From NCBI GenBank assembly GCA_934565415.1, contig CAKTHQ010000021.1, positions 1 through 39,237 on the forward strand: a stretch of 39,237 nt of DNA, given 5' to 3'. The position numbers and the translations under genes were made by a program. Shown in pieces: positions 1 through 39,237 of the stretch. The stretch is from an uncultured Oscillospiraceae bacterium. GTDB lineage: Bacteria > Bacillota > Clostridia > Oscillospirales > Oscillospiraceae. Every line of letters starts with the position of its first letter. Within the stretch, counting starts at the first letter, position 1. The notes under the pieces were generated by a model. It ran no database searches. It saw only the letters and a list, made by a program, of their open reading frames with translations, and was not told the DNA's origin.

Positions 1-921
<921 letters not shown>

Positions 922-938
922 GAAGTAATCGGACATTC

Positions 939-955
939 TTGTGAAATTTTCACGA
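939..955. promoter_or_regulatory. Rex-like operator candidate (TTGTGAA-N3-TTCACGA)
   Basis: A 17-base inverted repeat upstream of the PFOR -35. The core 941-953 is a perfect 13-base palindrome with a central T. It resembles the Rex operator described in actinobacteria and staphylococci (TTGTGAA-N4-TTCACAA), with one base less in the spacer and one mismatch. A rex gene lies in this window. Binding is inference. Confidence 0.4.
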
Positions 956-1024
956 TAGGATTGGTTATGCAGGGAATTTAACTATATGAACTCTTAAATA
1001 GGGGTATCTGAAAAGAAATAGGGA

Positions 1025-1053
1025 TTGTTTTTTGCGAAAAAATGCGGTATGAT
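1025..1053 (+). promoter_or_regulatory. Sigma-A promoter of comM
   Basis: -35 TTGTTT (1025-1030), 17-base spacer, -10 TATGAT (1048-1053). The comM start codon lies 66 bases downstream of the -10. Confidence 0.65.
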
Positions 1054-1118
1054 GGCGGTGGAAAAGCGGAATACATCGGTCCTGCCCAAAAAAGAAGGGC
1101 CGGGGAGGGAGTGCAAGT

Positions 1119-2633
1119 ATGATTTGCAGCGTAAAAACCGTGGGGATTCTGGGCATCAAGGGGAGCCTTATCTCTGCCGAGAGCTATATTTCCAATGGCC
1201 TGCCGAACTTCGATGTGGTGGGCCTTCCGGATGCGGCGGTGAAGGAGGCCCGGGAACGGGTCCGGGCGGCAGCCAAAAGCAGCGGGCTGCGTTTTCCGTC
1301 CGGGCGGATTACTGTGAATCTGGCTCCCGCCAGTCAAAAAAAGACCGGTACCCATTATGATCTTCCCATCCTGCTAAGCATCCTCTGCGCTACCGGAGAG
1401 GTCCGCCGCCCGAGGGATAACTGCGCCTTTTTGGGGGAGGTGAGCCTGGATGGGCGGCTCCGGGCCGTATCCGGCGTGCTGCCAATGGCTCTGGCTGCAA
1501 AACGGGCGGGAATTGAAACGCTGTTTGTTCCGGCGGAAAATGCGGCAGAAGCGACTTTGGCCCGGGGGCCGGCCATTATCCCGCTGCAAAGTGTTTCTCA
1601 ATTGGTAGAAGGGCTCAACGGCCTCAGGTCGCTTCCGGAGGAGCCCATTTGGGTTCCGGAAAGGCGAGAGATTCCGGAATCGGATTTTAAAGATGTTCTG
1701 GGCCAGGAAAATGTAAAGCGGGCGCTGGAGGTTGCGGCGGCAGGCAGCCACAATGTGCTGCTCATCGGCCCTCCCGGCTCCGGGAAAAGTATGCTCAGTA
1801 AGCGTCTGCCCTCCATTTTGCCGGATATGACCTGGCGGGAGTCTCTGGAGGTCAGCCAGATCTACTCCGTTATGGGGATGCTCAGCGCCAAAGAGCCCCT
1901 GGTTATGCGCCGTCCCTTCCGGGCACCCCACCATACCATCTCCAATGCCGGGCTTGTCGGCGGAGGTACCAATCCCCGGCCCGGAGAAATTTCTCTGGCC
2001 CACAAAGGTGTTCTCTTTTTGGATGAACTGCCGGAGTTCCGGAAGGATTCCCTGGATCTGATGCGTCAGCCTTTGGAGGACGGTAAGGTCACGATCTCCC
2101 GGGTTTCCGGCTCCACAACCTATCCGGCGGAATTTCAAATGGTATGTGCCATGAACCCGTGTAAATGCGGTTGGTATGGAGATCCCAGCGGCCGGTGCCG
2201 GTGCAGCCAGCAGTCCGTGGACAATTACCAGAGCCGGATTTCCGGACCTATGTTGGACCGGATCGACATTATTGTGGAGGTTCCCTCCGTCCACTTTGAG
2301 GACCTGCGGAACCGGACAGAGGCGGAGCCCTCGGCCAGTATCAAGGACAGGGTCAATGCTGCCCGGGCCATTCAGGTTGCCCGCTACGGAGATTCCAGCA
2401 GTATGTGCAACGCCCGCATGGGTCCGGCAGAGCTGCGGGCCTACTGCGGTCTTTCCGACGACTGCGCCGCCCTTATGAAGGCTGCCTTCGAAAAAATGGG
2501 CCTGACAGCCAGAAGTTACGACCGCATTTTAAAGGTTGCCCGAACCATTGCGGACCTGGACGGCAGCGAGGATATTCAGGTTCCCCATATTGCGGAAGCC
2601 ATTCAGTACCGCCTGGCGAAAATTGCGGGGTAG
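1119..2633 (+). CDS. comM: ComM/YifB-family Mg-chelatase-like AAA+ ATPase
   Basis: 504 residues, the usual length of the family. The N-terminal third (about 1-170) is the Lon-like ChlI domain (GLPNFDVVGLPDAAVKEARER). Then comes the Mg-chelatase AAA+ domain with Walker A GPPGSGKS at 217-224 and Walker B GVLFLDE at 297-303, and a C-terminal Mg-chelatase subdomain (about 400-500). In naturally transformable bacteria ComM is a hexameric helicase that promotes branch migration during integration of transforming DNA. Here its role beyond DNA recombination is unknown. The start is ATG 1119 with GGGGAGGG about 9 bases upstream. It has its own promoter and no terminator is visible before thiI, which has a separate promoter. 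Confidence 0.92.
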   Translation: MICSVKTVGILGIKGSLISAESYISNGLPNFDVVGLPDAAVKEARERVRAAAKSSGLRFPSGRITVNLAPASQKKTGTHYDLPILLSILCATGEVRRPRDNCAFLGEVSLDGRLRAVSGVLPMALAAKRAGIETLFVPAENAAEATLARGPAIIPLQSVSQLVEGLNGLRSLPEEPIWVPERREIPESDFKDVLGQENVKRALEVAAAGSHNVLLIGPPGSGKSMLSKRLPSILPDMTWRESLEVSQIYSVMGMLSAKEPLVMRRPFRAPHHTISNAGLVGGGTNPRPGEISLAHKGVLFLDELPEFRKDSLDLMRQPLEDGKVTISRVSGSTTYPAEFQMVCAMNPCKCGWYGDPSGRCRCSQQSVDNYQSRISGPMLDRIDIIVEVPSVHFEDLRNRTEAEPSASIKDRVNAARAIQVARYGDSSSMCNARMGPAELRAYCGLSDDCAALMKAAFEKMGLTARSYDRILKVARTIADLDGSEDIQVPHIAEAIQYRLAKIAG

Positions 2634-2666
2634 GGATAAACTCCTCAAAAAGTTGCGGCTTCTCTA

Positions 2667-2695
2667 TTGCTTTTAACGGTATATTTCTGTATAAT
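2667..2695 (+). promoter_or_regulatory. Sigma-A promoter of thiI-pncC
   Basis: -35 TTGCTT (2667-2672), 17-base spacer, perfect -10 TATAAT (2690-2695), 41 bases before the thiI ATG. Confidence 0.8.
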
Positions 2696-2735
2696 AGCCG
2701 GGAAAATGACATTGTACCTACAGAAAGGATAGAGT

Positions 2736-3926
2736 ATGAACGAAATTTTTCTTTTGAAGCTGGGAGAGATCATTCTCAAAGGCTCCAACAAACGCCAGTT
2801 TGAAAACAAGCTCAGGCAGAATATCCGCCGGAGGATGAAGCCTTACGGCAATTTTGATGTGTATATTCTACAATCCACTGTGTATATAGAACCTCAGGAT
2901 GAGGAAGCGGATGTGGAAGGCGCCTGGGAGGCCTGCAAGAGTATTTTCGGCGTCAATAGCATCTGCCGGTGCCGCCCCTGTGAAAAAACAATGAATGCGA
3001 TTTTCAACGCCGTAGAGGAATACCTGGGAGAAGATCTGGATTGTGCCAAGTCCTTCAAGGTGGAGTCCAAGCGGTCCGATAAGCAGTTCCCCATGGGTTC
3101 TATTGCCATCTCCCAGGAGATTGGCGGAAGGCTGGCAGAGGCGCATCCCAATGTTCAGGTAGATGTGCATCATCCGGAGTATACCGTGTTTGTAGAGGTC
3201 CGGGACCTGTCTGCCTATGTACACGGCCCGGCCCTGCCCGGTGCCGGCGGTTTGCCTACGGGCGTGGGCGGCAGAGCCATGTGCCTGCTGTCCGGTGGTA
3301 TCGATTCCCCGGTGTCTGCTTATATGATGGCCAAGCGCGGCGTGGAAATTGAGGCGGTCCACTTCTTCTCTTATCCCTATACCTCCCAACTGGCTAAGGA
3401 CAAGGTGCTGGAGCTGGCAAGGCTGGTTACCCGCTACAGCGGCAAGATGACCGTAAATATCGTTTCCTTTACGGAGATTCAGGAGGCAATTCGGGATAAT
3501 TGTCCGGAGGAGTATTTTACTCTGATTATGCGCCGCTTTATGATGGACATTGCCCAGCGCATTGCCCGGGAGGATGGCTGCGGAGCTTTGGTTACCGGCG
3601 AAAATCTGGGGCAGGTGGCATCTCAGACTATGGAAGCCATGACCGTTACCGGAGCCGTAGTGGATATGCCGATCTTTATGCCGCTTGTCGGCATGGACAA
3701 AGAGGAGATTATCACCATTGCCCGGAAGATCGGCACCTTGGAAACCTCGATTTTGCCTTATGAAGACTGCTGTACCGTCTTTACACCCAAGCACCCCAAA
3801 ACAAAGCCTGCCCTGGGACAGGTACTCCACGCCGAGCGGAAGCTGGACAGGGAGGCTCTGATTACCCGGGCAATGGAATCCGTAGAAAAGGTGAAGGTTT
3901 CCTATCATGATGAACCGTTGCTGTAA
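2736..3926 (+). CDS. thiI: tRNA uracil 4-sulfurtransferase ThiI
   Basis: 396 residues. It thiolates U8 of tRNA (4-thiouridine) and can serve in thiazole synthesis. The N-terminal NFLD plus THUMP domains span about 1-165, followed by the PP-loop ATP pyrophosphatase domain with SGGIDSP at 186-192. There is no C-terminal rhodanese domain, as in Bacillus ThiI and unlike E. coli; sulfur would be handed over directly by a cysteine desulfurase that is not in this window. The start ATG 2736 follows AAAGGA at 6 bases. The last 20 bases overlap the next gene, which suggests translational coupling. Confidence 0.93.
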   Translation: MNEIFLLKLGEIILKGSNKRQFENKLRQNIRRRMKPYGNFDVYILQSTVYIEPQDEEADVEGAWEACKSIFGVNSICRCRPCEKTMNAIFNAVEEYLGEDLDCAKSFKVESKRSDKQFPMGSIAISQEIGGRLAEAHPNVQVDVHHPEYTVFVEVRDLSAYVHGPALPGAGGLPTGVGGRAMCLLSGGIDSPVSAYMMAKRGVEIEAVHFFSYPYTSQLAKDKVLELARLVTRYSGKMTVNIVSFTEIQEAIRDNCPEEYFTLIMRRFMMDIAQRIAREDGCGALVTGENLGQVASQTMEAMTVTGAVVDMPIFMPLVGMDKEEIITIARKIGTLETSILPYEDCCTVFTPKHPKTKPALGQVLHAERKLDREALITRAMESVEKVKVSYHDEPLL

Positions 3927-4368
3927 GGTATTGAAACGGCTTCAGGGCAAAACCCTGGTCACAGCCGAAAGCTGTACCGGCGGCGGCATCGGTGCGGCGT
4001 TGACGGCCGTTCCGGGAAGCTCGGAGGTGTATAAGGGCGGCATCATCAGCTACACCAATTGGGTTAAGACAAACATCCTGCAGGTCCCTTGGGGGCTGCT
4101 GGATTGTTTCGGCGCCGTCTCCGCCCCTGTAGCGAAAGCAATGGCGGAGGGAGCAAGACGGGTATTGCAGGCCGATGCGGCGGTGTCGGTTACCGGTTTG
4201 GCAGGCCCAGGGGGGGATGAATTCGGCAACCCGGTTGGTCTGGTGTTTATCGGTTATAGCGACGCAAGCAAAACCGTTTCCCGGGAGTGTCATTTTGAAG
4301 GCGACCGGGACGCCGTGAGAGCTCAGGCAGTGAAAGCGGCGCTGGATTTTGTACTGGAAAATGTATAA
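3907..4368 (+). CDS. pncC: Stand-alone CinA C-terminal domain / nicotinamide-nucleotide amidohydrolase
   Basis: 153 residues, only the CinA-C (PncC) domain; the N-terminal MoCF-like domain of full-length CinA is absent. Family motifs are visible: TAESCTGGGIG (18-28), SYTNWVK, GAVSAPVAKAMAEGAR and TGLAGPGGDE. Known members deamidate NMN to nicotinic acid mononucleotide in NAD salvage; the same domain is also called competence/damage-inducible CinA. It overlaps thiI by 20 bases in another frame and ends at a terminator, so thiI-pncC forms a two-gene operon. AAGG about 9 bases upstream supports ATG 3907; a second ATG follows immediately. Confidence 0.85.
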   Translation: MMNRCCKVLKRLQGKTLVTAESCTGGGIGAALTAVPGSSEVYKGGIISYTNWVKTNILQVPWGLLDCFGAVSAPVAKAMAEGARRVLQADAAVSVTGLAGPGGDEFGNPVGLVFIGYSDASKTVSRECHFEGDRDAVRAQAVKAALDFVLENV

Positions 4369-4374
4369 TAGGAG

Positions 4375-4407
4375 GCCCTTCGTCCGGTGTGGGAACGAAG
4401 GGCTTTT
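4375..4407 (+). terminator. Rho-independent terminator after pncC
   Basis: The stem GCCCTTCGT (4375-4383) pairs with ACGAAGGGC (4395-4403) and is followed by TTTT, 7 bases after the stop codon. Confidence 0.85.
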
Positions 4408-4411
4408 CTTA

Positions 4412-4445
4412 TACAAAAGCAATGCCCACCGGGGAAACGGTGGGC
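4412..4445 (-). terminator. Terminator of the LRR gene
   Basis: On the minus strand, the 8-bp stem GCCCACCG (4445-4438) pairs with CGGTGGGC (4431-4424), followed by ATTGCTTTTG. The U tract is imperfect. It sits back to back with the pncC terminator between convergent genes. Confidence 0.65.
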
Positions 4446-4452
4446 AAACGCT

Positions 4453-6180
4453 TTAATCTTCTGAATTGGTGGGATCGTAGTTGACGATGATGTCGTGCTC
4501 CGTCAGTGCGGAGACACTGGGAATTTCGTTTCCGTACACATTCAGCTGTACCAGCAGGGCACAGTCCGCCAAGGCATCCACATTTGTGATTTTGTTGTAG
4601 TCCATATAGATATAGCGAATTTTTGGCATTTTTGCCAGCACATCAATGGATTCAACGGAATTGTAGGACCCATCAATCAGCTGCATGGAGGAGTTCTCGG
4701 GGAAAGCAGGAATTTCACTGACGCTGTTGTAGGAGAAGTCCAATGTCTCCAGATTGGCCAGGCCAGCCAAGGGACTCAGGTCTGTAACGCTGTTGTTGGA
4801 AAGGGTCAGAGTGATCAGGTTGGCGCAGCCAGATAATCCATCCAGACTGGACAGCTGATTGTGATCCAGAAGCAGCTCAGTCAGAATGGGGAGGGAGGCC
4901 GCGGTACTGGCATCGGTCAGCTGGTTGTATGCCGCATTCAGGCTGGTCAGCTTGGAGCACAGATTGATGGGCCCCAGGGTGGAGACGGTATTGTGGGAGA
5001 TGTCCAGCTTTGCCAGATTTGTCAGGCTCCCCAGGATGCTCAGGTCCGTTACCGCATTGTGGGAAAGATCCAATTGCTGTAAAGTAGTCAGATCCTTTAG
5101 AGCATCCAGATTCCGGATGGTATTGTTGCTGAGGTTCAGAACCGTCAGCTTCTGTGCCCGCTCCAAACCGGCCAGAGTGCTGAGGCCGCAGTCTGTCAGG
5201 TTGAGTTCCTCCAGGGCCGGCAAAGAGGCAATGACGGACAGGCTGTCTGCAGAGAATCGGCAGCCGGTCAAATCCAGCTTTTTTAAATGGTTCAGCTCGG
5301 AAAGATCGTTAAGGTTACTCATATTCCGGCCATTCATTGTCAGACTTTCCAGATAGGTCAGATAACCCAGATCTTCCAGAGTGGACACATTTTCAGGAAT
5401 GGTAATTTCGGTAATCTGCCACAGGTCATTGGTATACAGGATATGGGATGGCTCGCATTTTAAAATATCCCGTACAGTGCTTTCCATGGTGGCATCCATA
5501 AAGATTACCGGTTCAATCACACCGCCCACCGTATATCCGAGGATGGTAACAGGACTGACCAGCCCATTTTCCCCGACGCTGATGGCGTAGATCTGGGTTT
5601 CCCCGACGGGCAGCTCAATGGGGGAGGAGTAAGGTGCATCCGCCACGGAGGGGTAGTCCCCATCGGTGGTATAGTAGAGGGTTCCGGAGGAAGAGGACAG
5701 CGTGATGCTGATGTACTGGCTGTAATAGCCGGATTCGTAGTTTGCGGTAGGGGCGGTAGGCCGCAGTTCCTCCAGCTCGGTGAGAATGGTGGGGTTGGAA
5801 ATGTTGGATAATAGGGACTCGGCATCCAGCAGCTTATCCTGCTCTACATAGGTTTTGCTCAGGGCCATATACAGCTCCTTGGTGGCCCCGGCTGCAATGG
5901 CTTTGGAGAGGGTTACTTCTGCCTTGGTGTAGTTACCGGCGGCTTTGTATTGGTTTGCCAGCTCGATGGCTACATTTTCATCCTGGCCGGAATAGTTGTA
6001 GGCCAGATTGTAGAACCAGGCGGATAAGGTGCTGTTTCCGCGGATATCGTTATTCCGGGCCTGCTGCAGCAGCATATCCCGGGTAAAATCCCGGTCGTAT
6101 ACAAACAGATACCAGCCCACGCTGATTACCAGCAGAACAGCCAGCAGCAGCGGAACCAGAACGTGCATCAGTTTTTTCAT
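4453..6180 (-). CDS. Membrane-anchored leucine-rich-repeat protein with TPR-like and chitobiase-type domains
   Basis: 575 residues from ATG 6180. One N-terminal hydrophobic helix (about 5-28) preceded by KK looks like an uncleaved signal anchor, so the rest is probably extracellular. It is followed by a TPR-like helical region (about 45-125), a beta-sandwich resembling the chitobiase C-terminal domain (about 145-218, with SGTLYYTTDGDYPS), and then roughly 12-13 leucine-rich repeats of about 22 residues with the internalin-like pattern LTxLxxLDLSxNxVTDL to the C-terminus. No LPXTG or other wall-anchoring motif is seen. A TTG two codons upstream (6186) is an alternative start, 5 bases after GGAG; ATG gives a spacing of 11. 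It has its own promoter and terminator. Ligand unknown; protein binding is the likely role. Confidence 0.85.
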   Translation of the reverse strand: MKKLMHVLVPLLLAVLLVISVGWYLFVYDRDFTRDMLLQQARNNDIRGNSTLSAWFYNLAYNYSGQDENVAIELANQYKAAGNYTKAEVTLSKAIAAGATKELYMALSKTYVEQDKLLDAESLLSNISNPTILTELEELRPTAPTANYESGYYSQYISITLSSSSGTLYYTTDGDYPSVADAPYSSPIELPVGETQIYAISVGENGLVSPVTILGYTVGGVIEPVIFMDATMESTVRDILKCEPSHILYTNDLWQITEITIPENVSTLEDLGYLTYLESLTMNGRNMSNLNDLSELNHLKKLDLTGCRFSADSLSVIASLPALEELNLTDCGLSTLAGLERAQKLTVLNLSNNTIRNLDALKDLTTLQQLDLSHNAVTDLSILGSLTNLAKLDISHNTVSTLGPINLCSKLTSLNAAYNQLTDASTAASLPILTELLLDHNQLSSLDGLSGCANLITLTLSNNSVTDLSPLAGLANLETLDFSYNSVSEIPAFPENSSMQLIDGSYNSVESIDVLAKMPKIRYIYMDYNKITNVDALADCALLVQLNVYGNEIPSVSALTEHDIIVNYDPTNSED

Positions 6181-6219
6181 ATACAAATAAGCTCCAATCT
6201 TCTGGGAATCTTATTAGGG

Positions 6220-6248
6220 ATTATACAATCTTTCCGGAAAAATGTCAA
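6220..6248 (-). promoter_or_regulatory. Consensus sigma-A promoter of the LRR gene
   Basis: On the minus strand, perfect -35 TTGACA (6248-6243), 17-base spacer and perfect -10 TATAAT (6225-6220). It is the best match to consensus in the window. Confidence 0.85.
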
Positions 6249-6272
6249 GCACTGCCCGTTTTTAGGGAGAAT

Positions 6273-8405
6273 TTACTGCTTTTTTGCCTGCTTCATGCTG
6301 AGACTGATCCGGTGCCGCTGCTCGTCTACGCTCAGGACCATGACATCTACAACATCGCCGACCTTTACCAGTTCACTGGGATGCCGCAGACGGCGGTTGC
6401 AAACCTCCGAAATGTGGACGAGGCCGTCCTGGTGGACGCCAATATCCACAAATACGCCGAAATCGATAACATTCCGGACGGTTCCTGTCAGAATCATACC
6501 GGGCTTCAGATCCTTCATTTCCAGTACATCCTTCCGCAGGATGGGCTTAGGCAGCTCATCTCTGGGGTCCCGGCCGGGCTTACTGAGCTCCTTGGCAATG
6601 TCTTCCAGAGTCGGCTCGCCAACATTCAGCTCCTGAGCAGCCTTTTTGAGTCCATATTTTTTAAGCGCTTCCGGGATTTCAGAAATATCTCCGCAGTTCA
6701 GCAGCTTCCGCAATGCCTTGGCGGCAGGGTAGGATTCCGGATGGACACCGGTGTTGTCCAGTACTTCTTTGCTCTCCGGAATCCGCAGGAAGCCGGCGCA
6801 CTGCTCAAAGGCCTTGGGGCCTAATTTCGGCACCTTTTTCAGCTGGGCGCGGCTGCTGAAGGGACCGTTTTCCTCACGATAGGTAACAATATTCTTAGCG
6901 GTGGCGGCGGTCAGCCCGGAAACCTGCTGCAGCAGACTCCTGGAAGCGGTATTGGCATCGACGCCCACCGCATTGACGCAATCCTCCACCACGGCCCCCA
7001 AAGCTGCATCCAGTTCTTTCTGGGGGCAGTCGTGCTGGTACTGGCCGACCCCAATGGCCTTTGGATCGATTTTTACCAGCTCTGCCAGGGGGTCCTGGAG
7101 CCGCCGGGCAATGGATATGGCGGAACGCAGGTTTACATCATACTCCGGAAATTCCTCCGCCGCCAGGGGAGAGGCAGAGTAGACGGAGGCGCCGGCCTCA
7201 TTGACGATCATATAGCTGGCCTCCGGGAAGGAGCGCAGCAGTTCTACGGTCATGGCCTCCGTCTCCCGGGAGGCGGTGCCGTTGCCGATGGCAATGTGCC
7301 GGACATCGTGTTTGCGCATGAGACCGGACAGTGTGGCTATGGCTTCCTGCTTCTTTCGCTCGCTGAAAGTAGGATAGACCACGCTGGTATCCAGCACTTT
7401 GCCGGTGGCATCTACCACGGCTACTTTACAGCCGTTCCGGTATCCCGGGTCCAGACCCATGGTCACAAAACCCTTCACAGGGGGCTGCATCAGCAGGGGC
7501 TTCAGGTTCAGGGCAAAATTGTGGATGGCCCCCTCGCTGGCCCGGTCCGTCAGGGCGTTGCGGATTTCCCGCTGGATGGAGGGGAAGATCAGCCTGTCGT
7601 AGGCATCCTCCGCAGCGGACTTTACCAGTTGGGATACCTGCATGGTGGGCTTTAACGCAGCCCGGCACACCAGGGCGGGGCCTTCGTTCCCGGGCAGGGT
7701 TACGGTGACCTTCAGAACCTCTTCCTTTTCCCCCCGGTTGATGGCCAAGATCTGGTGATCCAGGAGCCGGGAAATGGGTTGGTTAAAATCGTAATAGAGC
7801 TTATAAACGGTATCCGCATCCGGGTCTGCCGCCTTGCTGACAAGGGAGGCGCTGCGCATACACTTTTCCCGAAGAGCCTTGCGGATATCGGCATCGTCCG
7901 ATAGATTTTCCGCGATGATGTCCAGTGCTCCGGCTATGGCGGTGTCCGCATCGGCAACACCCTTTTCTTCATCTACAAAGTCCAGGGCCAGCTTTTGGAT
8001 ATTCCGGCCGTCCTGCAGAAAAATGGCCTGGGCCAAAGGATCCAAACCCTTTTCCCGGGCAATAGAGCCCCGGGTGCGTCGCTTCTGTTTGTAGGGACGG
8101 TACAGATCTTCTACCTCCGTCATAGAGGCGGCATTGTCAATAGTCTCCGACAGTTCGGGGGTCAGCTTGCCCTGATTTTCAATGGATTTCTTAACTTCTT
8201 CCCGCCGCTGCTGCAAATTGCGCAGATAGGTGAGCCGGGTTTCCAAATTGCGCAGGGTGGTATCGTCCATGGCACCGTGCATTTCTTTCCGGTACCGGGC
8301 GATAAAGGGAATGGTGTTGCCCTCGTCAATGAGCTGTACCACATTTTCCACATACTGCTGCTTCTGTCCCAGCTCCTGGGCCAGAATTTCTACAATAGAC
8401 TGCAT
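6273..8405 (-). CDS. tex: Tex-family transcription accessory / RNA-binding protein
   Basis: 710 residues, normal for Tex. Order of domains: N-terminal helical region with DEGNTIPFIARYRKEMHG (about 27-44), YqgF/RNase H-like domain starting at TMGLDPGYRNG (about 315-430), helix-hairpin-helix region with VSGLTAATAKNIV and VPKLGPKAFEQCAGF (about 490-545), and a C-terminal S1 domain (about 636-704, GTVRNVIDFGVFVDIGVHQDG). Tex interacts with RNA polymerase and nucleic acid; in several Gram-positive bacteria it affects toxin or virulence expression. The open frame extends 26 codons upstream, but ATG 8405 is chosen because AGGAG lies 7 bases before it and family homology begins there. It lies divergent from the DEAD-box gene. 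No clear promoter or terminator was recognised for it. Confidence 0.93.
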   Translation of the reverse strand: MQSIVEILAQELGQKQQYVENVVQLIDEGNTIPFIARYRKEMHGAMDDTTLRNLETRLTYLRNLQQRREEVKKSIENQGKLTPELSETIDNAASMTEVEDLYRPYKQKRRTRGSIAREKGLDPLAQAIFLQDGRNIQKLALDFVDEEKGVADADTAIAGALDIIAENLSDDADIRKALREKCMRSASLVSKAADPDADTVYKLYYDFNQPISRLLDHQILAINRGEKEEVLKVTVTLPGNEGPALVCRAALKPTMQVSQLVKSAAEDAYDRLIFPSIQREIRNALTDRASEGAIHNFALNLKPLLMQPPVKGFVTMGLDPGYRNGCKVAVVDATGKVLDTSVVYPTFSERKKQEAIATLSGLMRKHDVRHIAIGNGTASRETEAMTVELLRSFPEASYMIVNEAGASVYSASPLAAEEFPEYDVNLRSAISIARRLQDPLAELVKIDPKAIGVGQYQHDCPQKELDAALGAVVEDCVNAVGVDANTASRSLLQQVSGLTAATAKNIVTYREENGPFSSRAQLKKVPKLGPKAFEQCAGFLRIPESKEVLDNTGVHPESYPAAKALRKLLNCGDISEIPEALKKYGLKKAAQELNVGEPTLEDIAKELSKPGRDPRDELPKPILRKDVLEMKDLKPGMILTGTVRNVIDFGVFVDIGVHQDGLVHISEVCNRRLRHPSELVKVGDVVDVMVLSVDEQRHRISLSMKQAKKQ

Positions 8406-8491
8406 AGAAAAACTCCTTGTATCAAGTTTGCACCCCATTCTATCATAAAAGCCTCCGGAAATCCATACCTCATTTTCCTTCAAAGGAGTTG

Positions 8492-8520
8492 TTGCAAATT
8501 GCTTCAGAAGATGCTATTAT
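8492..8520 (+). promoter_or_regulatory. Sigma-A promoter of the DEAD helicase-dprA-like operon
   Basis: -35 TTGCAA (8492-8497), 17-base spacer, -10 TATTAT (8515-8520). Confidence 0.7.
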
Positions 8521-8559
8521 AAACGAAAATGACTGAAAAAGAAAAGGAAATTAAAAAAT

Positions 8560-9750
8560 ATGGAAGAAAGCAATATTACGTTTGAAAGCCTGGGATTGTC
8601 AGAGGCGATGCTCAAGGCTTTGGAAAAGAAGGGCTACGGATACCCTACCACCATTCAGGCGGAGGCCATTCCCCATTTTCTAAAGTGGGAGGATGTGATT
8701 GCCAAGGCTCCCACTGGTACCGGTAAGACCTTTGCCTTTGGTATCCCCATGATCGAGCACATTGACCCTGAAAGTGAGGATGTACAGGGTTTGATCCTTG
8801 CCCCTACCCGGGAGCTGGCCATCCAGATTGGAGACGAGCTGCGGGGCTTACTGACTTATTTCCATAATATCCGGGTGGCGGTGCTCTATGGCGGCGCAGG
8901 TATCGGCGGTCAGATCAAGCAGTTGGAAAAGAAACCCCAGATTGTGGTTGCCACCCCTGGCCGGCTGATGGACCACTACAATCGGAAGACCATCCGTTTG
9001 GATAAAATATTGACGGTGGTGCTGGACGAGGCGGACCGGATGCTGGATATGGGCTTTTTTAAGGATGTGACCCGGATCATAGAAAAGGTGAAGAACCGGA
9101 AGAATCTGGGCCTTTTCTCCGCTACCATCTCCCAAGAGGTCATGACAGTTTCCTGGATGTACCAGCGGGACGAGGTAGAAATCACCGTAGAACCCAAGCA
9201 GGAGGACCGGCCGGACATCGACCAATACAGCCTGACCTGCACCCCGCTGGAAAAGGCAGAGGTGACCCTGCGGCTGATTCGATCCCAGGGGTACGAACGG
9301 GTGATGGTCTTCTGCAATACCAAGCATATGTGTCAGCGCCTGTGCGACGATTTCCAGCGGGCGGGCCTGGACTGCGAGTGCCTCCACGGAGATATTCGTC
9401 AGCAGCAGCGGGAAAAGACTATGCAGCGCTATCGCTCCGGCAAGCTGCCGGTGCTGATTGCAACGGATGTTGCTTCCCGGGGCATCGATGTGGATGATGT
9501 GGATTGCGTCATCAACTTTGATGTGCCGGAAGAAAACGAATACTATGTTCACCGCATTGGCCGCACCGGCCGAGCCAAGCGAAAGGGTATTGCCTGGAGC
9601 ATTATAGGCAATTTCCCGGAAAAGGCCAAACTGGATGAGATTGCCAAGTTTTCCGACTATACCATTACCCCTATGCTTCTTTCCCCGGAAGGCGTTTTGA
9701 CCAAAGAGGAAATCAAGGAGCCCCCTAAGCCCAGGCGGAGATTCCACTGA
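8560..9750 (+). CDS. DEAD-box ATP-dependent RNA helicase
   Basis: 396 residues, with the two RecA-like helicase domains and almost no C-terminal extension. Visible motifs: Q motif region (FESLGLSEAMLKALEKKGYGYPTTIQ, cut here by residues 8-33), motif I APTGTGKT (50-57), Ia APTRELA, Ib TPGR, motif II DEAD (156-159), motif III SAT (187-189), motif V ATDVASRGID and motif VI HRIGRTGR (331-338). All catalytic residues are present. It resembles CshA/RhlE-type cold-shock or ribosome-assembly helicases but lacks a basic tail or a DbpA RNA-binding domain, so the substrate is not predictable. The ribosome site is weak (AAGGAAAT about 11 bases upstream). Its stop codon overlaps the next gene's ATG by one base. 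Confidence 0.92.
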   Translation: MEESNITFESLGLSEAMLKALEKKGYGYPTTIQAEAIPHFLKWEDVIAKAPTGTGKTFAFGIPMIEHIDPESEDVQGLILAPTRELAIQIGDELRGLLTYFHNIRVAVLYGGAGIGGQIKQLEKKPQIVVATPGRLMDHYNRKTIRLDKILTVVLDEADRMLDMGFFKDVTRIIEKVKNRKNLGLFSATISQEVMTVSWMYQRDEVEITVEPKQEDRPDIDQYSLTCTPLEKAEVTLRLIRSQGYERVMVFCNTKHMCQRLCDDFQRAGLDCECLHGDIRQQQREKTMQRYRSGKLPVLIATDVASRGIDVDDVDCVINFDVPEENEYYVHRIGRTGRAKRKGIAWSIIGNFPEKAKLDEIAKFSDYTITPMLLSPEGVLTKEEIKEPPKPRRRFH

Positions 9751-10658
9751 TGGAAAATTGGGGCTACCTGTTGCTGTGCAGTCATCTGGGGAATCCTCAG
9801 CGCAAGCCCCTAACCACAGCCCAGGCCCGGGTACTGCTGCAAAGGGTTCAGGCCCACGGGCCCTGGAAAGAGAATCGGGATCTGTCGTTTGGGGACTTGG
9901 TGGCGCTGGGCTACCCGGAGGAATTCTCCCGGCATATTGTTTCCTTGCTGGAAGAAACGGAACTTTTGGAGCATTACCTGCAAAAGGGAAAGGCCAGAAA
10001 ATGTGTCCCTATCACCAGGCTGGATTCTCGGTATCCCAGCCAGATATGGAGGAAACTGGGGCCGGACAGCCCCGGCTGCCTGTGGGCCAAGGGAGATCTG
10101 GGCCTATTGGACGGCCCAATGATCTCCTTGGTGGGCTGTAGAACATTGGAGACGCAGAACAGGTTTTTTGCCAAGGAGGCTGGCAGGGAAGCGGCCAGGC
10201 AGGGCTATGTGCTGGTATCCGGCAATGCACCGGGGGCAGACCGGACAGCCCAGCGGGCCTGCTGGCGTTTGGAAGGGAAGGTTATTTGCGTGGTGGCAGA
10301 TGCGCTGCATAGCCATCTGGAGGCTCCCAATGTGCTGTATCTCAGCGAGGAAGATTTTGATGCGCCGTTTTCTCCCTTCCGGGCGCTGCATAGAAACCGG
10401 CTGATTCATACTTTGGGCCGATGCGTTTTGGTGGCGCAGGTTCGGCCGGAACGGGGAGGCACCTGGAACGGCACCAGCCAGAACCTGAAAAGCGGCTGGA
10501 CGCCGGTATTCGGTTTTCAAGACGGAAGCGACGGCATGAAGGCTTTGGAAAATCAGGGCGCAGAGTTGATTGGGATGGATGCCCTGAAAAAGCTGTCAGA
10601 TCTTTCCGGGCAACCGAAAGGCTTTCTGGAGGAAGAAATATGCATCCCCAATTTGTAA
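9750..10658 (+). CDS. Divergent DprA/Smf-like protein
   Basis: 302 residues. The middle and C-terminal part follow the DprA Rossmann-like fold: a DSRYPSQIWRKLGPDSPG segment (about 92-109), GxxxLLDGPMISLVGCR in place of the usual VGSR (115-131), VSGNAPGADRTAQRAC (156-171) in place of SGLARGIDxxAH, and NRLIHTLGRCVLVAQ (216-230) in place of RNRIISGLS. DprA loads RecA on incoming single-stranded DNA during transformation. This copy has changed several signature residues, including the usual positively charged SGxARGID motif, and lacks a recognisable C-terminal winged helix, so it may be a paralogue with another role. It begins at ATG 9750, overlapping the helicase stop (TGATG), hence translationally coupled to it. 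No terminator was seen after it. Confidence 0.7.
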   Translation: MENWGYLLLCSHLGNPQRKPLTTAQARVLLQRVQAHGPWKENRDLSFGDLVALGYPEEFSRHIVSLLEETELLEHYLQKGKARKCVPITRLDSRYPSQIWRKLGPDSPGCLWAKGDLGLLDGPMISLVGCRTLETQNRFFAKEAGREAARQGYVLVSGNAPGADRTAQRACWRLEGKVICVVADALHSHLEAPNVLYLSEEDFDAPFSPFRALHRNRLIHTLGRCVLVAQVRPERGGTWNGTSQNLKSGWTPVFGFQDGSDGMKALENQGAELIGMDALKKLSDLSGQPKGFLEEEICIPNL

Positions 10659-10674
10659 AAAATTTGGAAAGATG

Positions 10675-10703
10675 TGGATTTTTCTTAGAAAACGTGCTAT
10701 ACT
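10675..10703 (+). promoter_or_regulatory. Possible promoter of the CobW-like pair
   Basis: -10 TATACT (10698-10703) with a poor -35 TGGATT (10675-10680) at 17 bases. The intergenic position supports it; the -35 may indicate an activator or another upstream element. Confidence 0.4.
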
Positions 10704-10721
10704 GACAACGTATAAATTTTA

Positions 10722-10771
10722 CCCGGTGGGGTTTCCTGCCGGGGTTCTTGTGCGCCCACTTTTATGGGTGC
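10722..10771 (+). other. Two-hairpin structured 5' leader before the His-rich CobW gene
   Basis: Hairpin 1 spans 10722-10743: CCCGGTGGG pairs with CCTGCCGGG around a GTTT loop, giving nine pairs with two wobbles. Hairpin 2 spans 10752-10771: GCGCCCA pairs with TGGGTGC around a six-base loop. No U tract follows, so these are not plain terminators. No known riboswitch was recognised. Confidence 0.45.
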
Positions 10772-10799
10772 GAAAATTGAATTGGAAGGTGTTTTTGTT

Positions 10800-11966
10800 A
10801 TGACAAAGGTTGATGTGTACTCTGGATTCCTGGGTGCCGGTAAGACTACCCTCATTAAAAAGATGATCGCAGAGGGCTACAAGGGCCAGAAGCTGGTCCT
10901 TATCGAGAACGAGTTCGGTGAAATCGGTATCGACGGCGGTTTTCTGCAGGATGCAGGCATTCATATTACAGAAATGAATTCCGGCTGCATCTGCTGCTCC
11001 CTGGTAGGCGACTTCGGCAAGGCTCTGGAAAAGGTCATTGAGGAGTATCATCCCGACCGGATCATTATCGAGCCCTCCGGTGTGGGCAAGCTGTCCGATG
11101 TGATTGGTGCTGTAAATAAGGTTACCGGTCCGGAAGTGTCTTTGGGCTACACCGTAGCTGTGGCGGATGCCGGTAAGGTTAAGGTGTATACCAAGAACTT
11201 TGGCGAGTTCTACAACAACCAGGTGGAGACGGCCTCTACCATCATCCTGTCCCGCACCGATTCCATTCCCCAGGCCAAGCTGGATGCCGCTGTCGAGCTG
11301 CTGCGGAGCCACAATCAGGTGGCTACCATTATCACTACCCCCTGGAGTGAGCTGACCGGCGAACAGCTGGTTGCCGCTATGGAAGGGAAGGCCTCTCTGG
11401 CTGCCGAGCTGGCCCGGCTGGAGACTGAGCGCCTGGAAGCGGAAGAAGAGCACGAGCATCATCACCATCATCATGATGAGGACGAAGAAGAGCACCACCA
11501 TCATCACCATGACGATGACGATGACGATGAGGACGAGCATGAGCACCACCATCATCACGACGGGGAGTGTTGCTGCCATGACCACGACCACGAGGAGCAT
11601 CATCATCACGACCATGAGGAGCACGAGCATCATCATGACCACGATGACGATTGCGGCTGCGGCTGCCACGACCACCACCATCACCATCACGCCGATGAGG
11701 TGTTTACTTCCTGGGGTGTAGAGACTGCCCGGAAGTTCGAGAAGGCAACCATTGAGTCTGCTCTGAAGGCGCTGGATTCCGGTGATTACGGCATGGTTCT
11801 GCGGGCCAAGGGCATTCTGCCCTGCGTAGACGGCAGCTGGATCCACTTTGACTATGTGCCTGAGGAGACCAATGTCCGTACCGGCTCCGCCGATGTAACC
11901 GGTAAGCTCTGTGTCATCGGCTCCAAGCTGGATGAAAACGGCATCCAGCAGCTGTTCGGGGTGTAA
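10800..11966 (+). CDS. CobW/P47K (COG0523) G3E GTPase, putative metallochaperone with His-rich insert
   Basis: 388 residues. Walker A GFLGAGKT is at 9-16, the COG0523 metal motif CICC at 63-66, IIIEPSGVG (88-96) is Walker B-like, and SRTD (151-154) stands where NKxD is expected. An insert at about 218-298 holds roughly 39 histidines mixed with Asp/Glu, plus the cysteine clusters CCC (257-259) and CGCGC (285-289). The CobW C-terminal domain follows (about 300-388). Such proteins deliver or insert zinc, cobalt or nickel; the insert suggests metal storage or sensing. The start is ATG 10800 with AAGGTG 8 bases upstream; an in-frame ATG at 10764 lies within the leader hairpin and is rejected. It lies 3 bases before its paralogue. 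The znu operon is elsewhere in the window, but no shared operator was identified. Confidence 0.9.
   Translation: MTKVDVYSGFLGAGKTTLIKKMIAEGYKGQKLVLIENEFGEIGIDGGFLQDAGIHITEMNSGCICCSLVGDFGKALEKVIEEYHPDRIIIEPSGVGKLSDVIGAVNKVTGPEVSLGYTVAVADAGKVKVYTKNFGEFYNNQVETASTIILSRTDSIPQAKLDAAVELLRSHNQVATIITTPWSELTGEQLVAAMEGKASLAAELARLETERLEAEEEHEHHHHHHDEDEEEHHHHHHDDDDDDEDEHEHHHHHDGECCCHDHDHEEHHHHDHEEHEHHHDHDDDCGCGCHDHHHHHHADEVFTSWGVETARKFEKATIESALKALDSGDYGMVLRAKGILPCVDGSWIHFDYVPEETNVRTGSADVTGKLCVIGSKLDENGIQQLFGV
11444..11696 (+). repeat. Low-complexity His/Asp/Glu codon tract
   Basis: Tandem CAT/CAC runs alternating with GAC/GAT/GAG encode the acidic His-rich insert of the preceding gene. Its antisense reading gives a long Met/Val-rich open frame that is an artefact. 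Confidence 0.85.
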
Positions 11967-11969
11967 GCC

Positions 11970-12920
11970 ATGGCCATGCAGCAGATCCCTGTATATGCGT
12001 TTACCGGTTTTCTGGATTCCGGTAAGACCAAATTTATCCAGGAGACCCTGGAGGATCCCCGGTTTAATGCCGGCGAAAAGACCCTGGTGCTGATTTTTGA
12101 GGAGGGGGAAGAAGAGTATGATCTCTCAACCTACCCCAGCAAGAACGTCTACCTGGAGGTTCTGGATCAGCAGACCGTTACCACTGAAGAGCTGAAAGCC
12201 CTGCAGAAGAAATATAAGGCCGAGCGAGTTGTGGCAGAGCTGAACGGGATGCAGCAGGTGGGGGACCTTTATATGCGCTTTCCTGACCAGTGGGCCATTG
12301 CTCAGGAGGTTATGTTTGCGGATTCCACCACCATTATGGCTTACAATGCCAATATGCGCAATTTGGTAATGGACAAGCTTATGGGTGCCCAGATGGTCGT
12401 TTTTAACCGGATGACCCCGGGGCAGGATGTGATGCCCTTCCACAAGCTGGCCAGAGCCGCTAACCGCCGCATCGACATTCTCTACGATTACACCGACGGT
12501 ACCACCAAGTTCGACGAGATCGAAGATCCGCTGCCATTTGACATCAATGCGCCTGTTATTGAAGTCAAAGATGAGGACTATGCCTTGTGGTATCGTGATG
12601 TCTCCGAGGAGCCGGAAAAGTACAACGGTAAGACTGTCCATTTTAAGGCCCAGGTGGCCATGCTTCGGCGGGACAAGAACAATATGTTTGCCCCCGGCCG
12701 TTTTGTGATGACCTGCTGTGTGGAGGACATCCAGTTCTGCGGTATCCCTTGCAGATATGAGGGCGCTTCTCAGCTGGAGTCCCGGTCCTGGGTTATGGTT
12801 ACGGCCAAAATCAGCGCGGAAAAGCATCCCCTCTACAAAGGAGATGTGGGTCCCATGCTGACGGCTGTTTCTGTGGAGAAGGGTGCGGAGCCTGCCGACC
12901 CGGATGTAGCTACTTTCTAA
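11970..12920 (+). CDS. P47K/CobW-like NTPase fused to a DUF1980 (YcgQ C-terminal-like) domain
   Basis: 316 residues. The N-terminal half (about 5-185) is a CobW-like NTPase: Walker A GFLDSGKT at 13-20, VVAELNGMQ (87-95) in the Walker B position, and VVFNRM (143-148) for the guanine-specificity motif. It lacks the CxCC metal motif of the upstream paralogue. The C-terminal part (about 200-305) contains KYNGKTVHFKAQV and GRFVMTCCVEDIQFCGIPC (243-261). This matches the RFVxTCCxAD signature of DUF1980/TIGR03943 proteins such as Bacillus YcgQ, which normally pair with the YcgR permease. No YcgR-like permease is here. ATG 11970 lies 3 bases after the previous stop, so the two are co-translated. The cysteine pair 249-250 is a likely metal site. 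Function unproven; metal handling is the inference. Confidence 0.75.
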   Translation: MAMQQIPVYAFTGFLDSGKTKFIQETLEDPRFNAGEKTLVLIFEEGEEEYDLSTYPSKNVYLEVLDQQTVTTEELKALQKKYKAERVVAELNGMQQVGDLYMRFPDQWAIAQEVMFADSTTIMAYNANMRNLVMDKLMGAQMVVFNRMTPGQDVMPFHKLARAANRRIDILYDYTDGTTKFDEIEDPLPFDINAPVIEVKDEDYALWYRDVSEEPEKYNGKTVHFKAQVAMLRRDKNNMFAPGRFVMTCCVEDIQFCGIPCRYEGASQLESRSWVMVTAKISAEKHPLYKGDVGPMLTAVSVEKGAEPADPDVATF

Positions 12921-12934
12921 AACAATAATCCAAA

Positions 12935-12968
12935 GGCCTGCTGCGAAATGCTTGCAGCAGGCCTTTTT
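12935..12968 (+). terminator. Terminator after the CobW-like pair
   Basis: The 10-bp stem GGCCTGCTGC (12935-12944) pairs with GCAGCAGGCC (12954-12963), followed by TTTTT. It ends only 16 bases before the rarA start. Confidence 0.9.
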
Positions 12969-12984
12969 CGGAAAGGAAATGCTT

Positions 12985-14250
12985 ATGTATCAACCGCTGG
13001 CGGATTTGCTGCGGCCTCAGACCCTGGATGATGTGGTAGGCCAGGAGCATATTTTGGGAGAAGGGGCTATTCTGCGCCGCCTGATCAATTCCGGAAAGAT
13101 TCCCAATATGGTCTTTTACGGCCCCAGCGGCACCGGAAAGACTACCGTTGCGAACATTATTGCCAAGCAGACCAATCGGACTCTGTACAAGCTGAATGCT
13201 ACCACTGCCTCTACGGCGGATATCCGGGAAATAACCGCTCAGCTGGATACCCTGATGGCGCCTAACGGGGTGCTGCTTTATTTGGACGAAATTCAGTCCT
13301 TCAACAAAAAACAGCAGCAGTCTTTGCTGGAATACATTGAAAATGGGAAGATTACACTAATCGCCTCCACAACGGAGAATCCCTATTTTTATGTATTCAA
13401 TGCCATTCTCAGCCGGTCTACCGTGTTTGAATTCAAGCAAATTTCCAGCGAGGCTTCTTTGAAGGCGGTAAAACGGGCGGTATCCTTTATGGAGACCCGG
13501 ACCGGCCTGATTGCCCAGCCGGAGGATGGGGTCCTGGAATATATTGCCGGTGCCAGCGGCGGAGACCTGCGAAAATCCATGAATGCCATTGAGGTCCTGT
13601 TTTCTGCGGCTCAGCCGGAGGGAAATACGCTGAAGCTTACCATGGCGGATGCCCAGGCAGTGACACAGAAGAGCGCCATGCGGGCAGACCGGGACGGGGA
13701 TAACTTTTATGACCTTCTGTCTGCATTGCAAAAGTCCATTCGGGGCTCTGATCCTGACGCGGCCTGTCATTATCTGGCCCGTCTTTTGGAGGCGGGCCAG
13801 ATGCAGGCAGCCTGTCGGCGGCTGATGGTCATAGCGGCGGAGGATGTGGGCTTGGCCTATCCCCAGGTGATTCCTATCGTGAAATCTTGCGTGGATATGG
13901 CCTTGATGCTGGGAATGCCGGAGGCCCGGATCCCTCTGGGAGATGCGGCAGTGTTGATGGCTACCGCACCTAAGTCTAATTCCGGCCACCTTGCATTGGA
14001 TGCGGCCCTCAGCGATGTGCAAAAGGGGCTGGGCAGAGGGTTCCCCCGGCAGCTCCAGAATGTCCACGCCGACACCTATACCCAGGAACGTGAGCAGGGG
14101 TATCTGTATCCTCATGACTACCCAAACCATTGGGTGTCCCAGCAGTACCTGCCGGATGACCTGGTTGGGAAGCGTTACTATACTTATGGCCCCAACAAGC
14201 TGGAACAGGCAGCAAAACAATATTGGGCAGGCATTAAAAAGGAGGATTGA
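12985..14250 (+). CDS. rarA: Replication-associated recombination protein A (RarA/MgsA) AAA+ ATPase
   Basis: 421 residues. Opening PLADLLRPQTLDDVVGQEHIL, Walker A GPSGTGKT (46-53), Walker B LLYLDEIQSF, sensor STTENPYF (with IAS before it), then the lid and tetramerisation domain (about 250-415) with AAEDVGLAYPQ and YPHDYPNHWVSQQYLP. RarA acts at stalled replication forks with SSB and is related to the clamp-loader ATPases. The start is ATG 12985 with AAAGGA 7 bases upstream; the frame is open to 12952, but that ATG is inside the preceding terminator hairpin. No promoter was found between that terminator and the gene, so transcription must come through the terminator or from within the upstream gene. 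It overlaps nothing; DUF951 follows 3 bases later. Confidence 0.93.
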   Translation: MYQPLADLLRPQTLDDVVGQEHILGEGAILRRLINSGKIPNMVFYGPSGTGKTTVANIIAKQTNRTLYKLNATTASTADIREITAQLDTLMAPNGVLLYLDEIQSFNKKQQQSLLEYIENGKITLIASTTENPYFYVFNAILSRSTVFEFKQISSEASLKAVKRAVSFMETRTGLIAQPEDGVLEYIAGASGGDLRKSMNAIEVLFSAAQPEGNTLKLTMADAQAVTQKSAMRADRDGDNFYDLLSALQKSIRGSDPDAACHYLARLLEAGQMQAACRRLMVIAAEDVGLAYPQVIPIVKSCVDMALMLGMPEARIPLGDAAVLMATAPKSNSGHLALDAALSDVQKGLGRGFPRQLQNVHADTYTQEREQGYLYPHDYPNHWVSQQYLPDDLVGKRYYTYGPNKLEQAAKQYWAGIKKED

Positions 14251-14253
14251 CCC

Positions 14254-14439
14254 ATGGATATCCGGGTAAATGATATTCTGGTGATGAAAAAGGCCCATCC
14301 CTGCGGCGAAAAGCGCTGGCAGGTCCTGCGCACCGGCGCAGATTTTCGCTTAAAATGCCTGGGCTGTGGTCATGAGCTCATGACCCCCAGATTCAAAGCG
14401 GAGAAAAATATCCGCAGCGTAGAGCGGAAGGAAGATTGA
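14254..14439 (+). CDS. DUF951 family small protein
   Basis: 61 residues: MDIRVNDILVMKKAHPCGEK, then WQVLRTGADFRLKCLGCGHE and a basic end. The pattern of KKxHPCG, KCxGCGHE and the final R(S)VE is that of DUF951 (Bacillus YyzM-like). The three cysteines and the CxxC could hold zinc. AAGGAGG lies 8 bases upstream, inside the end of rarA. Function of the family is unknown; it is often found beside DNA replication or GTPase genes. A strong terminator follows. Confidence 0.88.
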   Translation: MDIRVNDILVMKKAHPCGEKRWQVLRTGADFRLKCLGCGHELMTPRFKAEKNIRSVERKED

Positions 14440-14442
14440 AGG

Positions 14443-14481
14443 CAGCCCCCGAAACTGACAGCGGTTTCGGGGGCTGTTTTT
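14443..14481 (+). terminator. Terminator after the rarA-DUF951 unit
   Basis: The 13-bp stem CAGCCCCCGAAAC (14443-14455) pairs perfectly with GTTTCGGGGGCTG (14464-14476), followed by TTTTT. Confidence 0.95.
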
Positions 14482-14508
14482 GGGAATGGGGACATTGGAG
14501 AATAGGAC

Positions 14509-14584
14509 AGCCGAAGACTGGGACAACTTGCGCTTCTCTCCGTTATCCGTTGCGACTTCCTTTTTATGAGCTTGGGCGTATACT
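14509..14584 (+). promoter_or_regulatory. Candidate Spo0A-type promoter region of spoIIGA-sigE
   Basis: -35 TTGCGA (14550-14555) and -10 TATACT (14579-14584) are 23 bases apart, about 6 more than normal. AGCCGAA at 14509-14515 matches the 0A-box core TGNCGAA at six of seven positions. The Bacillus subtilis spoIIG promoter also has an over-long (22 bp) spacer and needs Spo0A bound upstream. The assignment is inference. Confidence 0.4.
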
Positions 14585-14613
14585 CGTTACAAATACCGGG
14601 AGGAGGGGAACGC

Positions 14614-15372
14614 GTGTATCTGGATCTGTTTATGCTTCTGAACTTTTGTGTGGATTATCTGCTGCTTCTGGGTACGGAGCGATTGGCTGGTGGCATTCCG
14701 GACAAAAAAGGGACCCTTTTGGCATCCGCTTTGGGTGCCGTCTACAGCGGCGGCTGCCTGATACCCGGTTTTTCCTTCCTGGGAAGCCATTTGTGGAGGA
14801 TTGCGTTCCTGTGCCTCATGTCCATTCTGGCTTTTGGGGTCCATGGGTGCGCCTGGAAAAAAACAGGGATATTCCTGATATTGAGTATGGCGCTGGGAGG
14901 TCTGGCAGAGCTGGCGGGGAATGGGAAGCTTTGGAATTTTTTCCTTTGCGGATGCGTTTTGTGGCTCCTTTGCCGGGCGGCTTTCGGGAATGATTTTGGA
15001 AGGTGTCTGGTGCCACTGGAAATTCGGCTGGGAGAGCGCAAGCTCTGCATGACGGCGCTGAAGGATACCGGGAATACACTTCTGGACCCAGTTACAGGGG
15101 AGCGCGTTCTGGTGATTGGCGGACCCCAGGCAGAGACTCTGACGGGGCTGACACAAGAGCAGTTAAAGGAACCGATGAATACACTGATGCAAAATCCCAG
15201 AAAAGGCCTGCGTCTTATTCCATACCGTGCCGTAGGCCAGCAGGGAATGCTTTTGGGAATGCGGATTCAGGATGTCCGGTGGGAAGGAAAGAAACGGGCA
15301 AGTGTGGTAGCTTTTGCTCCTGAGGAACTGGGTGCAGGGGAGTTTCAGGCGCTTCTGGGAGGTATGGCATGA
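14614..15372 (+). CDS. spoIIGA: Sporulation sigma-E factor-processing peptidase SpoIIGA
   Basis: 252 residues. An N-terminal membrane domain with about five hydrophobic helices (1-125, opening [19 protein letters not shown]) is followed by a cytoplasmic aspartic-protease-like domain with [12 protein letters not shown] (148-159), where D151 is the expected catalytic residue. SpoIIGA sits in the sporulation septum and cleaves pro-sigma-E in the mother cell after a forespore signal. The start is GTG 14614, 7 bases after AGGAGG, and the family always opens close to the xYxD motif. The frame extends 16 codons upstream without a ribosome site. It overlaps sigE by 4 bases (ATGA), the standard spoIIG arrangement. 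Its neighbour identity strongly supports the call. Confidence 0.9.
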
Positions 15373-16070
15373 ATTTGTTGGAATGGATCAAAAGGCTTCT
15401 GGCAGGGGATAAGTCGGTTTATTACATCGGTGGCAGCGATGTGCTCCCGCCGCCTCTAAAGGGAGAAGAGGAGCGCAAGGCCATTGAGGCACTGTCCAAG
15501 GGGGAAGAGCAGGCTCGAAAAAAGCTTGTAGAGCACAATCTGCGATTGGTGGTTTTTATTGCCAAGCGGTTTGAGTCCACCGGCATCAACATTGAGGACC
15601 TGGTCTCCATCGGTACCATCGGGCTTATGAAGGCCATCGGCACCTACCGGGCGGACCGGAATATCAAGCTGGCAACTTATGCTTCCCGGTGCATTGAAAA
15701 TGAAATTTTGATGCACCTTCGAAAAATTGCCAATCAAAAAACGGAGATTTCTCTGGATGAACCCATTAATCTGGACGGAGAAGGGAATGAATTGCTTCTT
15801 TCCGATGTCCTAGGGACAGCAGAAGATGAGATTCAGCGCCCGCTGGAAGCGGATGCGGAGGTTATGGTGCTGCGGCAGGCGCTGCGTGAGCTCCCGGACC
15901 GGGAGCAGGAAATCATATGTATGCGGTTTGGCCTAGATGGTTGTAAAGAGCAGACGCAGAAAGAAGTCGCACAAAAAATGGGCATCTCTCAGTCCTATAT
16001 TTCCAGACTGGAAAAGCGTATTCTGGGAAAGCTGCGCAAGGAGTTTTTGCGTCAGACCAGCTGTGCATAA
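15369..16070 (+). CDS. sigE: RNA polymerase sporulation sigma factor SigE (pro-sigma-E)
   Basis: 233 residues. An N-terminal pro-segment (about 1-27) ends in the conserved [13 protein letters not shown] (18-30), where SpoIIGA cleaves. Sigma region 2 follows (about 50-120; [47 protein letters not shown]), then region 3 and region 4 (170-228; [17 protein letters not shown] and helix-turn-helix [23 protein letters not shown]). It directs early mother-cell gene expression. sigG, which follows sigE in Bacillus and many clostridia, is not next; rex follows instead. Confidence 0.95.
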
Positions 16071-16114
16071 ATTTGGTTTATCCTTTTATAAAAATATTCA
16101 TATGGGATCCGGGC

Positions 16115-16143
16115 TTGCAAAAGGGAAAACAAGGTGGTATAAT
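16115..16143 (+). promoter_or_regulatory. Sigma-A promoter of rex
   Basis: -35 TTGCAA (16115-16120), 17-base spacer, perfect -10 TATAAT (16138-16143). Confidence 0.8.
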
Positions 16144-16153
16144 AGAATACAAA

Positions 16154-16179
16154 TATATCGATATAAAAGAATATCGATA
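16154..16179. promoter_or_regulatory. Twin ATATCGATA palindromes in the rex leader
   Basis: TATATCGATATA (16154-16165) is a perfect 12-base palindrome and TATCGATA (16172-16179) repeats its core, centres 16 bases apart. They lie between the predicted transcription start and the rex ATG. They do not resemble a Rex site. Operator-like; regulator unknown. Confidence 0.5.
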
Positions 16180-16197
16180 AAATAGACGAGGAGTATT

Positions 16198-16842
16198 ATG
16201 GAACGCAATATGAAGGTTTCTAAGGCAGTTCTGAAGCGGCTGCCTGGTTATTTGGCTTATCTGAAAAGTCTACCGGACACCGCACCGGCTAATATCTCTG
16301 CAACTGCTTTGGCGAATGCGCTGGACATGGGAGAAGTCCAGGTTCGGAAAGACTTGGCCATCGTTTCCGATGGTGGGCGTCCTAAGGTGGGATATCAGCG
16401 GGAAGCTTTGATCGACGACATCGAGCAGTTCCTGGGCTACGACAATACCACAGATGCGGTGCTTATTGGTGCCGGCAAGCTGGGCTTAGCGCTCATGGCG
16501 TATTCCGGTTTTGAGGCCTACGGGCTAAACATTCAGGCAGCCTTTGACATTGCTCCCTCCATCGAAAAGACGGAGGATGGGCAGCCGGTTTACCCCATTA
16601 CCAAGCTGGAGCACTATTGCAAGCTTCACAAGGTCCTTATGGGCATCATTACGGTGCCTGCCGGAGCCGCCCAGGAGGTGGCGGATATGCTGATTGCCGG
16701 TGGTGTCAAGGCTATTTGGAATTTTGCCCCCACGCACCTGGATGTACCGGATAATATTCTGGTCCAGAACGAGAACATGGCAACCTCCCTGGCCGTCCTG
16801 TCGGTTCACCTGCGGGCAGCGATTAAAGAAGAGAAAAAGTAA
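16198..16842 (+). CDS. rex: Redox-sensing transcriptional repressor Rex
   Basis: 214 residues. The N-terminal winged helix (about 5-80) has VLKRLPGYLAYLKSL and GEVQVRKDLAIVSDGGRPKVGY. It is followed by the Rossmann NAD(H)-binding domain with GAGKLGLALM (91-100) and the end ENMATSLAVLSVHLRAA. Rex is a homodimer that leaves its operators when NADH is high and controls fermentation and anaerobic energy genes. ATG 16198 is 4 bases from GAGGAG, a short spacing; the next ATG (16210) would be 16 bases away. It is monocistronic, with its own promoter and terminator. A Rex-like palindrome stands upstream of the PFOR gene at the left of the window. Confidence 0.95.
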   Translation: MERNMKVSKAVLKRLPGYLAYLKSLPDTAPANISATALANALDMGEVQVRKDLAIVSDGGRPKVGYQREALIDDIEQFLGYDNTTDAVLIGAGKLGLALMAYSGFEAYGLNIQAAFDIAPSIEKTEDGQPVYPITKLEHYCKLHKVLMGIITVPAGAAQEVADMLIAGGVKAIWNFAPTHLDVPDNILVQNENMATSLAVLSVHLRAAIKEEKK

Positions 16843-16847
16843 AAAAC

Positions 16848-16885
16848 AGTCGGCTTTGTCTACGTTCAGCAGAGCCGGCTTTCTT
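16848..16885 (+). terminator. Terminator after rex
   Basis: AGTCGGCTTTG (16848-16858) pairs with CAGAGCCGGCT (16870-16880), 11 pairs including two G-U, followed by TTCTTTA. Confidence 0.75.
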
Positions 16886-16898
16886 TATAAAGAGGCTC

Positions 16899-16926
16899 TT
16901 GGCAGAATTCCGGGTGGATGTATAAT
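16899..16926 (+). promoter_or_regulatory. Sigma-A promoter of the HD-GYP gene
   Basis: -35 TTGGCA (16899-16904), 16-base spacer, perfect -10 TATAAT (16921-16926). Its position rules out the upstream in-frame ATG at 16918, which lies inside the promoter. Confidence 0.75.
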
Positions 16927-16989
16927 AAAAACAGATGTTTTATAATTCTCTTCAAGGAAAAAATATACAAAGGAAGTACAGATTTCGGA

Positions 16990-18297
16990 ATGCAGTATAT
17001 AAAATTGCAGCTTGGATGTTTGTTGGTAATCGCCTACATTGAAATCACCTATGTTAAGGTGGCCATTCAAAGTAAGATTCCCTGCAATCGCCTGTTTGAC
17101 GGTCTGCTGGCAATAGCTCCCTGGGCGGTATTTTTCGATGGACTCACCGCATGGACGATCAACCATATGGATGTGGTGCCGGATTGGCTGAACCGGGGAG
17201 CCCATCTGCTGTTCTTCCTGTTCATGGACTTGACTATTTTTGTAACAGCCGGATATATGTATGACCAGTTGATTGGGTTCCGGAAGGAAAACAGGCTGCA
17301 GAATATTCTGCTTGCCTTGCCTGGGCTCATTTCCATGGTTCTGATTGCGGCCGGGATTGGGCAATTGGAATACCGGCAGGGAGCCTATACCTTTTACTCT
17401 ACGGGTTTTTCCGTATATGTGGGGTTTGCATCCATTGCATTGTACTATGGCGCCATTGCCTATCTTGCGATTACCAGGCGGCGTTTTCTTTCCAAGGACA
17501 AGGTGCTGGGTACCATGTCTTTTATTGTGATTACCGGAATTATCCTGGTTACGCAAATTCGGTTTCCTGAGGTATTGCTTACTTCCATTTTTCCGACGAT
17601 TCTGCTGCTGGGGATCTACATCGATTTTGAAAATCCGGCTATTATAAAGCTGACGGAATACAACCAGGAAATGGTGGAGGGCTTTGCAACCATGGTGGAA
17701 AGCCGGGATAATAGCACCGGCGGGCACATTAAGCGGACTCGGGCTTTTGTGGATCTGATTCTTCGACAAATGCGGTCGGATAAGCGGTATCGTGAGGCTT
17801 TGAACAAGGACTACTTAATGGATGTAAGCAATGCTGCCCCACTGCATGATATTGGTAAGATTGCCACACCGGACAGTATCCTGCAAAAACCAGGCAGATT
17901 GACAGAAGAGGAGTTTGCCATTATGAAGGAGCACGCCGCCAGGGGCGGCGAGATGATCCAGACGGTGTTCCGAAATTTGGGAGACGCGGATTTTCGAAAA
18001 ATTGCTTATGAGGTTGCCAGATACCACCACGAACGCTACAATGGGAAGGGCTATCCCGAGGGATTGGCCGGGGAAGAGATTCCACTCCACGCCAGGATTA
18101 TGGCTATCGCGGATGTGTTTGATGCTGTTTCCCAGAAGCGCTGCTACCGGGATGCTATGCCATTGGAGGAAAGCTTTGCCATTATCGAAAGGGGTATAGG
18201 AACAGACTTTGACCCAAATTTGGCAAGACTTTTCCTGGATGCAAAAGAAGAGGTCCGGGCAATTGTGGAGCATTCGGATTTTAAAAGGAAGGAATAA
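16990..18297 (+). CDS. Membrane HD-GYP domain protein, putative cyclic dinucleotide phosphodiesterase
   Basis: 435 residues. The N-terminal half has about six to seven hydrophobic helices (5-210), resembling 7TM-type sensor modules. The C-terminal HD-GYP domain (about 222-430) has GGHIKRT (244-250), the HD pair in LHDIGK (285-290), HHERYNGKGYP (346-356) and ARIMAIADVFDA (368-379). All hallmark residues of c-di-GMP-degrading HD-GYP enzymes are present, including the GYP triad, but activity is unproven. ATG 16990 is the first start downstream of the promoter; AAGGAAG lies about 13 bases upstream, longer than usual. No receiver domain or partner kinase is nearby. Confidence 0.88.
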   Translation: MQYIKLQLGCLLVIAYIEITYVKVAIQSKIPCNRLFDGLLAIAPWAVFFDGLTAWTINHMDVVPDWLNRGAHLLFFLFMDLTIFVTAGYMYDQLIGFRKENRLQNILLALPGLISMVLIAAGIGQLEYRQGAYTFYSTGFSVYVGFASIALYYGAIAYLAITRRRFLSKDKVLGTMSFIVITGIILVTQIRFPEVLLTSIFPTILLLGIYIDFENPAIIKLTEYNQEMVEGFATMVESRDNSTGGHIKRTRAFVDLILRQMRSDKRYREALNKDYLMDVSNAAPLHDIGKIATPDSILQKPGRLTEEEFAIMKEHAARGGEMIQTVFRNLGDADFRKIAYEVARYHHERYNGKGYPEGLAGEEIPLHARIMAIADVFDAVSQKRCYRDAMPLEESFAIIERGIGTDFDPNLARLFLDAKEEVRAIVEHSDFKRKE

Positions 18298-18340
18298 AAA
18301 ACTGCCGTCTTGTGAGGGTATTACCTTACAAGACGGCAGT
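18296..18340 (-). terminator. Terminator of the znu-trmO operon, shared by the convergent HD-GYP gene
   Basis: A perfect 13-bp stem, ACTGCCGTCTTGT (18301-18313) with ACAAGACGGCAGT (18328-18340). On the minus strand it is followed by TTTTT; on the plus strand there is no U tract, but the stem may still block the convergent transcript. Confidence 0.85.
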
Positions 18341-18350
18341 TGCTGTAGAA

Positions 18351-19043
18351 TTACGCTTTAAGCCGGATTACTTCCGTTACGGTCAGCTGATCCTCCTCCA
18401 CGGTAAAGTGGATATCAAAACCCGCAAATTGCAGCCCATAGATCCGCCCGGGCTTACGCTGATAGGAGGGCCTGGGATCGTGGGACAGAACACCGATAGC
18501 GGCATCCCGCTTTTCCGTTGGCAGCAGTTCCAGAAGAGCCTGGGGGAAGTTTACCTTTAACAGAAAATTACCTACGCGGTCCGTAAAGCCGCCAATAGCC
18601 ATTTCCTTTGCATCGCTGTAAGGAATGTAGGGCTTGATGTCGAAAATGGGAGTCCCGTCCATCAGGTCTGCACCGCCAACAACCAGACAATCCCCAAATT
18701 CTTTGGTGTGGCGTACTTCAATAAGCTTTACGCAGGATAGGGCCAGATTGTTTGGCCGGAACGGGGAGCGGGTAGCGAATACCCCCATACGGGTATTTCC
18801 CCCCAGCCGGGGCGGACGGACCGTAGGGGACCAGCCCTCCCGGACCGCCTGGGAAAACTGCCAGATGAGCCACAGGTGGGAGAACTCTTCAATCCCACGC
18901 AGAGCATCCGGATTTCGGAATTCCGGCTCAAACACAATGAGGCTCTGTAGCTCTTCCACAAGGCCGCTCTGTCTGGGAATGCCGAACTTGGTTGGAAAGT
19001 CGGAATGCATCCGGGCAATCACTTGAATTTCCGTCTTTTCCAT
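18351..19043 (-). CDS. trmO: tRNA N6-threonylcarbamoyladenosine methyltransferase TrmO (TsaA/YaeB)
   Basis: 230 residues. Adds a methyl group from SAM to t6A37 of certain tRNAs. The N-terminal TsaA beta-barrel domain (about 5-140) has FGIPRQSGLVEE, FSHLWLIWQF, RLGGNTRMGVFATRSPFRPN and DGTPIFDIKPYIPYSD. The C-terminal part ends with the DPRPSYQRKPGRIYG signature. The start is ATG 19043 with AAGGAA 9 bases before it; a TTG two codons upstream overlaps the znuB stop and has poor spacing. It is the last gene of the znu operon, 2 bases after znuB. No functional link to zinc is obvious. Confidence 0.9.
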   Translation of the reverse strand: MEKTEIQVIARMHSDFPTKFGIPRQSGLVEELQSLIVFEPEFRNPDALRGIEEFSHLWLIWQFSQAVREGWSPTVRPPRLGGNTRMGVFATRSPFRPNNLALSCVKLIEVRHTKEFGDCLVVGGADLMDGTPIFDIKPYIPYSDAKEMAIGGFTDRVGNFLLKVNFPQALLELLPTEKRDAAIGVLSHDPRPSYQRKPGRIYGLQFAGFDIHFTVEEDQLTVTEVIRLKA

Positions 19044-19045
19044 GC

Positions 19046-19885
19046 TCAAGCGTTCCTTCCCCGGAACCCATAGGTTACCGTAAAAATAAGGGTCAAAATC
19101 AGGCTGATGGCTGCACCGGCAGAACAGCCAAAGCTATAAGAGACGCAAAGCCCCAAAATTCCGGCGGCCAGTGCGAACACAATGGCATACAGGTGATATT
19201 GCTTTTGGTTTCGAGCCAGGTTTCGGGAGGCGGCACCGGGGAGCACCAGCAGGGAATTGAGGATCAGCAGTCCCATGCTGGAAATGGACAGAGTGACCAC
19301 CACCGCAATGACTACGGTGAAAAGGGTTTGGGACAGGTCTACCGGGATACCCCGGGAAGCTGCCAGCTGGGGATGCACTGCCGACAGGGTCAACCGGTTG
19401 GCTTCCAGGCACCAGAAGACCAGCACCGCCACCAGTACCACTGCCAGCCCGCCGATTTCCCCGGGGGTAATGGACAGCACATCCCCGATCAGGTATTTGT
19501 TGTACTTGGTAAAGCTGCCGCCGCCTACCGTAGCCACCAGGATACCCAGGGCCACCGCGGCGCTGGAGAAAACACCGATCAGCGTATCGGAGGCCTGATT
19601 GCTCCCCCGACGGATGTAGGAAAACAGCAGTGCGAACACAATGCTGAACCCCACCGCAGCCCAGGTGGGGGCAGCAATTCCCAAAATGGAACCAATGGCG
19701 ATACCGGTAAAGGCAGAATGCCCCAGAGCATCGGAAAAGAAGCTCATATGTCCGGTAACAATCATGGTGGAGAGAATACCGAAGAGAGGGGCCATCAAAA
19801 GAAGCGCCAACAGGGCGTTTTTCATAAAGTTCCACTGCAGCATTTCGATAGGCAGGATATTGCAGATTGCGTACCAAAGGCTCAT
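19046..19885 (-). CDS. znuB: Metal (zinc/manganese) ABC transporter permease
   Basis: 279 residues, ABC-3 family, with about eight membrane helices. Typical segments: MAPLFGILSTMIVTGHMSFFSDALGHSAFTGIAIG (written here in motif form; residues 30-65), ALGILVATVG, YLIGDVLSIT, and the cytoplasmic-loop region near LEANRLTLSAVHPQLAASRGI. It forms the membrane channel that imports the metal delivered by the solute-binding lipoprotein. ATG 19885 overlaps the ATPase stop by 4 bases, with an AGGAGG just upstream. Zinc is inferred from the His-rich loop of the binding protein. Confidence 0.92.
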   Translation of the reverse strand: MSLWYAICNILPIEMLQWNFMKNALLALLLMAPLFGILSTMIVTGHMSFFSDALGHSAFTGIAIGSILGIAAPTWAAVGFSIVFALLFSYIRRGSNQASDTLIGVFSSAAVALGILVATVGGGSFTKYNKYLIGDVLSITPGEIGGLAVVLVAVLVFWCLEANRLTLSAVHPQLAASRGIPVDLSQTLFTVVIAVVVTLSISSMGLLILNSLLVLPGAASRNLARNQKQYHLYAIVFALAAGILGLCVSYSFGCSAGAAISLILTLIFTVTYGFRGRNA

Positions 19886-20634
19886 AGTGCCCCTCCTTTC
19901 ATGTGGAAAATTTCCTGGAAGGCCTGGGATTCCAAAACCTCCACAGGCGTTCCTTTGGCCCTGACTGTTCCGTCGATCAATACTACCTGGTCGGCATACT
20001 GGGGCAGCATGGAAAAATCATGGGTGGTCATCAGAATGGACAGGTCGTAATTCTTTCGGATTTCATCTAACATATCCATCAAGGTTGTCATCCCCTCTAC
20101 ATCCACGCCGGAGAGAGGCTCGTCCAGAATCAAAATATTGGGCATGGGCTCCAACGCCAGGGCCAGCAAAACCCGCTGCAGTTCTCCGCCGGAGAGGGTG
20201 CCTACCCGTTTGTCAATCAAATCTACCCCATGAACCCGGTCCAGGCAATCCAGTATTGTCTGCTTCATAGCCTTGGAAACGCCCAGAAAGGCAGGCCGTT
20301 TGGACATACAGCAAGCAAACAGGTCTGCCACGCTCAGCGGTTCTCCCGGGTCAAAGCTGGGGCTTTGGGGAACATAGCCGATTCTGGGCTTGTGGCTCCG
20401 TTTTCCGGGCTCGGAAAAGGCAATGATACCGCTGTAAGCCCGTTGCCCCAGAATGGCTTTCAAAAATGTGCTTTTTCCGGCGCCATTGGGCCCAATCAGT
20501 GCAACCATCTCTCCGCAGTGGACGTGCAGATTGATGTCCCGCAAAATTTCATTGGAGCCGATTTTAACACCCAGATTTTCCACCCGCAGGCAGCAGGCAT
20601 GGCCGCAGGAGCCGCCATAGTGCATTTCGTTCAT
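19882..20634 (-). CDS. znuC: Metal (zinc/manganese) ABC transporter ATP-binding protein
   Basis: 250 residues. Walker A GPNGAGKST (48-56), Q-loop PQSPSFDPGEP, signature LSGGELQRV, Walker B ILILDEPLSGVD, and H-loop TTHDFS. It energises import by the partner permease. Before the ABC domain there is a 15-residue extension with CGHACC (residues 10-15), unusual for ZnuC and able to bind a metal. The last four bases overlap znuB and the first four overlap znuA. Confidence 0.92.
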   Translation of the reverse strand: MNEMHYGGSCGHACCLRVENLGVKIGSNEILRDINLHVHCGEMVALIGPNGAGKSTFLKAILGQRAYSGIIAFSEPGKRSHKPRIGYVPQSPSFDPGEPLSVADLFACCMSKRPAFLGVSKAMKQTILDCLDRVHGVDLIDKRVGTLSGGELQRVLLALALEPMPNILILDEPLSGVDVEGMTTLMDMLDEIRKNYDLSILMTTHDFSMLPQYADQVVLIDGTVRAKGTPVEVLESQAFQEIFHMKGGAL

Positions 20635-21506
20635 TGCAACGCCTCCTTAATGGCAGTTAAGTTGTTGTACATGGCCTCAAAATAGCTTTCTCCGGCTATG
20701 GCCATATCCAGAGTGAAGATTTTTGCACCGGTTTCCGCACAAATGATCTTGGCAGCAGCGGAACTGCCATTTTTTTCTACGAAAATGGCAGGAAGCTCAT
20801 TGGCGCGGACCAATTGTATCAGCTGAATCAAATCCTTGGCAGAGGCTTCACTCCCGGATTCCTCCTCTACTGCTGCCAGAATATCCAACTGGAAGGCCTG
20901 AGCAAAATAAGCAAAGCCATCATGGAAGGTAATGAGCTTTCGGCAGGAAAGATCCTTCAGGGTTCTGTTTCCGTAGGCTTCCAGTTCACTCAGCTGCTGC
21001 AGCAGGGGGGAGAGGTTCTTTTGAAATTGACTGCTGTACTGGGGATATTTTTGGCTAAGCCCTTGGCAGATGTTTTGGGCCATTATTGCGGCATTCCGGG
21101 GGTCCAGCCAGAAGTGGGGGTCGTGCTCGTGCCCTTCGTGGCCCTCCTCCTCGTCGTGTTGATGTTCTTCTCCCTCCAGCAGGGAAATGCCGGAGGATGC
21201 ATCAATGGTTTTGCTGGGGTCTAAGATGTCCTCCATAAATTCTTCCAATCCGCCGCCGGAAATCACAATGGTTTCGGCCCCCTCGGCCTGCTTTACCTGA
21301 TCTACGTTCAGCGAGTAGTCGTGCAGACAGGAAACAGATTGGGTAATTAGCCGTCCAACCGTCAGAGGGGTTCCGTCACAAAGGGTCTGGGTAAATTCAT
21401 AAACGGGCAGGGTTGTGGCGGTGATCTGCGAAGCGGAAGTGTGTTCCGCACAGCCGCAAAATAAAATGAGGAGGATTCCCCAAAGAAACAAAAGCTTTTT
21501 TCTCAT
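20631..21506 (-). CDS. znuA: Zinc ABC transporter substrate-binding lipoprotein (ZnuA/AdcA type)
   Basis: 291 residues. Lipoprotein signal: MRKK, hydrophobic core, FCGC with Cys19 as the likely lipidated residue. Cluster A-I fold with the expected metal ligands: His in SCLHDYSLN (near 62), His in DPHFWLDPRN (near 132) and His in TFHDGFAYF (near 197). Between the first two is a mobile His-rich acidic loop (about 112-130, EHQHDEEEGHEGHEHD), the hallmark of zinc rather than manganese binding proteins. It is the first gene of the znuA-znuC-znuB-trmO operon, with a TTGACA promoter whose -10 overlaps a perfect palindrome. Confidence 0.93.
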   Translation of the reverse strand: MRKKLLFLWGILLILFCGCAEHTSASQITATTLPVYEFTQTLCDGTPLTVGRLITQSVSCLHDYSLNVDQVKQAEGAETIVISGGGLEEFMEDILDPSKTIDASSGISLLEGEEHQHDEEEGHEGHEHDPHFWLDPRNAAIMAQNICQGLSQKYPQYSSQFQKNLSPLLQQLSELEAYGNRTLKDLSCRKLITFHDGFAYFAQAFQLDILAAVEEESGSEASAKDLIQLIQLVRANELPAIFVEKNGSSAAAKIICAETGAKIFTLDMAIAGESYFEAMYNNLTAIKEALQ

Positions 21507-21523
21507 TCAATCGCCTACTTTTA

Positions 21524-21559
21524 TAGAACGTTCTACTACCAGAATACCACATTTGTCAA
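21524..21559 (-). promoter_or_regulatory. znuA promoter with overlapping palindromic operator candidate
   Basis: On the minus strand, perfect -35 TTGACA (21559-21554), 18-base spacer, -10 TAGAAC (21535-21530). The -10 is half of the perfect 12-base palindrome TAGAACGTTCTA (21524-21535), so a bound repressor would block polymerase. Zur control is a guess; the site is not the Bacillus Zur or LexA consensus. Confidence 0.55.
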
Positions 21560-21571
21560 GCTGCTGCCAAC

Positions 21572-21598
21572 AAAAAACGCCCTGCAAAAAGCAGGACG
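21572..21598 (-). terminator. Terminator of the 76-residue protein gene
   Basis: On the minus strand, CGTCCTGC (21598-21591) pairs with GCAGGGCG (21585-21578), one mismatch, loop TTTTT, followed by TTTTTT. It lies immediately upstream of the znuA promoter. Confidence 0.8.
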
Positions 21599-21613
21599 TT
21601 TGTAGGCGGGCAA

Positions 21614-21844
21614 TCAGTGCTTTTCGGTCCAGTCTGCAACCTTGGTCTTTGCCAGGCGCAGAATGTCTTCAGTGGGGTACGGGGAAGCCTCGCCGCCAGA
21701 TACATACAGGAAGTAAAGACCGCCCTCGGTCTGATACAGGCACTCCTCGTAACCGGCAGGATCACCCAGGTTACCGCAGGTATACTTCTTGATGAGGGTA
21801 GAAGTTTCGGTATCGTATTCCTTCTTGCAGATGATCTTTTTCAT
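21614..21844 (-). CDS. Small hypothetical protein, 76 residues
   Basis: Opens MKKIICKKEYDTETSTLIKK, followed by YTCGNLGDPAGYEECLYQTEGGLYFLY and a helical end (EDILRLAKTKVADW). No membrane segment or signal peptide. The YDTETSxLI start and the GGLYFLY strand recall small hypothetical proteins common in clostridia and their mobile elements, but I assign no function. Three cysteines (6, 23, 35). Start ATG 21844 with AGGAGG 8 bases upstream; the 11 codons upstream in the frame lack support. It has its own promoter and a strong terminator, so it is a real monocistronic gene. Confidence 0.8.
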   Translation of the reverse strand: MKKIICKKEYDTETSTLIKKYTCGNLGDPAGYEECLYQTEGGLYFLYVSGGEASPYPTEDILRLAKTKVADWTEKH

Positions 21845-21879
21845 GGAACAAGCCTCCTTTCCTTGGCGCTCTCCCATAT

Positions 21880-21907
21880 ATTATACATGGAATAATTGGG
21901 AAATCAA
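21880..21907 (-). promoter_or_regulatory. Sigma-A promoter of the 76-residue protein gene
   Basis: On the minus strand, -35 TTGATT (21907-21902), 16-base spacer, perfect -10 TATAAT (21885-21880). Confidence 0.7.
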
Positions 21908-21976
21908 GTGAAAAGTGTGATGAAAGCGAAACATTTCCTAAAAATTGGAGGATTCCAAAAGAATCAAACATCCTAT

Positions 21977-21992
21977 TTGTGACATATCACAG
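21977..21992. promoter_or_regulatory. CRP/FNR- or Rex-like palindrome (TGTGA-CATA-TCACA)
   Basis: A perfect 14-base palindrome at 21978-21991, in the gap between the end of the aromatic operon and the 76-residue protein gene, about 70 bases upstream of that gene's -35. The half-sites fit CRP or Rex, but the 4-base spacing is shorter than in either standard site. The rest of 21908-22064 holds no other feature I can support; no clear terminator for the aromatic operon is seen there. Confidence 0.4.
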
Positions 21993-22064
21993 CACTTTGC
22001 ACAAAAGAAAAGAAGGGCTTTCTGGAGTAATTCTATGATTTTCTGTTGGGAAAATACCGTACGG

Positions 22065-22505
22065 TTATTTGGTTTGTTCGCAACACTCCTTCAAATACAC
22101 CATGGCTTCCCGGTATCCGGCAAACCCGTGACCTTTGATGGTTTTGATGCAGGCCATCCCGGCGTAGGAGATTTGCCGGAAGGATTCCCGGGCATCTACA
22201 TCGGAAATATGAACCTCTACCGCAGGGATGGATACGGCCTTCAGGGCATCCAGAATGGCAACGCTGGTGTGAGTATAGGCGGCAGGGTTGATGACGATGC
22301 CGTCGATCTTCCCATAAGCCCATTGAATTTTATCCACCAGATCCCCTTCATGGTTGGATTGATAGCATTCCAGATCGACTCCCAGCTCCCGGGCGGCTTC
22401 TTCCAGCAGCGCAATCAGGTCCGCGTAGGTGTTCTTTCCGTAGATCCCTGGCTCCCGGATCCCCAGCATATTGAGATTTGGTCCGTTGATGACGAGAATT
22501 TTCAT
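22065..22505 (-). CDS. aroQ: Type II 3-dehydroquinate dehydratase
   Basis: 146 residues, the usual length. Converts 3-dehydroquinate to 3-dehydroshikimate. Visible: NGPNLNMLGIREPGIYG (8-24, with the catalytic Tyr at 22 and flexible loop Arg at 17), SNHEGDLVDKI (49-59), NPAAYTHTSVAI and EVHISDVDARESFR, all active-site motifs of the dodecameric type II enzyme. Last gene of the operon; its ATG overlaps the stop of the upstream fusion gene by 4 bases. Confidence 0.96.
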   Translation of the reverse strand: MKILVINGPNLNMLGIREPGIYGKNTYADLIALLEEAARELGVDLECYQSNHEGDLVDKIQWAYGKIDGIVINPAAYTHTSVAILDALKAVSIPAVEVHISDVDARESFRQISYAGMACIKTIKGHGFAGYREAMVYLKECCEQTK

Positions 22506-23728
22506 ATCTGTTCCTCCAAAATGCGGATGATTTGCATGGCGGTATCTTGGGGACTGCCGCTGTTTTCAACCGTAAAATCGGCAAAGGCATTGTATAGCGG
22601 GGCTCGTTTTTGATACATCTCGGAAAGCTTTCCCGATTGAGATAGAGGCCGCCCAGCTGTGGGCAACAGGGAAAGGTCCCGCCTGAGCCAGAAAATGGTG
22701 CCGTTCCGGTGCAGTTTTTCGTAGTTTTCCGGGATTGTCACACAGCCGCCGCCGGTGGCGATGACCTTACCGGAGCCTTTGCCCAATTCCAGCAGAGTTT
22801 GGCTTTCCAGGGCGCGGAAGGCAGCTTCTCCTTCCTGGGGGATGATCTCTGTGATAGGCCGCTGGGCGTTTTCCTCCAGTACGGCGTCTGCATCCAGAAA
22901 GGGGCGGGAAAGAAGCTGGGAAAGGTGGGTTCCCACGGTGGTTTTCCCACACCCGGGCATACCGATCAGGATAATATTCTCCATCTGACTGCGGAGTTTC
23001 CGATAAATGGTATCGATTACAGAATCTTCAATGGGTGACCCGGTGAACCATTCGGCGCTTTCCTTTGCCTGGGCTACCAGCATTTGGAGACCATTTACGG
23101 CGGGAAGCCCCAGTGCTTCGGCTTGCAATAGAATTTTGGTCCTGGCAGGATTATACACCAGGTCCAGTACGCCCTCCAGGTGAGGAAAAATGGACAGGTC
23201 GCCAATGGCAGCTCCTTCCACGTTGGGATACATTCCCAGAGGGGTGGCGTTGACGATCAGGGCGGCGTCCAGATGCCGGTCCAGATTCTGATAGTTGTTT
23301 TCCCCGGTTCGGGATACGGCAATGACCTGGGCACCATGCTCTTTTAAAACGGCACAGACGGTGTTGGAGGCTCCGCCGCTGCCGCAAACCAAGGCCTTTT
23401 TCCCGAAGATATCTATGCCGATGGACGCAAGCGTGGTTTCAAAACCAAAATAATCTGTATTGTGGCCGATTAACTTTCCGCCTCTTCGGACGATGGTATT
23501 GACTGCCCCCAGCGTTTTTGCCCGGGGAGAGAGCTCGTCCAAATAGGGGATCACATCCTTTTTATAAGGGATGGTTACGTTCAGGCCGGTAAAATCCCCG
23601 TGCTTTAGAAAATCCTCCAGTTCCTCTGGTTCTTTTTCAAAAAGGGTGTATTCGTAGCTTCCAAGCTGCCCGTGGATCTGCGGGGAATAGCTGTGTCCCA
23701 GTTTTCTTCCCAGTAAGCCGCATTTCAT
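22502..23728 (-). CDS. aroE-aroK: Bifunctional shikimate dehydrogenase / shikimate kinase (AroE-AroK fusion)
   Basis: 408 residues. Residues 1-246 are AroE: GHSYSPQIHG, NVTIPYKKD (catalytic Lys56), HNTDYFGF (catalytic Asp92), GSGGASNTV (116-124, NADP site), NATPLGMYP and VNGLQMLVAQA. Residues 249-408 are AroK: Walker A GMPGCGKT (256-263), DADAVLE, ATGGGCV, LRRD and RxPLYNAFAD. It carries two consecutive steps plus ATP-dependent phosphorylation to shikimate 3-phosphate. The junction SQMENIILIG shows an internal Met where a separate aroK would start. The first base overlaps the pheA stop (TGATG). Confidence 0.95.
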   Translation of the reverse strand: MKCGLLGRKLGHSYSPQIHGQLGSYEYTLFEKEPEELEDFLKHGDFTGLNVTIPYKKDVIPYLDELSPRAKTLGAVNTIVRRGGKLIGHNTDYFGFETTLASIGIDIFGKKALVCGSGGASNTVCAVLKEHGAQVIAVSRTGENNYQNLDRHLDAALIVNATPLGMYPNVEGAAIGDLSIFPHLEGVLDLVYNPARTKILLQAEALGLPAVNGLQMLVAQAKESAEWFTGSPIEDSVIDTIYRKLRSQMENIILIGMPGCGKTTVGTHLSQLLSRPFLDADAVLEENAQRPITEIIPQEGEAAFRALESQTLLELGKGSGKVIATGGGCVTIPENYEKLHRNGTIFWLRRDLSLLPTAGRPLSQSGKLSEMYQKRAPLYNAFADFTVENSGSPQDTAMQIIRILEEQI

Positions 23729-24870
23729 CAGACCACCTCCGTATAACTGCCAAGGTATTTGAATTCCTCACACAGGTCCTCCAATTCGCACATAAGCTGT
23801 ACAAACTGTTCGGAATAAATGGAGGTCTCCAGGTCGAAGTAGAACATGAACTCGAACTCACGATCTGGGATGGGGCGGGATTCCAGCTTGGTCACGTTGA
23901 TGCCCAGGGTGTAAATACGGGCAAGAACCTTGTATAAGGCGCCGGGCTTGTGGTTCAGCACCATCATAATGCTGGTTTTGTCGGATCCGGGATAGATTTC
24001 CATGTTTTTGCTGATGCAGATAAACCGGGTCCGGTTATTCCCCTTATCCTGGACGGAGGAGGCCAGACACTGCAAATTATAAAGCTCCATGCAGGATCGG
24101 CTGCTGAGAGCCGCTACATCGGTTCTGCCGGAGGAGGCAACCATTTCTGAGGCCATAGCCGTATTGGCGACAGGCACTACATTGACGCCCTTCAGGCTGT
24201 GCAGGAAGGTGGAGCACTGGTTGATGGCTTGCTCATGGGAATAGATTTCTTTAATATCTTCCAGCTTGGCCCCCGGGTTTGCCAGCAGATTGTGGTCAAT
24301 TTTCAGCCGGAAGGTTTTTACAATGTAGAAGTTATGCTGGATCATCAGGTCATAAACTTTCGTAACAGACCCGGCAGTGGAATTTTCAATGGGCAGAATA
24401 CCATATTGGCACATACCCTGGTCAATGGCCTGAAAAACCCCATCGAAGGTTTTGAAATACATAATCATGGGATTGGCGAAGATTTTTTCACAGGCCAGCT
24501 GGGAATAGGCACCCTCTACACCCTGGCAGGCTACCATGGCAGACTGGGGAAACAAGTTGGGTGTTTTCGCAATAGACTGGGTAATGCGCGCGTACAATTT
24601 TCTGGAACCGCCGCTGAGCTTGCTCTGATAGCTGCGGCTTAGCTCAAAAAGCATAGCATATAGGGTCCTGGTATATCCGGCCATTTCCGGACCGGCTTTC
24701 TGTGCCACATCCTGCAGCTTTTCCCGCTCTCGAGCAGGCATCAGAATGGGGAGACCGTGTTCTTTTTTGTATTGGGCCACCTGAGCGGCGATATCCATTC
24801 GGCGGCAGAAGAGCTTTACCAGCTCATCGTCAATTTCGTCAATCTGTTCACGGAGTTCTTTTAAGTCCAT
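23728..24870 (-). CDS. pheA: Bifunctional chorismate mutase / prephenate dehydratase (P-protein)
   Basis: 380 residues. Chorismate mutase domain 1-85 (LREQIDEIDDELVKLFCRRM), prephenate dehydratase domain about 112-288 (QGVEGAYSQLAC, GILPIENSTAGSV, and the catalytic NNRTRF motif at 278-283), ACT domain about 299-373 with KPGALYKVL and LESRP (329-333), the phenylalanine-binding motif for feedback inhibition. It makes phenylpyruvate. It lies 3 bases after aroC and overlaps the next gene by one base. Feedback by Phe on the enzyme would complement the attenuator upstream of the operon. Confidence 0.95.
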   Translation of the reverse strand: MDLKELREQIDEIDDELVKLFCRRMDIAAQVAQYKKEHGLPILMPAREREKLQDVAQKAGPEMAGYTRTLYAMLFELSRSYQSKLSGGSRKLYARITQSIAKTPNLFPQSAMVACQGVEGAYSQLACEKIFANPMIMYFKTFDGVFQAIDQGMCQYGILPIENSTAGSVTKVYDLMIQHNFYIVKTFRLKIDHNLLANPGAKLEDIKEIYSHEQAINQCSTFLHSLKGVNVVPVANTAMASEMVASSGRTDVAALSSRSCMELYNLQCLASSVQDKGNNRTRFICISKNMEIYPGSDKTSIMMVLNHKPGALYKVLARIYTLGINVTKLESRPIPDREFEFMFYFDLETSIYSEQFVQLMCELEDLCEEFKYLGSYTEVV

Positions 24871-24873
24871 GGG

Positions 24874-25971
24874 TCACTTCTCCTGTCTTTTTGGGCGAAA
24901 GGCACCTTCGCCCAGCATGATATCCATCAGCGCAACGGCGGCCGCCGCTTCTACAACTGGTACTGCTCTTGGCACGATGCAAGGATCGTGGCGGCCCTTT
25001 ACCTGCAGCACCTGATTTTCCATGGCTGCAAGGCCGACACTTTTTTGTGGAATAGAAATAGAAGGGGTGGGCTTCAGTGCAATTCGGAAGAGTAGCGGCA
25101 TTCCGTTTGTGATGCCGCCTAAAATACCGCCGCAGCAGTTGGTTTCCGTCACTACCCGGTCGCCTTCGATTCGGAAAGGATCGTTATTCTGACTGCCCAG
25201 CATTTTGGCCACCCCAAATCCGGCGCCGAACTCCACGCCCTTTACGGCAGGAATGCCGTAGAGAATCTGGGCCAATTTTCCCTCCATGCCACCGAACATG
25301 GGCTCTCCCAGCCCGGCAGGAAGGCCCAGAATGGCGCACTCCACAGTACCGCCGACGCTGTCGCCACCAGCTTTGGCTATTTTAATTTCTTCCTGCATGG
25401 CTTGGCCTTTCGCCGCATTCAGAACGGGGAAGTCATGGCACACCGCATTTAAATTCGGAGAAATGGGGTTGAAACGGTCATCGGAGACGCGGCCAATGGA
25501 GGCGATATGCGCGGAGATACGGACACCGGTCGTTTCCAGCCACTGTTTGCACAGGCCGCCGGCAATACATAAGGGGGCCGTCAGTCGGCCGGAAAAATGC
25601 CCGCCGCCGGCGGCATCCTGGTAGCCGCCGTATTTTACCTGAGCCGTGTAATCCGCATGGCCGGGCCGGGGGCAGTCCCGAAGGTTATCGTAATCTCCGG
25701 ATCGAGTATTGGTATTGCGGATTTCGGCGGCAATGGGCGCGCCGCAGGTAAAGCCGTTTAGAAGTCCGGAAAGGAACTCCGGCGTGTCGGCTTCTTTCCG
25801 GGGGGTAGAGTAAGCATTCTGCCCAGGGGCCCGACGGCGAAGGAATGTATGCAGGGCATCCGGGTCCACAGGAAGCCCCGCAGGAATACCGTCCAGGACC
25901 ATGCCAATGGCGGGGCCGTGAGACTGGCCGAAGATGGATAATTTCAGGTGTTCACCGTAGGTACTGCTCAT
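24874..25971 (-). CDS. aroC: Chorismate synthase
   Basis: 365 residues. Converts EPSP to chorismate with reduced FMN. Motifs: GEHLKLSIFGQSHGPAIG (6-23), RRRAPGQNAYSTPRKEAD, RPGHADYTAQVKYG, DAAGGGHFSGRLTAP, GGDSVGG, GGILGGITNG and GRHDPCIVPRAVPV. The frame is open 41 codons upstream, but ATG 25971 is chosen: GGGAGG is 5 bases before it and the MSSTYGEHLKLSIFGQSHG opening is family-typical. The true start overlaps the end of aroA by 20 bases. Confidence 0.96.
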   Translation of the reverse strand: MSSTYGEHLKLSIFGQSHGPAIGMVLDGIPAGLPVDPDALHTFLRRRAPGQNAYSTPRKEADTPEFLSGLLNGFTCGAPIAAEIRNTNTRSGDYDNLRDCPRPGHADYTAQVKYGGYQDAAGGGHFSGRLTAPLCIAGGLCKQWLETTGVRISAHIASIGRVSDDRFNPISPNLNAVCHDFPVLNAAKGQAMQEEIKIAKAGGDSVGGTVECAILGLPAGLGEPMFGGMEGKLAQILYGIPAVKGVEFGAGFGVAKMLGSQNNDPFRIEGDRVVTETNCCGGILGGITNGMPLLFRIALKPTPSISIPQKSVGLAAMENQVLQVKGRHDPCIVPRAVPVVEAAAAVALMDIMLGEGAFRPKRQEK

Positions 25972-27154
25972 AGGAACCTCCCAGCTTTTGATAATCTTCA
26001 AAGAATTTGGGGTAGGATTTTTCAACACACTCTGCACCAAGTATGGTAACGGGGCGAGTGCATACCGTAGCGGCGATGGCGGCGGACATGGCAATGCGAT
26101 GGTCGTTCCGGCTGTCTACGGTTCCACCCTGCAAGCCGGTCCCGTAAACGGTCAGAGTACTGTCATTTGCCTCGGCTTGGCCGCCTAACGCTTTCAGCAT
26201 GGCAATCACAGAAGCCACACGGTCCGATTCTTTCAGCCGCAGACGCTGAATATCCGTAAAAACTGCCCCATGGTTTGCGGCAGCGGTGACAGCCAGAATG
26301 GGTACCAAGTCCGGAATGTCTGCAGCGGAAACAGTAATATTCTCCATTGTGAGCTTTGGCAAAAGGTCCGCACAGGCCCGATCTCCCTGGGGTGAATTCA
26401 TATTCAGGTTGCCAACGGACAGGAGGGAGCCTAAGGCTTTGGCTGCCAGAAAGAAGGCACCGTTGCTCCAGTCTCCTTCAACGGTCAAATGCCCCGGTGA
26501 ACGGAGGCCTCCGCCAGTGACAGTAAAACCGACGGTGTTTATTCCGAACAGACTGCAGGCCTGTTGGGTCATGGTTACATAAGGAGCTGATTGCAGCGTC
26601 CCCAAAATGTGCAGGTGGCTTGTGCCATTCATCAGGGGGAAGGCCAGCAGCAGACCGGTAATAAATTGGCTGGATACGCCCCCGTCGATGGCGTAGTCTC
26701 CGGGCCGCAGTTTGCCGGTGCACAAGATTGTGTCTTCCGCAGGCCTGGACAGGCAGCAGCCCATTCGCTCCATTTCCTCCCACATGGGGCTCAGCGGCCG
26801 CTGGGGAAGACGCCCGGTCATATGGAAAGAGGCCTGAACGCCCAGGGCCCCAACTACCGGGAGCAGAAAACGCAAGGTAGAGCCGCTGTCCTGACAGGGG
26901 AGGGAAGCAGTGGCAGGAACCTTTTTTGCCGGAGTAATCCGATAGCCGGTGCCGGTTCTGAGAATGTCCGCGCCAAGCGCACACAGGCACTGGGCGGTTG
27001 CGTCCATATCCCGGTTGGTTTCCGGGCAGGCAAGTACCGTTTCCCGGTCCGCAAAGGCCGCTAAAATCAGCATTCTGTGAGCTTGGGATTTGGAGGGAAT
27101 GGCATCGATGACGCCGTGCAGGCGTGTCGGTTTGATGGTAATATCCATAGGCAT
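25952..27154 (-). CDS. aroA: 3-phosphoshikimate 1-carboxyvinyltransferase (EPSP synthase)
   Basis: 400 residues. Motifs: IPSKSQAHR (19-27; Lys22 and Arg27 are substrate ligands), CQDSGSTLRFLLP in the position of the E. coli GNAGTAMRP loop, GGVSSQFITGLL, and RLRLKESDR with NDHRIAMSAAIAA. The SGSTLRF loop is the clostridial form and differs from E. coli at the residue after Arg100. ATG 27154 overlaps the aroB stop (TAATG); MPMDITIKP could also begin at the second Met. Upstream in-frame codons lie within aroB and are ignored. Confidence 0.95.
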   Translation of the reverse strand: MPMDITIKPTRLHGVIDAIPSKSQAHRMLILAAFADRETVLACPETNRDMDATAQCLCALGADILRTGTGYRITPAKKVPATASLPCQDSGSTLRFLLPVVGALGVQASFHMTGRLPQRPLSPMWEEMERMGCCLSRPAEDTILCTGKLRPGDYAIDGGVSSQFITGLLLAFPLMNGTSHLHILGTLQSAPYVTMTQQACSLFGINTVGFTVTGGGLRSPGHLTVEGDWSNGAFFLAAKALGSLLSVGNLNMNSPQGDRACADLLPKLTMENITVSAADIPDLVPILAVTAAANHGAVFTDIQRLRLKESDRVASVIAMLKALGGQAEANDSTLTVYGTGLQGGTVDSRNDHRIAMSAAIAATVCTRPVTILGAECVEKSYPKFFEDYQKLGGSYEQYLR

Positions 27155-28206
27155 TACAACCCCGCAGCAATGAATTCTTCCAGTTTTTCTACCGGCATGG
27201 GCAGAATTTCGCACCGCCCAATAGAACGGGGAACGATGAGACTGACGGTTCCACCGGTACGCTTTTTATCGGAAAGCGCAAAATCCGCAAGGGAGACGGC
27301 ATCCTGTGCCGTGCGGATCGGAAGGTGGAAGGATGTCAAGGTTTTCTCAATTTTAGTGGCATCATTTTTGGAAAGCAACCGATAGTTGACGGCACTTCGG
27401 GAGACGATTGCAGTTCCAATGGCAACGGCGGTTCCGTGAGACAGGGCAAAATGGCTGCCTGCCTCAATGCCGTGGCCAACAGTGTGCCCCAGGTTCAGAA
27501 GCCTGCGTTCCCCATTATCAAATTCATCCCGGGCGACTACATCCCGTTTGAAGCACACACAGCGTTCTATAACATATGCCCGATCGAAGCCTTCGCCATT
27601 TCGCGAAAGATAGTCAAAAAACTCCTTGTCAAACAGAATGGCATATTTAATTACTTCAGCACAGCCGTCCCGGAAAATATTTGCAGGGAGACTGTCCATT
27701 GTGTCCGTGTCACAGAGAACCAAGCTGGGCTGCCAGAAGGCTCCAACCAGGTTCTTGCCAACCTCCAGATCGATGGCGGTCTTTCCGCCTACAGAAGAAT
27801 CAACCGCCGCAAGGAGCGTGGTAGGTATCTGTATAAACCGGATACCCCGCAGGTAGGTGGCTGCCGCAAAACCGGCAAGGTCGCCAACAACGCCGCCGCC
27901 CAAGGCGGCCAGAATGTCCGTACGGGTCAGGTGATTTTGAGCGAGAAAATTCAGAAGCTTCAAATAGGTATCGGCGTTTTTACTCTGTTCACCGGCGGGA
28001 AAAACAAAAGTTACGACCCGAAATCCGGCGTTGCGCAGGCTGTCTTCCACCTGGGAACCATAGAGCGGGTAGACGGTACTTTCGCTGACCAGTGCAACGG
28101 TTTGCACTTTCCCCAGCTCGGCAACCTGTTTTCCCAGCGTATTCAATAGTCCGGAGCCGATGAGTATATCGTAGTTTTTGGAAGCAGAAACGGTAACTTT
28201 TTTCAT
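27154..28206 (-). CDS. aroB: 3-dehydroquinate synthase
   Basis: 350 residues. Cyclises DAHP to 3-dehydroquinate using NAD and a divalent metal. Motifs: FPAGEQSKN, ALGGGVVGDLAGFAAATYLRG, QIPTTLLAAVDSSVGGKTAID, GCAEVIKYAIL (Glu metal ligand), and LLNLGHTVGHGIE (His metal ligands) with SHGTAVAIG. Start ATG 28206 overlaps the tyrA stop by 4 bases. Confidence 0.96.
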   Translation of the reverse strand: MKKVTVSASKNYDILIGSGLLNTLGKQVAELGKVQTVALVSESTVYPLYGSQVEDSLRNAGFRVVTFVFPAGEQSKNADTYLKLLNFLAQNHLTRTDILAALGGGVVGDLAGFAAATYLRGIRFIQIPTTLLAAVDSSVGGKTAIDLEVGKNLVGAFWQPSLVLCDTDTMDSLPANIFRDGCAEVIKYAILFDKEFFDYLSRNGEGFDRAYVIERCVCFKRDVVARDEFDNGERRLLNLGHTVGHGIEAGSHFALSHGTAVAIGTAIVSRSAVNYRLLSKNDATKIEKTLTSFHLPIRTAQDAVSLADFALSDKKRTGGTVSLIVPRSIGRCEILPMPVEKLEEFIAAGL

Positions 28207-29033
28207 CCGTCAACCTCCTCCTTTCGTTTTTTGCCCTCTTCCAGCAGGGCGGTAAGAAGCTCCTCGTCCTTATTTTCCAGAGCATTTCGGTATTGAGTCA
28301 GGCTTTCAATGTAAGTATTCAGCTCAAACAGCAGGTTGTCCCGATTTTCCAGGAACAGCTCGCTCCACATGGGGGCATTCAGCCAGGCCACTCGGGTCAG
28401 GTCTTTGTAGCTTCCGGCGGAAAATCCCTTGTGATTGAGGGCGGTTGGAGATTTGATAAATGCGTTGCTCAGCACATGGGGCATCTGAGAGGTGAATGCG
28501 ATCATTTTGTCATGGTCCTGTGCCGTGGTGACGGAGAACATTCCAAAGCCACAGGGGGATAGCAGATCTTTGACTCGCTGCAGCAGGTCGATATCGTCGT
28601 ATCTGGGAGGCACCAGTACCATTGGGGCGCCTTTGTATAGATTTGCCCGGCTGTATTTAAAGCCGGAAAACTGGGAACCGGCCATAGGGTGGCCGCCTAC
28701 ATAGGTAAAGCCGTATTTTTCGGCTACCGGAAAGCATCGGGCACAAACTTCCTGCTTGATGCCGCAAAGATCCATTACCAATGTGGTTTTTGCCACATAT
28801 TTTCCGTTCTCTTCCAGCCATTTGGCACAGCCGCCGGGGTAAATGGACAGCAGAATCAGGTCGCAGTTGGGAATGGTGCTCTCTTCCAGCAGCCCGTGAA
28901 CTGCACCGGAAAGCATGGCAAAGGAGAGGGAGGATTCATCTTTGTCATAGGCCAGTACGGTATGACCTGCCAGGGCATAGGCTCTGGCCATGGAGCCGCC
29001 AATCAAGCCCAGACCCAAAATTCCGACGGTCAT
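28203..29033 (-). CDS. tyrA: Prephenate dehydrogenase
   Basis: 276 residues. NAD(P)-dependent oxidative decarboxylation of prephenate to 4-hydroxyphenylpyruvate. GLGLIGGSMA (6-15) is the dinucleotide-binding turn, DLCGIKQEV and GGHPMAGSQFSGF the active-site region (with the catalytic His in HPMAGS), and SQMPHVLSNAF the substrate site. No fused chorismate mutase or ACT domain, so direct Tyr feedback is not obvious from sequence. Overlaps aroF and aroB by 4 bases each. Confidence 0.94.
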   Translation of the reverse strand: MTVGILGLGLIGGSMARAYALAGHTVLAYDKDESSLSFAMLSGAVHGLLEESTIPNCDLILLSIYPGGCAKWLEENGKYVAKTTLVMDLCGIKQEVCARCFPVAEKYGFTYVGGHPMAGSQFSGFKYSRANLYKGAPMVLVPPRYDDIDLLQRVKDLLSPCGFGMFSVTTAQDHDKMIAFTSQMPHVLSNAFIKSPTALNHKGFSAGSYKDLTRVAWLNAPMWSELFLENRDNLLFELNTYIESLTQYRNALENKDEELLTALLEEGKKRKEEVDG

Positions 29034-30031
29034 ACCATTGCCTCCCGTATGGCGCTTACCCGGCGGCCTACCTCGTCAAATTGGCTGGGGGTTAAGGACT
29101 GGGCACCGTCACACAGGGCGTGCTCCGGGTCGTTGTGGACTTCGATCATCAGCCCATCAGCTCCGGCGGCAACGGCGGCGCAGGCCATGGAGCTGACCAG
29201 CCGGGATTTCCCGGTAGCGTGACTGGGGTCTGCCACCACAGGCAGGTGGCTCAGCTCGTGGAGAACGGGAACGGCGGAAATATCCATGGTATTCCGGGTG
29301 TAGGTTTCAAAGGTACGGATGCCCCGCTCGCAGAGAATCACATTCTCGTTGCCCTCACTCATGATGTATTCTGCACTCATCAGCAGCTCCTGCAGAGTAT
29401 TGGCCAGACCGCGCTTCAGGAGAATTGGTTTGTTGGTTTTACCCAGCTCTTTCAAAAGATCAAAGTTCTGCATATTTCTTGCACCAACCTGGATTACGTC
29501 TACGTTGTCAAACAGATCCAAGGCATTGATATTCATAATTTCCGTAACGATGGGAAGCCCGGTCTCTTGCTTGGCGACTTCCAACAGGCGCAGACCCTCT
29601 GCACCCATGCCCTGGAAAGCATAGGGCGAGGTGCGGGGTTTAAAGGCCCCTCCGCGCAGCAGTGTTGCACCGCTTTCCTTGACCGCTTTGGCAATGGAAA
29701 CAATCTGCTCTTCTGATTCTACGGAGCAGGGGCCGGCAATCATGGCAAAATAACCGCCGCCGATCCGGGTGGAGCCAACCTCTATAATGGTATCCTTGGG
29801 ATGGAATTTCCGGTTGGCCTGTTTAAACGGCTCCGATACCCGCTTAACTGCCTCTACAATTTCCAGGCTGCTTAATAGCTCCATGTCTACCCGGCTGGTA
29901 TCTCCCACCAGTCCAAGAATTGTTACCTGCTTGCCTTCGGATACATGGACATCCAGATTTTGCTTTTTCAGCCACAGGATCAGGTGGTTTTTCTGCTCAG
30001 GGGTTGTTCCGTTTTTCAGAATTGCGATCAT
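29030..30031 (-). CDS. aroF: 3-deoxy-7-phosphoheptulonate (DAHP) synthase, type I-beta with N-terminal regulatory domain
   Basis: 333 residues. First step of the pathway: phosphoenolpyruvate plus erythrose 4-phosphate. An N-terminal ferredoxin/ACT-like domain (about 1-70) precedes the barrel with AGPCSVESEEQI (99-110), RGGAFKPRTSPYAFQG (126-141), ILLKRGLANT, ILCERGIRTFE, PVVADPSHATGKS and GLMIEVHNDPEHALCDGAQSL. The domain order is that of Thermotoga/Bacillus-like enzymes, whose N-terminal domain gives feedback by aromatic amino acids or prephenate. The frame is open back to 30121, through the attenuator; ATG 30031 is chosen because AAGGAG is 10 bases before it, just after the terminator's U tract. 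First structural gene of the aromatic operon. Confidence 0.95.
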   Translation of the reverse strand: MIAILKNGTTPEQKNHLILWLKKQNLDVHVSEGKQVTILGLVGDTSRVDMELLSSLEIVEAVKRVSEPFKQANRKFHPKDTIIEVGSTRIGGGYFAMIAGPCSVESEEQIVSIAKAVKESGATLLRGGAFKPRTSPYAFQGMGAEGLRLLEVAKQETGLPIVTEIMNINALDLFDNVDVIQVGARNMQNFDLLKELGKTNKPILLKRGLANTLQELLMSAEYIMSEGNENVILCERGIRTFETYTRNTMDISAVPVLHELSHLPVVADPSHATGKSRLVSSMACAAVAAGADGLMIEVHNDPEHALCDGAQSLTPSQFDEVGRRVSAIREAMV

Positions 30032-30049
30032 TTTTCTCCAGCTCCTTAC

Positions 30050-30081
30050 AAAAAAGCGCCGCACGGAAATTCGTGCGGCGC
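30050..30081 (-). terminator. Attenuator terminator of the aromatic amino acid operon
   Basis: On the minus strand, the perfect 10-bp stem GCGCCGCACG (30081-30072 is its 5' arm; 3' arm 30065-30056) has a six-base loop and is followed by TTTTTT (30055-30050). It ends just before the aroF ribosome site (30047-30042), within the transcript, so it must be conditional for the operon to be expressed. Confidence 0.92.
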
Positions 30082-30158
30082 CAATACTGACATTTTTGAA
30101 ACTCCGAAAGGAGAACAGCACAAACTTCTATTACCTTTTCTTCTCAAAAAAGTAATAG
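30066..30158 (-). ncRNA. Attenuator leader RNA: protector hairpin and antiterminator pairing
   Basis: Protector hairpin: CTATTACTTTTTT (30158-30146) pairs fully with GAAAAGGTAATAG (30140-30128), 13 pairs with two G-U, loop GAGAA; its left arm is leader codons 11-15 and its right arm spans the leader stop codon. Antiterminator: GAAGTTTGTGC (30128-30118) pairs with GCACGAATTTC (30076-30066), 11 pairs with two G-U; the second strand is half of the terminator's 5' arm plus its loop. The antiterminator and terminator therefore exclude each other. A small CTCC/GGAG hairpin (30113-30102) lies between. Pairings were read by eye, without energy calculation. Confidence 0.8.
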
Positions 30159-30190
30159 TAATAAAAGCTGTAGGCGAAACCAAACTGCAT
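30131..30190 (-). CDS. Phe/Tyr-rich leader peptide of the aromatic amino acid operon
   Basis: Nineteen codons, MQFGFAYSFYYYYFFEKKR, then TAA. Five Phe (codons 3, 5, 9, 14, 15) and five Tyr (7, 10-13) make up more than half of the peptide. A GGAGGA sequence 7 bases before ATG 30190 is one of the best ribosome sites in the window, and the transcript start is predicted about 25 bases upstream. The bases just after the stop codon are the antiterminator strand, so a ribosome that reaches the stop would cover it, while one stalled on Phe or Tyr codons would leave it free. No Trp codon is present. It is a leader of the pheL type; peptide function itself is not expected. Confidence 0.88.
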   Translation of the reverse strand: MQFGFAYSFYYYYFFEKKR

Positions 30191-30221
30191 GGCCCGTTCC
30201 TCCGTCGAAGTTGTTACCCGA

Positions 30222-30250
30222 ATTATATCACCGCAGCCAAGTATTTTCAA
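30222..30250 (-). promoter_or_regulatory. Sigma-A promoter of the aromatic amino acid operon
   Basis: On the minus strand, -35 TTGAAA (30250-30245), 17-base spacer, perfect -10 TATAAT (30227-30222). Transcription would start near 30215, about 185 bases before the aroF ATG. Confidence 0.85.
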
Positions 30251-30307
30251 GTAGTTTTGAAAATTTTGTTTTTCTGTGGCGAAAGAGTGTGTTCAACAAA
30301 AAGACAG

Positions 30308-30336
30308 TAGACATTTACAAACATATGCTTTATAAT
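30308..30336 (+). promoter_or_regulatory. Sigma-A promoter of pcrA
   Basis: -35 TAGACA (30308-30313), 17-base spacer, perfect -10 TATAAT (30331-30336). It is divergent from the aromatic operon promoter; the two -35 elements are 57 bases apart. Confidence 0.8.
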
Positions 30337-30361
30337 AAAAGAAACAGGCGGGAGGCGGACC

Positions 30362-32512
30362 ATGGATTATTTACAGCAGCTGAATGAAGAGCAGCGGACG
30401 GCAGCGACTACTACGGAAGGGTACATCCGGGTAGTGGCCGGAGCCGGTTCCGGAAAGACAAAGACTTTGGCCAGCAGATACCTGTATCTTGTAGATGCTT
30501 TGGGTATTTCCACCGCCAATATTCTTTGCGTTACTTTCACCAACAAGGCTGCCGCCGAAATGAAGAAACGGATACGGACCCAGCTCCCGGACCAGGATCT
30601 GGCCCATATTACAACCTTCCATGGCTTCTGCGTGACACTTTTAAAAGAGGATTGCCATGTGGTTGGGTATCCCAAGAGCTTTCTTATCATGGATGAAGAG
30701 GATAAAAAGGCCATTCTCTCCGTTGTTTTTGAAGACCTGGGGATCACCGGACGGGATATTACCATCCAGGAGGCGATTGACCATATCGGTTGGCGCAAAG
30801 GCGGCAGAGGATATGTAAAAACTCTGGTGAATGCGGATGCGGAGGAGCTGCTGGCTCTGGTAAAGTCGGCATCCACCTTAAAGGATAAAATTCTATATCA
30901 GTATTTCTACGAACAGAGAAAGTGCTTTGCGCTGGATTTCGATGATCTCATTTATTTTTCCCTTTATATTCTGGAGCACAGCCGGGAAGCCCGGGAAAAG
31001 TGGCAGCAGCGGCTGGAGTACATTATGGTAGACGAGTTCCAGGATATCGATAAGGATCAGTATTCCTTGGCAGATATTTTAAGCGGGTACCATCACAATC
31101 TCTTCGTAGTGGGGGACCCGGATCAGACCATTTATACCTGGCGAGGTGCGGATGTAAAATTCATCCTGGAATTTTCCTCCCGGCATCCCGGAGCGAAAAC
31201 CATCTATTTAAACCGAAATTATCGTTCCGCCCCGCAGATACTGGCTGCTTCCAATGCGCTGATCGATAAGAATCGGGAACGGCTCAAAAAGGAGCTGACC
31301 GCTGTCCGAGGGGACAGCCGAAAGCCTCTCTACTTCCACGCAAAAACCAGTGCACTGGAAGCGGATTGGATCACCGCTAATATGCGGGCCCTTCATGAGG
31401 GGGAGGAAAATCTGTCGTATTCCTCTATGGGGGTTCTTTACCGGGCACATTATGTGTCCAGAGCATTGGAGGAATCCCTGATTCGTAGCAAGATTCCGTA
31501 TGTGCTCTATTCCGGCGTGGAGTTTTACAAGCGGAAAGAAATCAAGGATGTCCTTAGCTACCTGCGGATGATTTATAATCCAGATGATATTTCCTTTCTC
31601 CGCACGGTCAACGAGCCGAAACGGGGAGTAGGCCGTACCCGGATCGCTGCTCTGAAAGCCCATGCGGCAGCCAATGGGGGGACCCTCTACCAGGCTTTAT
31701 TGGAAAATCTGGAAACGGATTCCTTCCGCCGCAGCAGAGCCAAGGAATATGTGCGAATGATTGAAAAATATCGGGCCATTTTTGAACAGATGGATTTAAC
31801 GGACCTGCTGGCCGGCGTCCTCCACGAAAGCGGCTATGAGCAGATGCTCCGCACAGCGGGAGAAGAGGAAAGGCTCGATAATCTGGCAGAGCTCAAACAG
31901 GCAATTTTCGATTTCACCCGTAAAGCGGGGGAGACCGTGACCTTGGGAAACTACCTGGACCACGCGGCTCTTTTTACAAATATGGATACCGGAGAAAAGG
32001 CCCAGGCGGTAAAGCTCATGACCATTCACTCTGCCAAGGGCTTGGAATTCCCGGTGGTTTTTGTATGCGGCCTGTCAGAGGGGATTTTCCCCGGTAAGCG
32101 AGCCAATACCCGGGAAAAGCTGGAGGAGGAGCGGCGGCTGTGCTATGTGGCTTTTACCCGGGCACGGGACCGGCTGTTCCTTTCCGATGCCGCCGGGGTT
32201 AGCTACGATGGCTCCTTCCGCTATCCTAGCAGGTTTCTCTTTAATGCGGAGAAAGAGAACGTGGATTATGTAACGCCGCTGGACCCGGATTTGGAAGAAA
32301 AAACCATGCAGTCTATCCGCCAGACGGAGGACTTGGCGCCGGATACTCCCAGACAGAGCGATTTGGTGGGCAAGCGGGTTACCCATCCGGTGTTTGGTCC
32401 GGGCTCCGTTATCGGCATTCCCAGAGATGGCCAGGGGCTTATCATTCAGTTTGATTCTATCGTTACCCCCAGAACTTTTGCGGATGCCGGCAAAGTAAAA
32501 ATAGAAACATAA
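30362..32512 (+). CDS. pcrA: UvrD/PcrA-type ATP-dependent 3'-5' DNA helicase
   Basis: 716 residues, superfamily 1A. Motif I GAGSGKT (27-33), Ia TFTNKAAAEMKKR, Ib TTFHGFC, motif II VDEFQDID, motif III GDPDQTIYTWRGAD, motif IV LNRNYRS, motif V TIHSAKGLEFPVVF and motif VI VAFTRARDRLFLS. The C-terminus (about 670-712, VGKRVTHPVFGPGSVIGI) is the Tudor-like RNA polymerase-binding fold of PcrA/UvrD. Roles: repair, replication fork and rolling-circle unwinding. GGGAGG lies 8 bases before ATG 30362. Monocistronic, with its own promoter. Confidence 0.94.
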   Translation: MDYLQQLNEEQRTAATTTEGYIRVVAGAGSGKTKTLASRYLYLVDALGISTANILCVTFTNKAAAEMKKRIRTQLPDQDLAHITTFHGFCVTLLKEDCHVVGYPKSFLIMDEEDKKAILSVVFEDLGITGRDITIQEAIDHIGWRKGGRGYVKTLVNADAEELLALVKSASTLKDKILYQYFYEQRKCFALDFDDLIYFSLYILEHSREAREKWQQRLEYIMVDEFQDIDKDQYSLADILSGYHHNLFVVGDPDQTIYTWRGADVKFILEFSSRHPGAKTIYLNRNYRSAPQILAASNALIDKNRERLKKELTAVRGDSRKPLYFHAKTSALEADWITANMRALHEGEENLSYSSMGVLYRAHYVSRALEESLIRSKIPYVLYSGVEFYKRKEIKDVLSYLRMIYNPDDISFLRTVNEPKRGVGRTRIAALKAHAAANGGTLYQALLENLETDSFRRSRAKEYVRMIEKYRAIFEQMDLTDLLAGVLHESGYEQMLRTAGEEERLDNLAELKQAIFDFTRKAGETVTLGNYLDHAALFTNMDTGEKAQAVKLMTIHSAKGLEFPVVFVCGLSEGIFPGKRANTREKLEEERRLCYVAFTRARDRLFLSDAAGVSYDGSFRYPSRFLFNAEKENVDYVTPLDPDLEEKTMQSIRQTEDLAPDTPRQSDLVGKRVTHPVFGPGSVIGIPRDGQGLIIQFDSIVTPRTFADAGKVKIET

Positions 32513-32550
32513 AAAGCAGCCGCCCCACTTGGTTTTTGGTGAGGCGGCTG
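32511..32550 (-). terminator. Bidirectional terminator between pcrA and the HD-domain gene
   Basis: CAGCCGCCCCAC (32517-32528) pairs with GTGAGGCGGCTG (32539-32550), one mismatch. On the minus strand it is followed by CTTTTTA; on the plus strand the tail is only TTGT. Confidence 0.8.
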
Positions 32551-32587
32551 TTGTCCGGTTGTCCAATGGAAAGGCCTGTGTTTTTGC

Positions 32588-33181
32588 TTACTCCTTTTCC
32601 GGGCATAGACCTTTCCATTCGTTATTGACGCTTTCTTCGCAGGAACGCATGGCAAGGATGGTCTTTTCCATCAGCTCATCCAGGGTCCAGCCCAGACGCT
32701 CCGCACCCTGGCGAATTACATCCCGAGAGCAGCCGGCAGCGAATTTTTTATCCTTGAATTTCTTTTTCAGACTGGATACCTCCATATCGCTGACGCTCCT
32801 GGAGGGGCGCATTCTGGCGGCGGCACCGATAAGACCTGTTAGCTCGTCTGCGGCAAAAAGCACCTTTTCCATGGCTTCGGTGGGCTCTACATCGCAGCAG
32901 ATGCCATAGCCGTGGGAACAGACAGCATGAACGAATTCCGGCTCTGCATGGATTTCAGCCAGAAGCCGGGGAGTCTCCAGGCAGTGCTTTTCCGGATATT
33001 TTTCAAAGTCTACATCGTGCAGCAAACCGACAAGCCCCCAAAAGTCTGGGTTTTCGCCCATTTCCTGGGCAAAATATCGCATGGTTCCCTCCACGGTCAG
33101 ACCATGAAAAATATGAAAAGGCTCCTGGTTGTATTTTTGCAGCAGGGCAAGGGCCTGTGGGCGGGTAATGGATGTTTCCAT
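32588..33181 (-). CDS. HD-domain protein, putative hydrolase
   Basis: 197 residues, one HD domain. HIFHGLTVEGTMRYFAQ supplies the first His, LLHDVDFEKYPEKH (about 54-67) the HD pair, and a later AADELTGLIGAAA the final Asp. Basic C-terminal helices follow. Similar proteins are annotated as HDIG-domain hydrolases acting on nucleotides or other phosphates; substrate unknown. ATG 33181 is preceded by AGGAGG at 6 bases; the 18 codons upstream in the frame run through the promoter and are excluded. Monocistronic. Confidence 0.85.
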   Translation of the reverse strand: METSITRPQALALLQKYNQEPFHIFHGLTVEGTMRYFAQEMGENPDFWGLVGLLHDVDFEKYPEKHCLETPRLLAEIHAEPEFVHAVCSHGYGICCDVEPTEAMEKVLFAADELTGLIGAAARMRPSRSVSDMEVSSLKKKFKDKKFAAGCSRDVIRQGAERLGWTLDELMEKTILAMRSCEESVNNEWKGLCPEKE

Positions 33182-33206
33182 AAAATGCCTCCTTATATTT
33201 TTCACC

Positions 33207-33235
33207 ATTTTACGTTCTTTCAGAGCACTTGTCAA
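33207..33235 (-). promoter_or_regulatory. Sigma-A promoter of the HD-domain gene
   Basis: On the minus strand, perfect -35 TTGACA (33235-33230), 17-base spacer, -10 TAAAAT (33212-33207). Confidence 0.75.
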
Positions 33236-33240
33236 TACAA

Positions 33241-33269
33241 TTGAAAATTTTACAAATATCTAGTAAACT
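33241..33269 (+). promoter_or_regulatory. Sigma-A promoter of the DUF2974 gene
   Basis: -35 TTGAAA (33241-33246), 17-base spacer, -10 TAAACT (33264-33269). Its -35 starts 6 bases from the -35 of the divergent HD-domain gene, so polymerase binding at both at once is unlikely. Confidence 0.7.
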
Positions 33270-33288
33270 ATAAGCGGAGGTGGTATCT

Positions 33289-34446
33289 GTGGGAAATATT
33301 CTGGACTATGTATCCTGGCGGGGAGATCTGCCCTTTACACAGTATGGGCCCAATGAGGTGGACGCTCTGATTTTTTCCGCATTGAGTTATATTCCGTTCC
33401 GGGGGAAGGTACTGGACTCGCCGGAACAAAGTGTTGATCTCCGGGAAGCGGCAGAGGAGTTCTTCGCATCTCCGGAGCCAATCGGTTATGTACGGCCGGA
33501 ATTTGACTTGGCACTGCTTCGTTCGGCCGCCCAAAGCCGCCGATTTGGAGGGGTAAAGCTTACCGGATATCGGGAAGTACTCAACAAGGAACGGGATACC
33601 CAGTTTGCGGCGGTAACCTTCCAATTGGATGACGGAAGCCTGTATGTGTCCTTCCGGGGAACGGATAATACACTTGTGGGCTGGAAAGAGGACTTTAGTA
33701 TGTGCTTCCGCCAGGAGATCCCCTCTCAGAAGTTGGCAAAGCTGTATCTGCAGGAGATCCTGATGACGCACAAAGGGCCGGTACGGGTCAGCGGGCACTC
33801 CAAAGGCGGCAATGTGGCTGTGTACGCTGTTTCCCAGCTGCCGCCAGTATTGCGGGAGCGTATTATCAGAGTATACAATCAGGATGGCCCCGGTTTCCCG
33901 GAAGACTTTTTGGGAAATCCGGGATATCGATCTATTTTGCCTATTCTAGTGACTCAGGTGCCCCAAGGAAGCGTCATTGGTATGATTTTGCACCATTTAG
34001 AGCCAATGAATGTTATTAAAAGCAGCGGCTCCGGAATTATGCAGCACGATGCGTTCACTTGGGAGGTTCTGGGAACGGAGCTGCTACGGGAGGAAAAACT
34101 ATCGGAGAATGCGGTTTTTCTCCAGTTGACCATTGAAACCTGGCTGAAAGATACGGATGTGGATACCCGAGTCCGGATGGTGAATATGTTGTTTGAGTTG
34201 CTGACCACTGGAGACGCGGAGGTTACAGGAGACCTTTTCCTGCCCAAAAACCTGGTTGCCTATATTTCCAGACTCCGCACCTCGGAGATTTTGCGCAAAT
34301 ACCTGGCAGAGGACCTTTCCAGCCTGTTCCGTGCAGCCAAAAAGGCCAGACTCCAGCTGGGAAAAGGGGGAAAGAAGGATACAAAGGAGCTTCCAAACAA
34401 AGAATCAATAGAACAGCTCAACCAAATCCACAAAGAACCGATGTGA
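33289..34446 (+). CDS. DUF2974 (Mbeg1-like) lipase-type alpha/beta hydrolase
   Basis: 385 residues from GTG 33289. LYVSFRGTDNTLVGWKEDFSM (about 118-138; oxyanion/strand region), then VSGHSKGGNVAVYAV with the nucleophile elbow GHSKGGN (Ser171), NQDGPGF and a later PMNVIKSSGSGIMQHDAFTW containing a possible catalytic His. No signal peptide, so cytoplasmic. The C-terminus (about 330-385) is charged and probably helical. Related proteins are widespread in Firmicutes with unknown substrate. GGAGG lies 8 bases before GTG 33289; a GTG three codons earlier overlaps that ribosome site and is rejected. Confidence 0.85.
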   Translation: MGNILDYVSWRGDLPFTQYGPNEVDALIFSALSYIPFRGKVLDSPEQSVDLREAAEEFFASPEPIGYVRPEFDLALLRSAAQSRRFGGVKLTGYREVLNKERDTQFAAVTFQLDDGSLYVSFRGTDNTLVGWKEDFSMCFRQEIPSQKLAKLYLQEILMTHKGPVRVSGHSKGGNVAVYAVSQLPPVLRERIIRVYNQDGPGFPEDFLGNPGYRSILPILVTQVPQGSVIGMILHHLEPMNVIKSSGSGIMQHDAFTWEVLGTELLREEKLSENAVFLQLTIETWLKDTDVDTRVRMVNMLFELLTTGDAEVTGDLFLPKNLVAYISRLRTSEILRKYLAEDLSSLFRAAKKARLQLGKGGKKDTKELPNKESIEQLNQIHKEPM

Positions 34447-34475
34447 TTCCATTTGATTTTGCACAGTTTCGCCCA

Positions 34476-34504
34476 TTGCATTTTTCTCCGTCGTGACATA
34501 AAAT
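34476..34504 (+). promoter_or_regulatory. Sigma-A promoter of the glutamine synthetase gene
   Basis: -35 TTGCAT (34476-34481), 17-base spacer, -10 TAAAAT (34499-34504). Confidence 0.7.
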
Positions 34505-34561
34505 CATCATAGACGATTGTTCCCCGTGCGGAATTCATCTGAAAGGAAGGATACTTTGCAT

Positions 34562-36646
34562 ATGGCCCAGGTGTTGAATGTCCCGGAAATTTTTGGAAGT
34601 GATGTGTTTAATGAGGCTGTGATGAAGCAGCGCCTCCCGGTAGAGGTTTATCGGGCTTGGGAGACCTGCATTCAAACCGGTTCCAGCTTGCCTTTGGATG
34701 TGGCAAACGAAATTGCGGAGGCCATGAAGATCTGGGCCCTGGAGAAGGGCGCTACCCACTACACCCATTGGTTTCAGCCTATGACAGGTATTACCGCGGA
34801 AAAACATGATTCCTTTATTTCTCCCACCGGAGACGGCCGGGTCATTATGGAATTTTCCGGCAAAGAGCTGGTCCGGGGCGAGCCGGATGCCAGTTCTTTC
34901 CCCTCCGGCGGTCTGCGTGCTACCTTTGAAGCTCGGGGCTATACGGCCTGGGATCCTACTGCCTGCGCCTTTGTAAAGGATGGCAGCCTGTACATCCCCA
35001 CGATGTTTTTCTCCTATACAGGGGATTCCTTAGATAAAAAGACACCGTTGCTGCGGTCGCTGGAGGAGGTTTCCCGGGAGGCCATCCGGATTCTGCGGCT
35101 CTTTGGCGATACGGAGACTCACCGGATCATTACCTGTGTGGGTGCGGAGCAGGAATACTTCCTGCTTCCGAAGGACCTGTACGCCCAGCGGGAGGACCTG
35201 CGGCTCACCGGGCGGACCCTTTTCGGTGCCCCGGCCCCCAAGGGCCAGGAATTGGACGACCACTACTTTGCGGCCATCCGTACCCGGGTCTCTGAATTTA
35301 TGCAGGACCTGGACGAACAGCTGTGGCGGCTGGGGATCCTTTCCAAGACCAAGCACAACGAGGGCGCTCCTTGCCAGCACGAGCTGGCGCCCATCTATAC
35401 CGATGCCAATAAGGCTTGCGATGACAACCAGCTCATTATGCGTACCATGAAAAAGTGTGCGGCCAAGCACAACCTGGTCTGTCTGCTCCACGAAAAGCCT
35501 TTTGCGGGAGTCAACGGTTCCGGCAAGCATAACAACTGGTCGCTGTCTACGGATATGGGCAAAAACCTGTTCAGTCCCGGCAAGACCCCCCGGCAGAATG
35601 CCCAGTTCCTGGTATTTTTGGCGGCATTTATCCAGGGAATCGATGAGTACCAGGAGTTCTTGCGCTGTACGGTAGCTTCTGCCAGCAATGATACCCGGCT
35701 GGGCGCCAACGAAGCGCCTCCTGCCATTGTGTCTATTTTCCTTGGTGAAGAGCTGGACGGAGTGGTTCAGTCCATCATCGACGGCACCAATTATACAGAG
35801 CCGGAAAAAAGCCTGCTGCGTATCGGTGTGGATATTATGCCCGCCATTCCCAAGGACACCACAGACCGGAACCGTACCAGCCCTTTGGCCTTTACCGGCA
35901 ACAAATTTGAGCTGAGAATGCTGGGCTCTTCCCAGTCAATTGCCGGTCCGAATATTGCCCTGAATACCATTATGGCAGAGGAGTTGGGCCGGTTTGCAGA
36001 CGAGCTGGAACAGGCGGAGGACTTTGATTCCGCCCTGCAAAAGCTGGTCAGCAAGGCGTTAAGGGATCACAGGCGGATCATTTTTGACGGAAACGGCTAT
36101 TCCGAAGAATGGAAGCAGGAGGCCGCCCGGCGGGGATTGAGTAACCTGTCTTCTACCGCTGAGGCCATGAAGGCCTATCTGAGCCAGAAAAATATTGACC
36201 TTGTCACCCGTCACGGTGTTTTTACCGAGACGGAATTCCGGGCCCGCCATGCGATTTATCTGGATGATTACCGGAAAAAGGTCAATATCGAAGCGCGCAC
36301 GATGGTGGATATGGCAATTCAGCAGATTTTGCCTGCAGCCATGGGTTATACGGACTCCCTCTGCGGCGGTGTTGCTTCCAAGAAGAGTCTGGGTGTCAGC
36401 TGCCGGGGGGAAATGGCCCTGATTCAGAAGCTGTCCGGTGCCTGCGATGCCGCCTACGATACGGTTGAACGGCTGAAGGATGCCTTGGCCCATATACCCT
36501 CCAACGAGGAAGCTGCCGCTGACCATTGCCACGGTGTGATTGTTCCTCTGATGGCAGAGCTTCGTAAACAGGCGGATATTCTGGAAAAGAACACCGCCAA
36601 GGCCTACTGGCCCTATCCCACCTATTCCGATCTCCTGTTCTACTGA
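34562..36646 (+). CDS. glnA: Glutamine synthetase, type III
   Basis: 694 residues, in the size range of the large type III (GlnN) enzymes and much longer than type I. Makes glutamine from glutamate, ammonia and ATP. N-terminal GSIII region (IFGSDVFNEAVMKQRLP, then THYTHWFQPMTG with EKHDSF), catalytic domain with GAEQEYFLL (glutamate/metal), KHNEGAPCQHELAPI, NGSGKHNNWS and NRTSPLAFTGNKFE, and a C-terminal GSIII extension after about 570. ATG 34562 lies 11 bases after GGAAGG and at the start of homology; 15 codons upstream in the frame are not supported. Single-gene transcript; no nitrogen-regulator site or glutamine riboswitch was recognised in its short leader. Confidence 0.95.
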   Translation: MAQVLNVPEIFGSDVFNEAVMKQRLPVEVYRAWETCIQTGSSLPLDVANEIAEAMKIWALEKGATHYTHWFQPMTGITAEKHDSFISPTGDGRVIMEFSGKELVRGEPDASSFPSGGLRATFEARGYTAWDPTACAFVKDGSLYIPTMFFSYTGDSLDKKTPLLRSLEEVSREAIRILRLFGDTETHRIITCVGAEQEYFLLPKDLYAQREDLRLTGRTLFGAPAPKGQELDDHYFAAIRTRVSEFMQDLDEQLWRLGILSKTKHNEGAPCQHELAPIYTDANKACDDNQLIMRTMKKCAAKHNLVCLLHEKPFAGVNGSGKHNNWSLSTDMGKNLFSPGKTPRQNAQFLVFLAAFIQGIDEYQEFLRCTVASASNDTRLGANEAPPAIVSIFLGEELDGVVQSIIDGTNYTEPEKSLLRIGVDIMPAIPKDTTDRNRTSPLAFTGNKFELRMLGSSQSIAGPNIALNTIMAEELGRFADELEQAEDFDSALQKLVSKALRDHRRIIFDGNGYSEEWKQEAARRGLSNLSSTAEAMKAYLSQKNIDLVTRHGVFTETEFRARHAIYLDDYRKKVNIEARTMVDMAIQQILPAAMGYTDSLCGGVASKKSLGVSCRGEMALIQKLSGACDAAYDTVERLKDALAHIPSNEEAAADHCHGVIVPLMAELRKQADILEKNTAKAYWPYPTYSDLLFY

Positions 36647-36705
36647 TTTTCAGGGATACCATGGAAGCAGAACACAAATGGACTTTGGAAGAGCTCTGGG
36701 CCTTT

Positions 36706-36734
36706 TTGTGACGGCTATTAAAATAAACGATAAT
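36706..36734 (+). promoter_or_regulatory. Sigma-A promoter of the GH13 gene
   Basis: -35 TTGTGA (36706-36711), 17-base spacer, -10 GATAAT (36729-36734). Confidence 0.65.
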
Positions 36735-36740
36735 AAAACA

Positions 36741-36754
36741 GTACAGAACTGTAC
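36741..36754. promoter_or_regulatory. Palindrome at the GH13 transcription start (GTACAG-AA-CTGTAC)
   Basis: Perfect 6-bp arms with a two-base centre, beginning about 7 bases after the -10, the usual place for a repressor operator. It is not a catabolite-response element or a typical MalR/LacI site. Confidence 0.5.
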
Positions 36755-36784
36755 GAATTCGGGAAAAGAATGGATGGAGATTCA

Positions 36785-38686
36785 ATGGAAAACTGGCTTG
36801 AAAGTGTATATTCCGATGGCAGCGCTGCCTTCGTGTCAAATCCAGCCCCCGCGATTTTTGAAACAGTTACCATCCGGCTTCGGATGTATGCGGACGCCCC
36901 TGTAGATCTTGTTGTTCTGCGCAGCACACCAAACGGCGGGGAAGAAAAGGTGGATATGCATAAAGCCTATACGGAAGGCCCCTTTGTCTACTGGGAGTGC
37001 CCCCTACGGATGGAAGAGAACCGGATGCGCTATCACTTCTATATTGTCAGCGGGCAAAAGATCTATTACTATACCCAGAAGGAGATTACGACATACTTGC
37101 CGGAGCACAGCTACGATTTCCAGCTGGCAGCGGATTATGTCCAGCCCTCCTGGGTAAAGGATGCGGTATTTTACCAGATCTTCCCGGAACGGTTCTGCAA
37201 TGGGGATCCCAGCAACGATGTAAAGACCGGAGAATACACCCAGGATGGATACCAGAGCATTCATATGGACTTCTGGGAGGCAGTGCCCCTGAGCTACGAA
37301 GAGGGCCATTGCATGGACTTTTTCGGAGGGGACCTGCAAGGAATCCAGAAGAAAATCCCTTATTTGAAGGAGCTGGGGGTCACGGCGGTATACCTGAACC
37401 CCATTTTCTATGCGCCCTCCTGCCATAAATATGACTGTCTGGATTACTTCCATGTGGACCCTCATTTCGGCGGCGATGAGGCACTGGCAAACCTGAGTAA
37501 GGCCCTGCATGAAAACGGAATGAAGCTGATTTTGGACATTTCCATCAACCATACCGGAACGGCCCACCGCTGGTTCAATCGGGACGGGCTGTATTTTAAC
37601 AAGTCCGAAGGTGCTTATAATAACCCGGATTCTGTAGAGCGCAGTTTCTATTTCTTTGAAAAGGACAACAGCTATCACGGCTGGTGGAATCTGGAGTCTA
37701 TGCCGACGCTGAACTATACCTCTGATGCGCTTCGGGAGGTGGTTTATCGTGGACCGGATTCCGTGCTGAAAAAGTGGCTGAAAGCCCCTTACAATATCGA
37801 CGGCTGGCGCTTTGATGTAGCGGATGTGTTTGGCCGGAACGGAAAGGTCCAGCTGGCCCATGAGCTGTGGCCGGAAATCCGCAAGAGCATTCGAGAGGAA
37901 AATCCCCAAGCCTATATTCTGGCCGAGGACTGGGGAGATTGTGCCCAGTATCTCCAGGGCAGCGAATGGGACTCTCCAATGAACTATTACGGCTGCGGCC
38001 GGACTATCCGCCAGTTTTTCGGAGAGCAGGACCTGTTTATGATGCGGCACCCGGTTTTGAGTCAGCTCCCTGGATTTATGACTGCCGAGGATTTGGAGCA
38101 CCGGGTCATGCAGCATCTGGCCCGGATGCCCTTTGCCCTGTGGCAGAACCAGTTTAATCTGTTCGACAGCCACGATACCAGCCGGTTCCATACGGACCCC
38201 AAGATCACGGATGCGGATTTCCGGGGGGCGGTGCTGTTCCAGTTTCTGCTGATCGGCGCCCCCTCCATCTACTATGGAGACGAGGCGGATATCGATGGTT
38301 TCTATGGCACCAACGAAGGCTGCCGCTATCCCATGCCCTGGAGCAAACCCTTCCAGGAGGGGGAGAAGTACCGGCTCTACCATCGGATGGCTCAGCTGAA
38401 AAAAGAGCATCCGGCTCTTTCGGAAGGTGGCATGAAGTTCCTGTATGCCAAGGGAGATGTGTTTTCCATTGCCCGGTTCTGGAAAGGCGACATTCTGGTG
38501 GGTGTGATTTCCAAAAGTGACAGGGAAGAATCTTTCCGTCTGCCCATCGCTGCAGCAGGCGGCAGCGAACCGGAGAAAGGCTCCGATCTGCTGGGAACGA
38601 AACTCCATTGGGAGAAGGTGGATGCCCACAGCATTTGCTTCCATGCGGCACCCCACAGCAGCTATCTATTCCGCTGTAAGAGATAA
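36785..38686 (+). CDS. GH13 (neopullulanase / maltogenic amylase type) alpha-glucosidase-family enzyme
   Basis: 633 residues from ATG 36785. N-terminal CBM34-like beta domain (about 1-120), then the GH13 barrel: KDAVFYQIFPERFCNGDPSND, GGDLQGI, TAVYLNPIF, the region I DISINHTG, region II GWRFDVAD (nucleophile Asp344), region III ILAEDWGD (acid/base Glu381), region IV LFDSHDTSR (Asp464). All three catalytic carboxylates are present. The domain order and YQIFPERF motif place it in the cyclomaltodextrinase/neopullulanase group (GH13_20), acting on alpha-1,4 and some alpha-1,6 linkages of maltodextrins. No signal peptide: cytoplasmic. The ATG at 36770, five codons earlier, is an alternative; GGAG lies 5 bases before 36785. 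No sugar transporter is nearby. Confidence 0.9.
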   Translation: MENWLESVYSDGSAAFVSNPAPAIFETVTIRLRMYADAPVDLVVLRSTPNGGEEKVDMHKAYTEGPFVYWECPLRMEENRMRYHFYIVSGQKIYYYTQKEITTYLPEHSYDFQLAADYVQPSWVKDAVFYQIFPERFCNGDPSNDVKTGEYTQDGYQSIHMDFWEAVPLSYEEGHCMDFFGGDLQGIQKKIPYLKELGVTAVYLNPIFYAPSCHKYDCLDYFHVDPHFGGDEALANLSKALHENGMKLILDISINHTGTAHRWFNRDGLYFNKSEGAYNNPDSVERSFYFFEKDNSYHGWWNLESMPTLNYTSDALREVVYRGPDSVLKKWLKAPYNIDGWRFDVADVFGRNGKVQLAHELWPEIRKSIREENPQAYILAEDWGDCAQYLQGSEWDSPMNYYGCGRTIRQFFGEQDLFMMRHPVLSQLPGFMTAEDLEHRVMQHLARMPFALWQNQFNLFDSHDTSRFHTDPKITDADFRGAVLFQFLLIGAPSIYYGDEADIDGFYGTNEGCRYPMPWSKPFQEGEKYRLYHRMAQLKKEHPALSEGGMKFLYAKGDVFSIARFWKGDILVGVISKSDREESFRLPIAAAGGSEPEKGSDLLGTKLHWEKVDAHSICFHAAPHSSYLFRCKR

Positions 38687-38687
38687 T

Positions 38688-39237
38688 TCAGGCACCTGGA
38701 ACCGGTTGGGATGGAAAAGCCTTCCAGTCCAAGTCCCGGAAGGGGTATGCACGCTTCCAGCCATCAGATGTCTTTTGCAAACTGCTTCGGTGCTGGGTGA
38801 GCACTTTGACCAGGGGATACACATCCACCCATATTTCGCTGTTGCATTCTTTCTGGCTTTCGTCAAAGATCAGCTCCATACCGAAATGTAGATGGACAAC
38901 TTCAATATTGTTGACATTTTCCCGGTCCGAGTATCCGGTGCGGCCCATAAAGCCAATCAGATCGCCTGCGTCTACCATGTTTCCCACGGCAAGGCCAGGG
39001 GCAAAGGGGCGGTCCTTCTGCAGGTGGGCATAATAATAGTATCGTTTCCCGTCAAAGGACCGGATGCCAATACGCCAGCCGCCGTAGCGGTTCCAGCCCA
39101 TGGCCTCTACGGTGCCGCCTTCGACGGCTACGATGGGAGTACCCAAAGAACCCATCAGGTCGTTGCCCAGGTGCTTCCGTTTGAAGCCGAAGGAGCGGGC
39201 AACGCCAAAATCATCGCAATGGCTGTATCCATAACCG
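38688..39237 (-). CDS. M23 family metallopeptidase (LytM-like), C-terminal part
   Basis: About 182 residues are visible; the start lies beyond the right edge. The catalytic pattern is present: RKHLGNDLMG (zinc His and Asp), GTPIVAVEGGTVEAMGWNRYGGWRIGIRS, YYYYAHL, AGDLIGFMGRTGYS and VVHLHFG (HxH zinc site). It belongs to the M23/duplicated-hybrid-motif family of peptidoglycan endopeptidases or their SpoIVFA/SpoIIQ-like relatives; localisation cannot be judged without the N-terminus. The C-terminus (WVDVYPLVKVL and about 40 further residues) extends past the usual M23 fold. It converges on the GH13 gene with a single base between stop codons and no terminator. Confidence 0.88.
   Translation of the reverse strand, partial: GYGYSHCDDFGVARSFGFKRKHLGNDLMGSLGTPIVAVEGGTVEAMGWNRYGGWRIGIRSFDGKRYYYYAHLQKDRPFAPGLAVGNMVDAGDLIGFMGRTGYSDRENVNNIEVVHLHFGMELIFDESQKECNSEIWVDVYPLVKVLTQHRSSLQKTSDGWKRAYPFRDLDWKAFPSQPVPGA

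Follow-up and report, generated by a model that had tools for sequence, protein, structure and literature searches.

The pheL, trpL and hisL leaders of Proteobacteria are ribosome-mediated attenuators that combine short leader peptides, mutually exclusive helices and a terminator. Background on these proteobacterial leader-peptide attenuators is given in the accessible portions of PMC9413887 and PMC2965389. Leader-peptide attenuation was also reported among Firmicutes, where the accessible portions of three papers describe His leader peptides in Bacillus (PMC2965389), his attenuators in 17 genomes (PMC9413887) and a Leu-rich ilv leader of Staphylococcus aureus with reporter data (PMC5794164). 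An initial annotation of the DNA analysed here had called leader attenuation classic in proteobacteria and had put the aromatic genes of Firmicutes usually under other controls; His and Leu leaders of Firmicutes, however, were already on record (PMC2965389, PMC9413887, PMC5794164).

With regard to aromatic amino acids, the motif uORFC-13-1, located upstream of aroF in Acholeplasma, is a uORF containing one or more Phe codons, for which attenuation was proposed; its 24 representatives are, according to the accessible part of the report, from Acholeplasma and unassigned environmental sequences only (PMC8632094). Two candidate uORFs with Phe and Tyr codons at shikimate genes appear in a survey of five genomes including Clostridium novyi (PMC6429828, accessible part). 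A different cis element was described upstream of the aroF operon of Enterococcus faecium (PMC4448216), and leader reinitiation is treated in PMC4833913, both likewise accessible in part. The words phenylalanine and tyrosine are absent from the main text of a 50-genome survey (PMC11109978, in its accessible form), and a word search found no such leaders in the accessible portions of PMC8040213 or PMC2864571. In the literature searched, supplements aside, no paper was found describing a clostridial aro leader family or the tracking of operon content by leader codons; prior mention is possible because PMC6429828, accessible in part, covers a Clostridium genome and because a survey published in 2010 by Lopatovskaya and co-workers falls outside the search. 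The mechanism is thus already known, including in Firmicutes, and uORFs with Phe and Tyr codons have been published for shikimate genes; what is added here is breadth and codon tracking.

The window, i.e. the whole stretch of DNA analysed (39,237 nucleotides from an uncultured Oscillospiraceae bacterium), carries a complete aromatic operon, as the initial annotation held; it begins with DAHP synthase and includes pheA and tyrA. Its eight co-oriented genes were placed by NCBIfam:

30031-29030, minus strand: aroF, DAHP synthase (TIGR01361, NF006421)
29033-28203, minus strand: tyrA, prephenate dehydrogenase (best NCBIfam families, below curated cut-off)
28206-27154, minus strand: aroB, 3-dehydroquinate synthase (NCBIfam)
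27154-25952, minus strand: aroA, EPSP synthase (best NCBIfam families, below curated cut-off; the start may be 27154 or an open GTG at 27214)
25977-24874, minus strand: aroC, chorismate synthase (NCBIfam, searched from 25977; translation probably begins at the ATG at 25971)
24870-23728, minus strand: pheA, chorismate mutase-prephenate dehydratase (NCBIfam, below curated cut-off)
23728-22502, minus strand: aroE-aroK fusion, shikimate dehydrogenase and shikimate kinase (below curated cut-offs)
22505-22065, minus strand: aroQ, type II 3-dehydroquinate dehydratase (NCBIfam)

The order is thus aroF, tyrA, aroB, aroA, aroC, pheA, aroE-aroK, aroQ, neighbouring genes overlapping by at most about 20 bases or lying a few bases apart. 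The sharing of one frame by aroE and aroK (22502-23728) is a side observation, as is a divergent gene at 30308-32512, which by eye looks like a UvrD/PcrA-type helicase and has a promoter-like TAGACA-17-TATAAT of its own at 30308-30336.

Upstream of aroF, the following elements were recognised, the pairing segments being predicted:

30250-30222, minus strand: sigma-70-type promoter (pattern scan)
30190-30131, minus strand: leader peptide frame, MQFGFAYSFYYYYFFEKKR (sequence; similar frames in relatives)
30158-30147, minus strand: segment 1, the 5' arm of hairpin 1:2, CUAUUACUUUUU
30139-30128, minus strand: 3' arm of hairpin 1:2, AAAAGGUAAUAG, holding the tandem stop codons
30128-30118, minus strand: segment 2, the 5' strand of the candidate antiterminator, GAAGUUUGUGC
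30076-30066, minus strand: segment 3, the 3' strand of the candidate antiterminator, GCACGAAUUUC
30082-30055 and 30054-30045, minus strand: intrinsic terminator, stem-loop and U-rich tail

The Phe/Tyr leader was confirmed. Its frame of 19 codons contains five Phe and five Tyr codons, ten in all as originally counted, so that more than half of the codons specify amino acids made by the operon; it ends with UAA (30133-30131), followed in frame by UAG (30130-30128). Translation is predicted from the ATG at 30190 and the Shine-Dalgarno (SD) sequence GGAGG upstream of it, a ribosome site that the initial annotation described as strong, and from conservation. The promoter (TTGAAA at 30250-30245, a 17-nt spacer, TATAAT at 30227-30222 and, in the pattern scan, a TG before the -10 box) is strong but, contrary to the initial annotation, not perfect, since it matches 11 of the 12 consensus bases. 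The originally delimited interval (30131-30227) encloses the frame and the -10 box, the whole element extending from about 30250 to 30045. Among 1359 short frames of 9 to 45 codons on both window strands, the leader alone (with two nested starts) reached seven aromatic residues in eight. None of 2000 sequences of 400 nt, generated by a first-order Markov model of the region upstream of aroF, attained this density; 129 of them reached five in eight.

The terminator, with a stem of 11 bp at -22.7 kcal/mol followed by UUUUUG, sits between the leader and the first gene. Segment 1 (CUAUUACUUUUU) spans the end of the Tyr11 codon to the Phe15 codon, and segment 2 starts with the final base of the second stop codon. 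Segments 2 and 3 can form 11 base pairs, segment 3 taking up the terminator's loop and the upper part of its 5' arm; pairing potential and covariation indicate an antiterminator that would exclude the terminator. The terminator had been called conditional without an antiterminator being given, and a candidate is now at hand (30128-30118 with 30076-30066). Hairpin 1:2, which competes with it and in free RNA pulls in part of segment 2 through ACAGC/GCUGU, overlaps the regulatory codons and would, on the same two kinds of evidence, be the anti-antiterminator.

The locus resembles pheL, trpL and hisL in having leader codons for the products of the operon, exclusive helices 1:2, 2:3 and 3:4 that match those of the classic attenuator, and a terminator before the first gene. 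Unlike these systems, it belongs to a clostridial host, unites Phe and Tyr in one leader, gives no Rfam match at gathering score and heads an operon that starts with DAHP synthase and continues through the shikimate pathway. Compared with uORFC-13-1, as accessible in PMC8632094, the window leader shares a Phe uORF, possible -35 and -10 boxes, a ribosome binding site and a terminator upstream of aroF, and differs in the organisms from which that motif is described. The uORFs of PMC6429828 are, in its accessible part, similar short Phe/Tyr frames at shikimate genes, and the two sets may overlap. The His leaders of Bacillus and Clostridia and the Leu leader of S. aureus are alike in being leader-peptide attenuators of Firmicutes and differ in serving other amino acids and operons (PMC2965389, PMC9413887, PMC5794164, accessible portions).

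We consider it very probable that the region is a ribosome-mediated transcription attenuator that tells the aro operon how much charged tRNA-Phe and tRNA-Tyr is available. When Phe or Tyr is short, a ribosome would stall in the codon run from Phe9 to Phe15 and mask segment 1, leaving segment 2 (30128-30118) free to pair with nascent segment 3 (30076-30066); the terminator would come too late and aroF to aroQ would be transcribed. When both amino acids are plentiful, the ribosome would reach the stop codon and mask segment 2, allowing the terminator to form; it would form too in the absence of a ribosome, with hairpin 1:2 capturing segment 2. Stalling, read-through, a response to amino acids and a kinetic choice between helices would all be parts of this scheme.

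A translating ribosome covers 32 nt of RNA. Using a mask of this size and stepping the transcript 3' end through the terminator, the folding model predicted 2:3 pairing probabilities of 0.59 to 0.97 for 3' ends at 30066-30063 with Tyr10, Tyr12 or Phe15 in the A site, compared with at most 0.02 in free RNA and 0.00 with the ribosome at the stop codon. For a transcript extending to 30060, the terminator was predicted to dominate in every ribosome state, and the switch would therefore have to be kinetic; equilibrium folding, in which the terminator wins, was rejected as proof of switching. In this folding model the lead of the antiterminator amounts to about six bases only, and a kinetic switch with so narrow a lead is the weakest point of the scheme. 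In B. subtilis, RNA polymerase has been argued to run ahead of the ribosomes (PMC7858274, accessible part, citing Johnson 2020), which counts against attenuation, since the antiterminator would have to act kinetically.

The initial annotation had proposed comparing regions upstream of aroF in relatives and took missing conservation as a point against its reading. All parts of the switch were found again throughout the order and class samples: the leader frames, the terminator, the antiterminator and the anti-antiterminator. Such a lack of conservation was therefore not encountered. Among the named aroF loci (the best 80 among the matches listed in one genome-contig scan), 69 had a leader, defined as an upstream frame with at least five aromatic residues in eight. 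All 69 leaders start with ATG, and 63 are accompanied by a terminator of -11 kcal/mol or stronger before aroF. The other 11 of these best 80 loci had no leader; for one of them, L047, the upstream sequence amounted to just 57 nt. Nearest to the window among the matches listed is L011, with 93% AroF identity, and its leader reads MQFGFANSFYYYYFFEEKR. Leaders also occur in Sporobacter termitidis DSM 10068 (L042), Angelakisella massiliensis (L051) and Aminicella lysinilytica (L024). In the minimum-energy fold of the window, the leader SD region pairs with 30116-30100; since this spacer differs in L011, the pairing was dropped as a part.

In the genome samples, a homologue was present in 80 of the 117 members of the order and in 144 of the 196 of the class. 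At a frame limit of 48 codons, the leader threshold was passed by 55 of 90 upstream regions in the order sample and 46 of 87 in the class sample, leaving 41 of the latter without such a leader; these counts are not unbiased frequencies, the sampled matches coming mostly from the tops of the lists. At a limit of 45 codons, 72 of 117 regions in the set L111-L228 had a leader. An ATG together with an SD match of at least four bases was found for 58 of the 69 named leaders (from the best 80 listed loci), 46 of 55 in the order sample and 43 of 46 in the class sample. The set of upstream regions stops short of 14 weaker, partial or extra order matches and of lower-ranking class matches; L202, with 132 nt upstream, was excluded from the order and class leader counts, and L111, L112 and L119 duplicate named loci. 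At least two doubtful frames pass the threshold: L191, located inside a T-box and counted within the 55 of 90 with a GTG start and no SD, and L237, a probably spurious TTG frame kept in the leader counts and in the first Trp-codon count given below. A scan of six genomes for runs of TWY codons showed no excess over the backward pattern. As a separate observation, contigs labelled Lentisphaerae/Kiritimatiellae (L027, L032, L061) carry similar Phe/Tyr leaders at aroF, either by horizontal transfer or by misbinning.

The pairing tests excluded six of 70 leaders, those without a terminator of -11 kcal/mol (L014, L031, L043, L058, L059, L060). Taken one by one and compared with dinucleotide-shuffled versions of segment 2, the remaining 64 loci reached p 0.05 in 34 cases and p 0.01 in 16, the window antiterminator giving p 0.027. 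When terminator arms were re-dealt among loci, true 2:3 pairs averaged -15.3 kcal/mol versus -11.3 (z -11.8; 0 of 20000 permutations as good), and the same procedure for 1:2 gave -16.0 versus -12.4 (z -10.3; 0 of 20000); as for all pairing and covariation figures reported here, these values are inflated by kinship of the sequences. Decoys for 2:3 taken from sequence upstream of the leader and from the leader 5' part gave z -0.5 and -0.9. Reversed segment 2 still gave z -3.0 (8 of 5000 permutations as good), and part of the 2:3 signal is therefore composition.

An alignment of the window with 16 relatives, chosen for an antiterminator near the stop codon and to the exclusion of more distant relatives, showed pairing in 88.2% of the cells for 2:3, 90.9% for 3:4 and 86.8 to 93.6% for 1:2. 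Neither the pairing percentage nor the covariation score of any of the three helices was reached by 500 shuffles or six slides. Pairs changed on both sides were most telling for 3:4, with eight observed and no shuffle of 500 as good; three were observed for 2:3 (reached by 27 of 500 shuffles) and five for 1:2 (28 of 500), the latter helix scoring slightly higher when slid by +2 (six such pairs versus five, 12 cells versus 11). With 2:3 anchored on the best-pairing terminator-arm match of each sequence, a choice that favours pairing, 158 of 170 cells paired against a permuted mean of 147.0 (0 of 10000). Among the 17 aligned sequences, the first third of the leader peptide is variable.

The codon content of the leaders follows need, the share of Tyr codons going with tyrA and Trp codons with TrpE. 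Over 114 leader loci, of which three of the 18 without tyrA and three of the 96 with it are the six that prompted the idea, Tyr made up 0.50 of Phe and Tyr codons where tyrA lies next to aroF (n=96) versus 0.24 where it does not (n=18; p 9e-9). In 14 of these 18 loci aroB comes next; the next-gene call covers gaps of up to 400 nt and a more distant tyrA would be missed. Loci were required to have a leader and at least 800 nt downstream, four aromatic residues in eight being accepted in the unnamed set. Removal of identical peptides left 89 and 17 loci, and after collapsing similar ones the shares were 0.51 (60) versus 0.27 (13; p 4.6e-6), another collapse giving 0.56 (16) versus 0.26 (10; p 4e-4).

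Three genomes (G124, G064 and G094) have two DAHP synthases each, with a Tyr-rich leader on the aroF-tyrA copy and a Phe-rich one on the other. In this order, the Tyr-rich leaders contain 7, 5 and 6 Tyr and 2, 1 and 2 Phe codons, with tyrA next according to NCBIfam, and the Phe-rich ones 6, 6 and 5 Phe and 2, 0 and 1 Tyr codons, those of G064 and G094 having one Trp codon each. Downstream of the Phe-rich leaders, tblastn placed aroB next and pheA further on, aroB being found by NCBIfam as well in G124 and G064.

The initial annotation rightly saw that the window leader has no Trp codon and took this as a gap in the control of Trp synthesis. This concern is largely answered by the lack of detectable TrpE and IGPS in the genomes of six relatives (G001-G006; MAGs, which may be incomplete) and by the trend linking Trp codons to TrpE. 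Leader-bearing genomes, many of them MAGs that may be incomplete, yielded TrpE (PF04715) in 1 of 12, 6 of 50 and 30 of 80 cases, 36 of 141 overall (G107 belongs to both the 50- and the 80-genome sets), as opposed to 14 of 14 control genomes; IGPS was found in 1 of 19. It is probably because Trp is usually not made in the relatives, to judge from their genomes, that the aro leader ignores it. A Trp codon occurred in leaders of 15 of 36 TrpE-positive versus 7 of 105 TrpE-negative genomes in the first count (p 5e-6), the species tree being ignored in this and the following statistics. Adding G064 and G094, which were absent from it and whose Trp-bearing leaders have four aromatic residues in eight and no TrpE found, gave 15 of 36 versus 9 of 105 (p 2e-5). 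The figures were 13 of 31 versus 9 of 94 for all four-in-eight frames with ATG and SD (p 1.5e-4), 10 of 28 versus 7 of 94 for stricter frames (p 6e-4) and 9 of 22 versus 7 of 69 for collapsed families (p 0.002). The link is loose and exceptions exist. T-boxes were present at 7 of 20 trpE loci scanned (of 36). In Sporobacter termitidis (G007, L289), a T-box lies directly upstream of trpE, and the aroF leader has one Trp codon.

Three other explanations of the region were weighed. Leader translation or stalling could expose or hide the aroF ribosome site, or allow reinitiation, with a constitutive terminator. Only about 100 nt separate the leader stop from the aroF start, and in the window UUCUCC (30115-30110) could, by reading, pair with GGAGAA before aroF; such translational control is nevertheless very unlikely, the conserved partner of segment 2 being the terminator arm and a terminator of -11 kcal/mol or stronger being kept in 63 of the 69 leaders from the best 80 listed loci. 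It is more improbable still that an RNA- or DNA-binding protein antiterminates or represses the operon, with the peptide as a bystander or functional small protein. Some longer leaders do share tails such as GKAxxGLAE, which would suit a functional peptide, but in L034, L038, L044 and L054 the stretch encoding the tail pairs with the terminator, so that RNA pairing can explain the sharing, and the variable first third of the aligned peptides also speaks against a conserved product.

The least probable of these readings, hardly to be entertained, is that the operon is governed by a T-box or another tRNA- or ligand-sensing RNA, the short frame being incidental. T-boxes do occur widely in these genomes: they were found in all nine relatives tested (over the cut-off in eight) and before 8 of 40 further DAHP synthase upstream regions, 39 of which are below the leader threshold. 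Against this, the T-box covariance model (RF00230) matched neither the window nor any of 19 leader-bearing aroF loci, whose sole Rfam hit was an FMN riboswitch about 1 kb upstream in L017, and the codon mix tracks operon content. The window gave no match at gathering score to any Rfam 15 family, including the proteobacterial amino-acid leaders there, in line with the initial annotation, which had found no T-box core by eye; L010, a 20th locus scanned and without leader, had no T-box match either. At DAHP synthase genes L182, L183, L186, L189, L190, L191, L192 and L194 a T-box is found in place of the leader, and several genomes with a T-box-preceded DAHP synthase hold a second copy. A T-box may take the place of a leader and vice versa, and most leaderless upstream regions scanned had neither. 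Short GWYRG frames in L183 and L191 were discarded as leaders, being located inside T-boxes.

Ribosome-mediated attenuation in a clostridium, as originally proposed, is accordingly the reading that conserved leaders, terminators, antiterminators and anti-antiterminators support at the level of sequence comparison. Leader-peptide attenuation at an aro operon has seldom been described in clostridia, and the comparative evidence for it is good. Classic leader attenuation would thereby stand at the entry to aromatic amino acid synthesis in gut clostridia, for which a T-box would be the default guess. It is somewhat more likely than not that, over much of Clostridia, the first aromatic step is mainly controlled by leader attenuation and that the leader is an evolving multi-input sensor. 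If so, Tyr codons would track tyrA, Trp codons the Trp pathway, and duplicated DAHP synthases would differ in leader specificity. Ribosomes would also have to stay near RNA polymerase at these 5' ends, contrary to the view of widespread runaway transcription in Firmicutes; since the mechanism needs this proximity, the leaders make transcription-translation coupling in Firmicutes directly testable. The natural variants, with their mixes of Phe, Tyr and Trp codons and T-boxes at other copies, are suited to the study of how regulatory specificity evolves, and the wider idea of a leader sensor that operates throughout the class and mirrors operon content would be worth experimental work.
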